Assembly (NCBI GenBank): GCA_012517355.1
Contig: JAAYVD010000021.1
Coordinates: forward strand, 1-38,101
Length of the DNA: 38,101 nt
Reading direction: 5' to 3'
DNA from: Candidatus Rifleibacteriota bacterium
GTDB lineage: Bacteria > Muiribacteriota > Ozemobacteria > Ozemobacterales > Ozemobacteraceae
Part shown: positions 1-38,101 of the stretch, one piece after another
Layout: every line of letters starts with the position of its first letter
How positions within the stretch are numbered: position 1 is the first letter of the stretch
The notes under the pieces: generated by a model
Seen by the model: only the letters and a program-made list of their open reading frames with translations
Told to the model about the DNA's origin: nothing
Databases searched by the model: none
Position numbers and translations under genes: made by a program

Positions 1-52
1 AAGGAAAGAAAGGGAAAGAACGCCAAGGGGAAAGGGAGAAATGGGGGAAAGG

Positions 53-245
53 GAGAGCGCTGGAGTCAGAGCGAACGGCAAAGGGTGCGCGGGCGGACTG
101 AGGAATCGGAAGCAGGAAAAGAAGGAACGGAAGGAAGGGAAGGAAGGAAAAAACGGGAAGGATACCGAAGGAGAACGGGGGAGAGCGCTGGAGTCAGAGC
201 GAACGGAGAAGGGTGCGCGGGCGGACCGAGGGATCCGAAACAGGA
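53..245. repeat. Purine-rich direct repeat, two copies 128 bp apart
   Basis: A stretch of about 65 bases beginning GAGAGCGCTGGAGTCAGAGC occurs at 53-117 and again at 181-245 with only a few mismatches. The spacing is 128 bases. The spacer and flanks (1-52, 118-180) are almost pure purine on this strand, built from GGAA/GGAAGG steps. No believable gene lies in 1-427: the open frames there are low-complexity Lys/Glu/Gly/Arg translations. The tract could adopt triplex structure or be a decayed tandem array. Its function is unknown. Confidence 0.7.
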
Positions 246-354
246 GGAAGGAAGGCTTGGGAAACGGGCGGGGGTGGGGTGGCAGGAGACGCCGGAAGTG
301 AGGAAGGATTGGCGGCAACCCATCGTCAACGGGATTCCCGTGGAGCCGGGACTC

Positions 355-363
355 TGGTAGACT
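355..363 (+). promoter_or_regulatory. Possible extended -10 promoter for the ABC-F gene
   Basis: TG-G-TAGACT, an extended -10 pattern, lies 65 bases before the ABC-F start. No convincing -35 box is visible. The same TGG-TAnnnT arrangement recurs before other genes in the window (28823, 29033, 35163). Confidence 0.3.
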
Positions 364-427
364 GTGGCCTTCCGGCGGTCTGCCGCCTGACATTCCCAGT
401 TGTCGCCGCACCGGCAAAGGACCATCC

Positions 428-2062
428 ATGATCAACCTGACAAACGTCACCGTCACGCACGGCAAGCGCACCCTGTTCCGGAATGCCGGTTTCCTGGTGC
501 GGCCGGGGGACAAGATCGGCCTGGTCGGGCCGAACGGCGCCGGCAAGACGACCGTCTTCCGGCTGATCATGGGCGAGGAGACGCCGGCCGAGGGCGAGGT
601 GCAGGTCATCTCGGGCATCGTCCTGGGCTACTTCTCCCAGGACGTCGGCGAGATGTCGGGTCGCTCCGCGCTCGAGGAGGTCCTGGCCGGCGCGGGCAAG
701 GTCCATGAGATCGGCCTGGAGCTGCGGGAGCTCGAGCATCGCATGGCCGATCCCGGGGGCGGGCTCGACGACGCGGCGATGGAACGGTACGGCAAACTGC
801 AGGAGGAGTTCCTGCACCGCGGCGGCTACGAACTGGAGACCCGCGGCCAGACGATCCTCAACGGCCTGGGGGTCGGCCCCGACCGCTGGGACCAGCCGGT
901 CGAGACCTTCTCCGGCGGTTGGAAGATGCGCATCGCGCTGGCCCGCATCCTGGTGTTGAATCCCGACGTCCTGCTCGTCGACGAGCCCACCAACTACCTC
1001 GACGTCGAATCGATCGTCTGGCTCGAGGCCTGGCTGAAGGAGTTCAAGGGCGCGCTGGTGATGACCAGCCACGACCGCGAGTTCATGACCCGCATCTGCT
1101 TTCGCACCGTCGAGGTGGCCGGCGAGACGATCACCACCTACAGCGGCGACTACGACTTCTACCTGCGCGAACGGGTCATCCGGCGCGAGCAGCTGCTGGC
1201 CGCGCAACGCCGCCAGCAGGCCACCCTGGCCAAGGAGGAGGAGTTCATCGCCCGCTTCGCCGCCCGCGCCTCGCATGCCGCCCAGGTGCAGTCACGCATC
1301 AAGACCATCGAGAAGATCGAGCGGATCGTCGTGCCGCCCGACCCCAAGGTCATCAAGTTCGAGTTCCCGCCAACGAAGCGCAGCGGCGACGTGGTGGTCG
1401 ACTTCCAGGGCCTGGCCAAGTCCTGGCCCCTGCCCGATGGCCGGCAGCTGCCGGTGTTTTCCGGGGTGACTGGGAAGGTGCTGCGCGGCAACCGGATCGC
1501 CCTGACAGGGGTCAACGGCGCCGGCAAGTCGACCTTCCTCAAGGTGGTCAGCGGCCTGACCGAAGCCACGGCGGGAACCTGTACGCTGGGGGCCAGCGTG
1601 CAGCTCGGCTACTTCAGCCAGTACTCGTGTGACGCGCTGAAGGCCGAACGGACCGTCTTCGAGGAGATCCAGGAGCGGCTGCCGATGGCCACGATCGGCT
1701 ACATCAAGAACCTGCTCGGCGCCTTCCAGTTCTCGGGCGACGACTCCGACAAGAAGGTGTCGATCCTGTCGGGGGGCGAGAAGACGCGCGTCATGCTGGC
1801 CGCCCTGCTCACCCAGCCGATCAATTTCCTGGTGCTCGACGAACCCACCAACCATCTCGACATCGCCAGCCGCGAGGTGCTGCTCGAGGCCCTGCAGGAG
1901 TTCGACGGCACGGTGCTGCTGGTCAGCCACGACCGCTACTTCCTGCACCATCTGGCCAACCGGGTCTTCGAGATCGACCACGGCTCGCTCACCACCTACG
2001 AAGGCGACTACGACTACTACCTCCGCAAGCGGGCCGAGCTGCACGGGCCGTCGGGCCACTGA
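428..2062 (+). CDS. ABC-F family ATPase (translation factor / ribosome-protection type)
   Basis: This is a soluble protein of 544 residues with two ABC ATPase domains in tandem and no membrane segment, which is the ABC-F layout (EttA/Uup/YdiF relatives that act at the ribosomal E site). Domain 1 has Walker A GPNGAGKTT near residues 34-42, signature FSGGWKM near 161 and Walker B LLVDEPTNYLD near 181. Domain 2 has GVNGAGKST near 360, LSGGEKTR near 447 and VLDEPTNHLD near 470. The charged linker between them (about residues 240-310) corresponds to the P-site tRNA interaction motif region. Both catalytic Glu residues are present, so both sites look active. A purine-rich CAAAGG lies just before the ATG. 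Which ABC-F subfamily it belongs to cannot be told by eye. Confidence 0.93.
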   Translation: MINLTNVTVTHGKRTLFRNAGFLVRPGDKIGLVGPNGAGKTTVFRLIMGEETPAEGEVQVISGIVLGYFSQDVGEMSGRSALEEVLAGAGKVHEIGLELRELEHRMADPGGGLDDAAMERYGKLQEEFLHRGGYELETRGQTILNGLGVGPDRWDQPVETFSGGWKMRIALARILVLNPDVLLVDEPTNYLDVESIVWLEAWLKEFKGALVMTSHDREFMTRICFRTVEVAGETITTYSGDYDFYLRERVIRREQLLAAQRRQQATLAKEEEFIARFAARASHAAQVQSRIKTIEKIERIVVPPDPKVIKFEFPPTKRSGDVVVDFQGLAKSWPLPDGRQLPVFSGVTGKVLRGNRIALTGVNGAGKSTFLKVVSGLTEATAGTCTLGASVQLGYFSQYSCDALKAERTVFEEIQERLPMATIGYIKNLLGAFQFSGDDSDKKVSILSGGEKTRVMLAALLTQPINFLVLDEPTNHLDIASREVLLEALQEFDGTVLLVSHDRYFLHHLANRVFEIDHGSLTTYEGDYDYYLRKRAELHGPSGH

Positions 2063-2089
2063 GTCATGCCTGGGAAGCCAGGGAAGAGA

Positions 2090-2118
2090 TTGCCCTTCTC
2101 CCGCCGTTGTCCTAGAAT
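2090..2118 (+). promoter_or_regulatory. Sigma70-type promoter for the metallopeptidase gene
   Basis: TTGCCC (2090-2095) and TAGAAT (2113-2118) are separated by exactly 17 bases and lie 30 bases before the next ATG. A short CCTGG-GAAG-CCAGG hairpin at 2069-2082 follows the ABC-F stop. It may mark the end of the preceding transcript, although it has no T-run. Confidence 0.6.
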
Positions 2119-2148
2119 CAGGGAAGTTGCGCCTTCAGGAGGGAAACC

Positions 2149-3672
2149 ATGGGTCGTCGCCAGTTCCGTCCACGGGGTGGGTGGGTTCTCGTCGTCTTCA
2201 TCTGCGGTGTCTGCTGCACCCTGGCCGGATCCGTCGTTGCCGCCGACGCCCCTTCCTTCCTGATCGCCCGCCCGTTGTTCGAAAGCACCGGCCGGCCCCT
2301 GCTCGACCGCTCCTCCGATCCCGCCCTGACGCCCTACCAGGGGACCAATCCCAAAGGCCACCAGCGGCTCTATGTCGTTCCGGCCGACCGGGCAGGTGAT
2401 CCTCCCGAGACCCTGACCCGCTACCTGTCGGAAAGCCCCGAGTTCCAGCGGGCCTTCGACCTCCTGCGCACCGCCCGCCACCTGCGCTACACCCAGCTGA
2501 CGAAAGAGAAGGCGGGGAAGGCCGCCCGCGACTTCGCCCGCGGCGTCCTGGCCGGACCGCTGGTGATCCTGGACCGGTCGCCCGAGCGTGGCTATCCCTT
2601 CTGCATGCTGGGTCTCACCACCCTGGTGGTCGAGGGGCCCAGAGCCCTCGACCGCATCCTGCACGCCTCGCCCGATTTCATCCTCGTCACCGACCTGTCC
2701 AGGCAGACCTGGAAACAGGCTCTGGAAAACGATCTGCTCGACATCCTCGTCGGGCACGAGGTGGCCCATGCCGCGATGTTCGAGTGCATGGGGCCGGCCT
2801 TCGACACCCTGGCCGGCAGCTACCGCGGTGCCCATGTGACGACCACCGTGAGCCACCCGGGCTTCGCCCTGCAGGAAGGCTGGGCCGAGGCGGTCCAGGC
2901 CTGGATCGACCCGGCGGCGGCGCGGCGGGCGAAGGGAAGGAAGGCGCGTGAGGCCGGGGTGTCGGACTTCTACCTCGATTCCCAGGACGACATCCGGCAG
3001 GAGACCTACCTGTGGGTCGATGCCCGGGCGAAGGACGGCCGGCTGCGCAACGCCTCCCAGATGATGGCCACCGAGGGCATCGTCGCCACCCTCCTGTACA
3101 AGGTCCTGGCCAGCCGGGCCATCGCCGGCGCGCCCGAGAAGCTCCTGACCGTGATGGCGTATGACCGGCCGCAGTCCTTCCCCGACCTGGTACGCGGATA
3201 CCTGAAGCGGTTCCCCGGCGACCGGTCGACCCTCCTGCGGATCGTCCTCGAAACCACCCGCTATCGCACCATGAGCCGGCCGGTGGCCGAGGCCTACCAA
3301 GCGTATCGGCACGCCCGCGCCCGGCAGACCTCGCGCCAGACCGATGCCGCCACCCTGCAGGCGGCGAAACGGGCCTACGAATCGGCCAAGGAAGAGGCTT
3401 TCCGCCGGGCCCTGGAGGGCGCGGACATCTTCGTCGATCTCGGCCCGGCGCTGCGCCTCTACGGCGCCGGCTACGAGTTCGACCTCAACCTGGTCGACCT
3501 CGACGGCCTGGTGCGGAGCGGGCTCGACCGGGAAGACGCCGCCAAGGTCCTGGCCGCCCGCGACGAGGTCACCTACTTCACCGGCGACCCGCTCGAGACG
3601 ATCAGGAAGGCGGTCGGCGAGGAGACCTGGCAGAAGACATACTCCCGCTACCTCTGGCACACCGTCCGGTGA
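2149..3672 (+). CDS. Putative secreted zinc metallopeptidase (HExxH)
   Basis: This 507-residue protein has a basic N-terminus and a hydrophobic core (about residues 11-31) ending near VVAADA, which fits a Sec signal peptide. HEVAH at residues 203-207 matches the HExxH zinc site of metallopeptidases. An EGWAE segment at 243-247 offers Glu residues placed as a third zinc ligand, as in gluzincins. The rest is mostly helical with Arg/Ala-rich stretches, and I cannot assign a named peptidase family. AGGAGGG at 2137-2143 sets the ATG start, and a good promoter sits just upstream, so the gene is probably transcribed alone. Exported protease or peptidoglycan peptidase are both possible. The zinc-site reading is the firm part. 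Confidence 0.72.
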   Translation: MGRRQFRPRGGWVLVVFICGVCCTLAGSVVAADAPSFLIARPLFESTGRPLLDRSSDPALTPYQGTNPKGHQRLYVVPADRAGDPPETLTRYLSESPEFQRAFDLLRTARHLRYTQLTKEKAGKAARDFARGVLAGPLVILDRSPERGYPFCMLGLTTLVVEGPRALDRILHASPDFILVTDLSRQTWKQALENDLLDILVGHEVAHAAMFECMGPAFDTLAGSYRGAHVTTTVSHPGFALQEGWAEAVQAWIDPAAARRAKGRKAREAGVSDFYLDSQDDIRQETYLWVDARAKDGRLRNASQMMATEGIVATLLYKVLASRAIAGAPEKLLTVMAYDRPQSFPDLVRGYLKRFPGDRSTLLRIVLETTRYRTMSRPVAEAYQAYRHARARQTSRQTDAATLQAAKRAYESAKEEAFRRALEGADIFVDLGPALRLYGAGYEFDLNLVDLDGLVRSGLDREDAAKVLAARDEVTYFTGDPLETIRKAVGEETWQKTYSRYLWHTVR

Positions 3673-3699
3673 GCCGGCAGAGCCGCTGAACGGGGAACC

Positions 3700-3720
3700 G
3701 GGGCGCCCCCGCCCCGGGGC
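3700..3720 (+). other. GC-rich hairpin between metallopeptidase and ABC exporter genes
   Basis: CCGGGGCG and CGCCCCGG arms enclose four C in the 62-base gap before the exporter. There is no T-run, so it is at best a weak terminator or a transcript-stability structure. Confidence 0.35.
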
Positions 3721-3734
3721 CGCGCGAGCAGCTG

Positions 3735-5519
3735 ATGGACGCGAAGCCGGTGTTGCGGCGGTGCCTGGGGCTGCTGCGCCCGTATGGCCTCCTGACCGCC
3801 GGGGCCTACCTGGCCCTGGTGGTCATCAACGCCCTGGCCCTGGCCATGCCTCAGCTCATCCGCTGGATCGTCGACCGGGGCATCGGTGGCCGTGACCCCG
3901 GGCTGGTGACACAGTCGGTGGCGGCCCTGCTGGTCCTGTCGCTCCTCAAGAGCGGATGCGGGTTCCTGCAGGGGATGTGGACCGAGACCGCCTCGCAAGG
4001 GGTGGCCTACGATCTGCGCAACGCCATCCACCGGCAGATGGCGCGCCTGTCGTTCTCCTGGCACGACCGCAGCGAGACGGGCCAGGTGCTCACCCGCGCC
4101 ATCCAGGACGTCGAGCGGATCCGCTTCATCACCGGCCGGGCCTTTCTGCGGGTGACGGACGGCATCGTGCTGCTGCTGGGCACTGCGGTGATGCTGGCCT
4201 GGATGAACCCCTGGCTGGCCGCTCTCGCCCTCGCCACCATGCCGGTCATGGCCTGGCGGGCCTGGGCCCTGGGCCGGCGGTTGCGGCCGGTGATGCTGGT
4301 CATCCAGAAACAGGTGGCCCGGCTGACCACGCGGCTCGAGCAGAACCTGCGCGGCATCCGCATCGTCAAGGCCTTCGCGCAGGAGGAGGCGGAGATCGAC
4401 CGGTTCGCGCGGCAGAACCGGCGCTGGTACTCCCTTCAGGATGGGTTGGCCCGTCTGCAGGCCGTTCAGGGGCCCCTGATCGGTCTGATCGCCAACCTGG
4501 GAACGGTGCTCGTCATCGGGGGCGGCGGTTGGCTGGTGGTGCGGGGCGCCTTGTCTCTGGGGGAACTGGTCGCCTTCACCACCTATCTCGGCCAACTGAT
4601 CGTCCCGGTCCGGCGGCTCGGCAACATCATCCCGGCGCTGGCCCAGGGCGCCGCGGCGGGGGAGCGCATCTTCGAGATCCTCGACGTGGTGTCCGAAGTG
4701 CGCGATGCGCCTGGTGCCGTCCCGCTGCCGCCGGTGCGGGGGGAGGTCCGTTTCGAAGGGGTCTCCTTCGCCTACGGGCGCGGCCACCCCGTCCTGCGGG
4801 AGGTTACGTTCACCGCGGCTCCCGGCCAGATCGTGGCCCTGCTGGGGGTGACGGGGTCGGGCAAGTCGACGGTCATCAACCTGCTGCCGCGGTTCTACGA
4901 CCCGACCGCGGGCCGCATCCTGGTCGATGGTCACGACATCCGGGGGGTCACCCTGGCGTCGCTGCGAGACCAGGTGGGCATCGTGCTGCAGGAGACCACC
5001 CTGTTCGCCACCACCATCCGCGAGAACCTCCGGTTCGGCCGGCTCGACGCCGGCGAGGAGGAGATGATCGCCGCGGCCCGGGCCGCCCAGGCGCACGAGT
5101 TCATCAGCGCCATGCCGGAGGGCTACGACACGATCATCGGGGAACGCGGGGTGACCCTGTCGGGCGGCCAGAAACAGCGGGTGGCCATTGCCCGCACCCT
5201 GCTCAAGAACCCGCGCCTGTTGATCCTCGACGATGCCACCGCCAGCGTCGATACCGGCACCGAGCAGTTGATCCGGGAAGCCCTCGACCGCCTGATGGCT
5301 GGCCGCACCAGCTTCGTCATCGCCCAGCGCCTCGCCACCCTGTGCCGGGCCGACCTCATCCTCGTGCTCGACCGGGGGCGCCTCATCGCCCGTGGCACGC
5401 ACGAGGAACTGCTGCGCACCTCGGGCCGGTACGCCGACCTGTGCCGTGGACAGGCGACGGCGGTGGCCGCCCCCCGGCGGGTGGCCGGCTCCTGGCGGCC
5501 AGGACGAGGTCCGGCATGA
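3735..5519 (+). CDS. ABC exporter half-transporter with degenerate nucleotide site (subunit 1)
   Basis: This 594-residue protein has an N-terminal six-helix ABC transporter membrane domain (about residues 15-310) fused to a nucleotide-binding domain. Walker [10 protein letters not shown] is near 371, the Q-loop is LQETTLF and the signature LSGGQKQR is near 474. Walker B ends LILDDATAS, with Asp where the catalytic Glu should be. The switch position reads VIAQRL, with Gln instead of His. These two changes are those of the degenerate subunit of heterodimeric exporters such as TM287/288 and LmrCD. The partner is the next gene, which overlaps it by ATGA. The substrate (drug, lipid or peptide) cannot be read from the sequence. 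Confidence 0.93.
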
Positions 5520-7393
5520 GCTTCACCATCGGCTCCTTCGGTTCCGGCATGGGACCACGCTCGGCCATCCGCAGCTTCGGTCAGGAAGGGGAGGGCCGGG
5601 CTTTCGACCCCGCGATCCTGCGGCGGCTGCTGGAGTTTCTGCTTCCCCACACCGCCCCCCTGTTCGTCGCCATGGGGGCGATGCTGGGGGCTTCGCTGCT
5701 CGCGCTGGTCACGCCCTGGCTGATCAAGGTCGCCATCGACCGGGACATCGCCGGGGGCGATCAGGCCGGCCTGCTCCGCACCGCCCTGGCCATGATGGGC
5801 GCGTATGCCGGCATCTACCTGTTGACCAGCCTCCAGCAGTTCCTGCTGTCGCGGATCGGGCTGCGGGTGCTGGCCACGCTGCGCGGCCGGATGTTCCGCC
5901 ACCTGCAGGAGCTGTCGTTGTCCTGGCACCATGCGCACATCGTGGGAGTGACCATCTCGCGGGTGATCGGCGACGTGGCCGTGCTCAATGACCTGCTGAG
6001 CGAGGGTGTGGCGACGCTGCTGGGCGATCTGGTGGTCCTGGCGGGCATCGTGGTCGTCATGCTGACCCTGGACCCGCGGCTCGCGCTGTCGGCGTTCGCG
6101 GTGCTGCCGCTGATGGTGCTGGCCACCTGGCTGTTCTCGCGCAAGGCCCGGGTGGCCTGGCGCAGGACACGACAGCGGCTGGCGGCGGTGATCGGCGGGC
6201 TGGCCGAGGACCTGTCCGGGATCCGGGTCATCCAGGCCTTCGTACGGGAAGGGGTGTCGGCCGAGCGGTTCGAGGAGGTCAACCGGGCCAACCGGGATGC
6301 CAACATCGAGGCGATGTCGCTGTCGTTTCTGTTCCTGCCCACGGTCGAGTTCCTCGGCACGGTCGCGACCGCGATCGTGTTGTGGGTCGGAGGGGGCGCG
6401 GTGGCGCGGGGGGAACTGACGCTGGGCACGGTGGTGGCCTTTCTCGCCTATGTCAGCCGGTTCTTCCAGCCGATCCAGGACCTGTCACAGCTCTATACCA
6501 CGATGCAGTCGGCGATGGCGGGGGGGGAACGGGTGCTCGAGCTCCTCGACACCCGGCCTGACGTGGCTGACCTGGCCGGGGCAGAGGACCTGCCGCGGCT
6601 GGACGGGCGGATCGAATGGCGTGGCGTCGGGTTTTGCTACCAGCCAGACACGCCGGTTCTGCAGGGCATCGACCTGGTCGTCGAGCCGGGGATGACGGTG
6701 GCGCTGGTCGGGCCGACCGGGGCCGGCAAGACCACGCTGGCGGGCCTGGTGGCGCGCCTGTATGACGTGACGGAAGGGGCGGTGCTGATCGACGGGCGCG
6801 ACGTGCGCGAGGTGACGCAACGGTCCCTGCGCCGGCAGACCGGCCTGGTGCCGCAGGATCCCTTCCTGTTCGCGGGCACCATCGCGGACAACATCCGGTT
6901 CGCCCGGCCGGCCGCCTCGGCGGCGGCGGTGGAGGCCGCGGCCCGGTCGGCCAACGCCCACGGGTTCATCGTCGGCCTGCCCGACGGCTACGCGACCCGC
7001 ATCCTCGAAGGCGGGGTCAACCTGTCGCTCGGTCAGCGGCAGTTGGTCTGCATTGCGCGGGCGGTGCTGGCCGACCCCCGGATCCTGATCCTCGACGAGG
7101 CCACGGCCAGCGTCGATACGGTGACCGAGAGGCTGATCCAGGAGGCCCTGCAGCGGTTGCTGGCCGGTCGCACCTCCCTGGTCATCGCCCACCGGCTGAC
7201 CACGGTCGAGAAGGCCGACCTGATCTGCGTCATCGCCGGCGGCCGGATCGTGGAGCGAGGGACCCACGCGGCCCTGCTCGGCCAGGGCGGCCTCTACGCC
7301 GACCTGTACCAGCGGCAATTCGGCAGCGGATCGGCGAGTGGGGACGGGACGGGGGCCTCGGCGCCGCCAACAAGGGCTGAACCCGGTCATTGA
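5516..7393 (+). CDS. ABC exporter half-transporter with canonical Walker B (subunit 2)
   Basis: This 625-residue partner of the preceding gene starts at the ATG of the ATGA overlap, so the two are translationally coupled. An N-terminal extension of about 40 residues precedes the six-helix membrane domain. The ATPase domain has Walker [10 protein letters not shown] near 397, canonical Walker [10 protein letters not shown] near 523 and switch His in IAHRLTT near 557. Its signature reads LSLGQ instead of LSGGQ. That site faces the degenerate Walker motifs of subunit 1, so the defects of both chains fall in one composite site and the other site stays intact. Longer upstream frames reaching to 3956 are out-of-frame shadows. 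Confidence 0.93.
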
Positions 7394-7443
7394 TCAGACC
7401 TGACTTCGGAACCGTCAGCCGGGAAAGAGGCCGCTGCGAATCA

Positions 7444-7463
7444 ACGCCGATGGACGCCGATGA
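7444..7463. repeat. Short tandem repeat in the intergenic gap after the exporter
   Basis: ACGCCGATG occurs twice in tandem with a 10-base period, within a string like those repeated between genes in other GC-rich bacteria (inference from style only). The gap 7394-7655 otherwise shows a TC-rich tract near 7530-7610 and no gene. Confidence 0.3.
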
Positions 7464-7655
7464 GGGCGATCGGCATCGGTACGTTTCCGCGTTCATCTCC
7501 AGCATCTCGACTGACGCGTCGAACGCTCTTTTTTCATCCACCCATCGATTCCGCCTTGGCCGGCCGGGCTGGCGACTCCCTTTTCCACTTCCCCCCTTTC
7601 TTCCTTCCCCTGTCGGCGTCCGGGTTTCCAACGAAATCCGGTCGCCCGAAAAGCG

Positions 7656-7683
7656 GAACCCCCACGCCGGGGCGTGGGGGTTC
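7656..7683 (-). terminator. Perfect hairpin, probable terminator of the Gly/His-rich protein gene
   Basis: GAACCCCCACGCC and GGCGTGGGGGTTC form a perfect 13-bp stem with a 2-base loop. Read on the minus strand, the stem is followed by CCGCTTTTCG, a short T-run, so it suits the minus-strand gene ending at 7772. Confidence 0.6.
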
Positions 7684-7696
7684 GGGAATCAGAGGT

Positions 7697-7760
7697 GGGG
7701 TCCGGGTTGGAGACCCCGATGGGTAGGGAAACCGGATCCCGCCGTGGGGGTGGGATCCGG
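7697..7760. repeat. Two further inverted repeats beside the terminator
   Basis: GGGGTC/GACCCC arms lie at about 7697-7717. CCGGATCCC (7732-7740) and GGGATCCGG (7752-7760) form a 9-bp stem. With the hairpin at 7656 they make three stems in a row directly downstream of the minus-strand gene. Confidence 0.5.
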
Positions 7761-7771
7761 GGGTGGGCTCG

Positions 7772-8302
7772 TCAGGAGCGGTGGCCGCCGAAGGGGCCGG
7801 GGTGGCTCGGGGAGGGGTGACTGGTGGTGGTGTGGCCGCTGTTGCCGTGGTTGTTGTAGCCGCCATTGTTGTTGTAACCGCCGGTGTTGTAACCGCCGGT
7901 GTTATAGCCACCGTTGTTGTATCCGCCATTGTTGTGGCCGGGCTGGCTATAGCCACCATTGCCGTAGCCGGGCTGGTTGTAGCCGCCGTGGTTGCCGGGG
8001 CCGTAGTGGCCGTTCCCGTGGCCGTGGTGAGACGGGGGCGGGGGAGGAGGAGGGAAATGATGCCCGTGGCCGTTGCCGTGGTGCGACGGAGGCGGCGGCG
8101 GGGGAGGAGGATGATGGGGGCCATGGTGATGGCCGCTGCCGGCGGCGAGGCCGCCGATGATGCCACCGATGATGCCGCCGATGACCTGGCCGGCGGTGAC
8201 CTTGCGGGTGGTGGTGCCGTCGGAGCCGCGGGGGGCGGCGGAAGCGAGCACGGGGGCAAAGGTCAGGGCGGCGGCCAGTCCGATCGGGAGCAGGCGTTTC
8301 AT
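7772..8302 (-). CDS. Exported glycine-zipper protein with Pro-, His- and Gly-Tyr-Asn-rich repeats
   Basis: This 176-residue protein starts at MKRLLPIG, with a clear signal peptide (about residues 1-23, ending LASAAP). GGAGG lies 11 bases before the ATG. A glycine zipper follows (AGQVIGGIIGGIIGGLAAG), as in outer-membrane 2TM glycine-zipper proteins. Next come two runs of seven or eight prolines bounded by His-rich segments, then about ten GGYNN/GGYNT-like repeats and a Ser/Pro/His tail. Composition suggests a surface or outer-membrane-associated protein that might bind metal through its His clusters. That role is inference. The low-complexity part makes length variation between strains likely. 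Confidence 0.75.
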   Translation of the reverse strand: MKRLLPIGLAAALTFAPVLASAAPRGSDGTTTRKVTAGQVIGGIIGGIIGGLAAGSGHHHGPHHPPPPPPPPSHHGNGHGHHFPPPPPPPSHHGHGNGHYGPGNHGGYNQPGYGNGGYSQPGHNNGGYNNGGYNTGGYNTGGYNNNGGYNNHGNSGHTTTSHPSPSHPGPFGGHRS

Positions 8303-8333
8303 ACGGTGCGGGACCTCCAGGTTTCTCTCACGG

Positions 8334-8356
8334 TTTCGACATCGCGGATGTCGAAA
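8334..8356 (-). promoter_or_regulatory. Perfect inverted repeat in the leader of the Gly/His-rich gene
   Basis: TTTCGACATC and GATGTCGAAA are perfect 10-base arms around GCG, 32 bases upstream of the ATG. It could be an operator or an mRNA hairpin. I recognise no known regulator site. The rest of 8357-8567 holds AT-richer DNA and no gene. Confidence 0.5.
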
Positions 8357-8567
8357 TGGAAATAAAGCAACGGCCGTGCCAGGTCGGGGTAAAGTAGTGA
8401 AATGCTCTTGGGGAAAGGCTTTACACGCTGTCGGGTGAAGGGCGCGGGTCACCGGGGCCACGAAATTCAGCAGCCCCTTGACAGATTTTCGTCTTTTCCT
8501 CTCGAAATGGGTCCCTCTCTGGCGATCCGGTCCAAAAAGGCCTGGTTCTGCCGGGGACCGGCCGGGA

Positions 8568-9335
8568 TCACCCTTCCCGGGAGCGGCGCCGCAGGTGGAG
8601 GAGGACGAACATGCCCAGCCCCCCGGCCCATGGCCGCAGCAGCCGCTCCAGGAGTTGCAGGGGCCGGAACACCGCTTCCGGCAGAGTAAAGCGCGACCCG
8701 ATGCCCCCGCTGGCCAGGTAGAGGAACGGCTGGAACGGTTGGCATTCCACCGCCTCCAATTCCGGGACCCCGGCCGCGAATCGCTCCCGGTCCCGCTGGA
8801 ACAGGATCCAGGCCAGGGCGTTGTTGCCTCCCGTCACCGGGTCTCCCCGGTTCCCTTCCCAGAGCGGGCGTGCGGGGTCGAACCCTTCGGTGTGGAGCGC
8901 CCGGTAGAGCAGCGAGGCCCACCAGCCGCCCCACGGCTCGATCATCACCAGGCGCCCGCCGGGGGCCAGGCACCGAACCGCCTCGCCGAAGAACTCCCGG
9001 GGGGCGGGAAGATGGTGCAGGACGTTGATCAGGACCAGCCCCCCCAGCCTGCCGGAGCGGACCGGCAACCGGCAGCCGTCGGCCACCAGGTCGAGGCCGG
9101 GCTGCCAGGAGAGTTCGGAACGGATGATCCCCGGCACCGCTTCGGCGAGAAAGCCCGGCCCCGAGCCCAGTTCCAGCACCGGTCCCGGGAGCGGGCCGCC
9201 GAGGCACCGGGCGATCTCCCGGTACCAGCCGGCCAGCACCCGCCGGAGAAACGGCTTCTCCGCCAGGATTGCCCGACGCACAGCAGGAAGGCCAGACGGG
9301 GTGTCCCAACCCGCCCGGTCGTGAATTCCGGTCAT
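8568..9335 (-). CDS. SAM-dependent methyltransferase (class I, Methyltransf_11 type)
   Basis: This 255-residue protein has the SAM-binding motif I VLELGSGPGFLAE near residue 50, an acidic end to strand 2, and a motif reading VLINVLHHLPAP followed by PGGRLVMIEP, all typical of the small-molecule or lipid methyltransferase fold. The C-terminal third contains an aromatic-rich region. The start chosen is MTGIHDRAG, preceded by GGGGGAAGGGG. An earlier ATG at 9371 lacks a ribosome site. It lies about 190 bases downstream of the methyltransferase-glycosyltransferase fusion on the same strand, so it may belong to the same surface-glycan operon. The acceptor is unknown. Confidence 0.85.
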   Translation of the reverse strand: MTGIHDRAGWDTPSGLPAVRRAILAEKPFLRRVLAGWYREIARCLGGPLPGPVLELGSGPGFLAEAVPGIIRSELSWQPGLDLVADGCRLPVRSGRLGGLVLINVLHHLPAPREFFGEAVRCLAPGGRLVMIEPWGGWWASLLYRALHTEGFDPARPLWEGNRGDPVTGGNNALAWILFQRDRERFAAGVPELEAVECQPFQPFLYLASGGIGSRFTLPEAVFRPLQLLERLLRPWAGGLGMFVLLHLRRRSREG

Positions 9336-9525
9336 GCCGCCCCTTCCCCCGCGGCCTTGACGGAATGACATGAAAACGATGCCTGTACCAAGTGGTGAGA
9401 CGACGGACCAGAGCCGCCCGGACCACGCCACTCAAGCGGATCCCGCCTTTGGCCTGTCCCCGGCCGTGACGGCTGGAGGCCATCGCCAGTTGGCCATGGC
9501 GGGAACGGGGGAGGGGGGCGCTGGC

Positions 9526-11280
9526 TCATACGAACTTGAGGCGGCGGGCGGCGAACACCACCATCTGGAGCAGCAGCCAGCCGTGCGTCCAGCGGTCGAT
9601 TTTGGTGGTGCCGTAGGAGCGGTCGCGATACCGGATGGGGATCTCGACGATCTTCAGGTTCCGCTTGGCCGCGCCGAACAGCAGGTCGAAGTCGCCGAAC
9701 GGGTCGAAGTCGCCGAAATACGAACGGCCGGCGGCGATCGCGCGCTCGTCCCACCGCCAGAGGGCCTTCGTGCCGCACAGGGTGTCCTTGATCGGCTGCG
9801 ACAGCAGCCAGGAGAAGGCCAGGCTGAAGAACTTGTTGGCAAGGAAGTTGAGGAACCGCATGGCCTCGCCCTCCATCGGGTAGACCAGCCGGACCCCGTT
9901 GACGAAGCGGCCCCGGCCCTCCGCCAGCACCTCGTAGAACCGCGGCAGGTCCTCGGGCGTGACGGTCAGGTCGGAATCGAGGATCATCAGGATGTCCCCG
10001 GTCGCCCGCGCGAAACCCAGCCGCATCGCGTCCCCCTTTCCCTTGCCGGCCTGTTTCAGGTGCAGACAGGGAAGGTCGGGAAAGGCGGCGCGGCACCGCT
10101 CGATCTCCTCGGGGGTGCCGTCGGTGGAGCCGCCCTCGACCAGCACCAGCTCGGTCCGGCTGCCCATGCGCGGCAGCCGCTCGAACAGCGGCCGGATGTT
10201 CCCCACCTCGTTGCGTGCCGGCACGATCACCGAGACCGAGGGCGCGGTCCCGTGGGCAGGCATGGACGCCCCGGGTGGTCGCGGCCCGACGGCCCGGTCG
10301 GTTGCGGGATCGGCTTCCCGCGACGCGCCCAGTGGAGGAAAGGGAGCCCTTCCGACATCGTGTCGGTGGGGTTCCTCGTCGGCCGTTTCATTCGGCGCGG
10401 CGGGGGGGGAGGCGGTCCCGGAACCGTCCCCGGGGGTTCCTCCGCCTGCCGGATGGTTGCCGGCGAGCCCGGTGGCCGGGCCCGTTGCCGTGGCTTCGGG
10501 ACGCGGTCTCCCAGCCCCGGCGGCCGCCGCTCCCAGGTGGCGGCGCGGTTCGGCGAGCGGCGGGATGGCCAGGAAGAAGTGCGACAGCGCCAGGTGGCGG
10601 AAGGGGGTGATCTTGGCCAGGACCTGGTTCGCCAGGGTGGTGAGGCCGGGCACCGCGATGGGCAGCAGGATCTCCTCCCAGTGGCGGAGGGTTTCGAACC
10701 CGGACAGCGCCAGCAGGTTGACCAGGTCGCCGGGGGCGAACCAGTTCTGGGGCAGCACCGGCCGGGCGAGGCCGATGGCCCGGGCCCAGGTCAGGGGCAA
10801 TTCCCACAGGCGGCTGACCAGGTTGGCGACCACAAAGCCCGTGGGCCGCAGCAGCGGTCGCAGGCGCGCCAGCACCTCCTGCACGTCCCACAGGTCGTTG
10901 ACCAGGTCGGACAGCACGATCACGTCGAACGGCTCACCGTCCCAGGCGAAGGTGTGGGCGTCGGCCTCCTGGAAGGTCAGGGCGGGGAACCGGCGTCGGG
11001 CCCGCTCGACCATCTTCCCGGCGAGGTCGATGCCGAGCCCGAAGGAGGGCTCGAGGGCGGCCAGCAGGGCCCCTTCCCCGCACCCCACCTCGAGGACGCG
11101 CTGGCCGGGCGGCACCAGGAACCGGTAGATCTCGGCCAGGCGGGCGTGATAGGCCCTGCCCAGGTTCCAGGGGCGGGGGTGGGTGGCGGCCACCCGGTTC
11201 CAGTGGTCGCGGCGCCCGGCGAGAAAACGGTCGCGGCCGGCATCGTGAGGCCGGTCGGCCACGGTGGACGGGGTGGTCAT
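9526..11280 (-). CDS. Methyltransferase-GT2 glycosyltransferase fusion protein
   Basis: This 584-residue, two-domain protein has a class I methyltransferase at residues 1-250 (motif I VLEVGCGEGALLAAL near 62-76). A GT2 glycosyltransferase of the dolichol-/polyprenyl-phosphate mannosyltransferase type occupies residues about 345-584 (VSVIVPARNE, nucleotide-sugar loop LVEGGSTDGT, metal site DSDLTVTPED, and the YGTTKIDR segment near the C-terminus). The linker of about 95 residues is Pro/Ala/Gly-rich and contains a decayed palindromic element at 10296-10372. The ATG overlaps the stop of the DUF2079 gene (ATGA), so the two are coupled. Likely role: transfer of a sugar to a polyprenyl carrier for envelope glycans, with a methylated product or intermediate. 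Confidence 0.88.
   Translation of the reverse strand: MTTPSTVADRPHDAGRDRFLAGRRDHWNRVAATHPRPWNLGRAYHARLAEIYRFLVPPGQRVLEVGCGEGALLAALEPSFGLGIDLAGKMVERARRRFPALTFQEADAHTFAWDGEPFDVIVLSDLVNDLWDVQEVLARLRPLLRPTGFVVANLVSRLWELPLTWARAIGLARPVLPQNWFAPGDLVNLLALSGFETLRHWEEILLPIAVPGLTTLANQVLAKITPFRHLALSHFFLAIPPLAEPRRHLGAAAAGAGRPRPEATATGPATGLAGNHPAGGGTPGDGSGTASPPAAPNETADEEPHRHDVGRAPFPPLGASREADPATDRAVGPRPPGASMPAHGTAPSVSVIVPARNEVGNIRPLFERLPRMGSRTELVLVEGGSTDGTPEEIERCRAAFPDLPCLHLKQAGKGKGDAMRLGFARATGDILMILDSDLTVTPEDLPRFYEVLAEGRGRFVNGVRLVYPMEGEAMRFLNFLANKFFSLAFSWLLSQPIKDTLCGTKALWRWDERAIAAGRSYFGDFDPFGDFDLLFGAAKRNLKIVEIPIRYRDRSYGTTKIDRWTHGWLLLQMVVFAARRLKFV
10296..10372 (-). repeat. Palindromic element copy, in frame inside the MT-GT linker
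   Basis: This is a shortened copy (about 65 bases between its GGTCGG-like ends instead of 81). It has the conserved CTTCCGACATCGTGTCGG end, seen here as reverse complement. On the gene strand it reads HRHDVGRAPFPP, which is frame 1 of the element. It is oriented with the gene. Confidence 0.65.
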
Positions 11281-12737
11281 CGGAGGACTCCCTTCGGATC
11301 GGGGTCGGCGGCCAGCCGCCGGTAGAGTCTGAGATCGGCATTTTCGTAGATCATCTGGTGGTCGGGGGAAGCCTGCAGCCGGCGGTCGAACCCGGCCAGT
11401 TCCGCCGCGCTGAAGGCGGGGTAGCCGGGCAGGTACTTCGGCAGCACCACCAGGTCGGCCTCGGCCAATTTCAGCGGGAAGTAATACAGGGCCGGCCGCC
11501 GCCAGAACCGCGCGGCCACGGCCGGTGGCGCCGACAGCGAAGCGTCGGGCGGGATCAGCCCGCTGAGCGGGTCGAGGTTGCCCGCCAGCTCGGCGAGGCG
11601 GGGGTCGACCCCTTCCCAGGCCCAGCCGAGGGTCGGCACCACGAAGAGGGAGAGGCCCACGCCGAGCAGGGCCAGCCCGGCCAGCAGGCCCCGGCGCCAG
11701 GCCGGGCCGAGGGTGGCGGCCGAGTGCAGGCTGGCGATCAGCAGCACGGTGCCGAGGGCGGCTCCGTAATGGTGCCCGAGCAGGCCGGTGTCGGTCGAGG
11801 CCGACAGCAGGTTCTGGGCCGCGGCGGGCAGGGCGGCCAGGAGCATGGGAGTGGGGCGCAGCAGCGGCAGGGCCAGCAGCGGGCCGAGCATGCCCAGCAG
11901 GTAGCGGCCCTTCCCCCCCGAACCCAGCACGGCGAGGGTCTCCCCCGGCCCGGCCGCCAGGTGGGCATACCGGCCGAAGGCGTGGCCGGAGATGCCGAGC
12001 GGGATCAGGAGGCCCAGGTAGAGCAGGAAGGCGGCGCCGGCGGGGGCATACCAGCGGCGGTCGGCCGGCCAGGTCCAGGCCAGGGCGAACAGGAAGAAGG
12101 CGGCGGTCAGGGCCAGTTCCTCGCTGCCCGCCACCAGCAGGGCCAGCAGGCCCACCGTCGCCGCCGGCCGCCCCGCCGCTGCGGTCAGGGCGGCGCCGGG
12201 CAGCAGCAGCGGGGCGAGGTGGCGGAAGGAGAAGTCATACGTGGTCTGGGCCAGCGCCAGCTGGGGATGCAACAGGAAGACCACCGCCGCCGCCACGCCC
12301 GTCCGTTCGTCGCCGCCGGCCAGGCGGTGGGCCAGCAGGCCGGCGAGCACCGCCCCGCCCGCGTGGGCGAGATGGACGACGGCCGACAGGGTGAGCGGGT
12401 GGGGGACGACCGCGAACAGCCACGAGAGCGGGTAGAGAAGCAGGTGCACGTGGAACCGGAACAGGTCCATCGTCTCCTCGGTCATCACGGTCACCGTCCA
12501 GCCCAGCCCCAGCGAATGGCGGTAGAGGAGCTGGGCCCAGAAGGCGGTGTCGACGCCGAGGTCCCAGGCCTGCCACCGGAGCCAGCTGACCCGGAAGCAG
12601 AAGGCGGCCCAGGCCAGGGCCAACAGGCCGAGGAAGGCGAGGAACCGGCGGGAGGTGGGGGCGGCCGGGGAGGTCATCGCGCTGATCCCAAGCTCTTCGG
12701 GGGGGTGGCCAGGGCCTGTCGGCAGGGGGTTCATCAT
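11277..12737 (-). CDS. DUF2079 polytopic membrane protein
   Basis: This 486-residue integral membrane protein has about ten hydrophobic segments. Its N-terminal part shows the DUF2079 pattern: an early WDLGVDTAFWAQ block, then TMDLFRFHVHLLLYPLSW. The C-terminal 120 residues are soluble and would face the periplasm. DUF2079 proteins resemble GT-C glycosyltransferases that use polyprenyl-linked sugars, which fits the neighbouring polyprenyl-phosphate glycosyltransferase domain. It is first in a minus-strand operon and overlaps the next gene by ATGA. AAGGAACCAGG precedes two adjacent ATGs, and the outer one is used here. A perfect TATAAT lies 25 bases upstream. Confidence 0.87.
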   Translation of the reverse strand: MMNPLPTGPGHPPEELGISAMTSPAAPTSRRFLAFLGLLALAWAAFCFRVSWLRWQAWDLGVDTAFWAQLLYRHSLGLGWTVTVMTEETMDLFRFHVHLLLYPLSWLFAVVPHPLTLSAVVHLAHAGGAVLAGLLAHRLAGGDERTGVAAAVVFLLHPQLALAQTTYDFSFRHLAPLLLPGAALTAAAGRPAATVGLLALLVAGSEELALTAAFFLFALAWTWPADRRWYAPAGAAFLLYLGLLIPLGISGHAFGRYAHLAAGPGETLAVLGSGGKGRYLLGMLGPLLALPLLRPTPMLLAALPAAAQNLLSASTDTGLLGHHYGAALGTVLLIASLHSAATLGPAWRRGLLAGLALLGVGLSLFVVPTLGWAWEGVDPRLAELAGNLDPLSGLIPPDASLSAPPAVAARFWRRPALYYFPLKLAEADLVVLPKYLPGYPAFSAAELAGFDRRLQASPDHQMIYENADLRLYRRLAADPDPKGVLR

Positions 12738-12761
12738 CCTGGTTCCTTGGTCATCGCCGGC

Positions 12762-12767
12762 ATTATA
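12762..12767 (-). promoter_or_regulatory. -10 box TATAAT for the DUF2079 operon
   Basis: A perfect TATAAT on the minus strand lies 25 bases before the DUF2079 ATG. No good -35 box stands 16-18 bases upstream. The gap 12738-13136 between this operon and the cyclase gene shows no recognisable gene. Confidence 0.45.
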
Positions 12768-13136
12768 CCGCAGACCCCGGTCGACGACCCCGGGCCGGCT
12801 GAGAGGTGCCTGGTGGCCCGACCATCCCGATGGGCAGAGTCTTGCCGGGGGGGGGTGGGGACGCGGCCGATCCGAGAGCGATTCCCCTCACCCAGCAGGC
12901 GGCGGCACAGTCCGGGTCGCGACCGATCCGCGATTGCCGCCCCCACTTACAGGGTTCTGGGCCACACCCGCGCATCGAGTTCCTGAGGTCACGACCGGCT
13001 CGAGGCCGCAGTGGCTCCCCCAAACAGGTCTGGCCGATCTGGTCGCCGCCGCTCATCGCCAGCGGGACCGCGAGGCCGCCGTGGTCCCACATCAGGTCCG
13101 GCCAACCCCTTCCCGGGTGGCTTTCCGGGCTCGGCG

Positions 13137-16100
13137 TCAGGCCAGGCGGAAGGTCTCGACCGCCTGCCGCTTGCCCTTGACCTGCGTGGTGGCCAGCTTT
13201 TCCGCAGGGGGCGGGCTGGCGAGGGAAGCGAGGAACTGGCCCGACACCACCACGGTGACGCGGTCGCCGCCGCCGGTCGTGGCCCCGAACGGCGGGCCGG
13301 CCTTCCCCTCGGCGTCGGCCAGGGCCGCCAGGCGCGCCGCCAGGTTCACCGTGTCGCCGATCACCGTGTAGTCCATGCGGACCGACGGGGCGCCCAGGAT
13401 GCCGGCCACCGCCTCGCCCGCGTTGATGCCCATCGCCACCGGCAGGTCGCCGACCCCCGCCCGCACCGCGTCGACGACAGCGAGGGCCGCCCGCCCGGCG
13501 GCATCCGCCCCGCCGAGCCGCTCGTGGTCGAACACGGCGAGGATCTTCTCGCCCATGACCTTGTCGATCTCCCCGCCGGTGGCGGCCACGGTTCCCGACA
13601 CCGCCTCCAGGTGGCGGGCCAGCGCGGCGAAGATCCGCTCCTCCGTGGTCGGACTCCGGGTGGCCGGACCCCTGGCGTCGGGCGAAACGGGCGTTTCGCG
13701 CCGCTCTCCATGCCGGGAAGGGGGCACTTCCGACCTCGTGTCCGTCGGATCCCTGGGCGGAGCGGACCCCCCGGATGATCCCCTGCCCTCGTCGGCGCGG
13801 ACGTGGACCGCCGAAAAGAGGACGGTGACGTGGCGAAGTTCCCCCCGGCGCGCAGCGGCCCGGACGTCCCGGTCCTGGGCGGCCCGGCGGACCGAAGCCG
13901 ACACGTATTTCCCCAGGATCTCCCGTTCGCGCAGGGCCTGCTTCATCTGGTGGAAGGCCCGCGCCAGCGTGCCGAACTCGTCGGTCCGGGCGGCGTCGTG
14001 CGGCAGGGTGAGGTCGGGCTCGCGGGGCAGCCGGCGCATGGCCCCGAGAATCCGCTCGAGGGGGCCGAGGAAACCCGCCAGGGAAACGAGGGACGCCCCG
14101 AGGGCCAGCAGCACGCCCGCCGCGAACACCCACCGGAACCAGACGCGCAGGCCTCCCCCCGGGTCGACCAGGATGGCCTCCCCCGCGATGATGGTGGACG
14201 GCATCCAGGTGGCGGGAAACACCTCGCGCAGCGACCAGGCCCGGCCCTCCCGCACGGTCTCGCGGCGCCCGAGGTTGTCCTGGCGCACCCGCCGGACGAG
14301 GTCCAGCAGGCCGGGACAGGTGGCGAGCCCGGGCGGATTGGAATTCAACAGGTGCTGGGCCTGGTGCTGGGCGAACAGGGCCCGGCCCGGCCGGGGGTTG
14401 TCGCCGCCGGTGAAGGCGATGGACAAGCCGCGGTCGTTGAGGAAGGTCTGGTCGAGGATGCAGCCGAGGATCATCAGCCGCCCCTTGGGAGTCGTCACAG
14501 GAACGTACAGGAAGAAGAGGTTGCCGATGTGGCCCTGCAGCACCGACAGGAATCCCGGGTTGCGGAGGGCGCGCAGGAACCAGTCGGGGCCGACCAGGCT
14601 GCTGAAGGTGTCGCGGGCCATCTCGAACTCGAGGCCGCTCTTGTCGATGCCGTCAGGGGTGGGCGACCCCGTCCGGTCCAACCGGTCATGGATGGCCCGG
14701 CCGAGGATGAGGAACGGTTTCACCAGTTCCCCGATCCCCCCGCCCTGACCGCTTTCCAGCCAGGAGAAGCCCCGGGAGAACCCGCCTGGCCCGGCCAGGA
14801 AGAAGACCGTGCCGAGCCGGTAGCCGTCGGGGAGGGACATGCCTGCCCGGATTTCCCTGACCACGCTTTCGAACAGGGGTTGGCCTTCCCCGGTCTCGAA
14901 GGCGGTATCGAGGCGCCGGGCGAGGTCAGGGGTGCCGGCCAGTCGCAGGAAGACCGTGCGGAGGGCCACCGTGCCGCGGCGCGTCAGGGCGCAGGGCTCC
15001 CACAGGTCGGTCTCGAGGGCGGTGGCGGCTTCCTGCACCTTGCGCATGGTGAGTTCCTCGGCTGCCTGGCGGAACGCCCCGCGCAGGATCGACATCGGCA
15101 GCAGCACGACCAGGACGAAGGCGCCGATCAGCACCCACCCGACGTTCAGCCGGGGCCCGCGCCCGAACAGCGACCGTTCCCCCACCAGGAAGAAACCCGC
15201 GCCGGCCAGGAGCCCCATTCCCACCGGCAGCCAGGGGAACCCCTTCCCCGTCTCCCGCGCCGGGAAGGGGAGGGCCAGGAACAGCGTTCCCCCGGGCTCG
15301 GGCAAGGGGCGCTCGAAGACCAGGAAACCGTCCAGAGAGCGGGTCCGGCGGGTGGGCCGGGGGACCCCCTGGCGAGGCGCCGAACGGGCGTTTCGCGCCG
15401 CCATCCGTGGCGGCCCGGGGGCCCTTCCGACCTCCTGTCGTTCGGGCCCGGGCGTCCGGTTCCCCGGTTCCACCGGGCGGGCGGCCGCGGTTTTCAACCG
15501 ATGCCAAAGGCGGTCGAGGCCCTGGACCGGGGCGGGGTCCCCGGGGCCGTCGCCGGCCGGACTGGTCAGGATCTTCCCGTCCGCGCCCCGGAACAGGAGA
15601 TGGGCCCTCCCCTCCCGCCAATGCCGGCACAACTGCCGGACCCCGAATCCTGCCGGAACGTCCCGCAGGTCGATGACCGCATACAGCAGCCCCTCCTGGA
15701 TCGTCTTCTTGCTCGAGGACACCTCTGGCCAGGACTCCCACCAGAAGGCCCGGCTGCCTTCGACGGTGGTTCCCCAACGGATCTGGCCGTGGGAATCGAC
15801 GGTGATCTGGTCCTCGGGAATCGGGTATCGCAGCACTTTCCCGAGCGCGGTGGCGGTGCCTGCGAAGCGGCCCTCCCGGTCTTCCACGTCTGCCAGGATG
15901 TAGGCGATCAGGTCGGCCCCCGACACCGCGGCCAGGCCGAGGCCCCCGTCGTGCCCGGCTCCGGTCGCGGTTTCCGAAGCGGGGGGGGCGGCGGCCAGGA
16001 AGATGTCGTGGCGCGGGAAATCCCGGCCCAGCTCCCGCTGGTGGATCTCCCGCCATTCGGTCGCGGTGGGGAACCTCCCGGCGGCTTGCCGGACGTCGGC

Positions 16101-16310
16101 CAGGGCCCGATGGAACCGTTCCAGCCGCTTCTGCAACTGGATGTCCGGGGCGGCGGCCACCTCCGCGGCGTTCGCCAGGCGGTTGCCTTCCTCGAGGGCC
16201 CGCTCGAGGGCGAGGCGGTCTTCGGCCTCTGTTTCCAGGCGCCGGTCGGTCGCCAGGAACACGTAGGGAAGGCCCAGAAACACCAGCAGGGCGAACAGAC
16301 CCCTGGCCAT
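13137..16310 (-). CDS. Membrane class III nucleotidyl cyclase homologue, C2-like (metal Asp residues missing)
   Basis: This protein of 1057 residues has a first TM at the N-terminus, an extracytoplasmic region, a TM pair near 350-400, a second large sensor region (about 400-690), a TM, HAMP and a C-terminal cyclase domain (about 825-1057). The first strand reads VTVLFSAVHV, where active enzymes have FxDI, and the second metal Asp position reads VMGEKILAVF instead of IGD. The substrate and transition-state set is intact: EIDK, then DYTVIGDTVNLAARL with Asp, Asn and Arg. Alone it should not bind catalytic metal, but it matches the C2 half of animal cyclases. Two palindromic elements lie in frame (residues about 287-316 and 853-882), the second inside the cyclase domain. 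The ATG at 16310 follows the upstream stop by 5 bases. Confidence 0.85.
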   Translation of the reverse strand: MARGLFALLVFLGLPYVFLATDRRLETEAEDRLALERALEEGNRLANAAEVAAAPDIQLQKRLERFHRALADVRQAAGRFPTATEWREIHQRELGRDFPRHDIFLAAAPPASETATGAGHDGGLGLAAVSGADLIAYILADVEDREGRFAGTATALGKVLRYPIPEDQITVDSHGQIRWGTTVEGSRAFWWESWPEVSSSKKTIQEGLLYAVIDLRDVPAGFGVRQLCRHWREGRAHLLFRGADGKILTSPAGDGPGDPAPVQGLDRLWHRLKTAAARPVEPGNRTPGPERQEVGRAPGPPRMAARNARSAPRQGVPRPTRRTRSLDGFLVFERPLPEPGGTLFLALPFPARETGKGFPWLPVGMGLLAGAGFFLVGERSLFGRGPRLNVGWVLIGAFVLVVLLPMSILRGAFRQAAEELTMRKVQEAATALETDLWEPCALTRRGTVALRTVFLRLAGTPDLARRLDTAFETGEGQPLFESVVREIRAGMSLPDGYRLGTVFFLAGPGGFSRGFSWLESGQGGGIGELVKPFLILGRAIHDRLDRTGSPTPDGIDKSGLEFEMARDTFSSLVGPDWFLRALRNPGFLSVLQGHIGNLFFLYVPVTTPKGRLMILGCILDQTFLNDRGLSIAFTGGDNPRPGRALFAQHQAQHLLNSNPPGLATCPGLLDLVRRVRQDNLGRRETVREGRAWSLREVFPATWMPSTIIAGEAILVDPGGGLRVWFRWVFAAGVLLALGASLVSLAGFLGPLERILGAMRRLPREPDLTLPHDAARTDEFGTLARAFHQMKQALREREILGKYVSASVRRAAQDRDVRAAARRGELRHVTVLFSAVHVRADEGRGSSGGSAPPRDPTDTRSEVPPSRHGERRETPVSPDARGPATRSPTTEERIFAALARHLEAVSGTVAATGGEIDKVMGEKILAVFDHERLGGADAAGRAALAVVDAVRAGVGDLPVAMGINAGEAVAGILGAPSVRMDYTVIGDTVNLAARLAALADAEGKAGPPFGATTGGGDRVTVVVSGQFLASLASPPPAEKLATTQVKGKRQAVETFRLA
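13663..13750 (-). repeat. Palindromic element copy inside the cyclase domain
   Basis: This is a full 81-bp unit plus terminal repeat in the gene's sense direction. It adds 27 residues beginning PTDTRSEVPP and ending SPDARG. The GCGAAACG/CGTTTCGC stem is perfect here, while the central GCCGCC/GGCGGC stem is degraded. Confidence 0.85.
15361..15449 (-). repeat. Palindromic element copy in the sensor region of cyclase A
   Basis: This copy is oriented with the gene and read in element frame 1 (ERQEVGRAPGPPRMAARNAR). It sits in an Arg/Pro-rich linker before the second TM pair, the position that also holds the arrays in the upstream cyclase. Confidence 0.8.
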
Positions 16311-16315
16311 CCGCC

Positions 16316-19300
16316 TCACTCGGCCTCCTCCAGCGAGACGAGTTCCCACGCCTCTTCCCCTTTGATCTGCCGGAACCGCTCCGGGGAGCAGGCGCGGCAG
16401 ATCTCTTCGGCCACGACGATCCGGGTGAACAGCCCGTGCTTGGAACAGGCCTCAAGGCGCTCGGCCTGGTGCGGAACCTCCCCGAGCAGCACATGGTCGC
16501 GACGGCTGCTGGCCCGGACCGTCCCCCGCAGGATGGGACCCCAGGCGATGCCGATGCCGATGCCGTAGGTGAAGCGTCCCGCCTTCGCCCGTTCAGCCTG
16601 GGTCTGCTCGTGCGCCCGGCGCATGGCGATGGCGCCGTGCAGGGCGCGGGGAATGGCGTCGCGGGGCAGGTCGTCGAAGAAGGCGGCCACCACCGCGTCG
16701 CCGATGAACTGCTCGACGAGCCCGCCGGCCTCCTGCAGGGCGGTGGCCATCCGTTCGTGGTGCGCGTTGAGCATGCCGACCACGTCGTCGGGCGCATGTT
16801 CCTCGGAGAGGGTGGTGAATGACCGGATGTCGGAGGTCAACACCACCCCGGTCTGGGTGCGGGGGACGTCCCTCGCCGATCCGTCCTGGGCGCTCAGGTC
16901 GGCATCCAGGGCGGCCGAGACGAACCGGCCCAGGGTCCGGCGTTCCTCGAACCCCTGGATCATCTCGTCGAAGGCCCGCGACAGGTCGCCGAGCTCGTCG
17001 GCGCGGTCCAGCCCGAGGCGGAAGGCGAGGTCACCGCCCGCCACCCGTTGCAGGCCGGATGCCACGAACCCCAAAGGCTCGAGCAGGTGGTCGGTCAGGA
17101 TCAGGCCCACCGCCAGGACCGCCCCGAACAGCAGGCAAAGCAGGACCCCCAGCCACCTCCGTTCGCGTTCGGCCTGTTCGCGCAGCGGCCGGAGCGGGAC
17201 GATGGACCCGTAGAGGAGGGTCGAGGCCACCGTGCCGGGCTGGACCAGGTAGGCGACCTCGTCGACGATCTCGCGTTGGGCCGCCTGGCTGGAGGCGGCC
17301 AGTCCGAGCAGTTCGTGCAGGGACCGCCCGGCGCGGGACTGCCAGAACTCCCGGTGCTGGGGATGCAGGGGCAGGGCGGCCCGGTTCTCCCGGGCGGCCA
17401 GGAACAGCCGCGGTTGATCCGCCCCCGGGGGCTGGCGGCGGAGACGGGCCCGCAGATAGCGCGTCCATTGCGGCAGGGCCTCCGAGCGGAAGGCGATCAC
17501 GCTCGCGAGCTTCCCTTCCTGCGCCACGAAATCGTAGCACTGCAACTGGGGCCGGCCGGTCCCGGTGAAGGTGAGGGCCTGCTGGCGGGCCCGGTAGAAG
17601 GCCCAGTAGGCCTCCCGACGCAGGCCGAACTTCAGGGCGTTCGCCAATGTTCCGCCACCGGAAGTCTCCTGGATGAGCCGCACCGATTCGGAGGAGACTC
17701 CCATGCCCATCTGCTCGCAGCACCCCAGCACGAAGCCCAGCATGTAGTACATGCCGTGCGTTCCCGTGGATGGATGGCCGTCGGGGCCCTCCCAGGTCCG
17801 GCAGCCCGTGGTCATGTGGAACAGGACGAGCGAGTCGAGGGACAAGGCGAGGCCCGGCCGGGCGAACGCGGCGAAGGCCTGTCCCACCCCGGCGGGGCGT
17901 GGTGCGGCCCCCTCGGCGATCAGGGCCACGGCCCAGGCCTGGCTGGCCAGCAGCTCCCGGGAGACCTGCTGGAAGCGGTGTTCGACGACCCGGGCCTCCC
18001 GGTCGAGGTCGGCGATCCGGTCCCGCTGGTGCCGCAACAGGTCCTCCTGCCGTCGCGCCCGCGCCGACTCGATGAAGAAGGAACCGAAGACATCCAGCAG
18101 GAAGAGCACCATCCCCGCCAGGAACAGGTACAGCATCAGGAGCCGCCACCGCACCGACGCCAGGGGCGTGCGCCCCGTCAGCCGCCAGTGGCCCAGGGCG
18201 ATGGCCCACACCACCGCCAGCAGCCCCATGACCAGGGGAAGGGCGGGAGAAGCGGCGGTCACGCCCAGGCCGGGCCGGCCGAACAGCCAGAGTTCCCCGT
18301 CCAGGTTCGGGTCGAGGATTGCCCGGAACACCCGCCACCCTCCGGCCAGAGTCGTGGGCCGGTTGGCGGGAATCTGCCGGGTGAGGCCGGCCAGGGACCA
18401 GGAGGTCAGCAGGGTGGCCGGAGAAAGGCCCGTATAGCGGTTTTCCAGGGGAAAGAAGAACCCGCCCGTCGGGGAGGTGGACGGTCCCCCGGGGATGCCT
18501 GCAACGGGCGGGTCGCGCCGCCCTGCGGTCCGGTCCGGGGGAATGGCCGGCCTCATGTCGGTCGGCCCCTTGGCGGCGCGCGAAACGAGGGATTCTCGCC
18601 GCTCTCCGTGCGGGCCAGGGGGGACTTCTGACCTCGTGCCGGTCGGCCCCCTGGCGATCTGCGAAACAGGGGTTTCGCGCTCCCCTCCTGGTTGGCCAGG
18701 GGGAATCCCTTCCGGCGTCGGGTCCGACGGGTCCCGGTCTGGGTCGATCTCCGTGAAGGTGTAGCGATAGAGGTCCGGCTGGGCTTGCTCCAGGCTCTTG
18801 CGGGAAGCCGAAGCCGGGCCGGACAACGGGACCGGCCCCGTTGCCGCAGACGAAATGGCAGTGTCGCGCTGTTCCTCGTGGGGGTCAGGGGGCCTTTCCG
18901 CCCTCGTTCCGGTCGGCCACTTTGTACGCGAAACAGGGCTTTCCTGCTGCCCTCCGCGGCGGCGAAGGGGAATCCCTTCCGCCCTCGTTCCGGTCGGGTC
19001 ACTCGCGAGGTCCGGCCCGGCCGGGGCAACGGTGGCGGTGGCCGGGGCGGCGGGCGTGGAGGGGGTTCCGATCCGGTCGGCGGCCGGGAGGTAGACGGCG
19101 AACGGCAGAAGGGCGGGCAGGTGGTCGGCTGAACCGGCCAGCTGTCGCAGCAACCAGGCCTTGCGGGCGGGGGGGTCGGGAACCTCCGTCAGCATGAGCA
19201 GGAACGCCCCCGCCAGCCGGCCGCCGGGCCGGACGGGCATCCAGAGGAAGCGGAGGTCCTTCCCCCCCTGGAGGCCCGGCATCAGGCGACCTTCGGCATG

Positions 19301-19846
19301 GTCACGCAGGGCGGAAAAGGTGATGTCGGGACCGAGCAGGCCGGCGCACCGCCGGTTGAGGGCGCGGACCTCGCCCGCTCCGGGTGGCTCCCTTTCCACC
19401 ACCTTTTTCATGAGGCCGAGCACCAGGGCGCCCCTGGCCTGGGCCAGGCCCTCTCCAGGCAGCAGGTTCAGCGATTCGCCGCGGGAGCCGGCGAAGCCGT
19501 AGATCTGGGCGCCCGGTCGCCGGAACTCGTGGGCGAAGACCTGCCCGAAGCGCTTCCACAGCAGGGCCCCGGTCCATCGTTCCCCCTCGAGAAGATCCTG
19601 TTCGATGCGGTCGCGCAACCGCTGGGCCTGGTGCTCGACCTGGGTCTCGAGGGTGGCCATCGTGCCGGCCATGGTGGCCAGCTGCCGGGCCCGCTCGTCC
19701 CACGCGCCGATCCGTTGCTCGGCCTCGAAGCTGGCCCGCAGCTCCTGCTCGGCGTAGAAGCCGGCCAGGGGCAGCAGCGAGAGCAGGAAGGGAACGAGCC
19801 AGACCGTCCAGGGAACTGGGGCGGGTGGGGCGGTGGCGGTGATCAC
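16316..19846 (-). CDS. Membrane class III nucleotidyl cyclase homologue, C1-like (metal Asp residues present)
   Basis: This protein of 1176 residues has a TM at 13-30, a sensor region, a linker with five palindromic-element units (about 283-454), a central TM group, a second sensor region, a TM and HAMP, and a cyclase domain from about 1000. Both metal sites are present: VLTSDIRSFTTLSE and QFIGDAVVAAF. The substrate Lys is Gln (LVEQF), and the segment aligned with GDTVNLAAR reads GEVPHQAER, losing Asp and Asn but keeping Arg. This complements the next gene 5 bases downstream. Start: GTG at 19846 has GAGG upstream and overlaps a 16-codon leader ORF. A TTG at 19978 would lengthen the protein, but it lies upstream of a -10-like TATCAT. 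Confidence 0.85.
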   Translation of the reverse strand: MITATAPPAPVPWTVWLVPFLLSLLPLAGFYAEQELRASFEAEQRIGAWDERARQLATMAGTMATLETQVEHQAQRLRDRIEQDLLEGERWTGALLWKRFGQVFAHEFRRPGAQIYGFAGSRGESLNLLPGEGLAQARGALVLGLMKKVVEREPPGAGEVRALNRRCAGLLGPDITFSALRDHAEGRLMPGLQGGKDLRFLWMPVRPGGRLAGAFLLMLTEVPDPPARKAWLLRQLAGSADHLPALLPFAVYLPAADRIGTPSTPAAPATATVAPAGPDLASDPTGTRAEGIPLRRRGGQQESPVSRTKWPTGTRAERPPDPHEEQRDTAISSAATGPVPLSGPASASRKSLEQAQPDLYRYTFTEIDPDRDPSDPTPEGIPPGQPGGERETPVSQIARGPTGTRSEVPPGPHGERRESLVSRAAKGPTDMRPAIPPDRTAGRRDPPVAGIPGGPSTSPTGGFFFPLENRYTGLSPATLLTSWSLAGLTRQIPANRPTTLAGGWRVFRAILDPNLDGELWLFGRPGLGVTAASPALPLVMGLLAVVWAIALGHWRLTGRTPLASVRWRLLMLYLFLAGMVLFLLDVFGSFFIESARARRQEDLLRHQRDRIADLDREARVVEHRFQQVSRELLASQAWAVALIAEGAAPRPAGVGQAFAAFARPGLALSLDSLVLFHMTTGCRTWEGPDGHPSTGTHGMYYMLGFVLGCCEQMGMGVSSESVRLIQETSGGGTLANALKFGLRREAYWAFYRARQQALTFTGTGRPQLQCYDFVAQEGKLASVIAFRSEALPQWTRYLRARLRRQPPGADQPRLFLAARENRAALPLHPQHREFWQSRAGRSLHELLGLAASSQAAQREIVDEVAYLVQPGTVASTLLYGSIVPLRPLREQAERERRWLGVLLCLLFGAVLAVGLILTDHLLEPLGFVASGLQRVAGGDLAFRLGLDRADELGDLSRAFDEMIQGFEERRTLGRFVSAALDADLSAQDGSARDVPRTQTGVVLTSDIRSFTTLSEEHAPDDVVGMLNAHHERMATALQEAGGLVEQFIGDAVVAAFFDDLPRDAIPRALHGAIAMRRAHEQTQAERAKAGRFTYGIGIGIAWGPILRGTVRASSRRDHVLLGEVPHQAERLEACSKHGLFTRIVVAEEICRACSPERFRQIKGEEAWELVSLEEAE
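18479..18730 (-). repeat. Tandem array of three palindromic elements in cyclase B
   Basis: Three units are joined head to tail. The GGTCGG junctions at 18560 and 18641 are exactly 81 bases apart, and the outer ends are about one unit away. On the gene strand each unit gives 27 residues (starts PTGTRSEVPP, PTDMRPAIPP and a diverged first unit), so the array adds about 83 residues without breaking the frame. Confidence 0.88.
18830..18997 (-). repeat. Tandem pair of palindromic elements in cyclase B
   Basis: GGTCGG junctions at 18911 and 18992 are 81 bases apart, and a third boundary lies near 18830. The peptides begin PTGTRAEGIP and PTGTRAERPP. About 100 bases of ordinary coding sequence separate this pair from the triple array. 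Confidence 0.85.
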
Positions 19847-19893
19847 CCGGCGACCTCGGCCCTGGCGGCGGGGGCGGATCGCGGTCGGCTCAT
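19843..19893 (-). CDS. Possible 16-codon leader ORF of the cyclase operon
   Basis: ATG at 19893 is preceded by AGGAGAGG at a 6-base spacing, the best ribosome site near the cyclase start. It encodes MSRPRSAPAARAEVAG and ends in TGA overlapping the GTG proposed for cyclase B (GTGA). Such an arrangement would couple cyclase translation to that of the leader. It could also be chance, because the GTG start itself is not certain. Confidence 0.35.
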   Translation of the reverse strand: MSRPRSAPAARAEVAG

Positions 19894-19966
19894 CGGGCAC
19901 CTCTCCTCGCCGGCCTTCGTTGATCGGCGGGGGCTGGTCGCTCCACCACCGGGACCGGCGGATTCC

Positions 19967-19972
19967 ATGATA
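19967..19972 (-). promoter_or_regulatory. -10-like TATCAT upstream of the cyclase operon
   Basis: TATCAT on the minus strand lies about 75 bases before the leader ATG, with only a weak -35 match. The 300-base divergent gap up to 20198 also holds a CGTGCGG/CCGCACG hairpin (20090-20107). Confidence 0.3.
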
Positions 19973-20198
19973 CCCCAACCGCTGGGAAGGTGTACCAGGC
20001 TTTGGGGAGTCCCCGTGGTCCCCCTGAGATACCCGTGTGGTGCCGGAACCTGGTGGTGGGCCGTGGGCCGCCCACCCGGCGGGAAGGAGCGTGCGGGCTT
20101 CCGCACGGGGTCGCCGCGGGAACCGTCACCAGAGCGGAAAGACGGTCTGGCATGATCGTTGCACTCCAGGGGGATGGGCGATGGGGAGGAAACTGGCG

Positions 20199-21425
20199 AT
20201 GACACCGGACCAGGACGGCAGGATGCCCGGGGCCGACCAGCAGGATGTCGGCAGTGGGTCCTTGTCGCAACGCATGGCCGCGCCGACCGGGAGTTTCGCG
20301 CGCCGGAAGGGGGCCGACAGAGAGGACGTCGGAAGTGCCCCTTTGCCGCCACGAATGGATGTGGAGCACAGCTGTTTCCGGCCTGGCCTGACTGCCGAAC
20401 CGGAGGTCTCGCCGGCAGTGGTGGGGGCGCTCGTGCGAAGGTGGGGGGAACGGCTGGCGGCTGGGGATCCCCTCCCCGCGATCCTGGCCGAGGCGGGACG
20501 AAACGCTGGAGACCCCGCCCTGGAGGAGGTTTTCGGGCAGGTGCGCCGGGCGGTGGTGGCGGGGCGGCCGCTCAGCCTCGCGCTGGCTTTGCACCCGCGG
20601 GTGTTCCCCGACCTGCTCGTCGGGTTCACACGGGCCGGCGAGGAAGGCGGTTGCCTGGAGGTGGTCTGGGGCTGGTTCGCCGATCACGTGGCCACCCGTG
20701 CCGATCTCGAGCGGTCGACGTGGTATGCCCTGGTCGTCCTCTTCGTCGCCCTGGCCGTGGTCTTCGCCCTGCTGGTGCTCGTCCTGCCGCAGTTCCAGGA
20801 GGTCTTCGCGGACATGCGGATCGAGCTCCCCCTGCCGACCCGCTTCCTGCTGGCGGTGTCCGACTGGGTGAGCCGGCTCTGGTGGCTGGCCGTCCCCCTC
20901 GGGTTGGGGACCCCGGTGCTCGTCTGGCGGACCCGGCGGACCCGCCTCGGCCGCGCCTGCTGGCAGCGGTTGGCCGACCGGCTCCCCTGGCTCGGCCGTT
21001 TCGCCCGGCTGAGCGCCGTCGCCCGCCTGGCGGCCCTGCTGTTGCTGCTCCTGGAATGCCGCGTGCCGGTGGTTCAGGCCGTGGGGCTCGCGGCCGCCGC
21101 GGCCGGGAACCGGCTGGTCGACGAGGCCGCCCCCCGGCTCCGCCGCCTGGTCGCCGCCGGCCGGCCCCTCTCGCACGCCCTGCGGGAAAGCGGCATCCTG
21201 TCCGATCGCGGGACGGCCGAACGGCTGGCCCGCGCCGAGGACGAAGGCCGGCTCGACTGGGGCCTGGCCGAACTGGCCAGGGATGCAGCCACCGAGGCCG
21301 GTCGGGCCCTTCGCCTCGCCACCATGCTCTTCGAGCCCCTGGTGATCGTCGGGTTGGGGCTGCTGATCGGGGGGATCGTCCTGTCCGTCTTCCTGCCGAT
21401 GGGCCACCTCGGCTGCGCCATGTAG
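20199..21425 (+). CDS. Type II secretion / type IV pilus GspF-PilC family membrane protein
   Basis: This 408-residue protein contains the T2SF domain twice (about residues 70-190 and 270-400). The first has the pattern RLAAGDPLPAILAEAG, then FTRAGEEGGCLEVV. The second has LLLECRVPVVQAVGLAA and an RAEDEGRLDWGLAELA segment. Three hydrophobic stretches (about 185-210, 225-245 and a C-terminal one) match the GspF topology. No other secretion genes adjoin it. GGAGGA at 20185-20190 sets the ATG at 20199, and the first 65 residues then come almost entirely from two palindromic elements. If translation instead began at ATG 20355, which has no ribosome site, the elements would lie in the leader. Confidence 0.82.
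   Translation: MTPDQDGRMPGADQQDVGSGSLSQRMAAPTGSFARRKGADREDVGSAPLPPRMDVEHSCFRPGLTAEPEVSPAVVGALVRRWGERLAAGDPLPAILAEAGRNAGDPALEEVFGQVRRAVVAGRPLSLALALHPRVFPDLLVGFTRAGEEGGCLEVVWGWFADHVATRADLERSTWYALVVLFVALAVVFALLVLVLPQFQEVFADMRIELPLPTRFLLAVSDWVSRLWWLAVPLGLGTPVLVWRTRRTRLGRACWQRLADRLPWLGRFARLSAVARLAALLLLLLECRVPVVQAVGLAAAAAGNRLVDEAAPRLRRLVAAGRPLSHALRESGILSDRGTAERLARAEDEGRLDWGLAELARDAATEAGRALRLATMLFEPLVIVGLGLLIGGIVLSVFLPMGHLGCAM
20234..20395 (+). repeat. Two tandem palindromic elements at the GspF-like N-terminus
   Basis: CCGACC at 20234 and CCGACA at 20315 are 81 bases apart. The second unit begins with a near-consensus GTCGGAAGTGCCCCTTTGCC and decays after about 20360. The upstream sequence at 20221-20233 looks like the tail of a further unit. 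They are read in element frame 1 (ADREDVGSAPLPPRM) and oriented with the gene. Confidence 0.82.
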
Positions 21426-21461
21426 GTCAGGGCGGGTCAGGGGCCAAAACGCCAGGCGAGG

Positions 21462-21719
21462 TCAAAACGCATCGCCCCGCCAATTCCCCTTCTTCCAGGG
21501 CGCACCGGGACCCTTCTCTTCGTCGAACTCCCTGAACGCCTCGCCGAGGGCGCCGCTCGAAAGGATCTCCCGGATCGGTTGGGCGGAAGGGATATCCTCA
21601 CGGACATCCATCTTGCCGACCATGACCCGGCCCCACCGGCCCTCGTGTTTCATCCAATCGAAGGTCTTTCCGGCCTCTTTCAGGAGGTCCTTTCCGTCTT
21701 CGCTGGCCCCGAAGAACAC
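21462..21719 (-). CDS. Small hypothetical protein, possibly a truncated gene
   Basis: An open frame of 85 residues starts at a GTG shortly after an in-frame TGA. Third codon positions are strongly GC-rich, so it looks genuinely coding. The product is soluble, Lys/Glu/Asp/Trp-rich (KTFDWMKHEGRWGRVMVGKM) and has no motif I recognise. There is no ribosome site before the GTG and no promoter in view, so it could be the 3' remnant of a longer gene. It converges with the GspF-like gene, 36 bases away. Confidence 0.45.
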   Translation of the reverse strand: MFFGASEDGKDLLKEAGKTFDWMKHEGRWGRVMVGKMDVREDIPSAQPIREILSSGALGEAFREFDEEKGPGAPWKKGNWRGDAF

Positions 21720-21961
21720 CAGTCCAGATCACATGGGGAGAATTGCTGCCCACCGCCGGTGGGAAAACCAGTCGCCTGCGCCTCGGGATGCCTTCCGTCT
21801 GGGCCTGGCTCCTTCCGTAGGGGCCGGCCTTCGTGCCAGCCCGTGCGGGGCCGTCGTTGAGTGGTTCCCTCCGACCCGTCGCGGTTCCTGGGGAGAGGTT
21901 GCCGGTTGCGCCGGCCGGCCTTCGGGGGTAACCTGGAGCCGAAAACCGCAAGGGGGTGCCC

Positions 21962-23269
21962 GTGGCAGGCACGAACGTCGTCCGGTGGCCCGATTTCCCC
22001 ACCCTGGTCCGGGTCCCGCCGCCCGCGACCATGGCCGATCTGGCCGGGGTCATCCGCCGCCTGGGGTGTGCCCGGGACGGCGACCTCTCCATTCTTGAGC
22101 AGGCGGCGAACGGGTTTCCGGGGTTCTTCGAGCGGACCCTCCCGTTCCTCTGGAAGGCGGCCCTGACCGGGCCGGACGTGCTTCCCGCCAGCCTGCCGAT
22201 CCTGCGGGAGCCGGGAGAGGTCACCCTGACGCAGCGGCAATGCCTGGTCATCCTGGCCAATGCCTTCCTGTGCTCCTTCCCCGGCCGGCCCAGCATCAAC
22301 TGCCTGAGCACCCCCGACCTGCCGAGCATCAACTTCGATGAACTGTTCGGCGGGGAAGGCAACGACCAGGCCCAGGTTGCCAAGCTGCACATGTTCTTCC
22401 TCTACGCCGACCGGTGCCGGGAACGCCTGGAGGGCGGCGACCCGCTCGGCCGCCCCCTGCGGTTCCTTCGCCGGCGCGCGGCCCGGACCACCGTCGAAGA
22501 CTGGTGCGGGTGTCCCGCCCCCCTGCTGCCCCCGGTCGTCCATCCGCTGCACGCCACGATCGACGACGCCCGGGACCTGTTGCGCGTCGATTTCGCCAAT
22601 GCCATCATCGGGGGCGCCGCGATCGCCTACGGCTGCGTCCAGGAGGAGATCCTGTTCGCCGTCTGCCCGGAGCTGATCGTCAGCCGCCTGTTCTGCCCGG
22701 TCATGGCGGCCGACGAAGCCATCGTCATCCGCGGAGCCGAACAGTTCGCCCGGCCAGAGGGATATGGGTTTTCGCTGCGCTGCGGCGGCCGGTTCGACGA
22801 CCCCACCCCTCTCGACCGGGACGGCGGGCGCGCCTCCTGGATCTGTGCCATCGATGCCCTGGACTTCCGTGGTGGCGGCGCCCAGGCCCAGTACGAGCCT
22901 GTGAAGGTCCTGCGCGAGCTGAACAAGGCGTTCGCCGGGTTCGACCTGGAAGGGGCCCCCGCCGGGGTGGCCACCGGGAACTGGGGGTGCGGGGCCTTTC
23001 GTGGGGATCCGGAGGTGAAGGCCCTCATCCAGTGGGTGGCGGCCTGCCGGGCGGGCCGGCGGCTCGAGTATTTCCCCTGGGACAACGCCGCCGTCGCCTC
23101 CCGTTTCCCAGGCCTCGCGACCGACCTGGTCCGCCGGAAGATGACCGCCGGGCGCCTGGCCGAATTCCTCCTGAAGACGGTGCGTGGCCGGGGGGTCTTC
23201 GACCAGGCCACCCAGATGGGAAGCGACCCGGGCCGGTCGCAAGCATTCCCGGGGTCGGGTGGCGCGTGA
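21962..23269 (+). CDS. Poly(ADP-ribose) glycohydrolase, eukaryote-type (PARG)
   Basis: This 435-residue protein shows the PARG catalytic region: VDFANAIIGGAAIAY then GCVQEEILF (about residues 208-232), with the catalytic Gln-Glu-Glu and the upstream Asp and Asn conserved. The glycine loop reads GGA instead of GGG. It is followed by CPELIVSRLF, an RGAEQF segment, AIDALDFR, RELNKAFAGF and VATGNWGCGAF (near 337). These blocks follow animal and plant PARG in order, unlike the short bacterial DUF2263-type PARGs. The enzyme would cleave ribose-ribose bonds in poly(ADP-ribose). GTG at 21962 has AAGGGG at 6 bases. An in-frame GTG at 21956 has no spacing. No ADP-ribosyltransferase is in the window. 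The next gene overlaps by GTGA. Confidence 0.88.
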   Translation: MAGTNVVRWPDFPTLVRVPPPATMADLAGVIRRLGCARDGDLSILEQAANGFPGFFERTLPFLWKAALTGPDVLPASLPILREPGEVTLTQRQCLVILANAFLCSFPGRPSINCLSTPDLPSINFDELFGGEGNDQAQVAKLHMFFLYADRCRERLEGGDPLGRPLRFLRRRAARTTVEDWCGCPAPLLPPVVHPLHATIDDARDLLRVDFANAIIGGAAIAYGCVQEEILFAVCPELIVSRLFCPVMAADEAIVIRGAEQFARPEGYGFSLRCGGRFDDPTPLDRDGGRASWICAIDALDFRGGGAQAQYEPVKVLRELNKAFAGFDLEGAPAGVATGNWGCGAFRGDPEVKALIQWVAACRAGRRLEYFPWDNAAVASRFPGLATDLVRRKMTAGRLAEFLLKTVRGRGVFDQATQMGSDPGRSQAFPGSGGA

Positions 23270-23967
23270 GGAACCGTCCGCCCGTCCCACCCCGGACGAC
23301 CGATGGCCGACCCGCCGCCCCGGGCGGTTCCGCGCCCCGTCCCACCCCACGGCCGCTGGGGGGGAAAGCCGCCCCCGGCAAGGCCGAGACGGCCCTGCTG
23401 CCGCCGTTCGCCGGGCTGGCCCCGGAGCGCATCTCCATTCCCGCCAGCCCCGCCGAGTATGCCGCCGCCGTGGCGGCCATCCGGGCCAGCGGCGCGGTCG
23501 GCTTCGACACCGAGACGAAGCCCGTCTTCGCCAAAGGGGTGGTGCGGCCGGGCCCCGACCTCGCCCAGTTCGCCACCGGGGACCACGCCTTCCTCTTCCA
23601 GTTGCAGAGGCGGGACGGCTGGTCCTTCCTCGTCGAGATCCTCGGCGCGGCTGACATCCTCAAGGTGGGGTTCGACCTCCGGTCCGACCGGTCGCTCTTG
23701 CAGCAGCGCCTCGGCATCGAGGTCCAGGGGGTCCTCGACCTGGTCACCGTCTTCCGCCGGCGCGGCTATCGGAACACCACCGGGATCCGGGCCGCGGTGG
23801 GAATCGTGCTGCACCAGGGTTTCCACAAGGCGAAACGGTGGACGACCTCCGACTGGAGCCGCCTGGACCTGCACCCCAAGCAGCGGGAATACGCTGCCAA
23901 CGACGCCTATGCCGCTTTCCGAGTCTGGGACGCCCTCGGCCGCCCGCGTCCGGGGCGGCAGGGGTGA
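23266..23967 (+). CDS. RNase D-like DEDD 3'-5' exonuclease
   Basis: This 233-residue protein has all three DEDD exonuclease motifs: Exo I GFDTETKPVF, Exo II LKVGFDLRSD and Exo III YAANDAYAAF (Tyr-x3-Asp, DEDDy class). It is short and lacks the HRDC domain of RNase D, and so resembles the stand-alone exonuclease family that also includes the WRN exonuclease domain. The first 45 residues are Pro/Ala/Gly/Arg-rich and probably disordered. The start is the GTG overlapping the PARG stop, which implies coupled translation and a shared function, perhaps nucleic-acid repair or turnover (inference). Confidence 0.87.
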   Translation: MRNRPPVPPRTTDGRPAAPGGSAPRPTPRPLGGKAAPGKAETALLPPFAGLAPERISIPASPAEYAAAVAAIRASGAVGFDTETKPVFAKGVVRPGPDLAQFATGDHAFLFQLQRRDGWSFLVEILGAADILKVGFDLRSDRSLLQQRLGIEVQGVLDLVTVFRRRGYRNTTGIRAAVGIVLHQGFHKAKRWTTSDWSRLDLHPKQREYAANDAYAAFRVWDALGRPRPGRQG

Positions 23968-24009
23968 CCGTCCGTGGACACCCGTCCGCCGGCAGTCGAG
24001 GGCGGCAGA

Positions 24010-24090
24010 CGCCCCCGTTGCCCCGCGCGAAACGGGCGTGTGGCGTCATCTCCGTGGTGGCACGGGCGTGGGGCCGCCACCACGTCGGGG
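24010..24090 (-). repeat. Diverged palindromic element after the exonuclease gene
   Basis: CGCGCGAAACGGGCGT, a TCATCTCCGTGGTGG loop region and CCACCACGTCGGGG match the reversed element at reduced identity. It lies 43 bases after the exonuclease stop, in opposite orientation to that gene. The gap 23968-24382 holds no gene. Confidence 0.6.
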
Positions 24091-24309
24091 TTCCCCGCCT
24101 TCCTTGCCATGTCAGGTCCGTCGTCGGGAAAGCGGAGTCCGAAGGAGAGAGACTTCCGCATTTCGACAGAAACCTCGGGGACGGCAGGTCGGGTGAACGG
24201 GGGGGAGTGGCGAAGGGGGGTGCCACCACGACCGGCAATGTCCGATTCGATGGGTTGCTGCAGAAAGAGGCATGGATGCGCCAGTCGAGAGGCTGGGTGT
24301 CGAAAGAGA

Positions 24310-24370
24310 CCACTTCTTTCGAAAAAGTACCATATTAATAATTTGTACAAAATGGGACTGTAGATGTGAA
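24310..24370 (+). promoter_or_regulatory. AT-rich leader/promoter island of the zinc-ribbon gene
   Basis: This is about 50 bases of markedly AT-rich sequence (TTCTTT, TATTAATAAT, TTGTACAAAA) in otherwise GC-rich DNA. TTCTTT (24314) and AATAAT (24337) are 17 bases apart. I cannot fix the promoter more precisely. Confidence 0.35.
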
Positions 24371-24382
24371 AGGAGTCTTGCC

Positions 24383-24940
24383 GTGAACACACGTTGGTTG
24401 ATGGTCGGCGTCCTTCTCCTCGCCGTGGCCGGGTCCCCCGCCTGGGCGATCTTCTGCAACGCCTGCGGGGCCCAGGCGGCCGATGACGCCCGGTTCTGTG
24501 CCTATTGCGGCAAGCCGCTCGCCGCTTCGGCGGCGGCCGGTCCGTCCACCGGACCGGCCCCCGGCCCCGCCGACTCCACCGAGGTGGGCTCGTTCACGGT
24601 GCTGGCGGCGCCCCCTGCCCCCCAGGCCTTCCTGGTGACCTCGAAATATCTGCAGCTCGCCGGCTACCGCGTCTCCCGCGACAGCCTGTTCTGGATCGCC
24701 GAGGTCCGGGGCGACCACGCCCGCGTCTGGTGCGTCGGGGAGCCGCCGGGCACCGGGCTGATCATGGGCTGGGTATCCATGGCCGAGCTCGAGAAGCGGT
24801 CCACCCTGAAGCCGGGAACCACCATCTCCTGCGTGGAACCTCCCCCGCCGACGGCCGAGATCGTCGTCATCCACGACCGCCCCTACTGGCGGCACTGGCG
24901 GCCCCGCTCCTTCCGGTTCCAATGGCACCACCGCGACTGA
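24383..24940 (+). CDS. Exported protein with an N-terminal zinc ribbon
   Basis: This 185-residue protein starts at a GTG with AAGGAG 8 bases upstream. Residues 1-22 are a signal peptide (MNTRWLMVGVLLLAVAG, ending AWA). It is followed at once by a CNACG...CAYCG zinc ribbon (Cys 25, 28, 39, 42). A Pro/Ala/Ser linker leads to a small beta-rich domain (about 75-165) and a His/Arg/Trp-rich tail. Zinc ribbons of this kind are usually cytoplasmic, so one just behind a signal peptide is odd. The hydrophobic segment could instead act as a membrane anchor. Function unknown. Confidence 0.78.
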   Translation: MNTRWLMVGVLLLAVAGSPAWAIFCNACGAQAADDARFCAYCGKPLAASAAAGPSTGPAPGPADSTEVGSFTVLAAPPAPQAFLVTSKYLQLAGYRVSRDSLFWIAEVRGDHARVWCVGEPPGTGLIMGWVSMAELEKRSTLKPGTTISCVEPPPPTAEIVVIHDRPYWRHWRPRSFRFQWHHRD

Positions 24941-25156
24941 TCCGGGCGGCGCGGAGCCGGGCATCCAGGCGCGGCCTCGCCCCTCGCCCCTCGCCGGTCG
25001 CCCCCCGCCGCATGGCCATGGGGCGCTTTCCGTGGCCGGGCCTCCGGGACCCGATCCCTCCCGACGGTATCCCGGACTGGCCAGCCTCGACCCGGGGGTG
25101 AGCGGTATCCACGGGGGACCACCGGTCCGCGGCGCGGCCCTCCCGTGAAATGCCGG

Positions 25157-26281
25157 TCAGTGTGCGGAAACCCCGGCCCCGCCGGCCTCGGCGGCCACCA
25201 GCCAGGGCCCGAGGAACTCGTGGAAATCGGCCAGGGAAACGGTTTCCCGGTTCTCCCGGGTCAGCGGCACGGGGGTGCCGTTGAAGAAGGTCCTGACCAG
25301 GAAGGCGTCACCGTCCCGGTACAGCTCGAAATCGATGTGGGAGGCGTAGGACGGGTTGTTCTCCAGCGGCCGGTCGAGCGCGCTCATCAGGCCGAGGATG
25401 GAGTCGTCGTGGCCGAAATAGAGCTTGCACCTGACCTTCCCCTTCCCTGACGCCACCGCCTGCAGGTCGGCATCGAGCGCCCGCAGGAACCCTGACGCCA
25501 TGTGCCTGGCCAGCTCCTTCGGCACGAACCGGATGGCGCAGGCGCGCATCTTGGTGGCGATGATCCTCTCCAGGTCTGCCTTCCGCAGGTCCTTCGGCAG
25601 CGGTTTCCCGTGCACCCACCGGCAGTAGACGTGGTCGGCGGGCACCAGGAAGTCGTTCAGGTTCCTGACCGGCACGCCCAGGATCCGTCCCCAGCGCCGC
25701 AGGTCGCCGGCCAGGTCGCGTTCCATCCGCTGCCATGCGGGCTGGACGAACCCGTACCGCACGATGAGTTCCTGCACCTTGTCGGCGTCTTCGTGCTCGG
25801 GGTTGATGAGGTTGGGGACCCCGCGGGGGATGGTCATGATGGGCACCGGCTGCCGGAGGTCGGGCAGGGCCGGCGCCCCGTTGTCCAGCCGTGGCCCGGT
25901 GCCGTCAGGATACAGTCCGGCCAGGAAGCACTGGGCGCTCATCACGGTGCGGTTGGCGCTGGTCGACAGCACCGCCACCGCGTCGGGGCGGTAGCGCGGG
26001 GGCAGCAGTCCGAGGGTGTCCACGTACCGCTGGCGCATCCGGCGGCCCAGGTCGAGTTCCTGCCGCATGCCCTCGGGGGTGAGTTCCCCGATCCCTTCGG
26101 GCCAGTCGTCGGGCAGGACGCCGCCTTCCAGTTTCGCGTATGGGGCACGGTCCCCGTGCCGGATGAGGGAGACGGCGAAGACCAGGTCTTCGGCCGCCCC
26201 CGCGGTCGTCACGACCAACAGGAACAGGGCCAGGAACCGGTCCAGGAACCGGCCCCGCCACGACGGACGATGGATGTTCAT
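25157..26281 (-). CDS. Secreted histidine acid phosphatase (AppA/Agp family)
   Basis: This 374-residue protein has a signal peptide (about residues 1-30). The catalytic RHGDRAP is at 41-47, with the phosphohistidine His42. The proton-donor HD motif is in FGHDD near 291-292. The family includes periplasmic phytase, glucose-1-phosphatase and general acid phosphatases, and the substrate cannot be told from this sequence. GGAGG lies 7 bases before the ATG. It follows the trehalase gene by 47 bases on the same strand, so the two are probably co-transcribed. A joint role in scavenging sugar phosphates and trehalose is plausible. The gap 24941-25156 shows no gene. Confidence 0.9.
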   Translation of the reverse strand: MNIHRPSWRGRFLDRFLALFLLVVTTAGAAEDLVFAVSLIRHGDRAPYAKLEGGVLPDDWPEGIGELTPEGMRQELDLGRRMRQRYVDTLGLLPPRYRPDAVAVLSTSANRTVMSAQCFLAGLYPDGTGPRLDNGAPALPDLRQPVPIMTIPRGVPNLINPEHEDADKVQELIVRYGFVQPAWQRMERDLAGDLRRWGRILGVPVRNLNDFLVPADHVYCRWVHGKPLPKDLRKADLERIIATKMRACAIRFVPKELARHMASGFLRALDADLQAVASGKGKVRCKLYFGHDDSILGLMSALDRPLENNPSYASHIDFELYRDGDAFLVRTFFNGTPVPLTRENRETVSLADFHEFLGPWLVAAEAGGAGVSAH

Positions 26282-26328
26282 GAGGTCACCTCCGGAAATG
26301 ACGGTTGGTCAGGGTTGCCCGGGGCCGG

Positions 26329-28509
26329 TCAACGGCCGGGGCGGAACAGGAACTCGGGGGGGACGAGGCGCTCGAGCCGTGACCGCAGGTCGGACGACAG
26401 GGCAGCCAGTCCCACCTGGAAGCTGGCGTTCATCCAGCCGAACCCTTCCCGCGTGATGTAGGCGAACTCGGTTCCCACGTTGCCGTATTCGGCGAACACG
26501 CGGTGGCTGCGGGTGACCACGTCGAACTTCTCGGGGACGGTGCCGTGATGGTCGGCCGCGTTGCGGGCGATCATGTACAGCCAGCGGTAGATCAGCTCCT
26601 GGCGCTCGGCCTCGAACCCCGCCCGTCCCAGGCCGTCCCAGGCCATCATCTGGTGCGGGGCCCACCCGTTGGGGAAGTCCCACTGGCGCTGGGGACGCGC
26701 GGGGGTGACCGGGCCGCGCGCCTCCTCGGTGGAGGCGGCCAGGCCGCCCGGCTGGCGCAGCAGGGGGAGGGCGGCGGTCACGATCGAACGGGCCTGGTCA
26801 GGGGTGGCCAGGCCGGCCCACAGCGGGTAGAACAGGACCGGCGTCGGGTAGAACTCCCGCTCCTGCCTCACGAAATCGTAATCGAGGAAGAGGCCTCGGA
26901 CCTCGTCCCACAGATACAGGTTCATCGCCTCGCGCCGGCGCTCGGCCCGGGACGACCATTCCCGCGCCGTGGTCACCCGGCCGTCCGGCAGGTTCAGGCG
27001 GCCGCCGAACTCTTCGGTGAGCAGTCGCGCCAGGTCGGTCTCGGCGCGGTAGAGCAGGGAATTGAGATCGACCGTGACGAAGTCGGAACACCGGTCGTGC
27101 CAGCGCCAGGTCTTGTCGTGGCCCGACTCCCGCAGGCTGCGGTCGTGTGTGAAGAACAGGTCGATGGCCGGGGCGGCAAGCCGCCCCGCCCGGTAGTCGG
27201 CCTCGAATGCCGCCGCCGGCCGGCCCGCCGCCCGCGCGAACCGGGCGAAATCGGCGTCGAAATGGCCCGGCTCGACCTCGGGCGGCACTCCGATCCCTTC
27301 GCCGTGGTAGCGGCTCAGGCCGGTCGGGGTCAGGCGTTCCGGCCCGCACCAGACCTGCTCGTATTCCTGCACGGCCGCCGCGGTCACCCCGGCCAGCCAG
27401 GCCCGCCGGTGCGGCCCGGCCGGCAGGTGCTCGCGAACGGCCATCATCATGGGCACCAGGAACGGCGGCTGGGAGCGCGTCAGGTAGTAGGTGCGGTTGG
27501 CGTTGAGGATCTTGCCGTACTGGCGGATCTGGTAGACGAACTGGTCGACCATGCCCTTCGCCAGCTCGACCCGGCCGTCCTGCAGCAGGCCGAGGGCTTC
27601 GAAGTAGCTGTCCCAGCCGTACATCTCGTTGAACCGGCCGCCCGGCACGACGAAGGGGATCCCTTCCGGCAGGTGGTTCCGGCCGCGTTGCAGGCCGAGG
27701 GCCAGCAAGCCATGGCGGCCGTCGAGCCCCCGCACGAATTCGGGGGTGATCGTCGCCGGCAGCCGCACCACCTCGAGATGCAGGTGCCGGAACTCGGGAA
27801 CCAGCGCCGAGAAGTAGCTCCAGCCTTCGTCATCGGAGGCGGGAACGTACAGGTACCGCTTCCCCTCCTCCCCTTCGGTCTTGCTGTCCTGCAGGATGGC
27901 GGCGAGGTGTTCGCGGTCGATGCGCCGGGTCAGGCCGTCCCAGAAATACTCGGAAATCTGACGGGACAGCCGCTGCACCGGGTTCTCGGCCACGCGTTCG
28001 AAGGAGAGGAGCGTCTCCTGCTCCCCCGCGTCCGCGGCGAGGAACAGCTCCTGCACGAGGGCGGCCAGGCGCGTGGTGCCGCGCACTTCGGCCGTCCGCC
28101 CGTCCGTCCCCCGCAGGGTGAACGAGCGATTCCCGCGGCCCTCGTTTCCAGGTGGGTCGTCGACCGTGATCCGGCGGTCGCCGTTGGTGTCCTCGTCGGC
28201 CAGCAGGGCGGCGAGGGTCGGTTGGACCTCGACGGGAAGAGGCTCGCGCCAGACGGCCAGGGGCCGGTCGGCAGCCGGGGACTGGTCGGTGGCGGCCATC
28301 GGGTGGGCCAACCCCCTTCCGGACGGTGCAGCCATCCGCGGTGGCAGGGTGGCCTGTCCGGGTTCGTGCCGGTCGGGTCCGCGGAGGAACGCCCTCCGTG
28401 GCGTTCCCGGCCCACTTCCGGCCTCGTGCCGGTCGGGCCCGGCCCACGTCGGGTCGATGGCCAGCAGCAGGCCGGCCAGCAGGATCGCGGTGCGGATCAT
28501 CGGTGGCAT
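26329..28509 (-). CDS. treA: Periplasmic alpha,alpha-trehalase (GH37)
   Basis: This 726-residue protein has a signal peptide (about residues 1-23) and both trehalase signatures: PGGRFNEMYGWDSY near 287-300 and QWDFPNGWAP near 608-617. An ESGHD segment near 460 carries the likely general-acid Asp, and REGFGWMNASF is near the C-terminus. It hydrolyses trehalose to two glucoses. It is longer than E. coli TreA because of an N-terminal insert: two palindromic elements directly after the signal peptide, then an EF-hand-like loop DTNGDRRITVDD (about 107-118). GGAGG at 6 bases precedes the ATG. The element-derived residues fall in the probably disordered start of the mature protein. Confidence 0.93.
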   Translation of the reverse strand: MPPMIRTAILLAGLLLAIDPTWAGPDRHEAGSGPGTPRRAFLRGPDRHEPGQATLPPRMAAPSGRGLAHPMAATDQSPAADRPLAVWREPLPVEVQPTLAALLADEDTNGDRRITVDDPPGNEGRGNRSFTLRGTDGRTAEVRGTTRLAALVQELFLAADAGEQETLLSFERVAENPVQRLSRQISEYFWDGLTRRIDREHLAAILQDSKTEGEEGKRYLYVPASDDEGWSYFSALVPEFRHLHLEVVRLPATITPEFVRGLDGRHGLLALGLQRGRNHLPEGIPFVVPGGRFNEMYGWDSYFEALGLLQDGRVELAKGMVDQFVYQIRQYGKILNANRTYYLTRSQPPFLVPMMMAVREHLPAGPHRRAWLAGVTAAAVQEYEQVWCGPERLTPTGLSRYHGEGIGVPPEVEPGHFDADFARFARAAGRPAAAFEADYRAGRLAAPAIDLFFTHDRSLRESGHDKTWRWHDRCSDFVTVDLNSLLYRAETDLARLLTEEFGGRLNLPDGRVTTAREWSSRAERRREAMNLYLWDEVRGLFLDYDFVRQEREFYPTPVLFYPLWAGLATPDQARSIVTAALPLLRQPGGLAASTEEARGPVTPARPQRQWDFPNGWAPHQMMAWDGLGRAGFEAERQELIYRWLYMIARNAADHHGTVPEKFDVVTRSHRVFAEYGNVGTEFAYITREGFGWMNASFQVGLAALSSDLRSRLERLVPPEFLFRPGR
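28284..28436 (-). repeat. Two palindromic elements after the trehalase signal peptide
   Basis: GGTCGG boundaries at 28284, 28371 and 28431 give units of 87 and 60 bases, both multiples of three although neither is 81. The gene strand reads GPDRHEAGSGP and GPDRHEPGQATLPPRMAA, element frame 1, in the sense direction. Confidence 0.78.
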
Positions 28510-28586
28510 GGGTCACCTCCGGGGGACTTGTCGTTGCTTTTCACGATCGGTTCGAAGGCTGAGCAGAACCGGGAAGCGGGCTGTTC

Positions 28587-28672
28587 GCTTGGGGAACGCA
28601 GAAGCGTTCCCCAAGCCGGAAAAGAGGTCCAGGGGCTCTGCCCCTGGTGGGGTGAAGGGGCAAAGCCCCTTC
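28587..28672. repeat. Array of three perfect hairpins (second repeat family)
   Basis: Three stems stand in a row. The arms are GCTTGGGGAACGC/GCGTTCCCCAAGC (28587-28616), CCAGGGGC/GCCCCTGG (28629-28647) and GAAGGGGC/GCCCCTTC (28654-28672). It is unrelated to the 81-bp element. Strings of this type recur between genes in many bacteria. It lies in the trehalase leader and interrupts a hydrolase-like reading frame. Confidence 0.8.
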
Positions 28673-28676
28673 GGAA

Positions 28677-28760
28677 GGAGACGATGACGGGGGCTCCGAC
28701 CGGCCCCCGCAGGGAATAGGCCAGTTCGACGCCGCTGGGAATGCGGATCTTCTCGTGCAT
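28677..28760 (-). pseudogene. 5' remnant of an alpha/beta-hydrolase-like gene
   Basis: ATG at 28760 has a strong GAGGAGG site 5 bases upstream and encodes 28 residues, MHEKIRIPSGVELAYSL and on to VGAPVIVS. This looks like the first strands of an alpha/beta hydrolase before its HG motif. The coding character ends exactly where the hairpin array begins. The frame stays open through the array to 28497, overlapping the trehalase start, so a short hybrid peptide could be made. Family assignment from so short a piece is tentative. Confidence 0.45.
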
Positions 28761-28822
28761 CAGGTCCTCCTCGTGCGGGGAGGGGACTCCCCGGATGGTG
28801 ACCGGCAAGGGTCGCTCGGGCG

Positions 28823-28831
28823 ATTCTACCA
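28823..28831 (-). promoter_or_regulatory. Extended -10 promoter for the remnant/trehalase transcript
   Basis: TGG-TAGAAT on the minus strand lies 63 bases before the remnant ATG. The same TAGAAT box is used at 2113. There is no clear -35. Transcription from here would run through the hairpin array into trehalase. Confidence 0.4.
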
Positions 28832-29032
28832 GATATCCAAACGGCGGCCGCGGGGGAAGGAAACCCGGGACCGTGCGCGTTCGCGGTCGGCCCTGGTGTT
28901 CTGCCGGGAACGTGAGGTCGTTGGCGCGTCGAAGGATCATCATCGTCCGGCCGGGTGGGACGGGCCGAAGATCGACCCGCGCTCTGCCGGCAGTCGCCCC
29001 AGTGCGCGAGGGGCGGATCAGATCCCCTCCCG

Positions 29033-29041
29033 TGGTATGAT
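29033..29041 (+). promoter_or_regulatory. Extended -10 promoter for the DUF362 gene
   Basis: TGG-TATGAT lies 139 bases before the DUF362 ATG. An imperfect inverted repeat (GAGGGG/CCCCTC arms, 29009-29030) covers the -35 position and might be an operator. The divergent gap 28761-29179 holds no gene. Confidence 0.4.
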
Positions 29042-29059
29042 GCCCTGACCGGCCCCGCC

Positions 29060-29146
29060 CCGACCGACACGAGGTCGGAAGTGCCCCTTTGCCGCCATGG
29101 ACGGCGGCGCGAAACGCCAGTTTCGCGCATCGCCAGGGGGCCGACC
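29060..29146 (+). repeat. Near-consensus palindromic element in the DUF362 leader
   Basis: CCGACC at 29060 and at 29141 bound an 81-base unit. It has three stems: CCGAC/GTCGG, GCCGCC/GGCGGC around ATGGAC, and GCGAAAC/GTTTCGC. It lies between the predicted promoter and the ribosome site, so it would be transcribed into the 5' leader. It contains no stop trinucleotide on either strand. Confidence 0.9.
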
Positions 29147-29179
29147 AAAGGCGGGCCACCCGGCGACGGAGGGCAGCGC

Positions 29180-30214
29180 ATGGCCAAAGTCTATTTTCGC
29201 AGGATCGACAGCTATCGGCACACGGCCGAAATCGCCGCGGCCGCACCTGCTCTGCTGGAGCGGGTCATCTCCGGGGAGGGGATCGCCCTCGCCCCGGCCG
29301 TCCCCCTGAAGGTGCATTTCGGCGAGCGCGGCAACCAGACCTATCTCCGCCCGGAAAACCTGGCCGGCCTGGTCGACTGGCTGCGCGGCCGCGGGATCGA
29401 CAGCTGTTTCCTCGAGACCGGCGCGGTCTACAGCGGGGCCCGCATGCGGGCCGCCGACCACCGGGCCCTGGCGGCCGAGCACGGGTTCACCGCCCTGCCG
29501 GTGGTGATCGCCGACGGGGAACGCGGCGAAGACTTCATCGAGGTGGCCATCCAGGCGAAGCACTTCGCGACCTGCAAGATCGCCCGCGGCATCGTGGCCT
29601 TGCCGCAGATGATCGTGGTCAGCCATTTCAAGGGGCATGCCCTGGCCGGTTTCGGCGGGGCCCTCAAGCAGCTGGCCATGGGGTGCGCGGCGCGCGGCGG
29701 CAAGCTGGCCCAGCACATCGACGCCAAGCCCTTCATCATCCCCTTCCTCTGTCGGCGTTGCGGCCTGTGCGCCCGCCAGTGCCCGGCCGATGCCATCCGG
29801 GTCGGGGGCATGCTGCCGAAGATCAGCCACCGGCGCTGCATCGGTTGCGCCGCCTGCATCGCGGTCTGCCCCCACCACGCCATCCTGGTCAACCTGCTGC
29901 GGGTCAACCTCGCCGACACCTTCCGCGAGAAGCTGGCCGAGTACGCGCTGGCGGCGCAAAAACAGACCCGATGCCTGTTCGTGACCTTCGCCTTCAACCT
30001 GACCGACAACTGCGACTGCGTCGGCAAGCCCATGACGCCCATCGCCCGCGATCTCGGGGTGCTGGCCAGTTCCGACCCGGTGGCCATCGACCAGGCCTGT
30101 CTCGACCTGTGCGACCAGGCCGAGGGGAAACAGGTCTTCGGCGGCCGCCACCTGCTCGTCTACGCCGAAACGCTCGGCCTCGGCTCCCGCCGGTACGACC
30201 TGGTGCCGGCCTGA
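29180..30214 (+). CDS. DUF362 protein with two [4Fe-4S] ferredoxin motifs
   Basis: This 344-residue cytoplasmic protein begins with a DUF362 domain and carries two cluster motifs, CRRCGLCARQCP near 193 and CIGCAACIAVCP near 220. Each is CxxCxxCxxxCP, for two [4Fe-4S] clusters. A C-terminal part continues the DUF362 fold (ITP-like FNLTDNCDC, then SSDPVAIDQA). DUF362 proteins are widespread, uncharacterised iron-sulfur proteins of presumed electron-transfer function. GGAGGG lies 6 bases before the ATG. The frame is open upstream through the palindromic element, but the ribosome site favours this start. The pilin-like gene follows by 30 bases. Confidence 0.9.
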   Translation: MAKVYFRRIDSYRHTAEIAAAAPALLERVISGEGIALAPAVPLKVHFGERGNQTYLRPENLAGLVDWLRGRGIDSCFLETGAVYSGARMRAADHRALAAEHGFTALPVVIADGERGEDFIEVAIQAKHFATCKIARGIVALPQMIVVSHFKGHALAGFGGALKQLAMGCAARGGKLAQHIDAKPFIIPFLCRRCGLCARQCPADAIRVGGMLPKISHRRCIGCAACIAVCPHHAILVNLLRVNLADTFREKLAEYALAAQKQTRCLFVTFAFNLTDNCDCVGKPMTPIARDLGVLASSDPVAIDQACLDLCDQAEGKQVFGGRHLLVYAETLGLGSRRYDLVPA

Positions 30215-30244
30215 CCCCCGCGGCGCCGGTCAGGAGGGAAAAGC

Positions 30245-30685
30245 ATGAAATCCGGTTCCCGGGTCACGTTCGTGATCCTTCTGCTCATCGGGTTTGCCCT
30301 GTTCTGGTGGGGAATCTTCCTGCCGAATTCACATGCCGCCTATGATGGGCCGGTGACCCAGATCAGGAACGCCTGTTTCGCCGGTTCCCGGGCTTTGCAG
30401 GAGACGGTGGAGATGTACGACATGGACCATGCCACGGCACCCATGAAGGTCCTGGATATTCCCCTGCTGCAAGCGCAGGGCTATCTCAGGAGCGAGCCCC
30501 ACGGGTGCGACCCCGATTGCCGGTTCCGGGCGGATCTCCTCGCCTCGCCGCCCCAGGTCTGGTGTGAGAAGCACGGGAACGCGGAACACCCCACCGCCCT
30601 GACCCTCGACATCATCGCCCGGGAGACCAGCCTGTGGGGACGCTTCCGCACCCGTCTCACCATCTTCCTGAACCACTTCCGGTGA
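30245..30685 (+). CDS. Membrane-anchored pilin-like protein
   Basis: This 146-residue protein has one N-terminal TM (residues about 8-27). After it comes an N-x-x-F-A-x-S-R-x-L-Q-x-x-V-E-M-Y-x-M-D pattern and a segment ending in GYLRSEPHGCDPDCRF and VWCEKHG. That order (a helix with Met-Tyr-x-Met-Asp, then GYL, Pro, Cys, and a late Cys-x-x-HG) resembles short type IV pilin or pseudopilin-derived proteins. I see no standard G|FxxxE prepilin cleavage site, so it may be a non-processed relative. AGGAGG lies 8 bases before the ATG. It shares an operon with the DUF362 gene. Confidence 0.7.
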   Translation: MKSGSRVTFVILLLIGFALFWWGIFLPNSHAAYDGPVTQIRNACFAGSRALQETVEMYDMDHATAPMKVLDIPLLQAQGYLRSEPHGCDPDCRFRADLLASPPQVWCEKHGNAEHPTALTLDIIARETSLWGRFRTRLTIFLNHFR

Positions 30686-30697
30686 CGAGGGTCCCCC

Positions 30698-30781
30698 CCG
30701 ACCGACACGATGTCGGAAGTGCCCCTTTGCCGCCACGGATGGCGGCGCGAAACGGCAGGTTCGCGCATCGCACAGGGGCCC
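30698..30781 (+). repeat. Near-consensus palindromic element between convergent genes
   Basis: The copy starts 13 bases after the pilin-like stop and ends 37 bases before the end of the opposing gene. The CCGAC/GTCGG and GCCGCC/GGCGGC stems are perfect. As the only structure in the 132-base convergent gap, it may serve as the 3' end of one or both transcripts. It has no stop trinucleotide in six frames. Confidence 0.9.
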
Positions 30782-30817
30782 TCCGGAACCGGAGGCCGGT
30801 GATCGACCAGCCTCCCC

Positions 30818-31915
30818 TCAGAGGTGCCGGGCCACCTTGCGCACGGCGTTCCAGACCGCCTGCACCGACTGGAAGTCGGCTTCCGTGGCCGGGGCGAACG
30901 TCGGGGGCGGCGGGCCGTCCCCGGGGTCGCCCAGGGCGGCCGACCCGGTCGCGGTGCGCTTCAACAGGGCGGCGAGGAAGGCCTCCCGCAGGTTGACCGG
31001 GCAGTCCTGCCGGCAGACCAGCACATCGGAGGGAACCGGGTCGGTCCGGCCCAGCACCAGGATCTGCCCCTTCACCCGCGGATCGGTCGATCCCGTGACG
31101 GTTGCCTCGAGGCAGACGCCGGCATCGAGTTTCCCGGCCAGGACCGCTTGCAGCACGGCATCGTGCTTCTTGAGGAAATATACCTTCTTGCATGCCTTGT
31201 GGGGGTCGATCTTGACCCGCTGCAGGAGATACAGGGGATACAGGTAGCCGCTGGCCGACTCGGGATCGACGAACCCGATGGTCCGGCCGCGGATGTCGTC
31301 GAGGCCCTGGACCGGCCCGTCCTTGCGAGCGATGAACACGCCGCGGTAGGAGGCCTCCCCCAGGTGGCGGGCCATGGCGAGCGGCATCAGGTTCCCCTTC
31401 TCGCGGCCGATGACGTAGGCCATCGGCCCCACCCAGGCGAAATCGATGTTGCCCCGTTCGAGCGTGGCCAGCACGCTGGCGTAGTCCTTTCCCGTCACCA
31501 GGCGGACCTCGGGAACCCCCATCTCCTTCTTCAGGAAGGCGAACAGGGGGGCGACCTGGCGCATCATCTCCTTGAGGCTGAGGTAAGGGGTGCGCCCGAT
31601 CATGACCGCCTTTCTGGCGAGGTCGACCGGCGGTCGCGGTTCGATGGGGGCGGGGGGGGGAGACGCCGGCGGGGGTTCGGTGGCCCCCTCGGCTTCCTCC
31701 ACCAGGGCGTCGGGGTCGCTCTCGTATTGGCTGGTGTAATCCTCGAAGACCGGCTCGTCGTCGACGTAGCTGGCCTCCCCGGTCTCCCCCGAGGAGTATC
31801 CCTCATCGGGAAACGAATACTCCCCGCCCTGGGCATGCCCTGGCAGCGGGGCGGTGACCAGAAACAGGGCGAGGATCAGACACAGCCAGCGGAGGGGTTG
31901 AACAATGGTGGACAT
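30818..31915 (-). CDS. PhnD-family phosphate/phosphonate-type substrate-binding protein
   Basis: This 365-residue protein has a signal peptide (about residues 1-28, ending GHAQ, with no lipobox Cys). An acidic, then Pro-rich linker (about 29-100) leads to a PhnD-type periplasmic binding domain: VMIGRTPYLSL, FAWVGPMAYVI, then RGRTIGFVDPESASGYLYPLYLL. No permease or ATPase genes adjoin it, so it may be an orphan binding protein that serves a sensor or a distant transporter. The true ligand is unknown. Transcribed from the promoter at 31945-31973. Confidence 0.88.
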   Translation of the reverse strand: MSTIVQPLRWLCLILALFLVTAPLPGHAQGGEYSFPDEGYSSGETGEASYVDDEPVFEDYTSQYESDPDALVEEAEGATEPPPASPPPAPIEPRPPVDLARKAVMIGRTPYLSLKEMMRQVAPLFAFLKKEMGVPEVRLVTGKDYASVLATLERGNIDFAWVGPMAYVIGREKGNLMPLAMARHLGEASYRGVFIARKDGPVQGLDDIRGRTIGFVDPESASGYLYPLYLLQRVKIDPHKACKKVYFLKKHDAVLQAVLAGKLDAGVCLEATVTGSTDPRVKGQILVLGRTDPVPSDVLVCRQDCPVNLREAFLAALLKRTATGSAALGDPGDGPPPPTFAPATEADFQSVQAVWNAVRKVARHL

Positions 31916-31944
31916 GGTTTTCTCCCGGAGGATGACGTCCTTTC

Positions 31945-31973
31945 TTTGTACCCAAACCCTCCCGGCCGGTCAA
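31945..31973 (-). promoter_or_regulatory. Sigma70-type promoter for the PhnD-like gene
   Basis: TTGACC (minus strand, 31973-31968) and TACAAA (31950-31945) are exactly 17 bases apart and 30 bases before the ATG. Confidence 0.6.
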
Positions 31974-32701
31974 GCAGCGGTTCCTTGTCGCAGCCATTTA
32001 CTATGGGCTCTGGAACGGTTTTCCGGGCAACTCCGGTCTGACGTGTCGATGGGGCGATGCGCTTCGGATCGATGAGTGAATGGCTTTCCCTGGCGGCAGG
32101 AGCTTTCGCTGTTCGGGGATTTCCGGCTTCGGCAAGACGACTGCGTGGGGGAGGCCATCCGTGCAAAGCCGGACCTGATTCCGGGGGCGGCCGGGCGGTC
32201 CGGCGTTGAGGCACGGACGGGGCGCCTCCGGGGCGCCGCAGGAAAGCCCCGCCGGCCATTGTGCGTTGCGTGAAAACGTGGGCCCCGGCGGGTGGACCCT
32301 GGTGTGCGTCCCGGCGGTCGCGCGTCTGCTGGGGCCGCTGTCTGAGTCACCGAGCATTCCGCCTGCCGGCGGTTTCGCAGGCGGGGGGGGCTGGGGCTCG
32401 CTCGGAAAATTGTGCGACGCAGTGGCGAGGCGACGTCCCTCGTTTCTGGCGGATGAGACAAGCGGATCACGACCGCAGTTGCCACGGCCGGAGCCGGCCC
32501 GACACCCGAGGGATTTTGCGGTGCAAAAAATTTTCTGGCTTTTTTGTCCGACCTGTGGCATCATGATCTGGCGTCCTCACCACGGACGCAGGTCGGGGAT
32601 GGGGTGAGCCCCCTCGGCCTCGCCGCAAAAAAACGGCAACGGAAACCCCGGCGGGAGCTTCCCCCTCCCCCCGGATCACGAAGAACGAAGCGAGGTACAT
32701 C
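31974..32701. other. Long intergenic region without a recognisable gene
   Basis: About 730 bases separate the divergent PhnD-like and SDR genes. Open frames here have no coding character. Visible structure: a CCGCCTGC/GCAGGCGG hairpin (32359-32384), A/T tracts AAAAAATTTT and TTTTTT at 32525-32545, and TGG-CATCAT near 32556, a possible extended -10 for the SDR operon. No tRNA, 6S RNA, tmRNA or riboswitch core could be recognised. Confidence 0.5.
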
Positions 32702-33493
32702 ATGGAACTGAAGAATGCGGTCGCCGTCATCACCGGAGGGGCCAGCGGCATCGGCGAGGCCGTGGCGCGGTCGTTGGCCGGCAAGGGCGTCCGGGTCGTC
32801 ATCGGCGACATGGACACGAAGAACCTCGAGCGCGTGGCCGGCGAGATCACCGCCGCCGGCGGCCAGGCGGCCTACGCCCGCTGCAACGTCACCAGCGACG
32901 ACGACGTCGCCACCCTGATGGACCTGGCCATCGAGAAGTTCGGCCAGCTCAACATCTGCGTGGCCAGCGCCGGCATCATCAAGGACGGCCTGATGATCAA
33001 CCTCGACAAGGAGACCGGGAAGGTCAAGCGCGCGATGACCACCGACCAGTTCAAGGCGGTCGTCGACGTCAACCTCGTCGGCAGTTTCATCACCATCCGC
33101 GAGGCCGCCATCCGCATGGCGAACAACGGCTACCAGGGGCTTCTGGTGCCGATCTCCTCGGTCAACAAGGTCGGCCAGACCGGCCAGCTGAACTACTCGT
33201 CCACCAAGGCCGCCATCGCCCTGTGGCCGAAGATCCTCGTCGGCGAGTTCCAGATGCGGGGAATCCAGAACATCCGGTGCGTCGCCATCGCCCCCGGCTA
33301 TGTCGGCACCCCGATGGTGAAGGGCATGAACCAGGAAGCGCTGGCCGGCATCCTCAAGGGCGTCCACATCGGCCGCCTGATCGAGCCCGCCGAGATCGCC
33401 GACATCATCGCCTACGCCGCCCAGAACGAAGCCATCGACGCCACCTGCCTCGAGATCACCGGCGGCCTGATCTCCAACGGCCTGGCCAAGTAA
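32702..33493 (+). CDS. Short-chain dehydrogenase/reductase
   Basis: This 263-residue classical SDR has the cofactor loop TGGASGIGEA near the N-terminus. SAG replaces the usual NAG. The active-site Ser lies in ISSVNKVGQ, and Tyr165 and Lys169 in YSSTK. An acidic residue ends strand 2 (IGDMD), which favours NAD over NADP. The closest functional types are 3-hydroxyacyl-CoA or 3-oxoacyl reductases. The thiolase gene follows by 19 bases with its own AAGGAGG, so the pair probably acts on the same acyl-CoA substrate, in beta-oxidation or synthesis. A leader of up to 130 bases may precede it. Confidence 0.92.
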   Translation: MELKNAVAVITGGASGIGEAVARSLAGKGVRVVIGDMDTKNLERVAGEITAAGGQAAYARCNVTSDDDVATLMDLAIEKFGQLNICVASAGIIKDGLMINLDKETGKVKRAMTTDQFKAVVDVNLVGSFITIREAAIRMANNGYQGLLVPISSVNKVGQTGQLNYSSTKAAIALWPKILVGEFQMRGIQNIRCVAIAPGYVGTPMVKGMNQEALAGILKGVHIGRLIEPAEIADIIAYAAQNEAIDATCLEITGGLISNGLAK

Positions 33494-33512
33494 GCAGCAA
33501 GGAGGAACCACC

Positions 33513-34757
33513 GTGAGCAAAGTCAGCATCATCGGCGCCTACAACACCAAGTTCGGGTCCCTGATCGAGATCAAGGACATGATCTCCTTCAAGCGGAAGA
33601 TCGACCAGAAGTCCTTCTACGATCTCATCATCGAGGCCGGCCAGGGAGCCATCAAGGATTCCGGCCTGGAGGCGAAGGACATCGACGCCGTCTGGATCGG
33701 CTCCTGTTCCCCCTCCCGCTTCGTCAACCAGGAACACGTCGCCCCCATCGCCGTCGCCATCGACCCCTCGCTGCGCTTCAAACCGATGACCCGCACCGAG
33801 TGCGCCTGTGCTTCTTCGTCGGTCGCCATCTACGACGCCGTCTATGCCATCGAGGCCGGTCGCTTCAAGAACGTGCTCGTCATCGGCGTCGAGAAGATGA
33901 ACCTCCTCGACACCCCCGCCATGACCGCCACCCTGGCCACCTGCTCCTACTACCCCGAGGAGGGCGGCAAGGGCGCCACCTTCCCCAGCCTGTTCGCCGA
34001 GCTGGCCAAGGCCTACGCCGACCACTACCGCTTCACCGACACCGAGCTGCGCACCCAGCTGGCCCACGTCGCCGCCCTCTGCTACCGCAATGCCGCGTCC
34101 AACCCCCTCGCCCACGTCCAGAACGGCCCCGCCACCGCCGAGGCCATCCTCGCCCTCCCCGAGACCGGCCGAGGCTCCAACCTGATGATCGCCCCGCCCC
34201 TCCGGCTGCACGACTGCTCGCTCGTCTCCGACGGCGCCGCCGCCGTCGTTCTCACCGCCACCAAGCACGCCCGTTCGCGCGACCGGGTCGTCGAGATCGC
34301 CGGCATCGGCCATTCCGCCGAATACCTTCCCCTCTCCCGGCGCCCCAACAAGCACGTGCTCGAGGCCGGCAAGGACGCCGTCCGCAAGGCCTACACCGAG
34401 GCCGGCATCACCGTCGCCGACGTCGATCTGGCTGAAGTGCACGACTGCTTCACCATCAACCAGCTCCTCACCACCGAGGCGCTCGGCCTGTCGGCCGACG
34501 GCAAGGCCGGGGCCGACTACGTGGCCGGCCGGTTCACCGCCGACGACAAGGTCTGCGTCAACCTGTCGGGCGGCCTGAAGGCCAAGGGCCATCCGGTCGG
34601 CGCCACCGGCGCCTCGATGCACGCGCTCGTCTACAAGCAGCTGATCGGCGAGCCCATCGGCCTTGCCCCGAAGCGGAAACCCTCCGTCGGGGTCACCTTC
34701 AACGTCGGCGGATCGGCCGTCACCAACTGCGTCAGCGTCCTGCGCCGCGTCCGGTAG
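33513..34757 (+). CDS. Thiolase (SCP-x type acetyl-CoA acetyltransferase family)
   Basis: This 414-residue protein has the nucleophilic Cys99 in CACASSS, a VHDCFTINQLL segment, GGLKAKGHPVGATG with the catalytic His, and GGSAVTNCVSVL at the C-terminus. This is the arrangement of SCP-x/SCP2-type thiolases, not of the classic FadA type. It cleaves or condenses 3-ketoacyl-CoA. GTG start with AAGGAGG at 33499-33505. It is the second gene of the SDR-thiolase operon, closed by a strong terminator. No acyl-CoA dehydrogenase or enoyl hydratase is nearby, so the substrate is unclear. Confidence 0.92.
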   Translation: MSKVSIIGAYNTKFGSLIEIKDMISFKRKIDQKSFYDLIIEAGQGAIKDSGLEAKDIDAVWIGSCSPSRFVNQEHVAPIAVAIDPSLRFKPMTRTECACASSSVAIYDAVYAIEAGRFKNVLVIGVEKMNLLDTPAMTATLATCSYYPEEGGKGATFPSLFAELAKAYADHYRFTDTELRTQLAHVAALCYRNAASNPLAHVQNGPATAEAILALPETGRGSNLMIAPPLRLHDCSLVSDGAAAVVLTATKHARSRDRVVEIAGIGHSAEYLPLSRRPNKHVLEAGKDAVRKAYTEAGITVADVDLAEVHDCFTINQLLTTEALGLSADGKAGADYVAGRFTADDKVCVNLSGGLKAKGHPVGATGASMHALVYKQLIGEPIGLAPKRKPSVGVTFNVGGSAVTNCVSVLRRVR

Positions 34758-34767
34758 CTCACCCACT

Positions 34768-34848
34768 CCGGGGAGAAAGCCTCCCCGGGCCTGTTCCAGG
34801 TCCATCCCCGACCCCCGGCTGGTCTGTCCTGCCGGGGGTCTTCCTCGT
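34768..34848 (+). terminator. Two hairpins ending the SDR-thiolase operon
   Basis: CCGGGGAG/CTCCCCGG (34768-34788) is followed by a 10-bp GACCCCCGGC/GCCGGGGGTC stem (34810-34840) and then TTCCTCGT. The second is a good candidate for an intrinsic terminator. The gap 34849-35231 shows no gene. Confidence 0.65.
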
Positions 34849-35162
34849 GGGCATTCTCTGGGCATTCCGGTCTTGCCTGGGCGCCGGTCATCTTCCGGTT
34901 CCGGGCGGCCGGCGGGGCATCAGGGGGCGGCCTGGCCGGAAACCCGTTCCCTGACGGAGACGAAGGCGGGCGGCCCATCGCGGGTGAGGCTGCCATGGGG
35001 TGGCGCCAAAGCCGATTCCCCGACCGTCCAGGGGTTCGTCCCCTCCTCTGCCCGGTATTGGGACGCGCACCCGGCCCTCGTCCTGGGCGGCCCGGGTCGC
35101 GCCATTCGGGACGGGCTGTCAGTGGCCGCACCCGCCCATCGGAAGATGGCGGTTCCGGGTTG

Positions 35163-35171
35163 TGGTATCGT
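35163..35171 (+). promoter_or_regulatory. Possible extended -10 promoter for glycogen phosphorylase
   Basis: TGG-TATCGT lies 61 bases before the GTG start, with no clear -35. It matches the TGG-TAtnnT pattern seen at 29033. Confidence 0.3.
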
Positions 35172-35231
35172 GGTGACACAGCAGGATCCCAACTCTGGTT
35201 TTTCCGAATTTCCAGGAAGGAGTTGTCGACA

Positions 35232-37817
35232 GTGAAAGAGAAGAAGAAGGCGCAGGCCACGGCCATGGCCAAGGTTCCCCGGCCCCGTGGAAGTCAGCCC
35301 TCGCAGAGGATGGAAGCCCACCAGAAGCTCTGGCACCTGATGGAGGACACCTATCTCCAGAACGACGTCCCCTCGCTGCAGCGGTCGTTCGCCAACCATC
35401 TGGAATACTCCCAGGCCAAGAACCGCTACATCGCCACCCGCCACGACCTCTACCAGTGCCTGGCTCTTTCCATCCGCGACCGCCTGATGGAGCGCTGGAA
35501 CGACACGATGAACACCTACTACGAGGAGAACGTCAAACGCGTCTACTACCTCTCGCTCGAATACCTGATGGGGCGCACCCTCGGCAACAGCCTGGTCAAC
35601 CTGGGAATCACCGGCGAGGCCGCCCAGGCCCTGTCCGAGCTTGGTTACAACCTGGAGGAACTCCGCGAGCTGGAACCCGACGCCGGCCTGGGCAACGGCG
35701 GGCTCGGCCGCCTGGCCGCCTGCTTCCTCGACTCGATGGCCTCCCTCGGCCTGCCGGCCGACGGCTACGGCATCCGCTACGAGTACGGCATCTTCGAACA
35801 GAAGTTCGAGAACGGGTTCCAGGTCGAAAAGCCCGATCATTGGCTTCGCTACGGGAATCCCTGGGAGATCGTCCGGCCCGAGTTCAGCTATCCCGTCGGG
35901 TTCGGCGGCCGCGTTGAGCACGACACGGACGCACCGGGCCGGCTCGTCTGCCGGTGGGTGCCGGCTGAGCAGGTCGTGGCCGTCCCCTACGACACGCCGG
36001 TGCCGGGCTATCGCAACGGCACCGTCAACACCATGCGGCTGTGGTCGGCACGCACCCTCAACGATTTCTCCCTCAGCCATTTCAACGAGGGCGACTACAT
36101 GGCCGCCGTCGCGGAGAGGATCCTCGACGAGAATATCTCCAAGGTGCTCTACCCGGCCGACGAGCGCCAGGCGGGCAAGGAACTCCGCCTCAAGCAGGAA
36201 TACTTCTTCGTCGCCGCCACCCTCGAGGACATCATCCGCCGCTTCCGGATCAAGAACCCCGACCTGCGACGGTTTCCCGAGAAGGTCGCCATCCAGCTGA
36301 ACGACACCCACCCGGCGGTGGCCGTCGCCGAACTCATGCGGCTGCTCGTCGATATCCACGGGTTCCCCTGGGAGGAAGCCTTCGCCGTCTGCACCCGGAC
36401 CTTCGGCTATACCAACCACACCATCCTGCCCGAGGCTCTCGAAAGATGGCCGGTGGCCATGTTCGAGCGGCTCCTGCCGCGGCACCTGGAAATCATCTAC
36501 GAGATCAACCGCCGCTTCCTCGACGAGGTGCGGGCCCGGTTTCCCGACGAGCCCGACCTGCTCGCGAAGCTGTCAATCATCGAGGAAGGGCCGGTCAAGT
36601 CCGTGCGCATGGCCCACCTGGCGATCGTCGGGAGCCACTCGGTGAACGGGGTCGCCTGGCTGCACAGCGAGATTCTGAAGGCCAAGACCTTCCAGGACTT
36701 CTACCGCCTGTGGCCGGCGAAGTTCAACAACAAGACCAATGGCGTCACCCAGCGCCGCTGGCTCAAACTGTGCAACCCCCGGCTGGCCGACCTGATCGAG
36801 AGCCGGATCGGCGGCCGGTTCGTGACCCACCTGGACGACCTGGCGAAACTGGTTCCCCTCGCCGACGACGCCGGGTTCCGCCGGCAGTTCCGCGAGGTCA
36901 AGGCGGCCAACAAGCGCGACCTGGCCGCCCTGGTGAAGCAGTTGACCGGCATCGCCGTCAACCCCGACTCGATCTTCGACTGCCAGATCAAGCGGTTGCA
37001 CGAGTACAAAAGGCAGCTGCTGAACGTCCTCCACATCATTGCCTTGTACAACCGCATCAAATCCGGTGAGGCCGGCTACCTGGTGCCGCGGACCTTCATC
37101 TTCGGGGCGAAGGCGGCGCCTGCCTACCGCATGGCCAAGCTGATCATCAAGCTGATCAACGCGGTGGCCGAGGTGGTCAACAACGATCCCGAAGTGGGAA
37201 ACCGCCTCAAGGTGGTGTTCCTCGAGAACTACTCGGTCTCGCTCGCCCAGCGGATCGTCCCCGCCGCCGACGTTTCCGAGCAGATCTCGACCGCCGGCAT
37301 GGAGGCTTCGGGCACCGGCTGCATGAAGCTTTCCCTGAACGGGGCCCTCACCATCGGCACTCTCGACGGCGCCAACATCGAGATCATGGAGGAGGTCGGC
37401 CGCGACAACTTCTTCCTGTTCGGCCTCAAGGCCGAGGAGGTGCAGGCCCTGCGGTCATCGGGCTACCAGCCCTACGACTGCTATGCCGGGAACCCCGAAC
37501 TCAAGCAGGTCATCGACATGATCGCCGCCGGCCGGTTCAGCCCGGAGCAGCCCGACCTGTTCCAGCCGATCGTCAACTCCCTGCTCCACGGGGGCGATTA
37601 CTTCATGGTGCTCGCCGACTTCGCCGCCTACGTGCGCTGCCAGGAACAGATCGCCGAGACCTATCGCGATCAGGAGGAATGGAGCCGGCGGGCGATCCTG
37701 AACGTGGCAAAGATGGGGAAGTTCTCCTCCGATCGCACCATTGCCCAGTATGCCGACGAGATCTGGGGCGTGCAGCCGGTTCTGACCAAGCCCCGGAAGA
37801 AGAACCCGGGGGCCTGA
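35232..37817 (+). CDS. glgP: Glycogen/starch (alpha-glucan) phosphorylase
   Basis: This 861-residue GT35 protein follows family motifs throughout: YYLSLEYLMGRTLGNSL, LGNGGLGRLAACFLDS, NDTHPAVAVAELMR, TNGVTQRRWL, then the pyridoxal-phosphate site EASGTGCMKLSLNGAL with Lys699. It releases glucose-1-phosphate from glycogen or maltodextrin. The conserved EASGTGNMK reads GTGCMK here, an Asn-to-Cys change at residue 697 just before the cofactor Lys. The first 40 residues are a Lys/Arg/Pro-rich extension before the catalytic domain. AAGGAG at 35217-35222 sets the GTG start. Monocistronic, between two terminators. Confidence 0.95.
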   Translation: MKEKKKAQATAMAKVPRPRGSQPSQRMEAHQKLWHLMEDTYLQNDVPSLQRSFANHLEYSQAKNRYIATRHDLYQCLALSIRDRLMERWNDTMNTYYEENVKRVYYLSLEYLMGRTLGNSLVNLGITGEAAQALSELGYNLEELRELEPDAGLGNGGLGRLAACFLDSMASLGLPADGYGIRYEYGIFEQKFENGFQVEKPDHWLRYGNPWEIVRPEFSYPVGFGGRVEHDTDAPGRLVCRWVPAEQVVAVPYDTPVPGYRNGTVNTMRLWSARTLNDFSLSHFNEGDYMAAVAERILDENISKVLYPADERQAGKELRLKQEYFFVAATLEDIIRRFRIKNPDLRRFPEKVAIQLNDTHPAVAVAELMRLLVDIHGFPWEEAFAVCTRTFGYTNHTILPEALERWPVAMFERLLPRHLEIIYEINRRFLDEVRARFPDEPDLLAKLSIIEEGPVKSVRMAHLAIVGSHSVNGVAWLHSEILKAKTFQDFYRLWPAKFNNKTNGVTQRRWLKLCNPRLADLIESRIGGRFVTHLDDLAKLVPLADDAGFRRQFREVKAANKRDLAALVKQLTGIAVNPDSIFDCQIKRLHEYKRQLLNVLHIIALYNRIKSGEAGYLVPRTFIFGAKAAPAYRMAKLIIKLINAVAEVVNNDPEVGNRLKVVFLENYSVSLAQRIVPAADVSEQISTAGMEASGTGCMKLSLNGALTIGTLDGANIEIMEEVGRDNFFLFGLKAEEVQALRSSGYQPYDCYAGNPELKQVIDMIAAGRFSPEQPDLFQPIVNSLLHGGDYFMVLADFAAYVRCQEQIAETYRDQEEWSRRAILNVAKMGKFSSDRTIAQYADEIWGVQPVLTKPRKKNPGA

Positions 37818-37840
37818 GGACGGGGTTCCCGGTCTCGTTT

Positions 37841-37880
37841 CAGCCAGGGGGGGGGCAGATCCGTCACCCCCCGGCTGGTT
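37841..37880 (+). terminator. Hairpin after glycogen phosphorylase
   Basis: CAGCCAGGGGGG and CCCCCCGGCTGG arms pair over 11-12 bases, followed by TTCGCTT. It starts 24 bases after the stop codon. Confidence 0.5.
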
Positions 37881-37886
37881 CGCTTG

Positions 37887-37960
37887 GCCAGGGCGACCGA
37901 CCGGAAGTCGGAAGTGGCCCCTTCTCACCACCGCGGGCGGCGGGAAACCGTCGCCCTGGG
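37887..37960 (+). repeat. Diverged palindromic element between convergent genes
   Basis: CCGAC/GTCGG stem, AAGTGGCCCCTTCTC and a decayed middle, closed by an outer inverted repeat (CCAGGGCGAC/GTCGCCCTGG). It lies behind the phosphorylase terminator, between genes that converge. Confidence 0.75.
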
Positions 37961-37999
37961 ATGGGGCGGGAGTGCCGCCGCGGGAACGGGCGTGACCGG

Positions 38000-38101
38000 T
38001 CAGTCGCCGCCGGGGGTGGGCGCACCCCCAGCGCCGGTCCCGGCTCCCGCACCAGGGCCGGCACCGGCACCGGCACCGCCTCCCGCGCCGCCGCCGCCGC
38101 C
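38000..38101 (-). CDS. C-terminus of a Gly/Ala-rich protein (partial)
   Basis: The minus strand is open from the window end to TGA at 38002-38000 and encodes 33 residues, almost all Gly, Ala and Pro, ending GGAPTPGGD. This would be a low-complexity tail of a gene that lies mostly outside the window. Coding status rests on the clean stop and regular GGC/GCC codons only. Confidence 0.4.
   Translation of the reverse strand, partial: GGGGGAGGGAGAGAGPGAGAGTGAGGAPTPGGD

Follow-up and report, generated by a model that had tools for sequence, protein, structure and literature searches.

Two adjacent genes, B and A, on the reverse strand of the window (the whole 38,101-nt stretch of DNA that was analysed) very probably encode the C1-type and C2-type subunits of one predicted heterodimeric class IIIb adenylyl cyclase. 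A C1/C2-type heterodimer had been proposed in an earlier note on this DNA; that reading was strongly supported and proved to be an underestimate, with about 90 such pairs found, 37 of them fused into one chain, and with the metal positions of the structure models lying where expected. The best explanation of the whole set is that these are obligate heterodimeric or pseudoheterodimeric adenylyl cyclases, for which we infer physical dimerisation, catalysis, ATP as substrate and ligand sensing. The sequences, their layout, the division of catalytic residues and its conservation, the gene coupling and the co-divergence of the partners were observed directly. The main features of the locus are as follows.

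16316..19846, minus strand: gene B, C1-type (metal-donating) membrane cyclase, 1176 aa (open reading frame and translation; probable start GTG at 19846)
16952..17086, minus strand: HAMP domain of B (Pfam)
16319..16861, minus strand: catalytic domain of B, aa 996-1176 (Pfam and AlphaFold2 model)
16311..16315, minus strand: 5-nt spacer from the B stop codon to the A start codon (sequence)
13137..16310, minus strand: gene A, C2-type (K/T/N/R-donating) membrane cyclase, 1057 aa (open reading frame and translation; ATG at 16310)
13926..14069, minus strand: HAMP domain of A (Pfam)
13140..13841, minus strand: catalytic domain of A, aa 824-1057, with an in-frame disordered insert (model and profile match)

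Both products follow one layout, that is, a transmembrane (TM) helix, a sensor module, two TM helices, a second sensor module, a further TM helix, a HAMP domain and a class III cyclase domain. The two sensor modules of A have homologous counterparts in B, and the AlphaFold2 models contain four TM helices per subunit, which agrees with the shared membrane architecture claimed earlier. The claimed distance of 5 bases between the genes was also found in the sequence, from the B stop codon to the A ATG, and translational coupling across this spacer is likely. Both catalytic domains pass the curated Guanylate_cyc (PF00211) cut-off of 21.9 bits, B with 39.2 bits and A with 22.3 bits, and a HAMP domain was matched in each (32 bits in B). 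Against the profile of its own subfamily, A scored 189 bits (E = 2e-55).

The catalytic residues were read from the sequence, and the two metal positions of A also from its AlphaFold2 model:

16829..16831, minus strand: B D1006, metal Asp 1, kept
16709..16711, minus strand: B Gln1046, replacing the base-contacting Lys
16697..16699, minus strand: B D1050, metal Asp 2, kept
16469..16471, minus strand: B His1126, replacing the transition-state Asn
13809..13811, minus strand: A Ala834, at the metal Asp 1 position, strand beta1
13560..13562, minus strand: A Lys917, base-contacting Lys, kept
13548..13550, minus strand: A Glu921, at the metal Asp 2 position
13365..13367, minus strand: A Thr982, class IIIb base-selecting residue
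13344..13346, minus strand: A Asn989, transition-state Asn, kept
13332..13334, minus strand: A Arg993, transition-state Arg, kept

In B, both metal aspartates (TSDIRSF, FIGDAVV), the Gln in place of Lys and the altered GEVPHQAER motif were present as described before, but the translation still carries the transition-state arginine (R1130); the base-selecting position is a Val. For A, the loss of both metal aspartates (LFSAVHV, VMGEKIL) and the retention of Lys, Asn and Arg held, but base selection does not fall to the Asp retained in GDTVN. The base-selecting residue is Thr982, at the site that corresponds to Asp1018 of mammalian C2 and precedes the Asn by seven residues. A thus carries the Lys plus Thr pair (K917, T982) of subclass IIIb, which is defined by Lys with Thr or Ser. 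Together, B and A show the C1/C2-type arrangement, with the metal Asp pair on one partner and Lys, Asn and Arg on the other.

Two in-frame inserts interrupt these proteins:

13647..13805, minus strand: A catalytic-domain insert, aa 836-888, dispersed repeat of family D1 (pLDDT about 35)
18434..19123, minus strand: B sensor 1 insert, aa 242-471, disordered, four to five repeat copies (model and repeat family)

The insert in A places about 50 disordered residues between beta1 and alpha1 and is made of a repeat dispersed genome-wide, with 483 palindrome copies across the genome. This repeat disrupts automatic alignment, which left the metal Asp 1 position of A as a gap; the AlphaFold2 model resolves the gap by placing Ala834 at that position, within strand beta1. 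The models of A and B (mean pLDDT 75.5 and 73.7, respectively) both have the class III catalytic fold, with the metal positions at the expected sites and not elsewhere, an outcome that would have spoken against the earlier reading. CyaB, CyaC and Cya2 are among their structural matches, at TM-scores (by target length) of 0.63-0.78. For either model, the 50 best PDB fold matches consisted entirely of cyclases, so none of them offered a solved relative of the sensor modules.

A census of adjacent cyclase-domain pairs covered this genome together with nine others from its family and two named Candidatus Riflebacteria contigs, all apparently draft assemblies and probably metagenome-derived. When B was used as a single sequence, the search of the GTDB contigs gave no match; relatives among these contigs were found by a search with the C2-type profile. 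Residue loss was complementary in 90 of the 94 pairs, a pattern far beyond chance, and the other four were triples, pairs at a contig edge or pairs with an unrelated neighbour. The residue split, whose co-variation in orthologous pairs had been suggested as a check, is thus shared by about 90 pairs, orthologous or paralogous, that come from eight genera and the two named contigs. Both metal aspartates are present in all 90 C1-type domains, in which Asn and Arg never occur together, and the C2-type domains have N and R in 90/90 and have lost metal Asp 1 or 2; since D1, D2, N and R partly defined the classes, the absence of variation at these residues is partly by construction. K, T and the KGK motif played no part in that definition: K was found in 89/89 readable C2-type domains, T in 90/90, and KGK in 76/90 C2-type versus 0/90 C1-type domains, with a bare KG in two. 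No member of the 90 pairs, A and B included, carries the complete residue set of a homodimeric cyclase in one domain. Metal Asp 2 is retained in about half of the C2-type domains and Arg in 13 of the 90 C1-type domains, so that remnants of the second site exist; in two C2-type partners (L122, L139) metal Asp 1 is retained and Asp 2 alone is lost.

Solitary cyclases of the census genomes keep the full residue set, with the exception of the non-family protein L059, and no true orthologue of A without a partner, which would have spoken against the earlier reading, was found in these genomes except at the edges of contigs or sequence stretches. Nearly all of 78 loci from other phyla also have the complete set; the absence of the split outside Riflebacteria refers to these 78 contig loci and to the best matches of 16 genomes from other families of the phylum. 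Class III domains number 87 in this genome, with about 28 tandem pairs whose partners are 3-4 kb apart; 12 of these pairs are fused into one ORF of 1632-2681 aa. The genome also encodes 24 cNMP-binding domains. Hydropathy across the paired halves predicted three to five TM helices per half, mostly four.

The partners are also tied together genetically. Of the 48 pairs encoded as separate genes, 25 have an overlap of exactly 4 nt, and the metal half comes first in all 37 fused pairs; some two-gene pairs are in reversed order, with the C2-type gene first. The partner domains also diverged together: inside a single genome, the distances among C1 domains are correlated with those among C2 domains (r = 0.66, a value reached in none of 5000 permutations). 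The reversed-order pairs sit outside the main clades, which raised the question of two independent origins of the split, but a single C2 clade was not rejected by the AU test (p = 0.73). As a branch with support 80 also has all C1-type domains on the same side, the trees leave a single origin possible.

The model that we favour is as follows. B would contribute the two metal-binding aspartates, and A the Lys and Thr that contact adenine, the phosphate-binding Lys of the KGK motif and the transition-state Asn and Arg. Neither protein completes an active site with itself, which points to one composite site per B-A dimer, the second site being presumably dead. In each subunit, the four TM helices are predicted to hold two extracytoplasmic alpha/beta sensor modules (roughly 300 residues), followed by HAMP, so that two different sensor sets could converge their putative ligand signals on one catalytic site. 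The product would be cAMP made from ATP, probably read by the 24 cNMP-binding domains. Such pairs may have arisen by duplication of a whole sensor-cyclase gene, followed by translational coupling and, in many paralogues, by fusion into one chain.

It is quite improbable that B works as a homodimer by an unorthodox mechanism with A as a regulatory pseudocyclase, an allosteric modulator, even though B has both metal aspartates and the Arg and some bacterial class III enzymes, such as Rv0386 and Rv1900c, function with unusual substrate residues. The retention of K, T, N, R and mostly KGK in C2-type partners over eight genera is useful only for catalysis in trans and counts against a merely regulatory A; moreover, in the C1-type domains few columns vary more than those of Asn and Arg (entropy ranks 140 and 133 of 147). 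The same retention in trans speaks against A and B being decaying pseudoenzymes, damaged for instance by a spreading repeat, which we regard as extremely unlikely. A repeat does lie within the A catalytic domain and one paralogue locus (C41, L040) appears interrupted, but nearly all copies have long open frames, and the losses are complementary and not random, for which reason random decay of both copies was rejected.

That the heterodimers make a product other than cAMP, e.g. cGMP, is similarly doubtful to the homodimer reading. Substrate specificity is not readable with certainty and the guanylyl cyclase Cya2 is a close structural match; against this, the C2-type partner has the Lys and Thr of the class IIIb adenylyl signature in every readable case, and guanylyl cyclases are expected to have Glu and Gly/Cys/Ser at the base-selecting positions. 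Free exchange of subunits between the cell's roughly 28 pairs, making the unit a combinatorial network and not a fixed pair, is unlikely, if somewhat easier to envisage as all pairs are homologous and together in one genome; the 12 fused pairs, the tight gene coupling and the C1-C2 co-divergence within the genome argue for fixed partners.

Among known enzymes, P. aeruginosa CyaB, Spirulina CyaC and M. tuberculosis Rv1625c/Cya are nearest in catalytic sequence and fold (3r5g, 1wc0/1wc1, 2w01), but they have the full residue set per monomer and two equivalent homodimer sites, whereas the set is divided in the B/A pairs. In the literature, bacterial class III cyclases are homodimerising monomers, and the divided C1/C2 form is traced to a primordial eukaryote in which a gene was duplicated and fused (PMC4821796, PMC9552081); our literature search, with most subscription journals outside its reach, found no heterodimeric bacterial class III cyclase. 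An engineered precedent is provided by Rv1625c chimeras, of which D300A and R376A complement each other (PMC4821796). Soluble guanylyl cyclase (sGC) alpha/beta and the chytrid rhodopsin cyclase with NeoR are also heterodimers with divided roles, but eukaryotic, guanylyl specific, equipped with haem or rhodopsin sensors and not operon-encoded.

By profile comparison, the animal C1 and C2 domains are matched role for role: the C1-type profile matches soluble AC (sAC) C1, AC8 C1, AC5 C1, VC1 and sGC alpha, and the C2-type profile sAC C2, AC8 C2, AC5 C2, IIC2 and sGC beta. Mammalian soluble AC (ADCY10) is a fused C1-C2 protein with metal Asp47/Asp99 in C1 and Lys334, Asn412 and Arg416 in C2 (PMC12867704), the same division as in the bacterial pairs. 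It differs in being cytosolic, with a short linker (216-249) between the catalytic domains and without HAMP or extracytoplasmic sensors, whereas both bacterial partners have TM helices and HAMP.

A close parallel is with the animal membrane enzymes AC1-9 (class IIIa pseudoheterodimers), which likewise have two homologous halves, each with a membrane domain and a cyclase, and one composite site with the metal Asp from the C1-type half and Lys, Asn and Arg from the C2-type half; the C1 half also comes first in every bacterial fusion. One published view places the fusion of the halves in the primordial eukaryote (PMC9552081). Bacteria seem to have evolved a two-part enzyme of their own, and we consider it likely that an animal-style C1/C2 adenylyl cyclase was independently invented in one Candidatus Riflebacteria family and expanded to dozens of two-sensor paralogues per cell, with its evolutionary stages (complete cyclases, coupled two-gene heterodimers, fused pseudoheterodimers) side by side. 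With 87 cyclase domains, the genome would hold a very large set of dual-input cAMP sensors, in a phylum that has hardly been studied. Because two-gene and fused forms both exist, the step from homodimer to pseudoheterodimer is open to direct experiment, and the pairs can serve as models for why an enzyme gives up one of its two active sites. The C1/C2-like division of labour in these about 90 bacterial pairs, two-gene and fused, comes in a different subclass and membrane architecture: the bacterial halves have 4 TM helices, two large extracytoplasmic modules and HAMP, versus a 6-TM bundle in each animal half; the base-selecting residue is the class IIIb Thr (90/90) and not the class IIIa Asp; and many pairs are encoded by two genes, which in some cases stand in reversed order.

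The two cyclase genes lie in tandem on the minus strand, where B precedes A and, as the earlier note had stated, 5 nt separate them:

16316-19846, minus strand: gene B, 1176 aa from GTG
13137-16310, minus strand: gene A, 1057 aa from ATG

Pfam matched HAMP and Guanylate_cyc in both proteins, and nothing else. AlphaFold2 models, obtained with alignments of 33 and 32 full-length relatives, gave the same layout for both, in line with the shared membrane architecture proposed earlier: TM1 is followed by a long helix and an alpha/beta module, after which come TM2, TM3 extended by a long helix, another alpha/beta module, TM4, HAMP and the cyclase. The sensor modules may be Cache-like, judging by secondary structure, and profile comparison showed that those of A are homologous to those of B module by module (sensor 1, E 3e-12; sensor 2, E 4e-13). 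Genes A and B are therefore the products of a whole-gene duplication. In Foldseek, the cyclase-domain models matched CyaB, CyaC, Cya2 and photoactivated cyclases.

In class III enzymes the active site is shared, one monomer supplying the two metal Asp and the other Lys, Asp/Thr, Asn and Arg. B has both metal residues (Asp1006 and Asp1050) and, as first noticed, Gln in the place of Lys (Gln1046); Val1119 occupies the base-selecting position and His1126 replaces Asn, while Arg1130 is still present. In A, the two metal positions are occupied by Ala834 and Glu921, and Lys917, Thr982, Asn989 and Arg993 are kept. The earlier reading that A lacks both metal Asp and retains Lys, Asp, Asn and Arg thus stands except for the Asp: the base-selecting residue is Thr982, which is the class IIIb form, and the residue taken for it belongs to the adjacent GD of the motif. 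Nor does the structural model place the metal Asp of A elsewhere, since Ala834 sits within strand beta1 and a disordered insert (836-888) starts just after it. Given the shared site and these losses, B-A dimers would be the sole composition able to form an active site, with one site per dimer; the dimerisation, activity, substrate and ligands of the pair are all predicted. A laboratory precedent for such complementary halves is provided by the D300A and R376A subunits of Rv1625c, each of which is dead and which together regain activity (PMC4821796).

Across the entire assembly to which the window belongs (G000; 7.1 Mb, 184 contigs), Pfam identified 87 class III domains, mostly in tandem pairs 3-4 kb apart, 12 pairs being fused in a single open frame (1632-2681 aa). 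Together with 24 cNMP-binding domains, which would be likely effectors of the predicted cAMP signal, this makes an exceptionally large cAMP network. In every G000 pair of the B/A family, one partner has the two metal Asp but is broken at Asn/Arg (C1-type) and the other has Lys, Thr, Asn and Arg and is devoid of metal Asp 1 (C2-type). The solitary cyclases of the genome are complete, the exception being the unrelated locus L059 (3830-6256, minus strand, G000:C112; sCache_3_2, HAMP, cyclase, HEAT repeats), with Gly at metal Asp 1 and K, D2, T, N and R intact, possibly a lone C2-like subunit or a pseudocyclase without adjacent partner.

The pattern of G000 recurs in nine other genomes of the family (G001-G009), which with the own genus cover eight genera, and in two Candidatus Riflebacteria contigs (L161 and L162). 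When all of these were taken together, 90 of 94 adjacent pairs, orthologous or paralogous, were complementary. Of these, 37 are fused, 39 are separate with the metal gene first and 14 are separate in reversed order, although one of the latter (L103) arose because halves of two adjacent fused genes were paired with each other at the start of the examined stretch; paired correctly, it gives one more fused pair. The four non-complementary cases are L036 and L151, which are triples, L110, which lies at a contig edge, and L058, where the neighbour is unrelated. A-type domains lacking a partner B had been named as evidence against the heterodimer; C2-type domains without a visible partner were all located at edges of a contig or examined stretch, except for L059 with its different architecture.

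Half-cyclases also occur in arrays, that is, three C2-C1 pairs in a row (L128, G005:C67), C1-C1-C2 (L036, G000:C20) and complete-C2-C1 (L151, G001:C18), which include a subfamily whose gene order is reversed and in which His or Gly replaces metal Asp 1. The C2-type partners of L122 and L139 keep metal Asp 1 and have lost metal Asp 2 alone, so that the same division of residues is reached in another way. In L040 (G000:C41:1-10000) a frameshift together with an in-frame TAG seems to break the second half of the pair, with the sensor match in one frame and the C2 domain in another; this would be a pseudogene or an assembly error.

The two classes were assigned from the metal Asp and Asn/Arg alone. 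Among features unused for classing, Lys was found in 89 of 89 C2-type versus 36 of 90 C1-type domains, Thr in 90 of 90 versus 42 of 90, and the phosphate-binding KGK motif in 76 of 90 versus 0 of 90 (bare KG in two). Residue class agreed with position in 37 of 37 fused proteins, the C1-type half coming first and the C2-type second, and the Asn and Arg columns of C1-type domains were among the most variable. Separate genes overlap by exactly 4 nt at 25 of 48 measurable junctions and by 8 nt at 8 of 48, which points to coupled translation. Moreover, within the single genome G000, where species history is no confounder, the distances among C1-type domains correlated with those among their C2-type partners (r 0.66 over 27 pairs; none of 5000 permutations as high). 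Therefore, pairs have duplicated and diverged as units.

In a tree built without the catalytic columns, most C1-type and most C2-type domains formed separate supported clades. Reversed-order pairs fell on side branches, all C1-type domains were on one side of a branch (support 80), and a single C2 clade was not rejected (AU p 0.73). Most of the 24 same-family genomes examined were matched strongly and over the full length by a full-length C2-type profile, which gave zero to two weak matches in 16 genomes from other families of the phylum, those inspected being complete cyclases. The loci from other phyla that the GTDB scan yielded all had metal Asp, Asn and Arg in the matched domain. Its best named matches were Candidatus Riflebacteria, and the host is assigned to this group on that basis.

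The window also contains copies of a dispersed 81-nt element:

13669-13748: element copies
15366-15445: element copies
18486-18916: element copies
20228-20396: element copies
29055-29142: element copies
30693-30780: element copies

Its palindrome, GCGCGAAAC-N4-GTTTCGCGC, has 483 copies in G000 versus 1 for a control pattern, and is at background numbers in 12 relatives, two of them from the own genus. The copies lie in frame within genes in 81-, 84- or 162-nt steps, where they give rise to disordered stretches of protein, even in the interior of a catalytic domain, a pattern reminiscent of Rickettsia palindromic elements.

The literature examined treats bacterial class III cyclases as homodimers and regards pseudoheterodimers as eukaryotic (PMC4821796, PMC9552081), and our searches of it found neither heterodimeric nor two-domain class III cyclases from bacteria. 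The divided-site principle is already known from animals; what appears to be new is the natural, repeated and fused occurrence of divided cyclases in bacteria. In human sAC, Asp47 and Asp99 lie in C1 and Lys334, Asn412 and Arg416 in C2 (PMC12867704), the same split as in the B/A pairs. Among solved structures, the C1-type profile matched sAC residues 41-195 (C1), the C1 halves of AC8 and AC5, VC1 and sGC alpha, and the C2-type profile sAC residues 288-418 (C2), the C2 halves of AC8 and AC5, IIC2 and sGC beta, so that the roles are divided as in animal C1 and C2, as had been suggested; AC9 is an exception, its C1 half being matched by both profiles. However, both profiles matched bacterial class IIIb enzymes best, and the pairs have a membrane part unlike the 6-TM anchors of animal membrane cyclases; these two findings speak for a parallel origin and against descent shared with them.
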